NCBI GenBank assembly: GCA_025362195.1
Contig: JANYHV010000426.1
Span: forward strand, 1-35,999
Reading direction: 5' to 3'
Source: Fimbriiglobus sp.
Lineage (GTDB): Bacteria > Planctomycetota > Planctomycetia > Gemmatales > Gemmataceae
DNA length: 35,999 nucleotides
The notes below the pieces were generated by a model that ran no database searches, was not told where the DNA came from, and worked only from the letters and a program-made list of their open reading frames with translations. Positions 1 to 35,999 of the stretch are shown here, in pieces (within the stretch, counting starts at the first letter, position 1; every line of letters begins with the position of its first letter). The position numbers and the translations under genes were made by a program.

Positions 1-1592
1 GTCTTCATGCCCTGGTTGCGGTCGTACCAGCGGCGGAGGCTGCCGTCGCAGTGGGCGAGGCCGTACCGGGTCAGGCCGACGGTCGCGGCGGTGTACAGGA
101 CGTACGACGCGAACCAGGCCGGGCGGAGGCCGGCGTCGAGGGGCAGGTAGACGAGGCCGGCGGGGACCAGGTTGGCCGCGTCCGCGTGGCCGGTCCGCAG
201 GCAGACGGCCAGCAGGAGCGGGGTGCCCAAAACGAGGAGCGAGGCCAGGCCGCTCGTCTGGTTGCCGGTCGAGAAGCCGCGGAAGCCGACGGCGAAAAAG
301 AAGCACCACAGGACCACGCCGCCGGCCACCGAGGCGACCGTTTCGGCCGGCCCGGCCTTGCCCGAGACGCCGAGCGCGAACCACAAGACGGCCGCCGACA
401 GGGCGTACCCGCGGCCCCGCTTCCACGACGCGGCGAGGGCCGCGTGCCAGTAGTCGCGGGCCGTCAGGTCGGTCAGGAGGAGGAGTTCGAGGCGGCGGCA
501 GCGGTCCTGCGTCGTCGTGTCCCAGAGGCCGTACTGGAAGGCGGCCGGCACCCCGGCCAGGATCACCATCGCGGTGGCCACGGCCGGCGCGCCGCCCCAC
601 TTCTCGAACAGGTCGAACACGAGCCGGCCCATCCACGGCGGCCACGCGTCGCCGGCCAGCAGGTAGGCCGCGTACACCAGCGAGAACCCGCCGGCCAGCC
701 ACAGGTTGATCTTGCCCGAGTAGACCATCACCCGCCGGACCGCCCACCACGACAGCGGCTGGTCGCCGATGAACTCGAGTTGCGACGGCCGGCTGGAGTC
801 GATGGCCCCGTAGTGCCGGTCGTGGAAGTGGCCGCGCAACCGGCAGGCGGCGCGCGCCCCGGCGGTCAGCGCGACCAGCACCGCGAACGCCGTGATGCCG
901 CCGAACCGCTGCCAGGCGAACCGCTCGACGCGGTCCGGGGTGAACCAGTACCGCAAGACGCCGAACGGGTTCACGTCGAGGCCGAAGCGGACGCCGTCGT
1001 ACAGAAATTCGCCGAGCGCCGGCGGCAGCGCGTGCAGCCACAGGACGAGGTTCTCCGCCGCGATCACGCCGACGACGAGGTACGTCAGGATGCCCAGCAG
1101 GCCGACCCACTCGCCGACCCGCTGGACGCCGCGCGGCTCGTAAATCCACGCCGTCAGGCACAGCCCGGCAAGCAGCCCCCAGACCAGCGGAAGTACGAAA
1201 ATTGGGGCCAGGTCTTGCGGCGCGACCAGCCCGGTGAAGTGCAGCCCGCCCAGCACCGGCAGGCCGCTGAGTTGGACCAGCGCGAACCGCGTCATGCCGA
1301 CGAGGGCCTCGGCGAAGAAGAGCCGCCGCGGTTGCACCGGCGAGGTCAGCAGGAATTCCAGGGCGAGGCTCTTGGGCAGTTGCGTCAGCCGCCAGCCGAC
1401 GAGGGCCGCGCCCTCGACGAGGCCGAGGCACAGTAGCGCGTACCCGGCGACGGTGAGGGTTTCGGCGGACCGGGCCTGGGCGACCAGGAAGGCGAGCAGG
1501 CCGGTGACAATAATGTGCCCGACGACGACGCGGCGGAAGGTCGCCTGCCGGCCGGGAGCCTGCATGGCGACGACGAAGAACGGCTTCAACAT
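1..1592 (-). CDS. Polytopic membrane protein, ABC-2 permease-like (3'-truncated by window edge)
   Basis: The frame is open from an ATG at 1592 to base 1, so at least 530 residues are visible and the C-terminus lies outside the window. The protein has about ten or more hydrophobic segments. Two spaced blocks resemble each other: one near residues 70-90 reads LEFLLTSPVQPRRLFFAE, and one in the second half reads RRLELLLLTDLTARDYW. This 'LELLLT-P-x-x-R' pattern is typical of ABC-2 type permeases, so the gene may encode two fused permease-like halves. No ATPase gene is visible beside it; one could lie beyond the left edge. It follows mog on the same strand after 76 bases and may be co-transcribed. 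A second ATG at 1565 is an alternative start. The family is inferred by eye, and the substrate is unknown. Confidence 0.7.
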   Translation of the reverse strand, partial: MLKPFFVVAMQAPGRQATFRRVVVGHIIVTGLLAFLVAQARSAETLTVAGYALLCLGLVEGAALVGWRLTQLPKSLALEFLLTSPVQPRRLFFAEALVGMTRFALVQLSGLPVLGGLHFTGLVAPQDLAPIFVLPLVWGLLAGLCLTAWIYEPRGVQRVGEWVGLLGILTYLVVGVIAAENLVLWLHALPPALGEFLYDGVRFGLDVNPFGVLRYWFTPDRVERFAWQRFGGITAFAVLVALTAGARAACRLRGHFHDRHYGAIDSSRPSQLEFIGDQPLSWWAVRRVMVYSGKINLWLAGGFSLVYAAYLLAGDAWPPWMGRLVFDLFEKWGGAPAVATAMVILAGVPAAFQYGLWDTTTQDRCRRLELLLLTDLTARDYWHAALAASWKRGRGYALSAAVLWFALGVSGKAGPAETVASVAGGVVLWCFFFAVGFRGFSTGNQTSGLASLLVLGTPLLLAVCLRTGHADAANLVPAGLVYLPLDAGLRPAWFASYVLYTAATVGLTRYGLAHCDGSLRRWYDRNQGMK

Positions 1593-1668
1593 GACGCGAC
1601 GACCCCGGCCGACGGAAACGACGGCCAAGTGTAGGACACGAACCGGCCGGTGCCCCGCCGGAATCGCG

Positions 1669-2184
1669 TCACGCCTTCGGCCGGAACGCCTTGACGACGG
1701 TGTCGTGCGTCGTCAGGTACGGGCCGCCGATCAGGTCGAGGCAGTACGGCACGGCGGGGAAGACGGCCAGCAGGCACTCGCGGATCGCGGCCGGCTTCCC
1801 GGGCAGGTTGATGACGAGGCTGGTGCCGCGCAGGCCGGCGGTTTGCCGCGACAGGATCGCCGTCGGCACACTCTTGAGCGACACCGCCCGCATCGCCTCG
1901 CCGAACCCCGGCATGAGCCGGTCGCACACGGCCGCGGTCGCCTCGGGGGTCACGTCGCGCGGGGCCGGGCCGGTGCCCCCGGTCGTCACGACCAGGCCGC
2001 ACGCCGCGCACAACTCGATCAACGCCGCCTCGATCAGCGGCCGTTCGTCGGGGACGACGCGGACGACGGGCGACCACTCGCACGACAAGAACTCCCGGAG
2101 CGTGGCGACGATGGCCGGCCCCGACTTGTCCTCGTACTCGCCGCGGCTGGCCCGGTCGGAGACGGTCAATACGCCAATGTTCAT
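1669..2184 (-). CDS. mog: Molybdopterin adenylyltransferase family protein (Mog/MoaB)
   Basis: The 171-residue protein is the usual size for a single-domain Mog/MoaB. In this family the protein adenylylates molybdopterin, the step before molybdate insertion in molybdenum cofactor synthesis in the cytoplasm. The N-terminus reads MNIGVLTVSDRASRGEYEDK, a classic MoaB/Mog start with the S-D-R-A/S and G-x-x-x-D-x-S-G elements. The loop TTGGTGPAPRDVTPEAT is the nucleotide/pterin-binding signature, and INLPGKP near the end is the second conserved loop. The start at 2184 gives the canonical N-terminus; a longer frame upstream runs through a repeat and is not needed. No other moa/moe gene is in the window. 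Mog versus MoaB cannot be separated with certainty by eye. Confidence 0.9.
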   Translation of the reverse strand: MNIGVLTVSDRASRGEYEDKSGPAIVATLREFLSCEWSPVVRVVPDERPLIEAALIELCAACGLVVTTGGTGPAPRDVTPEATAAVCDRLMPGFGEAMRAVSLKSVPTAILSRQTAGLRGTSLVINLPGKPAAIRECLLAVFPAVPYCLDLIGGPYLTTHDTVVKAFRPKA

Positions 2185-2192
2185 GGGAGTTC

Positions 2193-2249
2193 GGGTGTGG
2201 GGTGTCGGGGATCGGGTATGGGGTATCGGGTGTGGGGTATGGTCAGACC
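2193..2249 (+). repeat. Heptamer array, left arm, ending in a 9-base palindrome
   Basis: Seven perfect 7-base units of the form GGG(T/G)(A/G)T(C/G) run head to tail from 2193 to 2241 (GGGTGTG, GGGTGTC, GGGGATC, GGGTATG and so on). They lead straight into the palindrome GGTCAGACC at 2241-2249. The array lies between the divergent mog and alcohol dehydrogenase genes. Regularly spaced GGG tracts with 3-4 base loops could fold as a G-quadruplex on this strand. No coding function is supported. Confidence 0.85.
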
Positions 2250-2290
2250 CCTTGCGGCTCGTGGTGCGACTATACCTTATCACCGTCCCG

Positions 2291-2348
2291 TCCGACCACA
2301 CCCGATCCCCGACACCCGACACCCGCCTGATACCCCACACCCCATACC
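2291..2348 (-). repeat. Heptamer array, right arm (inverted copy)
   Basis: On the minus strand this reads as the same heptamer words as the left arm (GGGTGTG, GGGTATC, GGGTGTC twice, GGGGATC, GGGTGTG). One 4-base slip occurs at 2326-2329. The array ends at GGTCGGAC (2290-2297), a variant of the left arm's palindrome. The two arms point at each other across about 40 bases, so the pair forms a long imperfect inverted repeat in front of the alcohol dehydrogenase start at 2362. Confidence 0.8.
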
Positions 2349-2361
2349 TCACAGTCCACTC

Positions 2362-3549
2362 ATGACACCCTTCGCATTTCACAGTGCCGCGTCGCTGGTC
2401 GTCGGCCGCGGCGCGGTCGCTTCCCTGGGCACCCTCGTCGCCGACCGGTTGCGCGTCCGCCGGGTCTTCGTCGTGTCGGACGAAACGCTGGCGGCGGCGG
2501 GGCTGCTCGACCGGGTCGTCGGGCCGTTGCGGGCGGCGGGGCTGACGGTCGAGGCGTGGACGGGGTGCGTGCCGGAGCCGCCGGGCGAGGTCGTCGAGGC
2601 GGCGGCGACGGCGGCCCGGGCGTTCGCCCCGGACGGCGTCGTCGGCCTGGGCGGCGGCAGCAACCTCGACACGGCCAAGCTCGTCGCGCTCCTGTTGACG
2701 CACGGCGGGAGTCTGGGCGATTACGTCGGCGACTCGCGGATTCCCGGGCCGGTCCTGCCCCTCGTCTGCGTGCCGACGACGGCGGGCACGGGCAGCGAAG
2801 TGTCGCCGGCCGCGGTCTACACGGACGCGGCGCGGCAGATCAAAGTCTCGTGCCTCAGCCCGCACTTGCGGCCGGCGCTCGCCGTCGTCGACAGCGCCCT
2901 GACCGACGGGTGCCCGGCGAAAGTGTCCGCCGACGCGGGCATCGACGCGCTGACCCACGCCGTCGAGGCGTACACGGCGTGCGGCCAGGCCGAGTTCCAG
3001 GCGCGGGCCGGCGGGCCGACGGTGTACCAGGGCAAGAACCGGCTCGCCGACTTGATGGCCGCGGAAGCGATCCGTCTCGTCGGCCGGTGCCTGACGCGGG
3101 CCGTACGGACCCCGACGGACGCGGACGCCCGCGACGGCATGGCACTGGCCGGGACGCTCGGCGGACTGGCGTTCAGCAACGCCGGGGTGGCCCTCGTCCA
3201 CGCGATGGAGTACCCGGTCGGCGGCGCGGTCCACGTCTCGCACGGCGCGGGCAACGGCCTGCTCCTGCCCTACGTCATGCGGTTCAACGCCGGCGTCCGG
3301 GCCGAAGCCCTGGGCGAGATCGGCGGGCTGCTCGGGGCCGAGGCGACGGTCGAGGGGGCGATTCACGCGGTCGAAGAGTTGCGCGCCGCCGTCGGCATCC
3401 CGACCCGGTTGCGCGACCTGGGCGTGACCGAGGCGATGCTGCCGGGGTTCGCCGACAAGGCGTTCGCCATCCAGCGCCTGATGCGCGTCAACCCGCGCCT
3501 CCCCACCTCCCCGGCCGAGATCCTGGCCGTCTACCGCGCGGCGTATTGA
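2362..3549 (+). CDS. Iron-containing alcohol dehydrogenase
   Basis: At 395 residues this matches the usual 380-400 for group III (Fe-dependent) alcohol dehydrogenases, which interconvert alcohols and aldehydes/ketones with NAD(P). Visible family motifs are the nucleotide-binding GLGGGSNLD near residue 95-103, PTTAGTGSEVSPAAV near 137, and the metal-site DAGIDALTHAVEAY near 193-206. The last region, VHAMEYPVGGAVHVSHGAGN near 277-296, carries the remaining His ligands. A second His that follows the first by four residues in FucO-type enzymes is Tyr here (VHAMEY), as in hydroxyacid-oxoacid transhydrogenase-like members. The ATG at 2362 is the first that gives a normal N-terminus; the frame upstream runs through repeat DNA. 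Substrate cannot be predicted. Confidence 0.93.
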   Translation: MTPFAFHSAASLVVGRGAVASLGTLVADRLRVRRVFVVSDETLAAAGLLDRVVGPLRAAGLTVEAWTGCVPEPPGEVVEAAATAARAFAPDGVVGLGGGSNLDTAKLVALLLTHGGSLGDYVGDSRIPGPVLPLVCVPTTAGTGSEVSPAAVYTDAARQIKVSCLSPHLRPALAVVDSALTDGCPAKVSADAGIDALTHAVEAYTACGQAEFQARAGGPTVYQGKNRLADLMAAEAIRLVGRCLTRAVRTPTDADARDGMALAGTLGGLAFSNAGVALVHAMEYPVGGAVHVSHGAGNGLLLPYVMRFNAGVRAEALGEIGGLLGAEATVEGAIHAVEELRAAVGIPTRLRDLGVTEAMLPGFADKAFAIQRLMRVNPRLPTSPAEILAVYRAAY

Positions 3550-3558
3550 CGACGGAAA

Positions 3559-3590
3559 CCGCCCGCGTGCCTTGGCGGGCGCGCGGGCGG
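3559..3590. terminator. GC-rich hairpin between convergent genes
   Basis: CCGCCCGCG at 3559-3567 pairs perfectly with CGCGGGCGG at 3582-3590 across a 14-base loop. It lies just after the alcohol dehydrogenase stop and before the stop of the convergent small secreted protein, so it could end transcription from both sides. There is no U-tract, so a classical intrinsic terminator is uncertain. Confidence 0.35.
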
Positions 3591-3619
3591 GAGGAACGGC
3601 TTGCCTTGCGGCCGGCCGG

Positions 3620-4015
3620 TTATTTTTCGTACATGAAGAAGTCGCGAGGGCTGCGGGCGAACGGGTGGTTTGGGAACACGAGCGTCCCCGGCATCCCGGC
3701 CCCCGGCTGGCCCTGTTGCGGGTACCCGGGCACGCCGGCCCCGACCGGGGCGACCGGGCCGCACCCCGGTTGGCCGACCCCGCCGCACCCGCCCTGGGCC
3801 TGCTGGCCGCAGCCGGCACAGCCGCCGCCGGACTTGAAGAAGAAGCCCTTGCGGAGCCACGGCAGGACGCCGTAGCGGGCCTCGATGCCGTCCGCCGCGG
3901 CGGGCGTGTACACGCCGGTCGGCACGGTCCCGTTGAGGGGGCCGGCGGCCCGGGCGGTGCCGCCGACGGCGACGAGGGTAATTGCGGCGGCGACCGCGAA
4001 CACGAAGCGCTTCAT
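3620..4015 (-). CDS. Small secreted Gly/Cys-rich protein, unknown function
   Basis: The 131-residue protein begins with a clear Sec signal peptide: MKR, a hydrophobic core FVFAVAAAITLVAVGG, then a likely signal peptidase cut after TARA-A near residue 23. The mature part has a basic stretch (LPWLRKGFFFKSGGG) followed by a low-complexity Gly/Pro/Gln segment with CAGCGQQ, GGCGG and PGCGP, giving four cysteines in about 25 residues. It ends RSPRDFFMYEK. An AAGGA ribosome-binding site sits about ten bases before the ATG at 4015. Cysteine-containing Gly-rich exported proteins are common in planctomycetes, but I do not recognise a named family. Confidence 0.75.
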   Translation of the reverse strand: MKRFVFAVAAAITLVAVGGTARAAGPLNGTVPTGVYTPAAADGIEARYGVLPWLRKGFFFKSGGGCAGCGQQAQGGCGGVGQPGCGPVAPVGAGVPGYPQQGQPGAGMPGTLVFPNHPFARSPRDFFMYEK

Positions 4016-4269
4016 GACATGATCCTTGCGGGTCCCGGAAACGGGGGACGCGGGCCGTCCGTGGCCTGGTCCCCGAGCACCGAACCGCCGCGGGTCGTCC
4101 CTGACCCGGCCGCGTTCGACACACCTCTTATCGGCCGGACAAGCCCCCAAAGTGCGACAATCGCCGAAATCCCTCCCGGCCGCTCAACGAAGCCAACCGC
4201 CGCAAGCGGCGTAGAGTACCACCGGTCGGGCGTCGCGGAACTGCTCGGCGGGTGCGGGGAGGGTTGTCC
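4016..4269. other. Divergent intergenic region, 254 bases
   Basis: This stretch separates the secreted protein (minus) from the Tat-type protein (plus) and must hold both promoters. I find no convincing -35/-10 pair. The only clear signals are the ribosome-binding sites at each end. No RNA gene or repeat is evident. Confidence 0.5.
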
Positions 4270-4782
4270 ATGTTGACTCGCCGTCGATTCTTCGCGGCGG
4301 CGTGCGTCGTTGCCGGCGGTGCGGCGGTCGGCGTGTCTTACCGGCGGTGGAGCTTGGACATGAGCGGGATCGAGCCGATTCTCGCGCGGATCGACGGCAT
4401 CCGGTCTCTCGACGACGACCGCGAGTTGACTATTTTGACCGAGGCCCGGGCCGCTTTCTTCGCTCGTCCGGACGCGGCGGACCACTTGGTAGTCTGGTTC
4501 CGGCTGTTCGAGCGGTTCCCCGAAGACGACGGGTACGGGGTGCTCAAGGCGGTTTTACACGACATCGAGCGAGTGTCCGGGTACGAGAGGTGGGCCGTCG
4601 CGTCGGTCGCGGCCCGGCCGTCCCGATTCCCGCTGATGATGATCGAGCGGATGGTCAACAGCGGGCAGCGGCAATGCGACGGCGTCGGACTCCTCGACCT
4701 GCTGAGCCGGGTCGCCAGCGACGCCACTTGCCCGGCCAGTGTCAGCGCAGACGCCCGCCACTTTCTGGCGAACTGCGAGTAG
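4270..4782 (+). CDS. Tat-signal exported protein, unknown function
   Basis: The ATG at 4270 has a strong GGGGAGGG ribosome-binding site at 4256-4263, which decides it over an in-frame ATG at 4252. The 170-residue product begins MLTRRRFFAAACVVAGGAA. This is a twin-arginine motif (T-R-R-R-F-F) followed by a hydrophobic stretch, as in proteins exported folded by the Tat system. The rest is mostly helical with no motif I recognise, including an acidic segment SLDDDRELT and a C-terminal LSRVASDATCPASV. A short protein on the same strand follows after 160 bases. No enzyme function can be assigned. Confidence 0.75.
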   Translation: MLTRRRFFAAACVVAGGAAVGVSYRRWSLDMSGIEPILARIDGIRSLDDDRELTILTEARAAFFARPDAADHLVVWFRLFERFPEDDGYGVLKAVLHDIERVSGYERWAVASVAARPSRFPLMMIERMVNSGQRQCDGVGLLDLLSRVASDATCPASVSADARHFLANCE

Positions 4783-4942
4783 CCGTTGAGTACGACGCTA
4801 TCGTTGTCGGGTGCAATGCCGGTGTGGCTGGGCGGCGGACGTGTGCGTGAGTTCCGCTTCGTGGACCCGGCCCGCCCGTGCCTTCCCCCAAGGATTTCGT
4901 TCGCAAGGGGCCGACCCGACGATGCTCGGAGGACGTATTGCC

Positions 4943-5155
4943 ATGAGTGAAACGGACCGAGCCGAAGTCTTCGCGGCGCTGGCGGAACTGGCCCGCCGGT
5001 ACCCGCACTGGCGCGTCGGCCAACTCGTCGCCAACGTGGCCGGGTGGGCCGACGCCGAGGTCTGGGACGCCGAAGACGCCGAACTTCTTGCGGCGGCGCG
5101 AGGGCACCTGGAACCGGCCGTCGGTCTGGCACCGGCCGGTCGCACGGACCAGTAA
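4943..5155 (+). CDS. Small conserved-looking protein (70 aa), unknown function
   Basis: The ATG at 4943 is preceded by GGAGG at 4928-4932. The product is short, acidic and helical: MSETDRAEVFAALAELARRY, then PHWRVGQLVANVAGWA, then an Asp/Glu-rich tail. The RYP-x-WR-x-GQL-x-x-NVA core resembles small hypothetical proteins I have seen in planctomycetes and other bacteria, though no role is known to me. The frame continues upstream to 4811 without a better start. It is convergent with the exonuclease gene, with 36 bases between stops. Confidence 0.65.
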   Translation: MSETDRAEVFAALAELARRYPHWRVGQLVANVAGWADAEVWDAEDAELLAAARGHLEPAVGLAPAGRTDQ

Positions 5156-5191
5156 ATCCCGGAAAGTGTTGAGCAACGCCGGCGACTCGCG

Positions 5192-6211
5192 TCAGACGGC
5201 GCGGCCTTTCCACAGGGGCTTGCCGAGGTTCGGGTCGCGCTCCGTGAACGGGCCGGGGGACGGGTCGCGGGCCAGGCACCGGGCGTACATCTCGAACTTC
5301 GCGTCCAGGTCGTCGGCGTGGTGCAGGATCAGCACCTCGGGCACGGCGGGCAGCCGCGGCGACCCCCACTCGGGCAGCGTCAGGTGGCTGGCGATCAAGT
5401 GTTCCAGCAGCGTCAACCGGTCGGGGTGCAGGTCGGGCACCGCGCGGGCGGCGTCGCGGACCAGGTCGCGGCCGAGGAGGACGTGCCCGAACAGCCGGCC
5501 GGCGACGGTCGGTTCCGGCGGCGTGCCGGGGGGGCCGGGCGCGAGTTCGGCGGCGCGGCCGAGGTCGTGCAGGATCGCCCCGGCGACGACGACATCGACG
5601 TTCAACGGCGGCGTCAAATCGGGGTAGCTCGCGGCGTACCGGGCGGCCAGGTCGAGGCACAGCCGGGCGACGTTCAGGACGTGTTCGAGCCACCCGCCGG
5701 GGAACGGGTAGAAGCGCTGCACCGTCGCCGGCAAGACCAGCAGGGTCTCGCGGTGGGCGTCGAGCAGCGCGAGCGTGAGTTGCCGCAGCGGGGCGTCGGC
5801 AATGGCGTCTTCGGCGAGTCGCCGCAGGTCGGCGAACATGGCCGCGGAGTCGAACCGCGAGCGCTCGATCAGGTCGGCCTCGCGGAAGCCGTCGTCGGCG
5901 TCCTCCGGGCGGGTCTGGCGGATCTTGAGCACGTCGATTTGCGGGCCGTACTTCTCGTGCTCGAAGTACCCGCCCTGAATCTTGTAGTAGCCGCCGACGA
6001 CCCACTCGGCCTCGCACTCGGCGAACAGCGGCGAGTCGGACCAGACCGCGCAGGTGACGCGCCGCTTCGCGTCCTGGAAGTGGCACGTCAGGAACCGCTT
6101 GCCGTCGCGCGTCGAGTGCGCCGCCTTTTGGGTGAGCAGCGCGAAGAACACGCCCGGCTCGCCGGCGGCGAGTGCGTGCAGCGGGACCGGCTTGCCGCGG
6201 GCGCGGGACAT
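5192..6211 (-). CDS. YhaM/Cbf1-type 3'-5' exoribonuclease (OB + HD domains)
   Basis: The 339-residue protein has an N-terminal OB-fold (about residues 15-100, FFALLTQKAAHSTRDGKRFL onward) and a C-terminal HD metal-dependent phosphohydrolase domain. Conserved metal-site pieces are GGWLEHVLNVARL (first His), GAILHDLGR (His-Asp), LLEHLIASHLTLPEWG (His) and ILHHADDLDAKF (His-His, Asp). This order matches YhaM of Firmicutes, a 3'-5' exonuclease acting in RNA turnover. Length compares well with the usual 310-340. It is the last gene of the operon, 40 bases after aroA. Its place beside truA suggests an RNA-related role, but that is inference. Confidence 0.85.
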   Translation of the reverse strand: MSRARGKPVPLHALAAGEPGVFFALLTQKAAHSTRDGKRFLTCHFQDAKRRVTCAVWSDSPLFAECEAEWVVGGYYKIQGGYFEHEKYGPQIDVLKIRQTRPEDADDGFREADLIERSRFDSAAMFADLRRLAEDAIADAPLRQLTLALLDAHRETLLVLPATVQRFYPFPGGWLEHVLNVARLCLDLAARYAASYPDLTPPLNVDVVVAGAILHDLGRAAELAPGPPGTPPEPTVAGRLFGHVLLGRDLVRDAARAVPDLHPDRLTLLEHLIASHLTLPEWGSPRLPAVPEVLILHHADDLDAKFEMYARCLARDPSPGPFTERDPNLGKPLWKGRAV

Positions 6212-6251
6212 GGGGCGATCCTCGAAGTTGTTCCCGGCGAACGGCGGGAAT

Positions 6252-7544
6252 TCAGCGGCCGCACGCGCGCTCCAGGTCGCGCCAGAAGCCGGGGTAGGTT
6301 TTACCGACGCAGCCGGGGTCGTTCACGACCACGCCGGGGACGCGCAGGCCGACGAGGGCCAGGCTCATCGCCATGCGGTGGTCGTTGTACGTGTCCACCG
6401 CCGCGCCGGTCAGCGCGCCGGGGACGATGACCAGGCCGTCGGCGGTTTCGGTGACCGTCGCGCCGAACTTGCGCAGCTCGGTGGCGACGGCGGCGAGGCG
6501 GTCGGTCTCCTTGTGGCGGATGTGGGCGACGTTGCGGATCGTCGTCGGCCCGTCGGCGAAGCAGGCGACCGCGGCCAGTGTCATGACGGTGTCACTGATC
6601 GCGTTCATGTCGATGTCGATGCCGCGCAACGGGCCGCCGGTCACGGTCAGCGCGTCCGGCCACTCGGTGACGGCGCAGCCCATCGCCGCGAGCGCGTCCA
6701 CGAACGCCACGTCGCCCTGCAGGGAGGTGCGCGTCAGCCCGGTGACGGTCGCGCGGCCGCCGGTGATCGCGGCGGCGGCGAAGAAGTAGCTCGCGCTGCT
6801 GGCGTCCGGCTCGACGGCGAACTCGCGGCGGTCGTGCCCCTGCCGGCCGGGGACGACGTACCGGCCCGGGGCGATCTCGTCCACGAGCAGGCCGAACTCG
6901 CGGAGCAGGGCGACCGTCATGAGGATGTACGGCTCGGACACGGCCCCGGCGGCGACCTCGATGACCGTGTCCCCGCCGGCGAACGGGGCGGCCAGGAGCA
7001 GCCCGCTCAGGTACTGGCTCGACGTGTCGGCCTTGACCCGCACGGCCCCGCCGTACAGGCCGTTCGCGTGGACGGTGACCGGCGGGCAGCCGGTGCCGGC
7101 GTCGCTGGTCGCGCTCACGCCGAGTTGCCCGAGGGCGTCGAGCAGGTCCTGGATCGGCCGCTCGCGCATCCGCGGCACCCCGTCGAGGTTGTACACGCCC
7201 TTGCCGAGTGCCAGCATCGCCGTCAGGAAGCGGACGGTCGTGCCCGAGTTGCCGACGAACAGGTCGGCCGTCCGCTCGGGGATGATCGTGCTGCCGGCCG
7301 GGCGGGAGACGGTGATCCGCTCGGCCGGCGCGTCCACGGCCACGGCCCAGCCGAGTCGCCGCAGGCAGTCGGCCATGACCTGGGTGTCCTCGCTCTGCAG
7401 CGCCCCGGTCAGCGTACACTCGGTCTCGGCCAGCGCGGCCAGGACCAGCGCCCGGTTGGTCAGGCTCTTGCTGCCCGGCACGCGGAGGGTGAAGTCGAGC
7501 GGGCCGGCGGCCGGCGTCACGGCGTAAGTCGGCGGGTCTGTCAC
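6252..7544 (-). CDS. aroA: 3-phosphoshikimate 1-carboxyvinyltransferase (EPSP synthase)
   Basis: This enzyme joins shikimate 3-phosphate and phosphoenolpyruvate in the sixth step of the shikimate pathway. The 430-residue length is normal. Motifs in order: PGSKSLTNRALVLAALA (substrate-binding Lys26, Ser27, Arg31), GNSGTTVRFLTAML, PRMRERPI, SSQYLSGLLLAAP, a central EPDASSASYFFAAAA, HIRHKETDRLAAVATELRKF and DTYNDHRMAMSLALVG. All are characteristic of the family. The start is a GTG at 7544 that overlaps the truA stop as GTGA, the same arrangement as the other junctions in this operon. No in-frame ATG gives a complete N-terminus. Confidence 0.96.
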   Translation of the reverse strand: MTDPPTYAVTPAAGPLDFTLRVPGSKSLTNRALVLAALAETECTLTGALQSEDTQVMADCLRRLGWAVAVDAPAERITVSRPAGSTIIPERTADLFVGNSGTTVRFLTAMLALGKGVYNLDGVPRMRERPIQDLLDALGQLGVSATSDAGTGCPPVTVHANGLYGGAVRVKADTSSQYLSGLLLAAPFAGGDTVIEVAAGAVSEPYILMTVALLREFGLLVDEIAPGRYVVPGRQGHDRREFAVEPDASSASYFFAAAAITGGRATVTGLTRTSLQGDVAFVDALAAMGCAVTEWPDALTVTGGPLRGIDIDMNAISDTVMTLAAVACFADGPTTIRNVAHIRHKETDRLAAVATELRKFGATVTETADGLVIVPGALTGAAVDTYNDHRMAMSLALVGLRVPGVVVNDPGCVGKTYPGFWRDLERACGR

Positions 7545-8332
7545 GGCGTCGGCCACGTCGTCTCCGGGGCGCTCGGGTAGGTCACGGACATCAGGCACAG
7601 GCCCTCGGGCGGGGCGTTCGGCCCGGCGGCCCGGCGGTCGAGCGCGGCGAGGATCGCCGTCACCATTTCCGGCGGCCATTCGCCCCGGCCGACCTTGAGT
7701 AGTGTACCGGTCATCGCCCGGACCATGTTGTAAAGGAAGCCGTCGGCCTCCACGTCGAAGTGCAAGAACTCCGGCTCCGTCCGCACGACCGTCGCCGCGT
7801 AGACCGTCCGGACGCTGGTCAGGCGGTTCGGGTAGTTCGTCTCGAAGCAGCGGAAGTCGTGCCGGCCGACCATGAGCTTCGCCCCGGCGTCCATCGCGGT
7901 TTCGTCGAGCCGCTTGCGCGAGTGGTGGGCGTACCGGCGCGAGAACGGGTCTTGCGGCCGGCCGTCGTACAGGCGGTAGCGGTACCGCTTCTTGACCGCG
8001 TCCTTGTTCGCGCAGAACGACTGCGGGGCGTCGTCGCACGACCGCACGCACACGTCCTCGGGCAGCCGCGCGTTGACCGCCTTGACGAGGACCGGGCCGG
8101 CGTGCCGGGTCACCGAGTAGACGTTGACGACCTGGCCGACGGCGTGGACCCCGGCGTCCGTCCGGCCGCTGGGGTTGGCCCGCAGGCGGGGTTCCTGCGT
8201 GACCGATTGCAACGCGGCCTCGAAGGTCTCCTGCACGGTGCGGAAGCCCGGCTGCGTCTGCCAGCCGTGGAAGGCCGTGCCGTCGTACCGGACCGTGAAC
8301 CGCAGGTTGCGGAGCGGCGGGGGCGTCTTCAA
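7541..8332 (-). CDS. truA: tRNA pseudouridine synthase A
   Basis: TruA converts uridines 38-40 in the tRNA anticodon stem to pseudouridine. The 263-residue protein carries the family's opening LRFTVRYDGTAFHGWQTQPG and the catalytic aspartate loop NPSGRTDAGVHAVGQV. Other family pieces are the KRYRYRLYDG segment and FLYNMVRAMTGTLLKVGRG near the C-terminus. The start is inferred as TTG at 8332, overlapping the ridA stop as TTGA. It lies about ten residues before the conserved YDGT, the usual distance, and no ATG or GTG fits as well. The gene overlaps aroA by four bases at its 3' end. Confidence 0.95.
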   Translation of the reverse strand: MKTPPPLRNLRFTVRYDGTAFHGWQTQPGFRTVQETFEAALQSVTQEPRLRANPSGRTDAGVHAVGQVVNVYSVTRHAGPVLVKAVNARLPEDVCVRSCDDAPQSFCANKDAVKKRYRYRLYDGRPQDPFSRRYAHHSRKRLDETAMDAGAKLMVGRHDFRCFETNYPNRLTSVRTVYAATVVRTEPEFLHFDVEADGFLYNMVRAMTGTLLKVGRGEWPPEMVTAILAALDRRAAGPNAPPEGLCLMSVTYPSAPETTWPTP

Positions 8333-8727
8333 CTCGCCGCCGGCGTCGGGACGATCGCGTCGGCCTCGATCTCGACGAGCATGTCGGGGTCGATGAGGCC
8401 GCTGACCTCGACCATCGCGGTCGCCGGGCGGGCGTCGCCGAAGACCTCGCCGTGGGCGCGGCCGACCTCCTGCCAGTCGGCCATGCGGGTGAGGTAGATG
8501 CGCGTGCGGACGACGTGCTCGGGCCTGGCCCCGGCCTTTTCGAGGGCGTGGACGACGGTCTTGAGCGTCTGCACGGCCTGGGCGTAGGCGTCCCCCTTGC
8601 CCTGGACCCCCTCGGCCGTCGCGGACGTGCAGCCCGAGACGAACACGAACGGGCCGACTTTCACGGCCCGGGAGTAGCCGATGATCGGCTCCCACTTGCC
8701 GCCGGTGCTGATGTTTTCGCGCTTCAC
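8329..8727 (-). CDS. RidA/YjgF-family protein
   Basis: The 132-residue protein has the RidA (YER057c/UK114) fold signature. It starts MKRENISTGGKWEPIIGYSR, followed by the VGPFVFVSGCTS core, and ends RPATAMVEVSGLIDPDMLVE, a variant of the R-x-A-x-x-V-x-L-x-x-x-x-x-V-E-I-E/D pattern. Canonical RidA proteins hydrolyse reactive enamine/imine intermediates from PLP enzymes. The expected substrate-contact Arg is plausible in RPATAM, but the family includes non-deaminase groups, so the activity is not certain. The start ATG overlaps the preceding HAD stop as ATGA and the gene's own stop overlaps truA, so translation is probably coupled. Confidence 0.88.
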   Translation of the reverse strand: MKRENISTGGKWEPIIGYSRAVKVGPFVFVSGCTSATAEGVQGKGDAYAQAVQTLKTVVHALEKAGARPEHVVRTRIYLTRMADWQEVGRAHGEVFGDARPATAMVEVSGLIDPDMLVEIEADAIVPTPAAS

Positions 8728-9374
8728 GGGGAGGCTCCGGGTAACAGGTCGGCGAGTTCACCGAAGTCATTCAACGCACGGTCGGGGCCGGCGTCGAGGG
8801 GGTTTTCCCGGCCGCTCGCCCCGCCGGGCACCAGCCAGACGGGCAACCCGCCCGCCCGGGCCGCGTGGACATCGACGGCCATGTCGCCGACGTACAGCGC
8901 CTCCGCCGGGGCGACGCCGAGCCGGCGGGCGGCTTCCAGGAGCATCGCCGGGTGCGGCTTGGCCTGCCCGCCCACGTCGTCCGGCCCGAGGACTTCGGCG
9001 AACCGGTCGGCCAGGCCGAGGGCGGCGACGAGTTGCCGCGTGAAATCGACCCGCTTGTTACTGCACACGGCCAGCGGGTAGCCGCGGTCGGCCAGGATTC
9101 GCAAGGTCTCCGGCACGCCCGGCAGGAGTTTCGTCTGCGTCAACATGACCGTGCGGTGGTGGTCCGCGTACTCGGCCACGGCCCGTTCGGGCGACAGGCC
9201 GGGCACGATGTCGCGCATCAATTGCGGCAGCCCCAGGCCGACGAACTCGCGCACTTCGGCCTCCGTCAACGCCGGCAGCCCGTGCAACCCGCGGACGTGG
9301 TTGACGCTGGCCGTAATCGGCGTGAAGCTGTCGGCGAGCGTGCCGTCGAAGTCGAAGAGAACGGCGCGAATCAT
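8724..9374 (-). CDS. HAD-superfamily phosphatase (phosphoglycolate phosphatase-like)
   Basis: The 216-residue protein is a subfamily I HAD hydrolase. Motif I is DFDGTLADS at residues 8-16 with the nucleophile and acid/base Asp, followed by a helical cap domain. Motif II is CSNKR, motif III is the Lys in GGQAKPHPAML, and motif IV is YVGDMAVDVHAARAGG. The layout matches phosphoglycolate phosphatase (Gph) and pyrophosphatase PpaX. The substrate cannot be read from sequence. AAGGAAG about ten bases upstream is the ribosome-binding site. It is the first gene of the five-gene operon, and the repeat-filled intergenic region directly upstream should contain the promoter. Confidence 0.9.
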   Translation of the reverse strand: MIRAVLFDFDGTLADSFTPITASVNHVRGLHGLPALTEAEVREFVGLGLPQLMRDIVPGLSPERAVAEYADHHRTVMLTQTKLLPGVPETLRILADRGYPLAVCSNKRVDFTRQLVAALGLADRFAEVLGPDDVGGQAKPHPAMLLEAARRLGVAPAEALYVGDMAVDVHAARAGGLPVWLVPGGASGRENPLDAGPDRALNDFGELADLLPGASP

Positions 9375-9397
9375 GGCGAGCTTCCTTGGGGGTCAAG

Positions 9398-9557
9398 GAA
9401 AGCATATTCACCACAGAGCGAACAGAGACCACAGAGCAAACCAAGAGAGAAGCAATGAGGTTCCGCTGGGAGATGAAGAAAGCATATTCACCACAGAGGT
9501 AACAGAGACCACGGAGCAAACCAAGAGAGAAGCAGAGTTGCTCCGCCGGGTCGGCCG
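9398..9557 (-). repeat. Two tandem 80-base repeat units rich in CCACAGAG words
   Basis: A segment beginning AAGCATATTCACCACAGAG at about 9400 recurs 80 bases later at about 9480. The copies are almost identical over the first 55 bases and keep a similar layout after. Inside each copy, 9-base words such as CCACAGAGC and AACAGAGAC recur. The units lie directly upstream of the HAD gene and are markedly less GC-rich than the surroundings. They may include the operon's promoter region, but no clear -35/-10 pair is seen. Confidence 0.85.
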
Positions 9558-9575
9558 AAAAGTGCAAGACCTATC

Positions 9576-9635
9576 TCTCTTGGCTCTCTCTCTTGTTTGA
9601 TCTGCTCTGTGGTCTCTGTTAACTCTGTGGTGAAT
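9576..9635 (+). repeat. Inverted third copy of the CCACAGAG repeat
   Basis: The complement of this stretch reads GATTCACCACAGAG, then TTAACAGAGACCACAGAGCA, then an AAGAGAGAG-rich tail. It is therefore the upstream repeat in opposite orientation. With the unit at about 9485-9535 it could form a long hairpin of roughly 45 paired bases around a loop of about 50. It lies just after the dnaA stop, where such a structure could also act as a terminator. Confidence 0.8.
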
Positions 9636-9663
9636 CGGCCTTTTGATCAGCCTATTGAGTTGC

Positions 9664-11139
9664 TCAGCGTTGGAGTTCGCGTTCGACGCGGTCGAGGAGG
9701 TCTTTCACGTTCCACTCGCGGTCGCCGAGCGCGAGTTTCGCGTCCTTCGACACCCACTCGCGGACCTTCTTTTCGGCCGCCACCGGGGTGCTGTGCGTCT
9801 TGACGTGGAAGTGCTTGGCGATCTCGCCGAAGGTCGCGTTGGTCAGCTTGCGGGCCAGGAAAATGGCCAGCATCCGCGGGTGGCTCACGGCCCACGACCG
9901 GGCCTTCGACTGGAGCGTGCCGGCGGTCAGGTGCAACACCGTGCAGACGGCCGCGTCCACGTCGGCCAGGGTGACGGCCCGGACGCTGTGCCGCAGCAGT
10001 TCGCCCAGGGCCTCGCGGGCCAGGGCGATGGTCACCGGCTTCGACTGCACCTTGGCGTAGTGGCGGACGCTGTGGACGGCCCCTTCGAGTTCGCGGACGT
10101 TTCCCGTCAGGCTTTTCGCCAGGAACTTCAGCACGTCCTCGGGGATCAACGGGGTCAGCCCGGTGGACTTGTTGCGGAGGATGTCCAGCCGCGTCGGCTC
10201 GTCGGGCGGGAGCAGGCCCCAGACCGCGCCGCCGAGCAGGCGGTCCACCAGTTCGGGCATCAACTCGTCGGCGTGCCGCGGGTGACAGTCCATTGTCACC
10301 ACGACCTGCTGGCCCTCGGCGACGAGCGCGTCGAAGGTGTGCAGGAACTCCTCCTGCGTGAGCTTCTTGGTCGCCAGGAAGTGCAGGTCGTCCAGGAGGA
10401 GCGCCCCGCAGTCGCGGAACTGCTTGCGGAAGGTGCCCTGCTTGTTGAACCGGGACGCCTGCACGAACCGGGTCGTGAACTCCTCGGCGGCGACGTAGGT
10501 CGGGCCGAGGTCGGGCCACTGCCGCTTGAGGCCGGCGTAAATGCCTTCGAGGAGGTGCGTCTTGCCGGTCCCGACGGGGCCGTAAATGACGAGCGGGTTG
10601 CACCCCAGGCCCGGCTCTTCGACGACGCTCAGGGCCGAGGCGTGGACGACGCGGTTGGACGCCCCGACGACGAAGTCGGCGAGCGTCTTGAAGCGGCGGC
10701 CGCGCGGCTTCAACGGCGGCTTGGCGGCCGGCTTGTCCGGGCGGGGGGCTTGCCGCGGCAGGGTCGGCAGCGGCCGGGCCTCCTCGAACAGCGTCGCCGC
10801 GCCCATCAGCGGCGGCTTGCCGGACTTGACTTCGGCGGCCGGGGCGAGCGTCGCGGTGCCGTTGAACAGGGCCTCATCGACGACGAACTTGACGGCCAGC
10901 GCGGGCCGGTCGGTCGCCTCCCGGCCGGCGTCCCGGACGGTGTCCCCGAAGGTCCGCGACAGCCAGTCCTGGGCGTTCGCGTTCGGCACGGCGACGACCA
11001 GTTCCGGCCCCATCGGGATGAACGTCGCCAGGGGGAACCAGAGGTGGTAGCGCTGGGCCCCGATGCGGGCGATCAGGGCCGCCTGCATCCGCGCCGCGAA
11101 CCCGTCGGAGTCGGTCGTTTTCAGCGGGCCTGCCAGCAC
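9664..11139 (-). CDS. dnaA: Chromosomal replication initiator DnaA family protein
   Basis: The 491-residue protein has all four DnaA regions. A domain I-like N-terminus (about residues 10-85) contains RYHLWFPLATF and a VPNANAQDWL block. A Pro/Lys-rich linker follows, then an AAA+ domain with Walker A GPVGTGKTHLL, Walker B ALLLDDLHFL and sensor/arginine region PELVDRLLGG. Domain IV contains ARSWAVSHPRMLAIFLARKL and an HTH ending VKTHSTPVAAEKKV. The classical DnaA signature is close to GRDHTTVLHACRKI, so several DNA-contact positions differ. The GTG at 11139 gives a normal N-terminus; the longer frame upstream reads low-complexity sequence. No dnaN or DnaA-box cluster is nearby. It may be the true initiator or a paralogue. 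Confidence 0.85.
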   Translation of the reverse strand: MLAGPLKTTDSDGFAARMQAALIARIGAQRYHLWFPLATFIPMGPELVVAVPNANAQDWLSRTFGDTVRDAGREATDRPALAVKFVVDEALFNGTATLAPAAEVKSGKPPLMGAATLFEEARPLPTLPRQAPRPDKPAAKPPLKPRGRRFKTLADFVVGASNRVVHASALSVVEEPGLGCNPLVIYGPVGTGKTHLLEGIYAGLKRQWPDLGPTYVAAEEFTTRFVQASRFNKQGTFRKQFRDCGALLLDDLHFLATKKLTQEEFLHTFDALVAEGQQVVVTMDCHPRHADELMPELVDRLLGGAVWGLLPPDEPTRLDILRNKSTGLTPLIPEDVLKFLAKSLTGNVRELEGAVHSVRHYAKVQSKPVTIALAREALGELLRHSVRAVTLADVDAAVCTVLHLTAGTLQSKARSWAVSHPRMLAIFLARKLTNATFGEIAKHFHVKTHSTPVAAEKKVREWVSKDAKLALGDREWNVKDLLDRVERELQR

Positions 11140-11391
11140 GGGAGATGCTCTTCGTTCGGGGGACCTCACCCGGCACGCGGGCGGTAGCATCACTATGGGC
11201 AATGCGACCCCCGCGCCTATTGCGGCACCGGCAATTCCTACTGCCCCCGCCGCGGCCGACGGGGCGCAACCGCCAGGCCCGAGCGCGCACGAACTCTTGA
11301 GATTCCCCCGACTAATCGCGCCAACCGACAGCCTCGGCGCGTCGCGCGCCGGCACACCCAGTTTCCCCAATCCCCGCGCGGAAAAGACTGT
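11140..11391. other. Intergenic region upstream of dnaA, 252 bases
   Basis: This GC-rich stretch separates the GNAT gene stop from the dnaA start on the same strand. I searched by eye for TTATNCACA-type DnaA boxes and AT-rich unwinding sequence and found neither, so it does not look like a replication origin. No gene, repeat or clear promoter is supported. Confidence 0.5.
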
Positions 11392-12111
11392 TCACGGGAA
11401 CCGGTCGTTGACCCACCACCAGACCGCGCGGCGCTCGTAACGTGCGAAGCCGGACCGCCCGTAAAGGGCCTTGGCCGGGGCGTTCCGCGCGTCCACGCTC
11501 AGGAGCACGGCCCGGCGGGCGGACAGGGCCGCGTGCGCCAGCGCGAAGCCCAGCAGGCCGGTCGCCACGCCGCCCCGCCGGGCCTCCGGCACGACCCCCA
11601 GGTACGCCAGTTCGAGCAGCGTGCCGTCGTCGCTCGCGTCGAGGACGAGTGCGCCGACCGGGTCCGGGCCGCGGAAGGCCAGCAGCGCCAGCCCGCCGGG
11701 GACGTGATCCCACGGCGCGTCGGGGAGCCGCAGCGCGTTCAACTCGGGGCCGTCCAGGGAGCCGACGTAGGTCCGCGCGAGGGTCCGCCCGACGAGGTGC
11801 GGGTCGAGCCGGTCGAACGGCAGCAGGGCCAGCCCGCTCGGGGGGGCGGCACCGGCGTCGGCCGGGGCGACCGGCCGGCGGTGCAGTTCCAGCGTCGTCA
11901 GCGGGCGGAATCCGGCGGCACGCAGGGCGTCCGTCGGCGGGGTGGCCGGCAGCGGTAGGAAGACTTGCGCGTACCGGACGCCGGCGGCCAGCCAGTCGCG
12001 GACGCCGGCGGCGAGTTCGCCCGGCGGCACGTTCCCGGAGGCCGGCCAGCGGACCGCCGCGCCGCCGTCGGGCAGGGCGTGCCAGGCGAAGTGGTCCGGG
12101 TCGCGGCTCAT
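11392..12111 (-). CDS. GNAT-family N-acetyltransferase
   Basis: The 239-residue protein has a recognisable GNAT domain in its C-terminal half. The beta4 strand and acetyl-CoA loop appear as LELAYLGVVPEARRGGVATG, matching the V-x-P-x-x-R/Q-x-x-G-x-G/A pattern. The end reads LLSVDARNAPAKALYGRSGF, where N-x-P-A-x-x-L-Y-x-x-x-G-F is a strong GNAT signature. The N-terminal half (about residues 1-100) is not recognisable and may be a degenerate second GNAT fold. The start MSRDPDHF at 12111 leaves 91 bases to the divergent zinc-knuckle gene. The acceptor substrate is unknown. Confidence 0.85.
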   Translation of the reverse strand: MSRDPDHFAWHALPDGGAAVRWPASGNVPPGELAAGVRDWLAAGVRYAQVFLPLPATPPTDALRAAGFRPLTTLELHRRPVAPADAGAAPPSGLALLPFDRLDPHLVGRTLARTYVGSLDGPELNALRLPDAPWDHVPGGLALLAFRGPDPVGALVLDASDDGTLLELAYLGVVPEARRGGVATGLLGFALAHAALSARRAVLLSVDARNAPAKALYGRSGFARYERRAVWWWVNDRFP

Positions 12112-12130
12112 GCCGGCGGTTCCTTTCGAG

Positions 12131-12160
12131 TTGTCCCGGCGGGGGCGTGCGAGGTATGAT
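12131..12160 (+). promoter_or_regulatory. Candidate sigma-70-type promoter for the RHH/zinc-knuckle gene
   Basis: TTGTCC at 12131-12136 (four of six to consensus) and TATGAT at 12155-12160 (five of six) are separated by 18 bases. Transcription would start near 12167, leaving a leader of about 36 bases before the ATG at 12203. It stands out because the surroundings are otherwise very GC-rich. Confidence 0.45.
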
Positions 12161-12202
12161 ACCACCAACTCCCCGTTGACCCGACCGCCCCGAGTGCCGA
12201 CG

Positions 12203-12643
12203 ATGCCGCGCAAAGCGTCCACGAAGACGACCAAGTCCGAGATCGTCGCGTTCAAGGTCGAGGAGCAGTTGGCCAAGTTCTTGAACAACCTGCCGAACAA
12301 GAGCGACTTCATCCGCAAGGCGATTCTGGCCCAGTTCGGCATGACGTGCCCGCTGTGTACCGGCACCGGGGTCGTCGCCCGCGGCCTGCACGACCACTTC
12401 AAGCCGGTCATCGCCGCGCACACCAAGCGGGCGTGCGAGAAGTGCAAAACGCTCGTCGAACTGCCGATGACCCTCGAAGGCGCGGCGGCCGGGGAGCGGA
12501 AGCGGTACGAGCAGTTCCTGCACGGGGGCCACCTGTACTGCGCGAAGTGCTACCCGACGGTCCCCGCGTGCGACGACTGCGGCTGGCACGTCCCGATGGA
12601 GCGCGTCGCCGAGCACTTCAAGCAAGTCCACACGCACGCGTGA
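12203..12643 (+). CDS. Ribbon-helix-helix protein with multiple CxxC zinc knuckles
   Basis: The 146-residue protein starts MPRKASTKTTKSEIVAFKVE, followed by EQLAKFLNNLPNKSDFIRKA. This looks like an RHH (CopG/MetJ-like) DNA-binding fold: one strand, then two helices with the N-K-S-D-F-I-R-K-A-I turn. After residue 48 come CPLC, CEKC, CAKC and CDDC pairs, plus His residues in HDHF, HGGH and a final EHFKQVHTHA that resembles a C2H2 half-finger. At least two zinc sites are likely. I infer a small metal-containing transcriptional regulator or nucleic-acid-binding protein. It has its own candidate promoter and is divergent from the GNAT gene. Confidence 0.75.
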   Translation: MPRKASTKTTKSEIVAFKVEEQLAKFLNNLPNKSDFIRKAILAQFGMTCPLCTGTGVVARGLHDHFKPVIAAHTKRACEKCKTLVELPMTLEGAAAGERKRYEQFLHGGHLYCAKCYPTVPACDDCGWHVPMERVAEHFKQVHTHA

Positions 12644-12681
12644 CTCCAGTCGCTGACGCGAAGACCTCCAGTCGCTGACGC
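12644..12681 (+). repeat. Tandem CTCCAGTCGCTGACGC repeat
   Basis: The 16-base word CTCCAGTCGCTGACGC occurs exactly twice, at 12644-12659 and 12666-12681. The second copy continues into TCCTGGCTCGCCGTTAGCG. The repeat fills most of the 51 bases between the convergent RHH and phosphatase stops. I have the impression of similar words in Gemmata-type genomes, but cannot verify it here. Confidence 0.75.
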
Positions 12682-12694
12682 TCCTGGCTCGCCG

Positions 12695-13732
12695 TTAGCG
12701 CACTTCGACGGCGGTCGTTGCGGAGTCGTCGCCGAGTTTGACGAAGCTGCTCGACCGGATGGAGACGCCGCAGCCGCGGGCGTCGATCAGCTCGGCGGTG
12801 ACGCTGTACCGGCCGGCCGGCAGGGGCGACAGGGCGAGCGCGAAGTCGATCGACTCGCCGGGGGCGACGGTGCGGCGGAGTAGCCCGGCTTGCTGGCGGG
12901 CGACCTCGACGCCGTCCGGCCCGGTGACGCGGGCGAGCAGGTGGATCGCGGCGTGGTTGCCCGGCTCGAACCGCCACCCCTCCTCGGACAGGTTCGTCGC
13001 CCGCAGGCCCAGGGCGAACGGCCGGCCGGCGGCGACGAACGGCGGGGCGGTCAGCCACTCGTACCGGGACGCGGCCGGGCCGGGGGTGTAGTGGTGCTGG
13101 ACCCAGGCGCGGAACAGGTCGGGGGCGTGCGGCCGGCCGGCCAGCCACCGCTCGTACCGGTCGAAGAAGTCGTCCATCGCCGTCGTCCGGCCGACCGGGA
13201 AGTGCCCGTAGATCGGCCACAGTTCGCGCCGCGCCGCCGCCAGCGTGCCGTCCGCCGCCAGCAGAATCGCCATCCCCGACACGAGGCCGGTGCGGTCGGC
13301 CCCCTGCTTGCAGTGGACGACGATCGGCTTCTCGGCGTGGTCCAACACGTCCAGCGCCCGGCGGATTTCGGCCGGCGGCGGCAACAGGTACGCGGACAGC
13401 GTGATGTCCTCCTGCGACACGTCGGCGGCGAACGTCGCCTCGGCCTCGCGCTTGTACCAGGCCGACTTTTCCTCGTGGACCTTTTGCGACGTGCCGCGCA
13501 AGTTCAGCACCGTGCGGACGCCGTGCCGGGCGACCAGGTGCTCGACCCCCCAGGCGCTCGGCTGCGAGCACCGGTAGACCTGCCCGGCGATCACGGCGTG
13601 GTCGTTCAGCCCGAAGAAAATCCAGGCGAAGTACCCGGCGACCGCGGTCAGCGCGAGGCGGGCCGCGAGTTTCAACGCTAGTCTGCGGGTGACGCGCGGC
13701 ACGGGGAATCCTTCCGACAAAAACGGGGGCAC
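12695..13732 (-). CDS. Membrane-anchored tyrosine/dual-specificity phosphatase-like protein
   Basis: The 345-residue protein has one N-terminal transmembrane segment (about residues 22-42, LAARLALTAVAGYFAWIFFG). A phosphatase domain follows with the Cx5R loop VVHCKQGADRTGLVSG. The upstream YRCSQPSAWGVEHL and GVRTVLNLRGT segments are typical of bacterial DSP/PTP enzymes of the 'fused tyrosine phosphatase' type. An Asp in the FAADVSQEDI region may serve as the acid. From about residue 225 a beta-rich C-terminal domain (PGESIDFALALSPLPAGRYS) resembles an immunoglobulin-like fold and probably faces the same compartment. The ATG at 13732 is used; a GTG a few codons later is possible. The physiological substrate is unknown. 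Confidence 0.82.
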   Translation of the reverse strand: MPPFLSEGFPVPRVTRRLALKLAARLALTAVAGYFAWIFFGLNDHAVIAGQVYRCSQPSAWGVEHLVARHGVRTVLNLRGTSQKVHEEKSAWYKREAEATFAADVSQEDITLSAYLLPPPAEIRRALDVLDHAEKPIVVHCKQGADRTGLVSGMAILLAADGTLAAARRELWPIYGHFPVGRTTAMDDFFDRYERWLAGRPHAPDLFRAWVQHHYTPGPAASRYEWLTAPPFVAAGRPFALGLRATNLSEEGWRFEPGNHAAIHLLARVTGPDGVEVARQQAGLLRRTVAPGESIDFALALSPLPAGRYSVTAELIDARGCGVSIRSSSFVKLGDDSATTAVEVR

Positions 13733-13886
13733 GATCGGGCACGTGGATCATACCGGGGCGGCGGGTCCGGGGTGAATCCCAACCGCCGGGTTCGGACTTT
13801 CTCCGCGCGCCCTGCGCCCCGGGGGGGGAAAATTCTTACTCTGAGATTTGACCCTCTCCCAGGCCGCGGACACAGGAACTACGCTC
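13733..13886. other. Divergent intergenic region, 154 bases
   Basis: This region separates the phosphatase (minus) and YchF (plus) starts. It contains a C/G run at about 13818-13826 next to AAAATTCTTACTCTGAGATT, the only AT-rich patch, which may hold a promoter. No box pair is good enough to call. Confidence 0.4.
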
Positions 13887-14927
13887 ATGAAAGTCGGACT
13901 CGTCGGCTACCAGGGGACGGGCAAGAGTACGGTCTTCCAGTGGCTGACCGGGGTCGCGCCCGACCCGGCCAAGGTCCAGCAGGGGCAAGTCGGGACGACC
14001 AAAGTGCCCGACGACCGGCTGGCCAAGATCGCCGACAAGTTCCAGCCGAAGAAGCTGACCTACGCCGAGGTGCAGTTCCTGGACACGCCCGGCCTGCTCG
14101 CCGACGAGCGCGAGGGCAACCCCCGCCGCCTGGCCGTACTCCGCGAGTCGAACGGCGTCGTCGTCGTCCTCGACGGGTTCGGCGCGACCGACTTCGCCGC
14201 GCAACTGGCGAAATTCCGCGAGGAGTTGCTGTTCGCGGACATGGAAGTCGTGGGCAACCGCATCCCCAAGGTCGAGGCGCAGTTCAAGAAGGCCAAGCCG
14301 GCCAAGGAGCGCGAGGCCGACGAGTTCGAGCTGGCCACCTTGAAGAAGGTCGTCGCCGCACTGGAGGCCGGCACCCCCGCGTCGCGGCAGGGCATCACGG
14401 AGCAGGAAGAGAAGCACCTGCGCAGCTTCCAGATGCTCACGCTGAAGCCCGAAGCGGTGTTCGTCAACCGCGGCGACGGCGGGTTCAACGACCCCCTGCC
14501 GGCCGACCTGCTGGCCCTGGCCCCGACGGCCACGCAGGCCCCGGTGAAGCTCGAAAAGGAACTCGCCGAACTCGACGACGAGAGCCGCCAGGCGTTCATG
14601 GCCGACCTCGGCCTGACGGGGTTCAGCCGGGACCGGGTGGTCCGCGACCTGTTCTACGCGATGGGCCGCGAGGTCTTCTTCACCGTCGGCACCGACGAGT
14701 GCCGGTCGTGGGCGATCGACCGCGGGAGCGACGCCGTGGCCGCCGCCGGGGCGATTCACAAGGACCTGAGCGAGCGGTTCGTCCGGGCCAACGTGATCGG
14801 GTACGCCGACTTCGCGGCGCACCACTTCTCCGAGAAGGAGTGCAAGCTGAAGGGCCTCGAGCGCACCGAGGGCAAGACGTACACCGTCAAAGACGCGGAC
14901 ATCCTGCACATCCTGGCGAGCAACTGA
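13887..14927 (+). CDS. ychF: YchF/OLA1-family P-loop nucleotide-binding protein
   Basis: The 346-residue protein is slightly shorter than the usual 360. It begins MKVGLVGYQGTGKSTVFQWL, where G1 is GYQGTGKST rather than the familiar GLPNVGKST. The G3 motif is FLDTPGLL. The C-terminal TGS-like domain is clear: FFTVGTDECRSWAIDRGS, AAGAIHKDLSERFVRANVIG and EGKTYTVKDADILHILASN all match YchF. The nucleotide-specificity motif is VFVNRGDGGF, so it reads NxxD where YchF/OLA1 proteins usually carry NxxE, the feature linked to ATP preference. An AGGAA ribosome-binding site precedes the ATG. YchF binds ribosomes and is tied to stress responses. This could be a planctomycete-specific branch. Confidence 0.88.
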   Translation: MKVGLVGYQGTGKSTVFQWLTGVAPDPAKVQQGQVGTTKVPDDRLAKIADKFQPKKLTYAEVQFLDTPGLLADEREGNPRRLAVLRESNGVVVVLDGFGATDFAAQLAKFREELLFADMEVVGNRIPKVEAQFKKAKPAKEREADEFELATLKKVVAALEAGTPASRQGITEQEEKHLRSFQMLTLKPEAVFVNRGDGGFNDPLPADLLALAPTATQAPVKLEKELAELDDESRQAFMADLGLTGFSRDRVVRDLFYAMGREVFFTVGTDECRSWAIDRGSDAVAAAGAIHKDLSERFVRANVIGYADFAAHHFSEKECKLKGLERTEGKTYTVKDADILHILASN

Positions 14928-14933
14928 CCGCGG

Positions 14934-16121
14934 TTACCGCCGGCTACGCGGGTGGGCGAACGGCACCCAGGCGGCGTTCTGGTGGCTGCTGGCCACGCAC
15001 TGCGTGATGAACAGCATCCCCTCGACGCCGTCGTAAATGTTCGGGTACAGGGTGTCCACCGGCTCGACTTTCTCGCCGGCGGCCCGCTTCACCATCGCGT
15101 CGAAGGCGGCGACGTAGACGTTGGCGAACGCCTCGAAGAAGCCCTCCGGGTGGCCGGCCGGCAGGCGGGCGCTCGCCGCCGACAGCGGACTCAGGTACGG
15201 CCCGCCGTTGCGCGTGTAAACCTGGTGCGGCGACCCGTTGCGGCGGACGATCAACTCGTTCGGGTTCTCCTGCCGCCACGCCAGGGACGCCTTGGTGCCG
15301 TCGATCTCGATGCCCATGTCGTTCTCCCGGCCGTGGCTGATCTGCGACGCCGTGACGGTCCCGAGCGCGCCGTTCTGGTAGCGGATGATGGCCGTGCCGT
15401 AGTCGTCGAGAGGCCGGCCGTCCTCGTAGGTTTTGAGGTGCGCGGACAGTTCCTTGGGCAGCAGCCCGGTCATGAACCGGCCGAGGTTGTACGCGTGCGT
15501 GCCGATGTCCCCGAAGCACCCGGCGATGCCCGACTGCTTGGGGTCGGTCCGCCACTTGGCCTGCTTCTGGTCGCTCGCTTCGAGGCGGGTCCGCAGCCAG
15601 CCCTGGATGTAGTTCGCGCGGATCGCGTTGACCTCGCCGAGTTCGCCGTTCAGGACCATGTCCCGGGCCTGGCGGACGAGCGGGTAGCCGGTGTAGTTGT
15701 GCGTCACGGCGAAGACGACGCCGGACTTCTCGACGACCTTCAGCAGCTCCTCGGCCTGGGCGAAGTCGAAGGTCATCGGCTTGTCGCAGATGACGTTGAA
15801 CCCGGCCTCGGCGAAGGTCTTGGCGATCTCGAAGTGGGTGTGGTTGGGCGTGGCCACGCTGGCGAAGTCGATCTTGTCCGGCCGGGCCGCCTCGGCCTTG
15901 GCCATGTCGGCGTAGCTGGCGTACGCGCGGTCCGGGGCGATGTCGTAGTCCGCGGCGGACGCCTTGGCCCGGGCGGCGTCGGACGACAGCGCCCCGGCGA
16001 CCAGCGCGCACCGGTTGTCGAGGACGGCCGCGGTGGCGTGGACGCGGCCGATGAACGACCCCTGGCCGCCGCCGACGAGGCCCATGCGGAGCTTGCGGTT
16101 CAACGGCGCGTTCGTCGGCAT
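14934..16121 (-). CDS. Gfo/Idh/MocA-family oxidoreductase
   Basis: The 395-residue protein has an N-terminal Rossmann fold, MGLVGGGQGSFIGRVHATAA, and the family's key sequence VICDKPMTFDFAQAEELLKV, with the conserved Lys-Pro near residue 115. This is followed by the typical VAVTHNYTGYPLVRQARDMV-like segment (here FAVTHNYTGYP). The catalytic region is CFGDIGTHAYNLGRFMTG, with His in the D-I-G-x-H motif. Such enzymes use NAD(P) on sugars or cyclitols. The N-terminus has no signal peptide, unlike many planctomycete relatives. The end is six bases from the ychF stop (convergent). Substrate cannot be assigned. Confidence 0.92.
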   Translation of the reverse strand: MPTNAPLNRKLRMGLVGGGQGSFIGRVHATAAVLDNRCALVAGALSSDAARAKASAADYDIAPDRAYASYADMAKAEAARPDKIDFASVATPNHTHFEIAKTFAEAGFNVICDKPMTFDFAQAEELLKVVEKSGVVFAVTHNYTGYPLVRQARDMVLNGELGEVNAIRANYIQGWLRTRLEASDQKQAKWRTDPKQSGIAGCFGDIGTHAYNLGRFMTGLLPKELSAHLKTYEDGRPLDDYGTAIIRYQNGALGTVTASQISHGRENDMGIEIDGTKASLAWRQENPNELIVRRNGSPHQVYTRNGGPYLSPLSAASARLPAGHPEGFFEAFANVYVAAFDAMVKRAAGEKVEPVDTLYPNIYDGVEGMLFITQCVASSHQNAAWVPFAHPRSRR

Positions 16122-16321
16122 GGGGCACCCAAACGGGAGGGGGAGAATCGTCTGCGGGGATTCTATGAACTGGCCGCGGCCGGCAGCCCCGGGACGACTG
16201 ACGCCAGTCCCCCGCGCCAAGCTGGGGTTGCACGGACCGGCCGACTTCGCGCACAATCTCGGACACTGCCCCCGGCCACGGACCGGCGCGGGGGGTTCGA
16301 CTGGTCTCAGGGCCGACACGG
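16122..16321. other. Divergent intergenic region upstream of the exosortase cluster, 200 bases
   Basis: This should hold promoters for the dehydrogenase and for the exopolysaccharide/exosortase cluster. TTGCAC near 16248 followed 18 bases later by CACAAT is the best pair I see for the plus strand, but it is weak. The similarity of TTGCAC to a sigma-54 -12 box is not supported by a GG element at the right distance. Confidence 0.35.
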
Positions 16322-17206
16322 ATGTCGATTCTCGCGCTTCGCCCGTTGCTCACGTTCCTCGCCCCGGCGGCACTCCTGGCGTGGGCCTTCCTGCCCACGT
16401 TCGAGTTCCTCGTCGACAAGTGGGTCGAGGACCCCCAGTACTCGCACGGCTTCCTCGTGCCCCTGTTTTCCGCGTACTTGCTCCGGCAAGCCCGGCAGGC
16501 CGGGCGACTGACCCTCTCGGCCCCGTGGCCGGTCGTCGGGGCGGGCCTGCTCGCGGTCACGGTCCTGCCGCGCTTCCTGGCCGGCGGGCTGATGTTCCAC
16601 CAACTCGACTGCCTCGCCCTGCTCGCCTCGCTGGTCGCGCTGACGCTCCTGGCCGGGGGGCGGGCGCTGGCGGTCGCGGCCGCCCCGGCCGTCGGGTTCC
16701 TGATCTTCATGGTGCCCCTGCCCTACGAGATGGAGCGGAACGTCGGCGGGCCGCTCAAAGTCGTCGCCACCCAGGCCAGCACGTACCTGCTGCAAACCAT
16801 CGGCCTGCCGGCCGTCGCCGAGGGCAACCTGATCCTCATCGACGAGGTCAAACTCGGCGTCGTCGACGCGTGCAGCGGCCTGAAAATGCTCATGACCTTC
16901 GCCGCCTTCGCCGTCGGGGCGGTGCTGCTGTTGGACCGCACCCGCTTCGAGAAACTGCTCATCCTGCTCGGCATCGTCCCCATCGCCGTGGCCGTCAACG
17001 TGCTCCGCATCACCGCCACCGGCGTGGCCCACACGCTGACCGCCGACAAGGCGACGCTGAGCTTCGTCCACGACCTGCACGGCTGGCTGATGATGCCGGC
17101 CGGGCTGGGGCTGCTGGCCCTGCAACTGTGGGTGCTGACGCGGCTCGTCGAGCCGGCCGCCCCGAAGTCCGACGCGCCGGCGTTCGCCGGGATGCAGTTC
17201 GCGTAA
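16322..17206 (+). CDS. Exosortase (EpsH/Xrt family)
   Basis: The 294-residue protein has about eight transmembrane helices. The three catalytic positions of exosortases are present: Cys184 in VVDACSGLKML, Arg229 in VNVLRI and His253 in HDLHGWLMM. The early DPQYSHGFLVPLFSAYLL is also typical. Exosortases are membrane transpeptidases thought to cleave PEP-CTERM-type C-terminal signals and hand proteins to the envelope. In planctomycetes they sit in exopolysaccharide clusters, as here. The ATG at 16322 opens the cluster, and a Wzz-like gene follows 45 bases later. I cannot tell which exosortase subtype this is, and no PEP-CTERM target gene is visible in the window. Confidence 0.93.
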   Translation: MSILALRPLLTFLAPAALLAWAFLPTFEFLVDKWVEDPQYSHGFLVPLFSAYLLRQARQAGRLTLSAPWPVVGAGLLAVTVLPRFLAGGLMFHQLDCLALLASLVALTLLAGGRALAVAAAPAVGFLIFMVPLPYEMERNVGGPLKVVATQASTYLLQTIGLPAVAEGNLILIDEVKLGVVDACSGLKMLMTFAAFAVGAVLLLDRTRFEKLLILLGIVPIAVAVNVLRITATGVAHTLTADKATLSFVHDLHGWLMMPAGLGLLALQLWVLTRLVEPAAPKSDAPAFAGMQFA

Positions 17207-17251
17207 CGCCCCCCGACCGACGCCCCGAACCCCTTGCACGGATGCACGGCC

Positions 17252-19573
17252 ATGACCCACCCCAAGCCCCGGCTGGCGACGACCCCCGGCGAGACGACGG
17301 CCCTCGTCCCCGTGCCGGCGGCCCGGCCCCGCGCGCCCAAAGTCGAGCCGGCCAACCCGGCCGCGCTGGTGCTCGGCTACCTCCGCCTGCACGCGCTCTT
17401 GATCCTGTTCTGCGGCACCTTCCTCGGCGGCGCGCTCGCCTACGCCGCGTGGTCGCTGCTCCCGGTCAAGTACGAGTCGTACGCCCTGCTCCAGGTCGCG
17501 TCGTCGCCCAGTTCGATCGCGATGGGCACCGACCCGAACCGCAGCCGGACCGACTTCACGACCTACTTGAAGACGACGGCCCAGCTCATCAAGTCCGACT
17601 TCGTACTGAACTCGGCGCTGTCCGACGCGAACTACCAGATCAGCAAGTTGCCGACGCTCGCCGAGCAGAAGAACCCGATCAAGTTCCTGGAGGACAAGAT
17701 CGTCGTCTCGTACGCCGAGGGCAGCGAGGTCATCACGATCCGGTTCGAGGGGGACAACTCGCAGGACGTGGGCCGCATCGTCGACGCCGTGAAGGACGCG
17801 TACTACCGCGAGGTGGTCGATAAGGAGCGGAACACCAAGAAGCGCTTCCGCATCGAAGTCGAGCAGGCCAAGACGCAGTTGCAGTCGGTGATGAACACCC
17901 GCACGGCGATCAACGACCGCAAGGCGCAACCGCTGCCGGTCGGCCCGGCGAGCGGGCCGCTGCTGCAAGCCGGGGGCGTGCCGGTGCCCGAAATCCCGGG
18001 GCTGCCGGCACAGAACCCGGGCGTCGTCCCCGCGGCCGCCCAAGCCGCGGTCGTGGCGACGGCGGCCCTACAGTTCGCCGACAACGAACTCTTCAAGAAG
18101 GCCCGCGCCGGCACGCTGATGGGCCGCATCACGCAGTACGAGATCGAGTTGCAGCAGTTCCCCGTCCTCATCAACGAGAAGAAGGCGGACGTCGAGCGGT
18201 TGAAGAAGGAACTCGACGCGACCGGCAAGGTGCCCCCGTCCCCCGAGGCGTTCGCCGCGGCCGACAAGGACCCGGAGATTCTGGCGAAGGGGGACGCGGC
18301 GGCCAAGAAGCGGCGGGACTACGACTACATCCGCAGCGTCGTCCGCGACCCGAACTCGGACAAAATGGTCCGCCAGAAGCGCGACCTGGACGACGCCGAG
18401 GCCGAGGCCGTCGCCGCCCGCGTCGCCCTGGCCACGCGCCTGGAGGGCCAGCGGGACAGCGCCAAGGGCAACCGCCTGGCCGTGGCCCTGGACGCCGCCG
18501 TCGTCGAGTACCGGCGGATGCTGGAGCGCGAGCGGGTGGCCAAGGCGATCTTCGAGGACGCCAAGAAGGAGTTCGCCGCGCTGCCCCCGGACTTGAAGCG
18601 GGCGGACGACAAACTGCCGCCCCTGGTGGACCCCGAGAAGACCGACCTGCTCACCCACGACGGCATGTACCGCCGCATCACGGAGCAACTCATCGGCCTG
18701 GACTTCGAGTTGAAGTCGCCGCCCCGCGTGAGCAAACTGCAGGACGCCTCCGCCCCGTCGGCCAAGGACCCGAAGAAGCAGATCATCGCCGCCGCCGTGG
18801 CCGGGCTGATGGGCTTCGGCCTCGTCGGCCTGGGCGCGGTCGGGTACGAGACCCGCGTCCGCAAGGTGTCGTCGCTGGGCGAGTTGAAGACGGTCGGCAC
18901 GACCCCCGTCGTCGGCGTCGTCCCGTGGCAGCCGACCGCCGCGACGGCGAGCGACCCGCTGAAGAAGGCCGACGTGACCGAGGCCATCGACAAGCTCCGC
19001 GCGGTCGTCGCCCAGACGTGGCTGACCCGCGGCGTCCGCACCATCGCCGTCACCAGCCCGCACGGCGACGAGGGCAAGGCGTTCACCGCCTTCGGCCTGG
19101 CCAACGGCCTGGCCCAGGCCGGGTACCGCACCCTGCTCGTCGATCTCGACCTGCGGAACCCGTCGCTCCACCACTTCGCCGGGGTGCCGAACACCGCCGG
19201 CGCGTGCGACCTACTGCGGGCCGAGTGCGACGCCCGGTCCGGCCAGATCGTCCTGCCCAGCGGCCTGACCCTGCTGCCCGCCGGCACCTGGACCGACGAC
19301 CTCCGCCGCACCGCCGTCGGCAGTCGGCTCGACGCGATGCTCCGGGAGTTCCGCGACGACTTCGACTGCGTCGTCCTGCACGGGCACGGCCTGCTGAGCG
19401 TGTCCGAGTCGATCGAAACGGTCCGCCGCGCCGACGCCGTGCTGCTCTGCACGCTGTACCGCGAGACCCGGATGCCGCTCCTGAAGCGCGCCCTCGACCG
19501 CCTGGCCGCCCTGGACGTGCCGACGACCGGCATCGTCTACGTCGGCGCGACCCGGCACGAAGCCTTGTGTTGA
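17252..19573 (+). CDS. Wzz-type chain-length protein fused to a BY-kinase-like domain
   Basis: The 773-residue protein has a first transmembrane segment near residues 48-72, followed by a Wzz domain (KYESYALLQV). A long Lys/Glu-rich coiled-coil region spans about 180-480. A second membrane segment (IIAAAVAGLMGFGLVGLGAV) lies near 512, with a C-terminal ATPase domain from about 580. This is the architecture of Wzc/ExoP, which sets polymer length and phosphorylates itself on tyrosine. The ATPase site is degenerate: Walker A reads SPHGDEGKAF instead of a GEGKS/T-T loop. The Walker B position reads FDCVVLHGHG without the usual Asp (FDxVIxDTPP). There is no C-terminal tyrosine cluster. Walker A' (LLVDLDLRNPS) is intact. 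It is probably a scaffold rather than an active kinase. Confidence 0.88.
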   Translation: MTHPKPRLATTPGETTALVPVPAARPRAPKVEPANPAALVLGYLRLHALLILFCGTFLGGALAYAAWSLLPVKYESYALLQVASSPSSIAMGTDPNRSRTDFTTYLKTTAQLIKSDFVLNSALSDANYQISKLPTLAEQKNPIKFLEDKIVVSYAEGSEVITIRFEGDNSQDVGRIVDAVKDAYYREVVDKERNTKKRFRIEVEQAKTQLQSVMNTRTAINDRKAQPLPVGPASGPLLQAGGVPVPEIPGLPAQNPGVVPAAAQAAVVATAALQFADNELFKKARAGTLMGRITQYEIELQQFPVLINEKKADVERLKKELDATGKVPPSPEAFAAADKDPEILAKGDAAAKKRRDYDYIRSVVRDPNSDKMVRQKRDLDDAEAEAVAARVALATRLEGQRDSAKGNRLAVALDAAVVEYRRMLERERVAKAIFEDAKKEFAALPPDLKRADDKLPPLVDPEKTDLLTHDGMYRRITEQLIGLDFELKSPPRVSKLQDASAPSAKDPKKQIIAAAVAGLMGFGLVGLGAVGYETRVRKVSSLGELKTVGTTPVVGVVPWQPTAATASDPLKKADVTEAIDKLRAVVAQTWLTRGVRTIAVTSPHGDEGKAFTAFGLANGLAQAGYRTLLVDLDLRNPSLHHFAGVPNTAGACDLLRAECDARSGQIVLPSGLTLLPAGTWTDDLRRTAVGSRLDAMLREFRDDFDCVVLHGHGLLSVSESIETVRRADAVLLCTLYRETRMPLLKRALDRLAALDVPTTGIVYVGATRHEALC

Positions 19574-19574
19574 G

Positions 19575-19623
19575 AACCCGGAATCCGGAGCGCGGAGCGC
19601 GGAGCGCGGAACTCGGAACTTGA
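19575..19623 (+). repeat. Second heptamer array (A-A/G-N-N-C-G-G words)
   Basis: Seven 7-base units run in register from 19575: AACCCGG, AATCCGG, three AGCGCGG, AACTCGG and AACTTGA. They start two bases after the Wzc-like stop codon. The period matches the other array type in this window while the word is different. Confidence 0.8.
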
Positions 19624-19649
19624 GACGAAGACCGGGGACGGGGTGGTCC

Positions 19650-19689
19650 GGTCTGACCACACCCGACACCCGATACCCCATACCCGATC
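19650..19689 (-). repeat. Heptamer array capped by the GGTCTGACC palindrome
   Basis: GGTCTGACC at 19650-19658 is followed by ACACCCG, ACACCCG, ATACCCC and ATACCCG in register, ending at ATC. Read on the minus strand this is the same element as at 2193-2249: GGG-T-R-T-S units running into the 9-base palindrome. It lies 14 bases before the EpsI start codon. Confidence 0.85.
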
Positions 19690-19702
19690 AGAAGCCACAA
19701 GC

Positions 19703-20353
19703 ATGAAGAGCCTCCCCGTCATTTTCGCCTGCGTGGCCATCGCCGCCGGGGCCGCCGCGCACGGCGCGGCGACGCACCGGTGGTCAACGCTGGCCCCGGC
19801 CCAGACCGCGATGGACCGCCTGCACGCGCACGCCGTGACCCTCGGCGACTACCAGTCCGAGGAGGTGCCCAACGACTTGCCGTTGAAGGAGAAGAGCACC
19901 GGCACGTGCCGGCGGTACACGTCGGCCGGCCAGAACCAGGGGTTCATGGTGTCCGTCATCAGCGGCGCGGCCGGGTCGGTGGCCACGCACACGCCGGACG
20001 TGTGCTACGTGGCCAGCGGGTACAAGATGATGCGGCCGCCGCTCCGCGAGACGATCGACGTGCCCGGCGTGGGGAGCGTCAGCTACTACGTGAGCGAGTT
20101 CGTCAAGACGACGGCGACGCGGACGGAGCGGCAGCGGGTCCGCTGGAGTTGGACGGCCGACGGCACGTGGGCCGCCCCGGACAACCCCCGGTTCGCCTAC
20201 CTGCGGACGACCAACCTGGCCAAGGTGTACATCGTCACCCAGGTCAGCGAGGCCGACGCCCTGGCCGTCGCCGAGGACGGGCCGGCGGTCAAGCAGTTCA
20301 CCGCCGCCTGCTTCGCCCAGTACCACGGCCTGTTCGACCGGCCCCCGCAGTAA
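19703..20353 (+). CDS. EpsI-like exosortase-associated protein (DUF3485-type)
   Basis: The 216-residue protein begins with a hydrophobic anchor, LPVIFACVAIAAGAAAHGAA, that may be a signal peptide or N-terminal membrane segment. The family's central motif appears as ATHTPDVCYVASGYKM, matching the H-x-P-x-x-C-x-x-x-x-G-W/Y pattern of EpsI/DUF3485. A C-terminal block YLRTTNLAKVYIV follows. EpsI proteins are encoded beside exosortases and are often fused to them, with an accessory role in polymer export or sortase function. Here it is the third gene of the cluster, separated from the Wzz-like gene by two heptamer arrays. Only the motif and context support the family. Confidence 0.82.
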   Translation: MKSLPVIFACVAIAAGAAAHGAATHRWSTLAPAQTAMDRLHAHAVTLGDYQSEEVPNDLPLKEKSTGTCRRYTSAGQNQGFMVSVISGAAGSVATHTPDVCYVASGYKMMRPPLRETIDVPGVGSVSYYVSEFVKTTATRTERQRVRWSWTADGTWAAPDNPRFAYLRTTNLAKVYIVTQVSEADALAVAEDGPAVKQFTAACFAQYHGLFDRPPQ

Positions 20354-20422
20354 CCCTTGAATAACCCCCGACCGTCCCCCACACCCTGTCCGACCCCCGA
20401 CCCCTCGAGGACGCGCTGCCGC

Positions 20423-21151
20423 ATGAACGCCAGCCCCACTGCCACCACCCCGCGACTCCCGGCCCGCCCGGCCGTCAAGGCCCCGGCCCGCCGGCCGACC
20501 GCTCCTGAGACGGCTTCGCCCCGCCTCCGCCGCCTCGTCGCCGCCAAGGCCGCCGTCGAGTTCCCGCTCGCCCTCGCCCTGCTCGCCGTCGCGCTGCCGG
20601 TGATCCTCGTCGCGCTCGTCGCGGTAAAGCTCACGTCCCGCGGCCCGGCCCTGTACACGCAGACCCGCGTCGGCCTGAACGGCAAACTGTTCACGATTTA
20701 CAAGGTCCGCACCATGTCCCACGAGTGCGAGAGCCTGACCGGGCCGCGCTGGTCGATGCCCGGCGACCCGCGGATCACGCCGCTGGGTCAGGTGTTGCGC
20801 AAGCTGCACCTCGACGAGTTGCCGCAACTCGTCAACGTCCTCCGCGGCGACATGGCCCTGGTCGGCCCGCGGCCGGAGCGGCCGGAGATCGTCGCGCAAC
20901 TGGTCCGCGCCGTCCCCAGCTACGCCCGCCGGCACGTCGTGAAGCCGGGCATGACCGGGTTCGCCCAGGTCCACTTGCCCCCGGACGCGGACGTGCAATC
21001 GGTCCGCAACAAGGTCGCCTACGACCGGCACTACATCCGCGCGATGGGGCCGCTGAAAGACCTGACCGTCTACGCCTGCACGGTGTTCAAAGTCGCCGGC
21101 TGCCAGTCCCTGTACGCCCGCCCGCCCCGCCGCCCGGCCGGGTGCGAGTAG
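20423..21151 (+). CDS. Initiating sugar transferase (undecaprenyl-phosphate sugar phosphotransferase)
   Basis: The 242-residue protein has an Ala/Pro-rich N-terminus, one membrane segment (about residues 45-70) and the conserved bacterial sugar transferase domain. Its motifs are LYTQTRVGLNGKLFTIYKVR, DPRITPLGQVLRKLHLDELP, NVLRGDMALVGPRPERPE and the later KPGMTGFAQV. This family moves a sugar-1-phosphate from a UDP-sugar onto undecaprenyl phosphate to start a polysaccharide repeat unit. It is the short form without the multi-helix N-terminal half of WcaJ. An in-frame ATG at 20357 exists, but the start at 20423 follows a GAGGA element and gives a more usual N-terminus. Donor sugar is unknown. 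Confidence 0.93.
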   Translation: MNASPTATTPRLPARPAVKAPARRPTAPETASPRLRRLVAAKAAVEFPLALALLAVALPVILVALVAVKLTSRGPALYTQTRVGLNGKLFTIYKVRTMSHECESLTGPRWSMPGDPRITPLGQVLRKLHLDELPQLVNVLRGDMALVGPRPERPEIVAQLVRAVPSYARRHVVKPGMTGFAQVHLPPDADVQSVRNKVAYDRHYIRAMGPLKDLTVYACTVFKVAGCQSLYARPPRRPAGCE

Positions 21152-21193
21152 GTTCCGGCGAGCGGCGGGAGTCGAACTTCGAGGAGGTGGCCG

Positions 21194-22180
21194 ATGGTCG
21201 TGAGCGTGATCGTCCCCGTCCGCAACGAGGCCGCGTCGGTCGAGGCGACCCTGCGCACGCTGCTGACCCAGGACTACCCGCGGGACCGGTACGAGGTCGT
21301 CGTCGCCGACGGCTTCTCGACCGACGCGACGGTCGCCATCGTCCGCGCGCTGCAGGGAGAATTCGCCAACCTGAAGCTCGTGTACAACCCCGACCGGCTG
21401 TCCAGCGCGGGCCGCAACGCCGCCGTCCGGCACTCCGTCGGCGACGTGGTCGTCCTCGTCGACGGGCACTGCCGGGTGCCGGACGCGCACTACCTGCGGA
21501 ACGTCGTGGCCGCCCTCGAAGCGAGCCGCGCGGACACCCTCGGCCGGCCGCAGCCGCTCGACGCCCCGGACCCGACGCCCTTCCAGCAAGCCGTTTCGAC
21601 GGCCCGGTCGTCGCGGTTGGGGCACAACCCGGACTCGGACATTTACTCCGCCGAGGCGAAGTTCGTCGCCCCGCAATCGACGGCCGTCGTCTACCGCCGG
21701 GGCGTGTTCGAGCGGGTCGGCCTGTTCGACCAGTCGTTCGACGCGTGCGAGGACGTGGAGTTCAACCAGCGGGTCGCCGAGGCCGGGCTGACCTGTTACT
21801 TCACGCCGGCGATTGCCATCGAGTACCACCCGCGCGGCAGCCTGGCGGGGCTGTTCAAGCAACTCGCGCGGTACGGGGCCGGCCGCGCCCGCCTGGCCGC
21901 GAAGAACCCGCGGTCGCTCACCCTGCCCGCCCTCGTCCCGCCGGCCTGGGTCGTCTGGCTGGTCGCCGGCGGCCTGCTCGCGGTCGTCGTCCCGTACCTC
22001 GGCTGGGTGTACGCCGCGAGCGTCGGGTTGTACGCCGCCGTGATCCTGTCCGGCTCCGCCTGGCTGGCCCGCCGCCTGCCCCGCCGCGTCGGCGTCCGCC
22101 TCCCCGCCGTCCTCGTCGGCATCCACCTCGGCTTCGCCTACGGCTTCCTGCGCGAAGTGGCCCGGCGACTGCACCGCTAA
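21194..22180 (+). CDS. Family 2 glycosyltransferase (ExoA-like)
   Basis: A strong AGGAGG site at 21182-21187 precedes the ATG by six bases. The 328-residue protein has a GT-A fold. It starts MVVSVIVPVRNEAASVEATL, then has VVVADGFSTDATVAIV, and VVVLVDGHCRVPDAHYL in the place of the D-x-D metal motif. The later CEDVEFNQRVAEAG is the catalytic E-D-x-E-F element, and two or three C-terminal membrane helices follow. The arrangement resembles ExoA of succinoglycan synthesis, which adds a sugar to the lipid-linked intermediate at the membrane. It is the last plus-strand gene of the cluster and ends two bases before the convergent DUF2252 gene. Confidence 0.92.
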   Translation: MVVSVIVPVRNEAASVEATLRTLLTQDYPRDRYEVVVADGFSTDATVAIVRALQGEFANLKLVYNPDRLSSAGRNAAVRHSVGDVVVLVDGHCRVPDAHYLRNVVAALEASRADTLGRPQPLDAPDPTPFQQAVSTARSSRLGHNPDSDIYSAEAKFVAPQSTAVVYRRGVFERVGLFDQSFDACEDVEFNQRVAEAGLTCYFTPAIAIEYHPRGSLAGLFKQLARYGAGRARLAAKNPRSLTLPALVPPAWVVWLVAGGLLAVVVPYLGWVYAASVGLYAAVILSGSAWLARRLPRRVGVRLPAVLVGIHLGFAYGFLREVARRLHR

Positions 22181-22181
22181 G

Positions 22182-23273
22182 TCACCCGGCGCGCCACGCG
22201 GCCCAGTCGGCGGTGACGGCGTCTTCCATGGCTTTCGCGGCGTCGGCCAGCCAGTCGGCGGGGCGGCCGGCGAGGTCGGCGCGGACCGCGGCCGCGGTCG
22301 GGGAACCGAGGTGGACGTTCGCCGTTTCGGCCCCCATCGACCGGAGGAGTTCGGTCACGTCCGTTACGGTGCCGAGTTGGTCCAGCTCGACGCGCGAGCA
22401 GCGCGGCGCGAGCCGGCGGGCGACCCACGCCGGGCCGGGCCGGTAGAACGGGTCGGGGCACCGCTTCGCCCCGGCGACGGCCGCCCCGGCGCGCGACGGC
22501 CGCGCGTCCCCGGCCGCCCACGCCGTCGCCGGGGGCGCGACCGCCTTCGCCTCGCGGGCCACCCAGCCGCCGCCCCACTGGGCGAGCGCGACGTATCGGG
22601 CTTTGCCCAGGCTGCCGACGCCGACGCGCGGCCGCCGGCGGAACTCCGGCGTCAAGTCGGGCGACGGCAGGCCGGCCGTCAGCGCGGCCCGGGCCGCGGC
22701 CGGCGGCTCGGCCGGAGGGTCGGCGAGCACCTTGGTCAGCTTCTTCCAGAACGCGACGGGGTCGCGGTCGGCGGACATCGCCATCGCCCGCAGGCCGGCG
22801 TGCCGCTCCTCCAGGACGAACGGGTCGCCGCCGGCGTCGAGGGCCGCGGCGTACCCGGCCAGGATCGTCTCGCAGGTCGGCCGGAACTTGACGAGGGTCA
22901 GCCCGCCGGCCGTCTCGGTTTTGCGGGCGAACAGCACGCTGGCCGCGAGCCGGACCAGGTCGTGCGCGTACGGCAGGTCGTCGGCCTCGTCGAAGTCGTT
23001 GACGCCCCAGCACAGGCGGCCGTCGCCGTCCCGCCAGGTGCCGAAGTTCTCGACGTGCAGGTCGCCGACGGCCAGCACCGCCGGGGCCGTGGCGAGGTCG
23101 GCGCACACCTTCGGCCAGTGTTGCGCCCACCGGTAGTAGGTGCCGCGGAAGAACGGGAACGGGTCGGCCGCGTCCGCCATTCGGGCGTGCTTGTACGCCA
23201 GGTCGGCCGCGTCGATCGGGCCGAACCCCGCCAGCCAGGTTTCGTAGCCCGTGGTCGCTTCGTGAACCGTCAT
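22182..23273 (-). CDS. DUF2252 family protein (kinase-like fold, unknown role)
   Basis: The 363-residue protein shows DUF2252 landmarks: FPFFRGTYYRWAQHWP near residue 40, VLAVGDLHVENFGTWRDGDG near 68 with the G-D-x-H-x-x-N-F/Y-G motif, and GVNDFDEADDLPYAHDLVRL. These resemble the catalytic H-x-D/N and D-F-D segments of aminoglycoside-phosphotransferase-like folds, so an ATP-dependent phosphotransfer has been suggested for such proteins. It is not demonstrated to my knowledge. The start at 23273 lies 29 bases from the stop of the upstream sigma-54 activator on the same strand, so the two may be co-transcribed. Confidence 0.85.
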   Translation of the reverse strand: MTVHEATTGYETWLAGFGPIDAADLAYKHARMADAADPFPFFRGTYYRWAQHWPKVCADLATAPAVLAVGDLHVENFGTWRDGDGRLCWGVNDFDEADDLPYAHDLVRLAASVLFARKTETAGGLTLVKFRPTCETILAGYAAALDAGGDPFVLEERHAGLRAMAMSADRDPVAFWKKLTKVLADPPAEPPAAARAALTAGLPSPDLTPEFRRRPRVGVGSLGKARYVALAQWGGGWVAREAKAVAPPATAWAAGDARPSRAGAAVAGAKRCPDPFYRPGPAWVARRLAPRCSRVELDQLGTVTDVTELLRSMGAETANVHLGSPTAAAVRADLAGRPADWLADAAKAMEDAVTADWAAWRAG

Positions 23274-23302
23274 GCCGCACCCCCTCGACCCGATCCGGTG
23301 GG

Positions 23303-24691
23303 TCAAAGGAGTGATACGGCCGCGCGGCCCGCCCGGCCCGCCCGGGTTTTGAGCGTGACGCGGTGGACGCCGAGGTGCCGGGCGGCGAGCGAGACGTTGC
23401 CCGCGCACACGTCCAGGGCCGCCGCCACGACCGCGGCCTCGAAGGCGTCGAGGAGCGGGTGCAGCAGTCCGCCCTCGCCGCCGGCGATCGCCCGCCCGAC
23501 GTGGGCGCGGACGGCGTCGGCGTCGAACAGGCCGGCCGCCGGGCGCGCGACGACCGGCGGGAACTGGTCGGGCAGGATCGTCGCCCCGGGGCACTCCAAG
23601 ACCGCCTGGCGCAGGGCGTTGGCCAGCTCGCGCACGTTCCCCGGCCAGTCCTGGGCGCACAGCCGGGCGAGCGCGTCCGGGTGGACGCCGGTCACCCCGA
23701 GGGCCAGTTCGCGGGCCGACCGGCGCAGGAAGTGAGTCACCAACAGGGGGATGTCCTCGCGGCGGTCGCGCAGCGGTGGGAGGCGGACGGAGACGACGCC
23801 GAGGCGGTAGTACAGGTCCTCGCGGAACCGGCCGGCGGCCGCTTCGGCCCGCAGGTCGCGGTGCGTCGCGGCCAGGATGCGCGCGTCGGCCCGGACCGTC
23901 TCGCTGCCGCCGAGCCGCGTGAACTCCTGCTCCTGCAAGACGCGCAACAACTTCGCCTGGGTGGCCGGGGCGAGGTCGCCGACCTCGTCCAGGAAGAGCG
24001 TGCCGCCCTCGGCCAGCTCGAACTTGCCGAGCCGCTGCCGGTCGGCCCCGGTGAACGCCCCGCGCTCGTGGCCGAACAGCTCGCTTTCCAGCAGGGACTC
24101 GGGAATGGCGGCGCAGTTCAGCGCGACGAACGGCCCGGCCCGGCGGCCGCCGTGGGCGTGGATCGACCGGGCGACGAGTTCCTTGCCGGTGCCCGACTCG
24201 CCGAGGATGAGGACGGTCGTCGGCTGCCCGGCGACGCGGCCGATGAGCTTCGACACCTCGTACATCGCGTCGGACTTGCCGAGGAGCGTCGCGGCCGGGG
24301 TCGCGGCCGCGTCGGCCGGGGCGGGCGGGCCGGCCGACGCGAGGATGCGGCGGACCGTCCGCACCGCCCGGGGCAGGTCGAGGGGCTTGAGCAGGTAGTC
24401 GCACGCCCCGCACGCCATCGCCCGGATGGCGTGCTCGGTGCTCCCCTCGCCGGTGACGACGACGACCGGGACCGTCGGGTCGGCGGCCCGGAGGCGGGCG
24501 AGCACGTCGAACCCGCCCAGACCGGGCATGACCACGTCGCACAACACCACGTCCGGCCGCGCGGCCGCGAACCGCTCGACCCCTTGCGCCCCGTCCACCG
24601 CCTCGACGACGGCGTGCCCGTCCCGCTCCAGCGCGAGCCGCACGACCCGGCGGACGGCCGCCTCGTCGTCGATGATCAGAACGGTCGCCAT
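23303..24691 (-). CDS. Sigma-54-dependent response regulator (NtrC family)
   Basis: The 462-residue protein has a receiver domain (VLIIDDEAAVRR, phosphoacceptor Asp in VVLCDVVMPGLGG, Thr in VVVTGEGS, Lys in YLLKPLD). A linker and an AAA+ domain follow, with Walker A GESGTGKELVAR, the sigma-54-contacting ELFGHERGAFTGADRQR, Walker B GGTLFLDEVGDL and the DWPGNVRELAN arginine region. The end carries a Fis-type HTH (CAGNVSLAARHLGVHRVTLK). All residues needed for phosphorylation and sigma-54 activation are visible. ATGs at 24697 and 24691 are both possible; MATVLIIDD at 24691 is the usual type. It is divergent from the kinase-REC-HD-GYP gene, whose promoter is a sigma-54 type, so regulation of that gene is likely. 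Confidence 0.95.
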   Translation of the reverse strand: MATVLIIDDEAAVRRVVRLALERDGHAVVEAVDGAQGVERFAAARPDVVLCDVVMPGLGGFDVLARLRAADPTVPVVVVTGEGSTEHAIRAMACGACDYLLKPLDLPRAVRTVRRILASAGPPAPADAAATPAATLLGKSDAMYEVSKLIGRVAGQPTTVLILGESGTGKELVARSIHAHGGRRAGPFVALNCAAIPESLLESELFGHERGAFTGADRQRLGKFELAEGGTLFLDEVGDLAPATQAKLLRVLQEQEFTRLGGSETVRADARILAATHRDLRAEAAAGRFREDLYYRLGVVSVRLPPLRDRREDIPLLVTHFLRRSARELALGVTGVHPDALARLCAQDWPGNVRELANALRQAVLECPGATILPDQFPPVVARPAAGLFDADAVRAHVGRAIAGGEGGLLHPLLDAFEAAVVAAALDVCAGNVSLAARHLGVHRVTLKTRAGRAGRAAVSLL

Positions 24692-24807
24692 GCGCACCCC
24701 ATCTCGCCCGAGTCCCCCGCGGCGGGCGCGTCGAAGGGATCGACAGCCGGGCCGGACGCGTGTCGAAGCCTACGTCACTCCCGACCGGCGGGGCGGGGAA
24801 TCGCGTT

Positions 24808-24822
24808 GTGCGCCGGCCGCAC
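24808..24822. promoter_or_regulatory. Candidate activator-binding palindrome (upstream activating site)
   Basis: GTGCGCC-G-GCCGCAC is a 15-base palindrome with one mismatched pair. It lies about 95 bases upstream of the sigma-54 -24 element, in the usual range for enhancer sites of NtrC-type activators. GC-rich palindromes arise by chance in this genome, so the role is inference. Confidence 0.35.
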
Positions 24823-24902
24823 GAATCGGCCCCGCCGAGAGCCGACGGCCCCCGATTAGCAACCGCCCCTCAAACCCCCGACGCCGCGCGAACTCCCCGG
24901 CC

Positions 24903-24917
24903 TGGCACCGCGGTTGC
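24903..24917 (+). promoter_or_regulatory. Sigma-54 promoter (-24/-12) for the kinase-REC-HD-GYP gene
   Basis: TGGCAC at 24903-24908, five bases, then TTGC at 24914-24917 match the sigma-54 consensus TGGCAC-N5-TTGC in sequence and spacing. Transcription would begin near 24929, about 53 bases before the ATG. A sigma-54 activator gene is divergently encoded next door. This is the best promoter match in the window. Confidence 0.75.
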
Positions 24918-24981
24918 GTGGCAGACCGTCTACCCGCACGCCGGTACATTCCTCAAAAAAACACCCGCCCGAGACCCCGCC

Positions 24982-27276
24982 ATGCCAACGCCCAAAGTGG
25001 CTTTTCAGCCCGACGAGACGGTTTACTTGCCCCCCGCCGCGGCCGGGAACACGCTCGCGGTCGGCTCGCAAGTCGCCCTCTTTTTGAACGGCCTGATCGA
25101 CCAGTCGGTCGTGCTCCCGGAGGAGTGGGACGAACTCGACGCGAAGATCCGCACCGGCCTGTACGCCCTGGACTTCCAGTCCGAAGTCGTCCAGCGGTTG
25201 CTCGCTTTGCACCTGATCACGCCGTTCCAGGCGGACATGATCCGCAAGGGCCGGACGCGGGACCTGGTCCTCGGCCAGTACCGCGTTCTGGAGCAGATCG
25301 GCCGGGGCGGCATGGGCGTGGTGTACCGGGCGGAGAACACGTACCTGCGCCGCGAGGTCGCGCTGAAGGTCCTGGTCAACTCGGCGTCGGACAATTGCGC
25401 CGGGCTGCGCGGCCGGTTCTACGCGGAGGCCCGCGCGGCCGCCCGCCTGCACCACCCGAACCTCGTCGCCTGCCTGGACGCCGGCCGCCAGGCGTCGGCC
25501 GAATCGACCGGGCTGATTTACGACTACTACGTCATGGAACTCATTACCGGGCACGACCTGCACACCCTCGTCGCCACCGGCGGGCCGCTCGCCGTCGGCC
25601 GGGCGTGCGACCTGTTCCAGCAGGTCGCCGACGCCCTGGCCGAGGCGCACCGGCACGGGCTGATCCACCGGGACGTGAAGCCGTCGAACATCGTCGTCAC
25701 CCCGGACTGGCAGGCGAAGTTGCTCGACTTCGGGCTGGCCCTGCACCCGCAGCGGCGGGTGACGGTGCCGGGCACGATCCTGGGCACGGTCGGGTACATG
25801 GCCCCCGAGCAGGCCCGCGACCCGCAGACGGTGGACGCCCGGGCCGACCTGTTCGGGCTGGGCGCGACCATGTACTGGGCGCTGACCGGCCGCGAGCCGT
25901 TCGCCAACACCGGGGACCCGATCCACGACCTGCACCAGCGGCTCACCGCCCCGCCCCCGGACATCCGCCGGTTCCGCCCCGAACTGCCCGAGGACCTGGG
26001 CGACCTGATCGGCCGGATGCTCAGCACCGACCCCGACCGGCGGCCGCCGAGCGCCCGCGTGGTGGCCATTTCGCTGTCCGGGCTGGCCCGGTGGGCGGCG
26101 GTCGCGGCCGGCCCGTCGTCCGCCGGGAGTGGGGTCCTGGACGACCGCCAGCGGGTCGTCGTGGTGGACGACGACGCGGCCCTGCGCAAACTCCAGGCGG
26201 CGTACCTGGGCGACGAGTTCGCGGTCGAAGAAGCGGGCGACGGGGAGGCCCTCCTGGCCGTCCTCCGGCGGCGGATCGTGGACCTCGTCGTCCTCGACAT
26301 CAACCTGCCCGGGCGGACCGGCGACCAGCTCATCGACGCCATCGCGGCGAACGCCCCGGAGGGCCAGCGGCCGATGATCCTGCTCACGTCCGGGGACGTG
26401 CCGGCCGAGTCCCTGGGCGGCCTGCTGACCGGCGGGGCCGACGACTTCCTGGCCAAGCCGTTCGGCCGGGCCGAGTACCGGGGGCGCATCCGCGGGCTGC
26501 TCGGGCGGCGGGCCGGGACCCGCAACCGGCAGCTCAAGGAGACGCTCCGCATGGGCGTCGAGAACCTGACCCGGACGCCCGCCCCGGCCCCCGAGTCGTT
26601 GGCCAAAGTCGGCGGCCTGACGGTCGCCGCCGGGCCGACCGGGCTGGAGAAAATCGCCGTCCTGCTCCGCGTGTTCGCCCAGATGGCGAACGAGACCCTG
26701 CCGTTCGACGCGGGGTACCCCGACCGCCTCGGCCGGTACGTCCGGGCGCTGGCCGCGGCCGCCCCGGACAGCGGCGAGTACAGCCGGCTCAAGGACGCCC
26801 GGTACCTCGACCTGCTCGTCGGCGTCGCCCCCCTCCACGACCTCGGCATGGTGGCCGTCCCGGCGACCGTCCTGCGCAAGCCGGCCGCCCTGGACGACCA
26901 GGACCGCATGGTCCTCCAGACGCACCCGGTGATGGGGTCCGAGTGGGTCGTCGCGGCCGCCGGGGGCACCGAGTCCCTGCCCGCCCTGTCGCTCGCCGCC
27001 GAGGTCATCCGCAGCCACCACGAGCGGTGGGACGGGGCCGGGTACCCGGACGCCCTGGCCGGCGTCGAGTGCCCGTTGTCGGCCCGCGTCGTCGGCCTGG
27101 CGTCGGTGTACGACGCCCTCCGGTCGCGCCGCAGTTACCGCCCGGCCCTGCCGCACGCGCGAGTCCTCCGCATGATGGTCAACGAACTGGCCGGGCAGTT
27201 CGACCCGACCCTGCTCGCCGCCCTGGCGACGGCCGGTGCCCGGTTCGAGAAGGTCTTCAAGATGACGCCGGACTGA
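24982..27276 (+). CDS. Ser/Thr protein kinase - receiver - HD-GYP fusion
   Basis: The 764-residue soluble protein has three modules. After a planctomycete-style lead-in (LITPFQADMIRKGRTRDLVL) comes a kinase at about residues 99-360. It has the glycine loop IGRGGMGVVY, Lys in VALKVL, the catalytic HRDVKPSN near 229, DFG and MAPEQ, so it looks active. A receiver at about 390-510 has the acidic pocket VVDDD, phospho-Asp in VVLDINLPG, Ser in LLTSGD and Lys in LAKPF, all intact. An HD-GYP-like domain at about 555-764 keeps LHDLG, THPVMG and HHERWDGAGYP. However, it has Met for Lys after HDxG, Ser in place of the later VAD aspartate, and no clear first His. The ATG at 24982 lies downstream of the sigma-54 promoter. 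There is no membrane segment. Confidence 0.93.
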   Translation: MPTPKVAFQPDETVYLPPAAAGNTLAVGSQVALFLNGLIDQSVVLPEEWDELDAKIRTGLYALDFQSEVVQRLLALHLITPFQADMIRKGRTRDLVLGQYRVLEQIGRGGMGVVYRAENTYLRREVALKVLVNSASDNCAGLRGRFYAEARAAARLHHPNLVACLDAGRQASAESTGLIYDYYVMELITGHDLHTLVATGGPLAVGRACDLFQQVADALAEAHRHGLIHRDVKPSNIVVTPDWQAKLLDFGLALHPQRRVTVPGTILGTVGYMAPEQARDPQTVDARADLFGLGATMYWALTGREPFANTGDPIHDLHQRLTAPPPDIRRFRPELPEDLGDLIGRMLSTDPDRRPPSARVVAISLSGLARWAAVAAGPSSAGSGVLDDRQRVVVVDDDAALRKLQAAYLGDEFAVEEAGDGEALLAVLRRRIVDLVVLDINLPGRTGDQLIDAIAANAPEGQRPMILLTSGDVPAESLGGLLTGGADDFLAKPFGRAEYRGRIRGLLGRRAGTRNRQLKETLRMGVENLTRTPAPAPESLAKVGGLTVAAGPTGLEKIAVLLRVFAQMANETLPFDAGYPDRLGRYVRALAAAAPDSGEYSRLKDARYLDLLVGVAPLHDLGMVAVPATVLRKPAALDDQDRMVLQTHPVMGSEWVVAAAGGTESLPALSLAAEVIRSHHERWDGAGYPDALAGVECPLSARVVGLASVYDALRSRRSYRPALPHARVLRMMVNELAGQFDPTLLAALATAGARFEKVFKMTPD

Positions 27277-27278
27277 AA

Positions 27279-28016
27279 TCAGGCGGGTCCGAGGTCCCGG
27301 GGCAATTCGAGTGCGTAGGTCGTGCCGCCGCCGGGGGTGCTCGTCGCTTCGGCGCGGCCGCCGCACTGCCGGGCGAACCCGGCCACGGTCGCCAGCGTGA
27401 GGCCGACGCCCGGCAGTGCGTACGGCTCGAAGGCGTGGGGCAGGAGGTCCGCCGCGAGGCCCGGCCCGGTGTCCGCGACGCTCAGCCGGACGAATTCCCC
27501 CGGTCCGACGTTGCGGGTGGCGATCGTCAGCGTGCCGCCGGCCGGGAGCGCGTCCCGGGCCGTCGCCGCCAGGTCCGACACCGCCCGCTCGACCTGCCCG
27601 GCGTCGGTACGAACGGGCCAGAGTCCGGGGGCCAGGTCGGTCACGAGGCGCACGCCCGGCGGGAGCAGCGACCGCAGCCGCGCCTCGGCGTCGGCCACGA
27701 CCCGGTTGAGGTCGAGGACGCGGGGCGCGAGCACTTGCCGGCCGCTGAAGGCGAGGAGTTGCCGGGTCAGGTCGGCCGCCCGTTCGCCGGCTTGCAGAAT
27801 CTCCGCGGCGAGCGGCCGGGACGGGTCGCCCGGGGCGAGGTCCTGGAGCAGGATGTCGCTGTACCCGTTGACGACGGTGAGCAGGTTGTTCAGGTCGTGG
27901 GCGACGCCCGCGGCCAACCGGGTCAGGGCGGTGACCGTCGGCCCGCTGCCGCCGGCCGGGGGAGGCCCCGCGGGTTCGCGGCCGGCGTGCGGCCCCTGGT
28001 CGTCGGGAACAGCCAT
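27279..28016 (-). CDS. Histidine-kinase-like protein with altered N-box
   Basis: The 245-residue soluble protein has a HisKA dimerisation segment, LTRLAAGVAHDLNNLLTVVN, with the phosphoacceptor His. A HATPase domain follows with G1 VADTGPGLAADLL and G2 GVGLTLATVAGFARQCGG. The N-box reads RAVSDLAATARDALPAGG; the Asn that normally binds magnesium (as in L-x-x-N-A-R-D-A) is replaced by Thr. There is no sensor domain and no receiver. It is convergent with the kinase-REC-HD-GYP gene, with two bases between stops, and downstream of the DapA-family gene on its own strand (43 bases). It may sense or buffer phosphate for the neighbouring regulators, but pairing is inference. Confidence 0.85.
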   Translation of the reverse strand: MAVPDDQGPHAGREPAGPPPAGGSGPTVTALTRLAAGVAHDLNNLLTVVNGYSDILLQDLAPGDPSRPLAAEILQAGERAADLTRQLLAFSGRQVLAPRVLDLNRVVADAEARLRSLLPPGVRLVTDLAPGLWPVRTDAGQVERAVSDLAATARDALPAGGTLTIATRNVGPGEFVRLSVADTGPGLAADLLPHAFEPYALPGVGLTLATVAGFARQCGGRAEATSTPGGGTTYALELPRDLGPA

Positions 28017-28059
28017 GAAGTCTCTGGAAGTGCGCGGCCCGGCGGGAACGGTCTTGAGC

Positions 28060-28959
28060 CTACTTCTTACCGAGTAACCCCGCCGCCGTCAGGACGTGTT
28101 TCAACGCGGCGAGCTTGTCCGGCGGGAGCGGGCCGACCGGCCGGCGGTTCGGCCCGCACGGCTGGCCCATGAGGGTCAGGGCCTCCTTGACCGCCCCGTT
28201 GCTCGTGCCCAGGGACAGGGCCAGGCGGACCGGGGCGAGGTCGTTCTGCAACCGCAGTGCGGCCGCGTGGTCGCCCCGGTGGAAGGCGTCGTGGATGCCG
28301 ACGCAGATTTCGGGGATGACGTTCGACACGGCCGGGATGGCCCCGCTCGCCCCGAAGTGCAGGGCCGCCAGGATCAGCGTGTCCCGGCCCTGGAGGACCC
28401 CGAACGTGGCCGGGTTCGTCCGCCGGATCACGTCCAGGGTGTACTGCAAGTCGCCCGACGAGTCCTTCAGGCCGACGACGTTCGGCACGGCCGCGAGCGC
28501 CTCGACGGTGGCCGGGTCGATGGCCAGGCCGCCGCACGTGCCGGGGTTGTTGTAAAGGACGACGGGCAGGGACGTGGCCCCGGCGACGCGGCGGAAGTGG
28601 TCGCCGAGTTCGGCCTGCGTCGGCTTGATGAAGTACGGGGCGACGACGGACACGCCGGTCGCCCCGTGCTTCTCGGCCAGGCGGGTCAGGCGGACGACTT
28701 CGCCCGTCGATTCGGCCCCCGTCCCGGCGTACACCGGCACCCGCCCGGCGACGTGCCCGACGGCCTCGGCCATGACCGCTTCCTTCTCGGCGTCCGAAAG
28801 CGCGTAGAACTCCCCGGTCGTGCCGAGGACGAAAATCCCGTCCACGTCGGCGCGGAGCAGCCAGTCGATGTGCGACCGCAGCCGGGGCAAGTCGAGCGAC
28901 TCGTCCGCATGGAACGGCGTGACGACGGGCGTAATGATGCCGTGCGGCTTGGGCGACAT
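28060..28959 (-). CDS. DapA/NanA-family class I aldolase
   Basis: The 299-residue protein is a (beta/alpha)8 lyase that forms a Schiff base with pyruvate. It has GIITPVVTPFHADESLDLPR at the start, FVLGTTGEFYALSDAEK (G-T-T-G-E pyruvate loop), the Tyr of VVLYNNPGTCGG and the Schiff-base Lys of VVGLKDSSGDLQYTL. In true 4-hydroxy-tetrahydrodipicolinate synthase an Arg follows the Y-N-x-P-x motif (usually YNVPGRT). Here it is Thr-Cys, so a sugar-acid aldolase role (for example KDG or N-acetylneuraminate type) is as likely as lysine synthesis. The start at 28959 gives the normal N-terminus. Confidence 0.9.
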   Translation of the reverse strand: MSPKPHGIITPVVTPFHADESLDLPRLRSHIDWLLRADVDGIFVLGTTGEFYALSDAEKEAVMAEAVGHVAGRVPVYAGTGAESTGEVVRLTRLAEKHGATGVSVVAPYFIKPTQAELGDHFRRVAGATSLPVVLYNNPGTCGGLAIDPATVEALAAVPNVVGLKDSSGDLQYTLDVIRRTNPATFGVLQGRDTLILAALHFGASGAIPAVSNVIPEICVGIHDAFHRGDHAAALRLQNDLAPVRLALSLGTSNGAVKEALTLMGQPCGPNRRPVGPLPPDKLAALKHVLTAAGLLGKK

Positions 28960-29035
28960 GAGCGAAGCTCCGGAAGGGGCAGTGCTTCTACTGTAACAAA
29001 GTGAGCGGCCGGACCCGGCGCACATTCGCCGGCGG

Positions 29036-30310
29036 TTACGCGTTGCGCTTGGACTTAACCTTCGCCACGGGGGGCAGAGAATCGGGACTCACCGTCGGGA
29101 CCGCAGTCAGGACCTTGACGAAACTTTTCAGCCAGATGTAGAGCCGGACCATTTGGACGTTGAAGACGTACTCTCCGGCCGAATCTCCCGAACGGATCAC
29201 GTTCAGTTTTTTCATTCGCTGAAGGAAGTTGCCCAGCTTCTTCAACTCCGCCGGGGTCAGTCCGTCCGCCACATCTCGCTTGAAGAAACTGTCACCGCTC
29301 GGTCCCAGGCCGGCGATTTTTTGCAAGATGGATTGGTAATCAAGGCTTCGCAGGGCCTTGTAAACTTGCTGATCGACGTACTTCCGGCCGACTTCTTCGG
29401 CAGCGCTGACGACGGCGTCCATCGCCTCCGTGTAGTCGAGGGTGCCGTCCTGGTCGAGGTAGTACGCCTCGTCGCCGACGACGTGCATGATCTTCGGGAA
29501 GCCGGCCGAGTACGTGATGAGTGCGTCCATCGCTTTCGCATCGACGGCCATGTCGGCCTCGCGGAAGGACCGCTCGAAGAACTCCTTCATCTCGCCCCGG
29601 TCCATCTTCTCGATCTCGACGATGTCGAAGATGCGGTCGATCGGCGGGTGGCACTGGATCATGGCCCGGCGGCGCTCCTCGACCCCGCACAGCATGAGCA
29701 ACAACGGCAGGGGCGTCGTGGCCATCGCGTTCTCTTCGACGAAGCCCTTAATGAAGTGCGCGAAGTGGGGGTTGTTGACGATCCCGTTGAGTTCGTCGAG
29801 GACCAGGAAGACGCCGCCGGCCGCGTCCCCCATCCGCACCAAGGTTTCGCGCAGGAACGCCAGCATCTGCCCGGGCGTCGAGAGGGACGGGGTGTCGGCC
29901 TTGAGCGCTTCCAGGTTCAGGGTCAACCCGAGCAACTGCTGCTTGCCGACGTACTTGCCGAGCCATCCTTTGACGCGCTCCGCGGTCGAGACGTTGGTCT
30001 CGCCGGCGCGGACCACCGCCTCCAGGACGCGCCCCGCCAGGTCCTCGATGTCCTTCGCCCCGCCCAAGTTGACGGACACCCGGAGGAGTTTGTACTTCTG
30101 CTCGGCGACCCGCTGGGCGTAGTTGGCGATCGAACTCTTGCCGATGCCGTACTCGCCCTGCACGAACATGGCGACGGGCTTGCCGGCCGCGACCTGGGCG
30201 GCACCCCGTTGGAGGATGCGGTCGATCTGGAGTTTGCGGCCGACGAACAGCTCGGCCGGGATCGGCTGGCCCGGGTGGAACGGGCTTTTCCCCTTTTCCC
30301 GACTCGCCAT
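29036..30310 (-). CDS. AAA/STAND-type ATPase (ORC/Cdc6-like), unknown role
   Basis: The 424-residue protein begins with a PFHPGQPIPAELFVGRKLQI segment, the FVGR box of AAA_16/ORC-like ATPases. Walker A is VQGEYGIGKSSIANYA near residue 50-65 and Walker B is FLVLDELNG near 168. A helical region (EKMDRGEMKEFFERSF) follows. A C-terminal winged-helix-like part (LTPAELKKLGNFLQRMKKLN, then SAGEYVFNVQMVRLYIWLKS) looks like an MCM/ORC-type wHTH. The gene is less GC-rich than its neighbours, with more A/T at third positions, which may indicate a different history. It stands alone on the minus strand. Related proteins occur in defence and mobile contexts, but no partner gene is here. Confidence 0.8.
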   Translation of the reverse strand: MASREKGKSPFHPGQPIPAELFVGRKLQIDRILQRGAAQVAAGKPVAMFVQGEYGIGKSSIANYAQRVAEQKYKLLRVSVNLGGAKDIEDLAGRVLEAVVRAGETNVSTAERVKGWLGKYVGKQQLLGLTLNLEALKADTPSLSTPGQMLAFLRETLVRMGDAAGGVFLVLDELNGIVNNPHFAHFIKGFVEENAMATTPLPLLLMLCGVEERRRAMIQCHPPIDRIFDIVEIEKMDRGEMKEFFERSFREADMAVDAKAMDALITYSAGFPKIMHVVGDEAYYLDQDGTLDYTEAMDAVVSAAEEVGRKYVDQQVYKALRSLDYQSILQKIAGLGPSGDSFFKRDVADGLTPAELKKLGNFLQRMKKLNVIRSGDSAGEYVFNVQMVRLYIWLKSFVKVLTAVPTVSPDSLPPVAKVKSKRNA

Positions 30311-30586
30311 CCGGTCAACCCCCGAGTGCCTTGAGCATTCCGTGCAGCGCTCAGCGCGACACTGATACGCCCATCATACGGGGCCACCGCTTTGGCCGGT
30401 TGAATCGCCAGCGATCATGCCCGGCCGGCGATCATCCCGGGGAACGCCCTGAGACTCCGGCGCGGCCGTCGAATTCGGCTTTCCCCTTGCCCCGGCCGGG
30501 TCGGCCCGCAAGGATGCGGCAGACGTTTCCTACCGAACGGCCGCGGCATTCGTGGTCGGGCGTCAGGTGGATTGCGGGGTGAAGGA
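30311..30586. other. Divergent intergenic region, 276 bases
   Basis: This region separates the ATPase (minus) from a small membrane protein (plus). On the minus strand a good -10-like TATGAT is at 30378-30373, about 65 bases before the ATPase start, without a convincing -35. No gene or repeat is seen in the rest. Confidence 0.4.
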
Positions 30587-31078
30587 ATGGAGCCGCAGGT
30601 TCAAGTCGCGCTGATTGTTAGTGGCACAATCCTGCTCGGCTTGACCGGGCTTGTTTGGGCGACGCGGAGCCGCGCGCAACCGGTCGCGGCGGGGCGGCAC
30701 GACCGGCGCGGGTTGTACCAGCAGTTGCTCGACGCCCTGGCCGTCGTGGCCCGCGAGCCGAACAGCGGTCGGGCGCGACGGCACGTGGACGAAGTCGTCA
30801 ACGCGTGCGTGCTGAGCGCGCCGTCTGAAGTCGTTGCGGTCGCCCGCCGCTGCCAGGAAGCCTTGACGGGAAGCGGTGCCCTACCGGTCGAGTTGGAGAC
30901 CGAGTTGCTCCGGGTCTTGCGGGCCGACCTCGGCCTGCCGCCGCTCGAAGGCGGCCCCGCGCCGTTCGGATACCCAGACGACGTGCCCGTGCGTTCGGAT
31001 CGACCGCCGCTCACGCCCCGACGACGACGGGTTCGCACGGGGCCGGGGCGGGGGTGCGGTGGCCGCCGGGGAGCTTGA
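30587..31078 (+). CDS. Small membrane-anchored protein, unknown function
   Basis: The ATG at 30587 is preceded by GAAGGA. The 163-residue product has one N-terminal membrane helix (about residues 6-26, VALIVSGTILLGLTGLVWAT) and a cytoplasmic helical region containing RGLYQQLLDALAVVAREPNS and CVLSAPSEVVAVARRCQEAL. The last 22 residues, Arg-rich and Gly-rich, are read antisense to the uspA 3' end over 68 bases. They may therefore be an accident of the stop position rather than a selected domain. No family is recognised. Confidence 0.6.
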   Translation: MEPQVQVALIVSGTILLGLTGLVWATRSRAQPVAAGRHDRRGLYQQLLDALAVVAREPNSGRARRHVDEVVNACVLSAPSEVVAVARRCQEALTGSGALPVELETELLRVLRADLGLPPLEGGPAPFGYPDDVPVRSDRPPLTPRRRRVRTGPGRGCGGRRGA

Positions 31079-31472
31079 CGACGAGGACGCTGCACGGCGA
31101 GTCGCGCATCACCCGCTCGGCCACGCTGCCCATGACCAGGCGGTCCACGCCCGTCCGGCCGTGCGTGCCCAGGACGATCACATCGACCGCCACCTCGTCG
31201 GCGTACCGGACGATCTCGGCCGCCGCGTCGCCCTCCAGGAAGACGTGCTTGACGGGGATCTTCTTGTTCGCCGGGCGGATCTGTTCGAGCTGGCTCCGCC
31301 AGTGCTGCTTGTCCGCGGCGGCCGACCCGGGCGGCACTTCGCCGGGCGTGTAGACGTACAGGATCGTCAGGGCGGCGTTGTACGCCTCGGCCAGGCCGAG
31401 GGCGTGGAAGTAGGCGGAGTTCGAGTACGACGAGAAGTCGGTCGGGTAAAGAATGGTTTTGACGCGGATCAT
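31011..31472 (-). CDS. Universal stress protein UspA family
   Basis: The 153-residue single-domain protein starts MIRVKTILYPTDFSSYSNSA, a classic Usp beginning with the Asp near residue 12. It carries the nucleotide-binding loop GTHGRTGVDRLVMGSVAERV, matching G-2x-G-9x-G-S/T, so it probably binds ATP. Usp proteins respond to stress, and the mechanism is often unclear. The ATG at 31472 has GGGAGGG about eight bases upstream, and TAGGAT about 50 bases upstream may be a -10 box. The 3' end overlaps the convergent small membrane protein by 68 bases. Confidence 0.92.
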   Translation of the reverse strand: MIRVKTILYPTDFSSYSNSAYFHALGLAEAYNAALTILYVYTPGEVPPGSAAADKQHWRSQLEQIRPANKKIPVKHVFLEGDAAAEIVRYADEVAVDVIVLGTHGRTGVDRLVMGSVAERVMRDSPCSVLVVKLPGGHRTPAPAPCEPVVVGA

Positions 31473-31548
31473 GGAGCGGTCCCTCCCGGGGGCGTCGGAA
31501 GCGCGTCCGACACGGTGCGACTATCCTAGCACGGCCGGCCGCGCGAAG

Positions 31549-32823
31549 CTACGCGCCGGCGGCAGAACTTGCGCCGGCCGGCACCAGCCGTTCCAACTCG
31601 GCGACGACGAGGGGGAGCGGGTCCGGGTCGGCGGCGGCGCGGCGGGCCGACTCGGCCGCGGCCCGGCCGACCGCGGCGTCGGCCAGGAGCGCTTGCAGGG
31701 CGGCGGCGACGTTGCCCGGGGTGAACTTCGCCGGCCAGAGGGTGCGGGCGACGCCGAGGCGGTCCAGTCGGGCGGCGTTGTCCGGCTGGTCGAAGGCCAT
31801 CGGCATGACGAGTTGCCGCACCCCGGCCGCGAGGGCCTGGGCGCTCGTGCCGATGCCGCCGTGGTGGATCAGCGCACTACAGCGCGGCAGGACGGCGCTG
31901 AACGGGGCGTAGTCCGCGTGGGCGACGGTGGCCGGCAGGTCGGTCGGGATTTGGTCGCCGGACTTGGCCAGGATCAGGCCGCGCAAACCGGTCCGGCGGA
32001 AGGCTTCGACGGCGGCCGCGAAGTACGGCTTGCCCGCCCGCATCGCCGTGCCGAAGCTCACGGCCACCGGCGGCGGCCCGGCCCGCAAGAACGCCTCGAC
32101 GGCCGGCGGGGTCGGCCGCTCCGCCTGGTCGTACTTGACGAACCCGACGTGCCGGAGGTGCGCGGGGTAGTCCGGGGCGTCCGCGTACCACTGCGGGAAG
32201 AAGGCCAGGACGCGCACCGGCGAGTGCCGCCACGGGCCGAACACCCGGCGGATCCGCGGCAGCCCGGCCTCGGCCCGCAGGCGGTTCACGGCCGGGGCCA
32301 TCAGCGGGTCCAGCACGAGCCGGTCGCCGGCCCAGTACAGCGCCCGGCGGAACCAGTGCGGCCACCACTCGCGCACCCGCAGCGTGCCCAGCCGCGGCGG
32401 GTTGATGACGCTCAGAATCGCCGCCGGCTGGAGGTGGACGCTGACGAACGGCACGCCGAGCGCGTCCTGGGCGATCCGCCCGCTCAGCCCGAGCGACCCG
32501 CCGACGACCACCGTGTTCCCGGGTTCGATGGCGGCCAGGAGTTGGGCGTGCCCGTCGCGCAGCATCCGCTCGAACCGCGGCGGGCCGAACAGCACCCGCA
32601 TCGACCGCGACGGGTGCCACAAGTCGGGGTCGTGCGTCAGCGCGTGGTAGTCCTCGGCCGTGCCGGTCGGCGCGAAGGCGAACCCGTGCCGGTCGGCCAG
32701 TTCGCGGAACGGCTCGGCCGTAATGAGCGTGACGGCGTGGCCCCGGTCGCGCATGGCCCGGCCGACGGCGACGAACGGGTGGACGTCGCCGTGGCTGCCG
32801 ACCGGGCACAAGATGACGCGCAT
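31549..32823 (-). CDS. UGT-like glycosyltransferase (GT1 family)
   Basis: The 424-residue protein is a GT-B enzyme. The N-terminal domain begins MRVILCPVGSHGDVHPFVAV, where the H of GSHGDVHP is near the catalytic base position. The C-terminal donor-binding domain has VSFGTAMRAGKPYF, then CSALIHHGGIGTSAQALAAG, the H-x-G-x-G/x-G-T motif of UDP/TDP-sugar transferases, and MPMAFDQPDNAARLDRLGV. The arrangement resembles enzymes glycosylating lipids, sterols or polyketides. The acceptor is unknown. It lies between a thioredoxin-like gene (25 bases upstream) and uspA. Confidence 0.9.
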   Translation of the reverse strand: MRVILCPVGSHGDVHPFVAVGRAMRDRGHAVTLITAEPFRELADRHGFAFAPTGTAEDYHALTHDPDLWHPSRSMRVLFGPPRFERMLRDGHAQLLAAIEPGNTVVVGGSLGLSGRIAQDALGVPFVSVHLQPAAILSVINPPRLGTLRVREWWPHWFRRALYWAGDRLVLDPLMAPAVNRLRAEAGLPRIRRVFGPWRHSPVRVLAFFPQWYADAPDYPAHLRHVGFVKYDQAERPTPPAVEAFLRAGPPPVAVSFGTAMRAGKPYFAAAVEAFRRTGLRGLILAKSGDQIPTDLPATVAHADYAPFSAVLPRCSALIHHGGIGTSAQALAAGVRQLVMPMAFDQPDNAARLDRLGVARTLWPAKFTPGNVAAALQALLADAAVGRAAAESARRAAADPDPLPLVVAELERLVPAGASSAAGA

Positions 32824-32848
32824 CCGCGAGACTCCCGGACGCCGCGGG

Positions 32849-33697
32849 TCAATACAGCTTGGACCGCAGCTTGTCGCGGTACTCGTCGGACATCTCGCTG
32901 CGGACGCCGATGATGTTGAACACGCTGACCATGACCTCGCGGATCGCCCCGCCGGCGAGGGCCTTGTCGAGGTCGGCCCCGGTGAGCAGGGTTTCGAGCG
33001 CTTGCTCGTACTCCCCCTGGGCGGCCAGGATCGTGCCGACTTTCAAGTACCGCTCGGCCGTCTCGTGGTCGCTCAGGGCCTCGGTCAGGTCGGCGTCGGC
33101 GTGCGGGGTTTCGCGCAACGTCAGGACGCGGCGGAGGCGGTCGGCCTCCTCGGCGAACTCGCCCGACTCGATGCCGTGCAGCAGGGTCGCCGACTCCGCG
33201 GGCGACTCGGCGAGTTCGATCAGCAGCGACGCCAGGGCGACGCGCGGGGCTTCGGCGGCCGGGGCTTTGGCGACGACCTCGCGGAGCGCCGTCTTACCCG
33301 CCTCGGGGTCGCCGACTGCGAGTTGCACGGCGGCGAGCAGTTCGACCTCGGCCGGGCTGGGGTTCAGGTGGGCGACGAACTCGTCGAGTTCGGCCTCGGC
33401 GAGCATCCCGGCGAAGTGGTCGATGACCTTGCCGTCCTTGATCGCGTACACGGCCGGGATGCCGCTGACCTGGAACTGCTCGGCGAGTTCCGGGTTCTCG
33501 TCCACGTTGACTTTCGCCAGCGTGAACGCGCCCTGCCCGGCTTCGGCGCGGGCTTCGAGCGCCGGCCCGAGTTGGCGGCACGGGGCGCACCACGGTGCCC
33601 AGAAGTCCAGCACGACCGGGGCCACGGCCGACCCGTCGATGACCGCGGCGCGGAAGTTCTCGGCGGTCACGTCCACCACAAATTGCGAGTTCGCCAT
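32849..33697 (-). CDS. Thioredoxin-TPR protein, CnoX/YbbN type
   Basis: The 282-residue protein begins with a thioredoxin domain (about residues 1-110). The active site is WCAPC (Cys37, Cys40), and the cis-Pro is in VSGIPAVYAIKDG. A helical TPR-like C-terminal region follows, with repeats such as QLAVGDPEAGKTALREVVAK and KVGTILAAQGEYEQALETLL. Length and layout match YbbN (CnoX), a chaperone-linked thioredoxin that protects proteins from oxidation. E. coli YbbN has a non-standard active site, whereas this one has a normal redox pair. No signal peptide is present. The start at 33697 gives the usual MANSQFVVDVT opening; the longer frame is not needed. Confidence 0.92.
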   Translation of the reverse strand: MANSQFVVDVTAENFRAAVIDGSAVAPVVLDFWAPWCAPCRQLGPALEARAEAGQGAFTLAKVNVDENPELAEQFQVSGIPAVYAIKDGKVIDHFAGMLAEAELDEFVAHLNPSPAEVELLAAVQLAVGDPEAGKTALREVVAKAPAAEAPRVALASLLIELAESPAESATLLHGIESGEFAEEADRLRRVLTLRETPHADADLTEALSDHETAERYLKVGTILAAQGEYEQALETLLTGADLDKALAGGAIREVMVSVFNIIGVRSEMSDEYRDKLRSKLY

Positions 33698-33803
33698 GAA
33701 CGCCGTCCCGGGGGGAGAGTAGGAGTGTGGCGGCATTCTACGGAGTGCCGGTCCGTACAACAGGAGTCCCCGACGCCCCCCTCGCCCGCCGGACCCGCGC
33801 CCG

Positions 33804-34592
33804 ATGCCGACCGACCCGACGACCCTGGTCACCCTCGCCGCGTCGGCGTTCGCCGCCGGGGCGTTGAACTCGATCGCCGGCGGCGGCACCCTGCTCACCT
33901 TCCCCGCGCTGTTCGCCGTGATCGGCCCGGCGGCGGCGAACGTGACCAGTACCATCGCGCTGCTGCCGGGGTCGTTCGCCGGGGTCTGGGGCTACCGCCG
34001 TGAGCTGGCGGGGGCACGCCGCTTCCTGGTGCAGATGCTCCCGCCGAGTCTCGCCGGCGGCCTGTGCGGCTCGCTGCTGATGGTGGCGTACCCCGAAGAC
34101 TTCGGCCGCCTCGTGCCCTGGCTCATCCTCACCGCCGCGACGCTCTTCCTGCTGCAACAGCCGATCAACCGGTACCTGCGGAAGCGCCGCGCCGACGACA
34201 CCCCGCACCCCCCGGCGACCGGCGTCAAGCTCGCGGCGCTGATCGGCTTCCAGTTCCTCACCGCGACCTACGGCGGGTACTTCGGCGCGGGCATCGGCAT
34301 CCTGATGCTCAGTGCCCTCGGCTTCATGGGCGTGGGCGACATCCACCGCATGAACGCGGTGAAGACGTGCCTCGCGGCGGCGATCAACGCCGCGAGCGTG
34401 GTGGTGTTCGTCCGCGACGGACTCGTGAACTGGGACTACGCGGGGCCGATGGTGGTGGCCGCGATCCTCGGCGGCTACGCCGGCGCGCGGGTCGCGCGCC
34501 GGTTGCCGGCGAGTTACGTTCGGTACGCGGTCATCGCGATCGGCTTCGGGCTGGCCGCGTTCTACTTCATCAAGACGTACGCGCTGACGTGA
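33804..34592 (+). CDS. TauE/SafE-family membrane permease
   Basis: The 262-residue protein has about seven to eight membrane helices. Its two-fold repeated family motif is visible: ALNSIAGGGTLLTFPALFAV near residue 20-39 (A-G-x-x-N-x-x-A-G-G-G-x-x-x-x-P), and later YGGYFGAGIGILMLSALGFM near 153-172 (Y-G-G-Y-F-G-A-G-x-G). In the family such proteins are thought to export sulfite, sulfoacetate or related anions. The actual substrate is unknown. The 3' end overlaps the convergent P-type ATPase by 23 bases. Confidence 0.92.
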   Translation: MPTDPTTLVTLAASAFAAGALNSIAGGGTLLTFPALFAVIGPAAANVTSTIALLPGSFAGVWGYRRELAGARRFLVQMLPPSLAGGLCGSLLMVAYPEDFGRLVPWLILTAATLFLLQQPINRYLRKRRADDTPHPPATGVKLAALIGFQFLTATYGGYFGAGIGILMLSALGFMGVGDIHRMNAVKTCLAAAINAASVVVFVRDGLVNWDYAGPMVVAAILGGYAGARVARRLPASYVRYAVIAIGFGLAAFYFIKTYALT

Positions 34593-35999
34593 CCTTCCGC
34601 CACTTCGGCACGAACCCGATCGCGAGCAGGCGCTCCGCGAAGCCCGTGCCGAGCAGCATCCCGGCGAGCATCCCCGCCGTCATCCCGGCGAAGCCGGCCG
34701 CGACCGCCGCTGTCATACTCAGAATCGGGAACTGTGCCGCACACCACCCGCCGGCGGTCATGCCGAGCACCATGCCGCCGTTCCCGCCGGTGTACATCGC
34801 GACCATGTGGTGCCCGCGCGGTGCCGGGCAGCGGCCGAACCACCTCATCGCGACGTTCGCGAACGCGAGCATCCCGACCCACATCCACGGCTTCATCACG
34901 CCGCCGCGCATGGCTTCGACGCACGCGCAACACCCGCCGTCGGGCAGCGCGGCGAAGCCGTTGTCGGCCCACCACCCGAGTAGCATTCCGAGGTTGCCGA
35001 GCGTGAGCATTCCGTAGCACATGTCCAGCCAGTGCGGGACCGCGTAGCGGTGCCACGCGACCGCCAGCGCTGCTCCAACGAGCGCGAACGTACTCAGGAG
35101 GAGCGCCGCGGAAGCCGGTTCGCGCAGCGACGCGAGCAGCAGGAGGAAGGTGAACGCTTGAAGGAAGAACGCGAGGGCGTGCGCGACCGCAAGACCTACC
35201 CCCCCAACCCCCCTCCCTGAAGGGAAGGGGGAGGAGGACAACCGCTCGGTGGCACTCGCGGCTCGTCCGGACGCGTCGCGCGCCGACTCCCCCTTCCCTT
35301 CAGGGAGGGGGGCCGGGGGGATAGGTCGCCTTTGCCCCACCCGCGTTGACGAGAAGATTAGCGTGAGGCTCGACACCACCATTAGTACCGCGGCGACGAC
35401 CGGGTGAAGCACGCCGCACGCGGCGAGCGTCATGCCCACGAGGTTGTAGCACAGCGCGCGACACAGATTCCGGCGCACCGCCCGCACCGCGTCGCGACTG
35501 AGTTCCACAGCCCAGGGAAGCGCGCGGAGGTCGCCGTGGTACAGCGTGACCGCAGCCGCGCTGACCGCGAGGTCGGTGCCGCTCGACAGCGCGACGCCGA
35601 CGTGCGCCGCCGCGAGTGCGGAGGCGTCGTTGATGCCGTCCCCGACGAACAGCGGCTTCGCGCCGTCGGCCTTCGCGGCTTCCACGGCCGCACGCTTGTC
35701 GTCCGGCAGAAGCCCGCCGCGTGCCGGCGGGAGGCCGAGCGCCTCGGCGCGGCCGGTCGCGTCCCCGGTCAGCACTTCGACCGGCAGGCCGAGTTGCGCG
35801 AAGTGTGCGAGCGCCTGCGGGGTGGAGTCGCGCAGGCGCTCCGTCACCGTCGCGACCGCCGCGAGTACGCCATCGACTGCGACGTGAACACGATGCGACC
35901 CCACCCCCCGGCCCCCTCCCCCAAGGGGAGAGGGGGAGCAAAACGGCGACGTTCCGGCTCCCCCTTCCTTCTTAGGGAAGGGGGTTGGGGGGTTAGGTT
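34570..35999 (-). CDS. Heavy-metal P-type ATPase with C-terminal membrane extension (5'-truncated by window edge)
   Basis: The frame is open from the window edge to the stop at 34570, giving 475 visible residues. The metal-binding N-terminus, the first helices and the DKTGT site lie outside. Present are VAVDGVLAA, VEVLTGDATGRAEAL and KPLFVGDGINDASALAAAHV (hinge Asp pair), followed by the last membrane pair (NLCRALCYNLVGMTLAACGV and so on), typical of CopA/ZntA-type pumps. A GTG at 35904 could be misread as the start, but the motif order shows the protein begins further upstream. After the last ATPase helix come repeat-encoded peptide, then six or so extra helices with CCAC, RGHHM and many Met, not seen in ordinary pumps. 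Two inverted-repeat elements are read through in frame. Confidence 0.82.
   Translation of the reverse strand, partial: PNPPTPFPKKEGGAGTSPFCSPSPLGGGGRGVGSHRVHVAVDGVLAAVATVTERLRDSTPQALAHFAQLGLPVEVLTGDATGRAEALGLPPARGGLLPDDKRAAVEAAKADGAKPLFVGDGINDASALAAAHVGVALSSGTDLAVSAAAVTLYHGDLRALPWAVELSRDAVRAVRRNLCRALCYNLVGMTLAACGVLHPVVAAVLMVVSSLTLIFSSTRVGQRRPIPPAPLPEGKGESARDASGRAASATERLSSSPFPSGRGVGGVGLAVAHALAFFLQAFTFLLLLASLREPASAALLLSTFALVGAALAVAWHRYAVPHWLDMCYGMLTLGNLGMLLGWWADNGFAALPDGGCCACVEAMRGGVMKPWMWVGMLAFANVAMRWFGRCPAPRGHHMVAMYTGGNGGMVLGMTAGGWCAAQFPILSMTAAVAAGFAGMTAGMLAGMLLGTGFAERLLAIGFVPKWRKVTSARTS
35194..35326. mobile_element. MITE-like inverted-repeat element 1, inside the P-type ATPase gene
   Basis: Left arm 35194-35233 and right arm 35287-35326 are inverted 40-base repeats with about 36 of 40 matches around a 53-base centre. 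Each arm begins ACCTA(C/T)CCCC and includes the palindrome CCCTTCCCTTCAGGGAGGGG. No transposase is encoded. On the minus strand it is read as PPAPLPEGKGE, a linker, then SPFPSGRGVGGVG, without a stop. No clear target duplication is visible. Confidence 0.75.
35898..35999. mobile_element. MITE-like inverted-repeat element 2, inside the P-type ATPase gene
   Basis: Arms at 35898-35938 and 35958-35999 are inverted, C/G-rich and clearly related to the arms of element 1 (for example CCCCTTCCTTCTTAGGGAAG and GGGGGTTGGGGGGTTAGG), with a 19-base centre. It reaches the window edge. On the minus strand it reads PNPPTPFPKKEGG, then SPSPLGEGAGGGVG, in frame with the ATPase just before VHVAVDG. Confidence 0.7.

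Follow-up and report, generated by a model that had tools for sequence, protein, structure and literature searches.

Introduction

Palindromic elements that reside in frame within protein-coding genes were first described from Rickettsia (RPEs, for Rickettsia palindromic elements; Ogata et al. 2000 and 2002, as cited in PMC10969869 and PMC3733652). Repetitive extragenic palindromes (REPs) tagged with GTAG or CGTC were later reported from many phyla, likewise in frame in genes (Di Nocera et al. 2013, PMC3733652); that article records double insertions in one gene (uvrA, uvrB) and a CGTC type without a known transposase, and its authors argue that inactivating insertions have been removed. Two further kinds of element are comparable: REPINs, in which two inverted palindromes and a spacer form one mobile unit served by a RAYT (PMC3116915), and bacterial MITEs, which are non-autonomous, bounded by terminal inverted repeats and sometimes fused in frame (PMC10969869).

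Here we describe a family of palindromic elements detected in a draft assembly of Fimbriiglobus sp. (5.66 Mb, 509 contigs); the stretch of DNA analysed, hereafter the window, is the entire contig C104 of 35,999 bases. To the extent that the above sources describe them, RPEs and the present family are alike as palindromes of approximately 100–150 bp that lie in frame in unrelated genes, add a peptide and are non-autonomous, whereas RPEs belong to one genus and the family is GC-rich and occurs in at least five phyla; the arm sequences of the two also appear to differ. With the tagged REPs the family shares short palindromes, often arranged as inverted dimers, inside open frames and in many species; it differs in arm ends that mostly lack both tags, in longer arms (~42 nt) whose outer part, ACCTAACCCCCC, is unpaired, and in that no Y1 gene was seen to be flanked by family arms. 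The layout is also that of REPINs and the non-autonomous character that of MITEs, but no association with a RAYT was seen at 59 of 60 Y1 loci, and no parent insertion sequence with family ends was found in the loci searched. The literature searched, in which subscription work (e.g. on Nostoc small dispersed repeats) was thinly covered, yielded no description of the family arm, and motif words taken from the arm returned only unrelated papers among the matches listed. The kind of element is thus known, and the family itself appears to be undescribed in the literature searched.

Results

Two palindromic elements in one P-type ATPase gene

Both elements, IR1 and IR2 (Table 1), lie within one stop-free minus-strand frame of 475 codons, as the original prediction had stated and as far as the contig end allows it to be followed. 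The frame belongs to a P1B-type ATPase, having a P domain (Pfam HAD, PF00702, residues 44–132 of the frame) and copper-ATPase-like fold relatives, with Legionella CopA as the best PDB match (3rfu, 6.4e-33). Since the contig ends directly past IR2, it is not visible whether the gene continues upstream of it. The DKTGT motif is absent from the contig, and a search of the other readable host contigs with the N-terminal part of a relative's ATPase did not recover the N-terminal half, the only match beyond the window fragment being a 33% paralogue on contig C250. A gene for a TauE/SafE-type permease (33804–34592) adjoins the ATPase gene and converges with it.

Table 1 Coordinates of the ATPase gene and its palindromic elements in the window
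Feature	Position	Strand	Remarks
Heavy-metal-type P-type ATPase gene, 3' part with both elements	34570–35997	-	5' part beyond the contig
Native C-terminal membrane domain	34573–35192	-	Common to orthologues in other family genomes
IR1, palindromic element (dimer, inverted arms)	35193–35327		Linker 3' of last pump helix
IR1 arm	35193–35233	+	R1 orientation (ACCTAC...GGGGGAG); 53.4 bits
IR1 centre, 53 nt	35234–35286		IR2 without the same sequence
IR1 second arm, inverted	35287–35327	-	54.2 bits
Native ATPase segment separating IR2 from IR1: P-domain second half (TGD, GDGIND) and last pump helices	35328–35897	-	
IR2, palindromic element	35898–35998		N/P-domain joint; contig end 1 base further
IR2 arm (ACCCCACCCCCC...)	35898–35939	+	54.5 bits
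IR2 second arm (ACCTAACCCCCC...)	35957–35998	-	69.1 bits; nearest to family consensus

The elements are built alike, from two inward-facing arms of ~42 nt, each arm being a hairpin with the consensus RACCTAACCCCCCNNCCCCCTTCCCT-loop-AGGGAAGGGGGAG. The arms of IR1 (41 nt each) are 93% complementary and those of IR2 (42 nt each) 76%, and across the two elements the arms are 71–81% complementary. With total lengths of 135 and 101 nt, both fall within the size of protein-coding palindromic elements (about 100–150 bp). When folded alone as RNA, IR1 reached −120.4 kcal/mol against a shuffle mean of −69.0 (z −12.1) and IR2 −77.9 against −53.7 (z −6.2); in either case none of 200 shuffles did as well, so the palindromes are not due to chance. 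The relatedness of the two inverted-arm elements is borne out. Of the centre sizes originally given, 53 and 19 nt, the former is correct for IR1 and the latter is to be amended to 17 nt for IR2; the peptide SPSPLGEGAGGGVG originally given is absent from the ATPase frame, which reads PNPPTPFPKKEGGAGTSPFCSPSPLGGGGRGVG at IR2.

The sites within the protein were placed by alignment with orthologues. IR2 stops immediately ahead of the conserved hRVxvAvDG strand, where the chain comes back from the N domain to enter the second half of the P domain. IR1 occupies the linker that joins the last pump helix to the C-terminal domain, and this linker varies widely in length and sequence among orthologues. 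In the alignment with insert-free relatives that had been suggested as a check, the orthologues of G018, G010, G003, G012 and G022, which possess the extra C-terminal membrane domain, are continuous proteins without the IR1 and IR2 peptides. The orthologue of G017 (L044) is split into two overlapping frames, which may be real or an assembly error.

Could the two segments simply be a conserved domain or a native linker of this ATPase family, with no insertion having taken place? Both segments keep the frame, and at the IR1 site orthologues, too, have a linker that is Pro/Ser-rich and variable. Against this, the five genomes named above encode the pump without the peptides, and the DNA forms a long palindrome whose copies turn up both in unrelated genes and away from open frames, which makes a native domain or linker hardly tenable.

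Copies in the host and its relatives

Patterns made from the IR1 arms, exact or with three mismatches, had no match in the host outside the window, and arm patterns allowing up to 3 mismatches of 25 found nothing else in the readable host contigs. A pattern for the IR2 outer arm revealed the repeat in relatives from the taxonomic family of the host, at 26 places in G012, 98 in G013 and 16 in G017. A model built from 25 arms (R1) matched 9 of 41 genomes, the host included, at E ≤ 0.001: at least 150 arms were found in G013, 83 in G012, 56 in G023, 30 in G017, 27 in G002, 6 in G027 and 2 each in G005 and G019, and four in the host, all of them in the window. Outside C104, the best place in the host reached only E 0.11 in a search up to E 10. 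Host copy counts refer to readable contigs; among 20 sampled host contigs, five (C80, C105, C120, C300 and C500, each <3 kb) read as N only, amounting to 12,590 of 190,378 bases, which suggests that contigs below 3 kb are in general unreadable. Absence of the arms from other sites in the host had been named beforehand as an outcome that would speak against the prediction, and for the readable part of the assembly this absence is what we observe; in other genomes the arms are abundant.

The sole two host copies found sit in one gene, approximately 570 nt apart. Random insertion would not predict such a pattern, and it counts against reading the pair as a mobile element. The gene may stem from a relative rich in elements; alternatively, further copies may have disappeared or gone unassembled.

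An artefact of assembly or binning, with the contig end mis-joined or C104 derived from another, element-rich organism, would fit the facts that the contig stops at IR2, that the gene lacks its N-terminal half and that the family is otherwise absent from the readable host assembly. The tetranucleotide profile of the window, however, correlates at 0.91–0.97 with ten host contigs of at least 8 kb and at 0.43–0.88 with short samples of six relatives; IR1, moreover, is internal to a 36 kb contig, and a wrong bin would still leave the elements real in whatever organism they came from. We regard an artefact as quite unlikely.

Elements in the ATPases of relatives

An ATPase of a Gemmataceae bacterium (G041, RYN_437) is 69% identical to that of the window, has the same neighbour gene, the permease arrangement being repeated there, and carries a family arm at the N/P joint; it breaks across two contigs within the linker equivalent to the IR1 site. 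In all, four P-type ATPases other than that of the window bear family elements, namely L174 (that of RYN_437), L182 (Planctomycetia MAG), and L183 and L209 (Fimbriiglobus MAG); the elements of L174 and L209 lie at the N/P joint, as IR2 does, and those of L182 and L183 just before the GDGxND motif. The arm at the N/P joint of RYN_437 suggests, from the sequence, that the ATPase gene has been targeted again, and we count it in favour of a mobile element.

The two ends of the break in RYN_437 (L174, 5776–5811; L334, 2079–2114) are inverted copies of a different palindrome, around GGGGGGCGTGAGCCCCCC, which was not found in the window or in the 177,788 readable bases of the 20 sampled host contigs.

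Spread across phyla

A scan of contigs with a pattern consisting of a C run and a G run detected at least 119 stretches, and the matches listed belong to Planctomycetota, Cyanobacteria, Desulfonema, Armatimonadota, Chloroflexota and some others. In 28 genomes, all of them preselected by a pattern match, R1 found 2–154 arms per genome; one of these, G057, appears to be the same as G013, the coordinates being identical. The bases 5' of the C run lay outside the search pattern. There, 33 of 34 cyanobacterial arms and all 13 of those from Desulfonema have ACCTAA ahead of the C run. The shorter ACC is present at that place in 100% of the Chloroflexota arms (n = 15), 91% of the Armatimonadota arms (n = 11) and 94% of the planctomycete arms (n = 47). 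This agreement outside the pattern points to one family with common descent across phyla; on such a sequence comparison, chance or convergent C and G runs cannot yield the shared ACCTAA or ACC. In the remaining group ACC was found before the C run in only 23% of 13 arms, and those arms may therefore belong to other families.

The plasmid collection gave one partial match, in a Nostoc plasmid, with no annotated gene beneath it. Rfam gave 17 matches up to E 1, all to microRNA models and all below the gathering score, and we took these as chance similarity of hairpins.

Residence inside genes

The 119 stretches listed hold 142 elements, and 52 of the 111 elements with ≥400 nt to the nearest locus end are enclosed by an open frame (≥600 nt long, with 150 nt on each side of the element). 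Because open frames prove little in G+C-rich genomes, a Pfam test was applied to 30 of the 48 ORFs listed, which hold 31 elements. Thirteen of these are embedded in functionally unrelated proteins. Eight lie inside a single Pfam match: in the P-type ATPases L174, L182, L183 and L209, and in CHAT (L235), RNB (RNase R, L165), Iso_dh (L168) and MnmE (L190) proteins. Five lie between two matches: in a valyl-tRNA synthetase (L193), an alcohol dehydrogenase (L252), a CheR/TPR protein (L188), MgsA (L159) and a PSCyt2/PSD1 protein (L138). The other 18 elements had no Pfam match, a match on one side only, or matches whose places were not given; some of them may lie outside the true gene, e.g. in L223, upstream of an N_methyl motif. 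The likeness to the Rickettsia elements that was originally pointed out, a repeated palindrome in frame in a protein gene, therefore holds for the window, and the family occurs in frame in unrelated genes elsewhere as well.

A pseudouridine-synthase gene carries one and the same insertion, at an identical site, in Desmonostoc and Dendronalium. The flanks of the insert (dS 1.02, dN 0.17) are under purifying selection and the catalytic domain follows it; the insertion has thus been retained over the long term in this one cyanobacterial gene.

Frame openness and the loss of disruptive copies

The original prediction took the presence of two elements in one gene as a hint that the sequence is designed for tolerance as a peptide. 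Selection of the element for coding, with the arms kept stop-free in four frames for life inside genes, would agree with the mostly open state of four of the six frames (open fractions 0.76, 0.40, 0.90, 0.36, 0.83 and 0.78) and with the use of several of these frames by copies inside genes. Dinucleotide shuffles are equally open, with a mean of 3.88 of six frames as compared with 4.04 for the arms, and 2.04 as compared with 2.16 for whole paired elements, so that the openness follows from composition.

Across three GC classes, 11 of 39, 10 of 22 and 31 of 50 elements lie in open frames (0.28, 0.45 and 0.62), as against 0.59, 0.70 and 0.83 of length-matched random segments. Elements are thus rarer in open frames than such segments, and genes are not preferred. 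A purge model, in which insertion is blind to genes and every copy that is out of frame or carries a stop disappears while the rest persist, predicts 0.25, 0.35 and 0.56, and the observed shares do not significantly exceed this (p 0.39, 0.20 and 0.22; the elements cluster by genome, and ORFs served to estimate the coding share). The in-gene share therefore agrees with gene-blind insertion and a later loss of out-of-frame copies, without proving it. The notion of a sequence built for tolerance is not upheld, and we consider selection for coding improbable.

Search for a mobiliser

One candidate is a REPIN, a REP dimer moved by a RAYT, i.e. a Y1 tyrosine transposase of the IS200/IS605 type. The layout is that of a REP dimer, with two inverted hairpin arms and a variable centre, 42 of the 142 elements being inward +/- pairs with arms 4–95 nt apart; Y1_Tnp genes occur in 20 of 21 element-rich genomes searched. 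The linkage speaks against it: arms were present at 1 of 30 Y1 loci in the relatives of the host (1.8 kb away) and at 0 of 30 in element-rich genomes, and Y1 genes occur in 31 of 41 relatives (the host included), also in genomes without the family. Tag words at arm ends are rare: over 263 arms, GTAG or CGTC (or a complement) came within 6 nt of an end in 22 instances. With arms at 1 of 60 Y1 loci, Y1/RAYT was rejected as the mobiliser, and a REPIN of this type is an unlikely identity for the family.

No transposase beside the elements was seen in the 25 commonest of 157 Pfam families (107 of 162 neighbour ORFs scanned). Seven neighbouring arm pairs are spaced 500–3500 nt apart. By eye, the flanks of paired elements have no consistent direct repeat of the sort that a target-site duplication would leave.

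In some genomes the bases just outside ACC...GGT are inverted-similar, which may reflect longer, genome-specific arms or a preference for symmetric sites. This similarity exceeds that of mismatched pairs overall and holds in G012 (p 0.001) and in a mixed set of other genomes, but not in G013 (p 0.59) or G017 (p 0.92). We do not claim insertion into host hairpins, since genome-specific longer arms explain at least part of the similarity.

Discussion

We consider it probable that IR1 and IR2 are both copies of a mobile, non-autonomous palindromic element that inserts without regard to genes, frame-breaking copies being purged and in-frame copies kept. An enzyme acting in trans would provide the mobility. 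A copy that causes a frameshift or introduces a stop would be lost by selection; one in frame in a surface loop would be kept and presumably translated, as a Pro/Gly-rich insert of 30–50 residues. In the ATPase, the N/P-domain joint and the linker ahead of the C-terminal domain would each have retained one copy, these being two loops in which the pump may tolerate an insert. Gene-blind insertion with purging suffices as a quantitative account, and a special design is unnecessary.

A broader proposal is that a single horizontally mobile palindromic family, with arms nearly identical across at least five phyla, may be a general source of 15–50 residue inserts in housekeeping proteins, and may return to the same permissive joints of P-type ATPases in different species. 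This we advance tentatively, leaning somewhat towards doubt.

In-frame palindromes were once regarded as a speciality of Rickettsia and later found among the tagged REPs; the present family, with homologous arms in distant phyla and numerous copies per genome, carries the phenomenon over to environmental phyla. Short-read assemblies break at such elements within genes, as in the window. The natural insertions in RNase R, MnmE, valyl-tRNA synthetase and P-type ATPases offer a test of which loops accept a peptide. If the broader proposal is true, bacteria would carry a natural and repeated experiment on insertion tolerance in essential enzymes.
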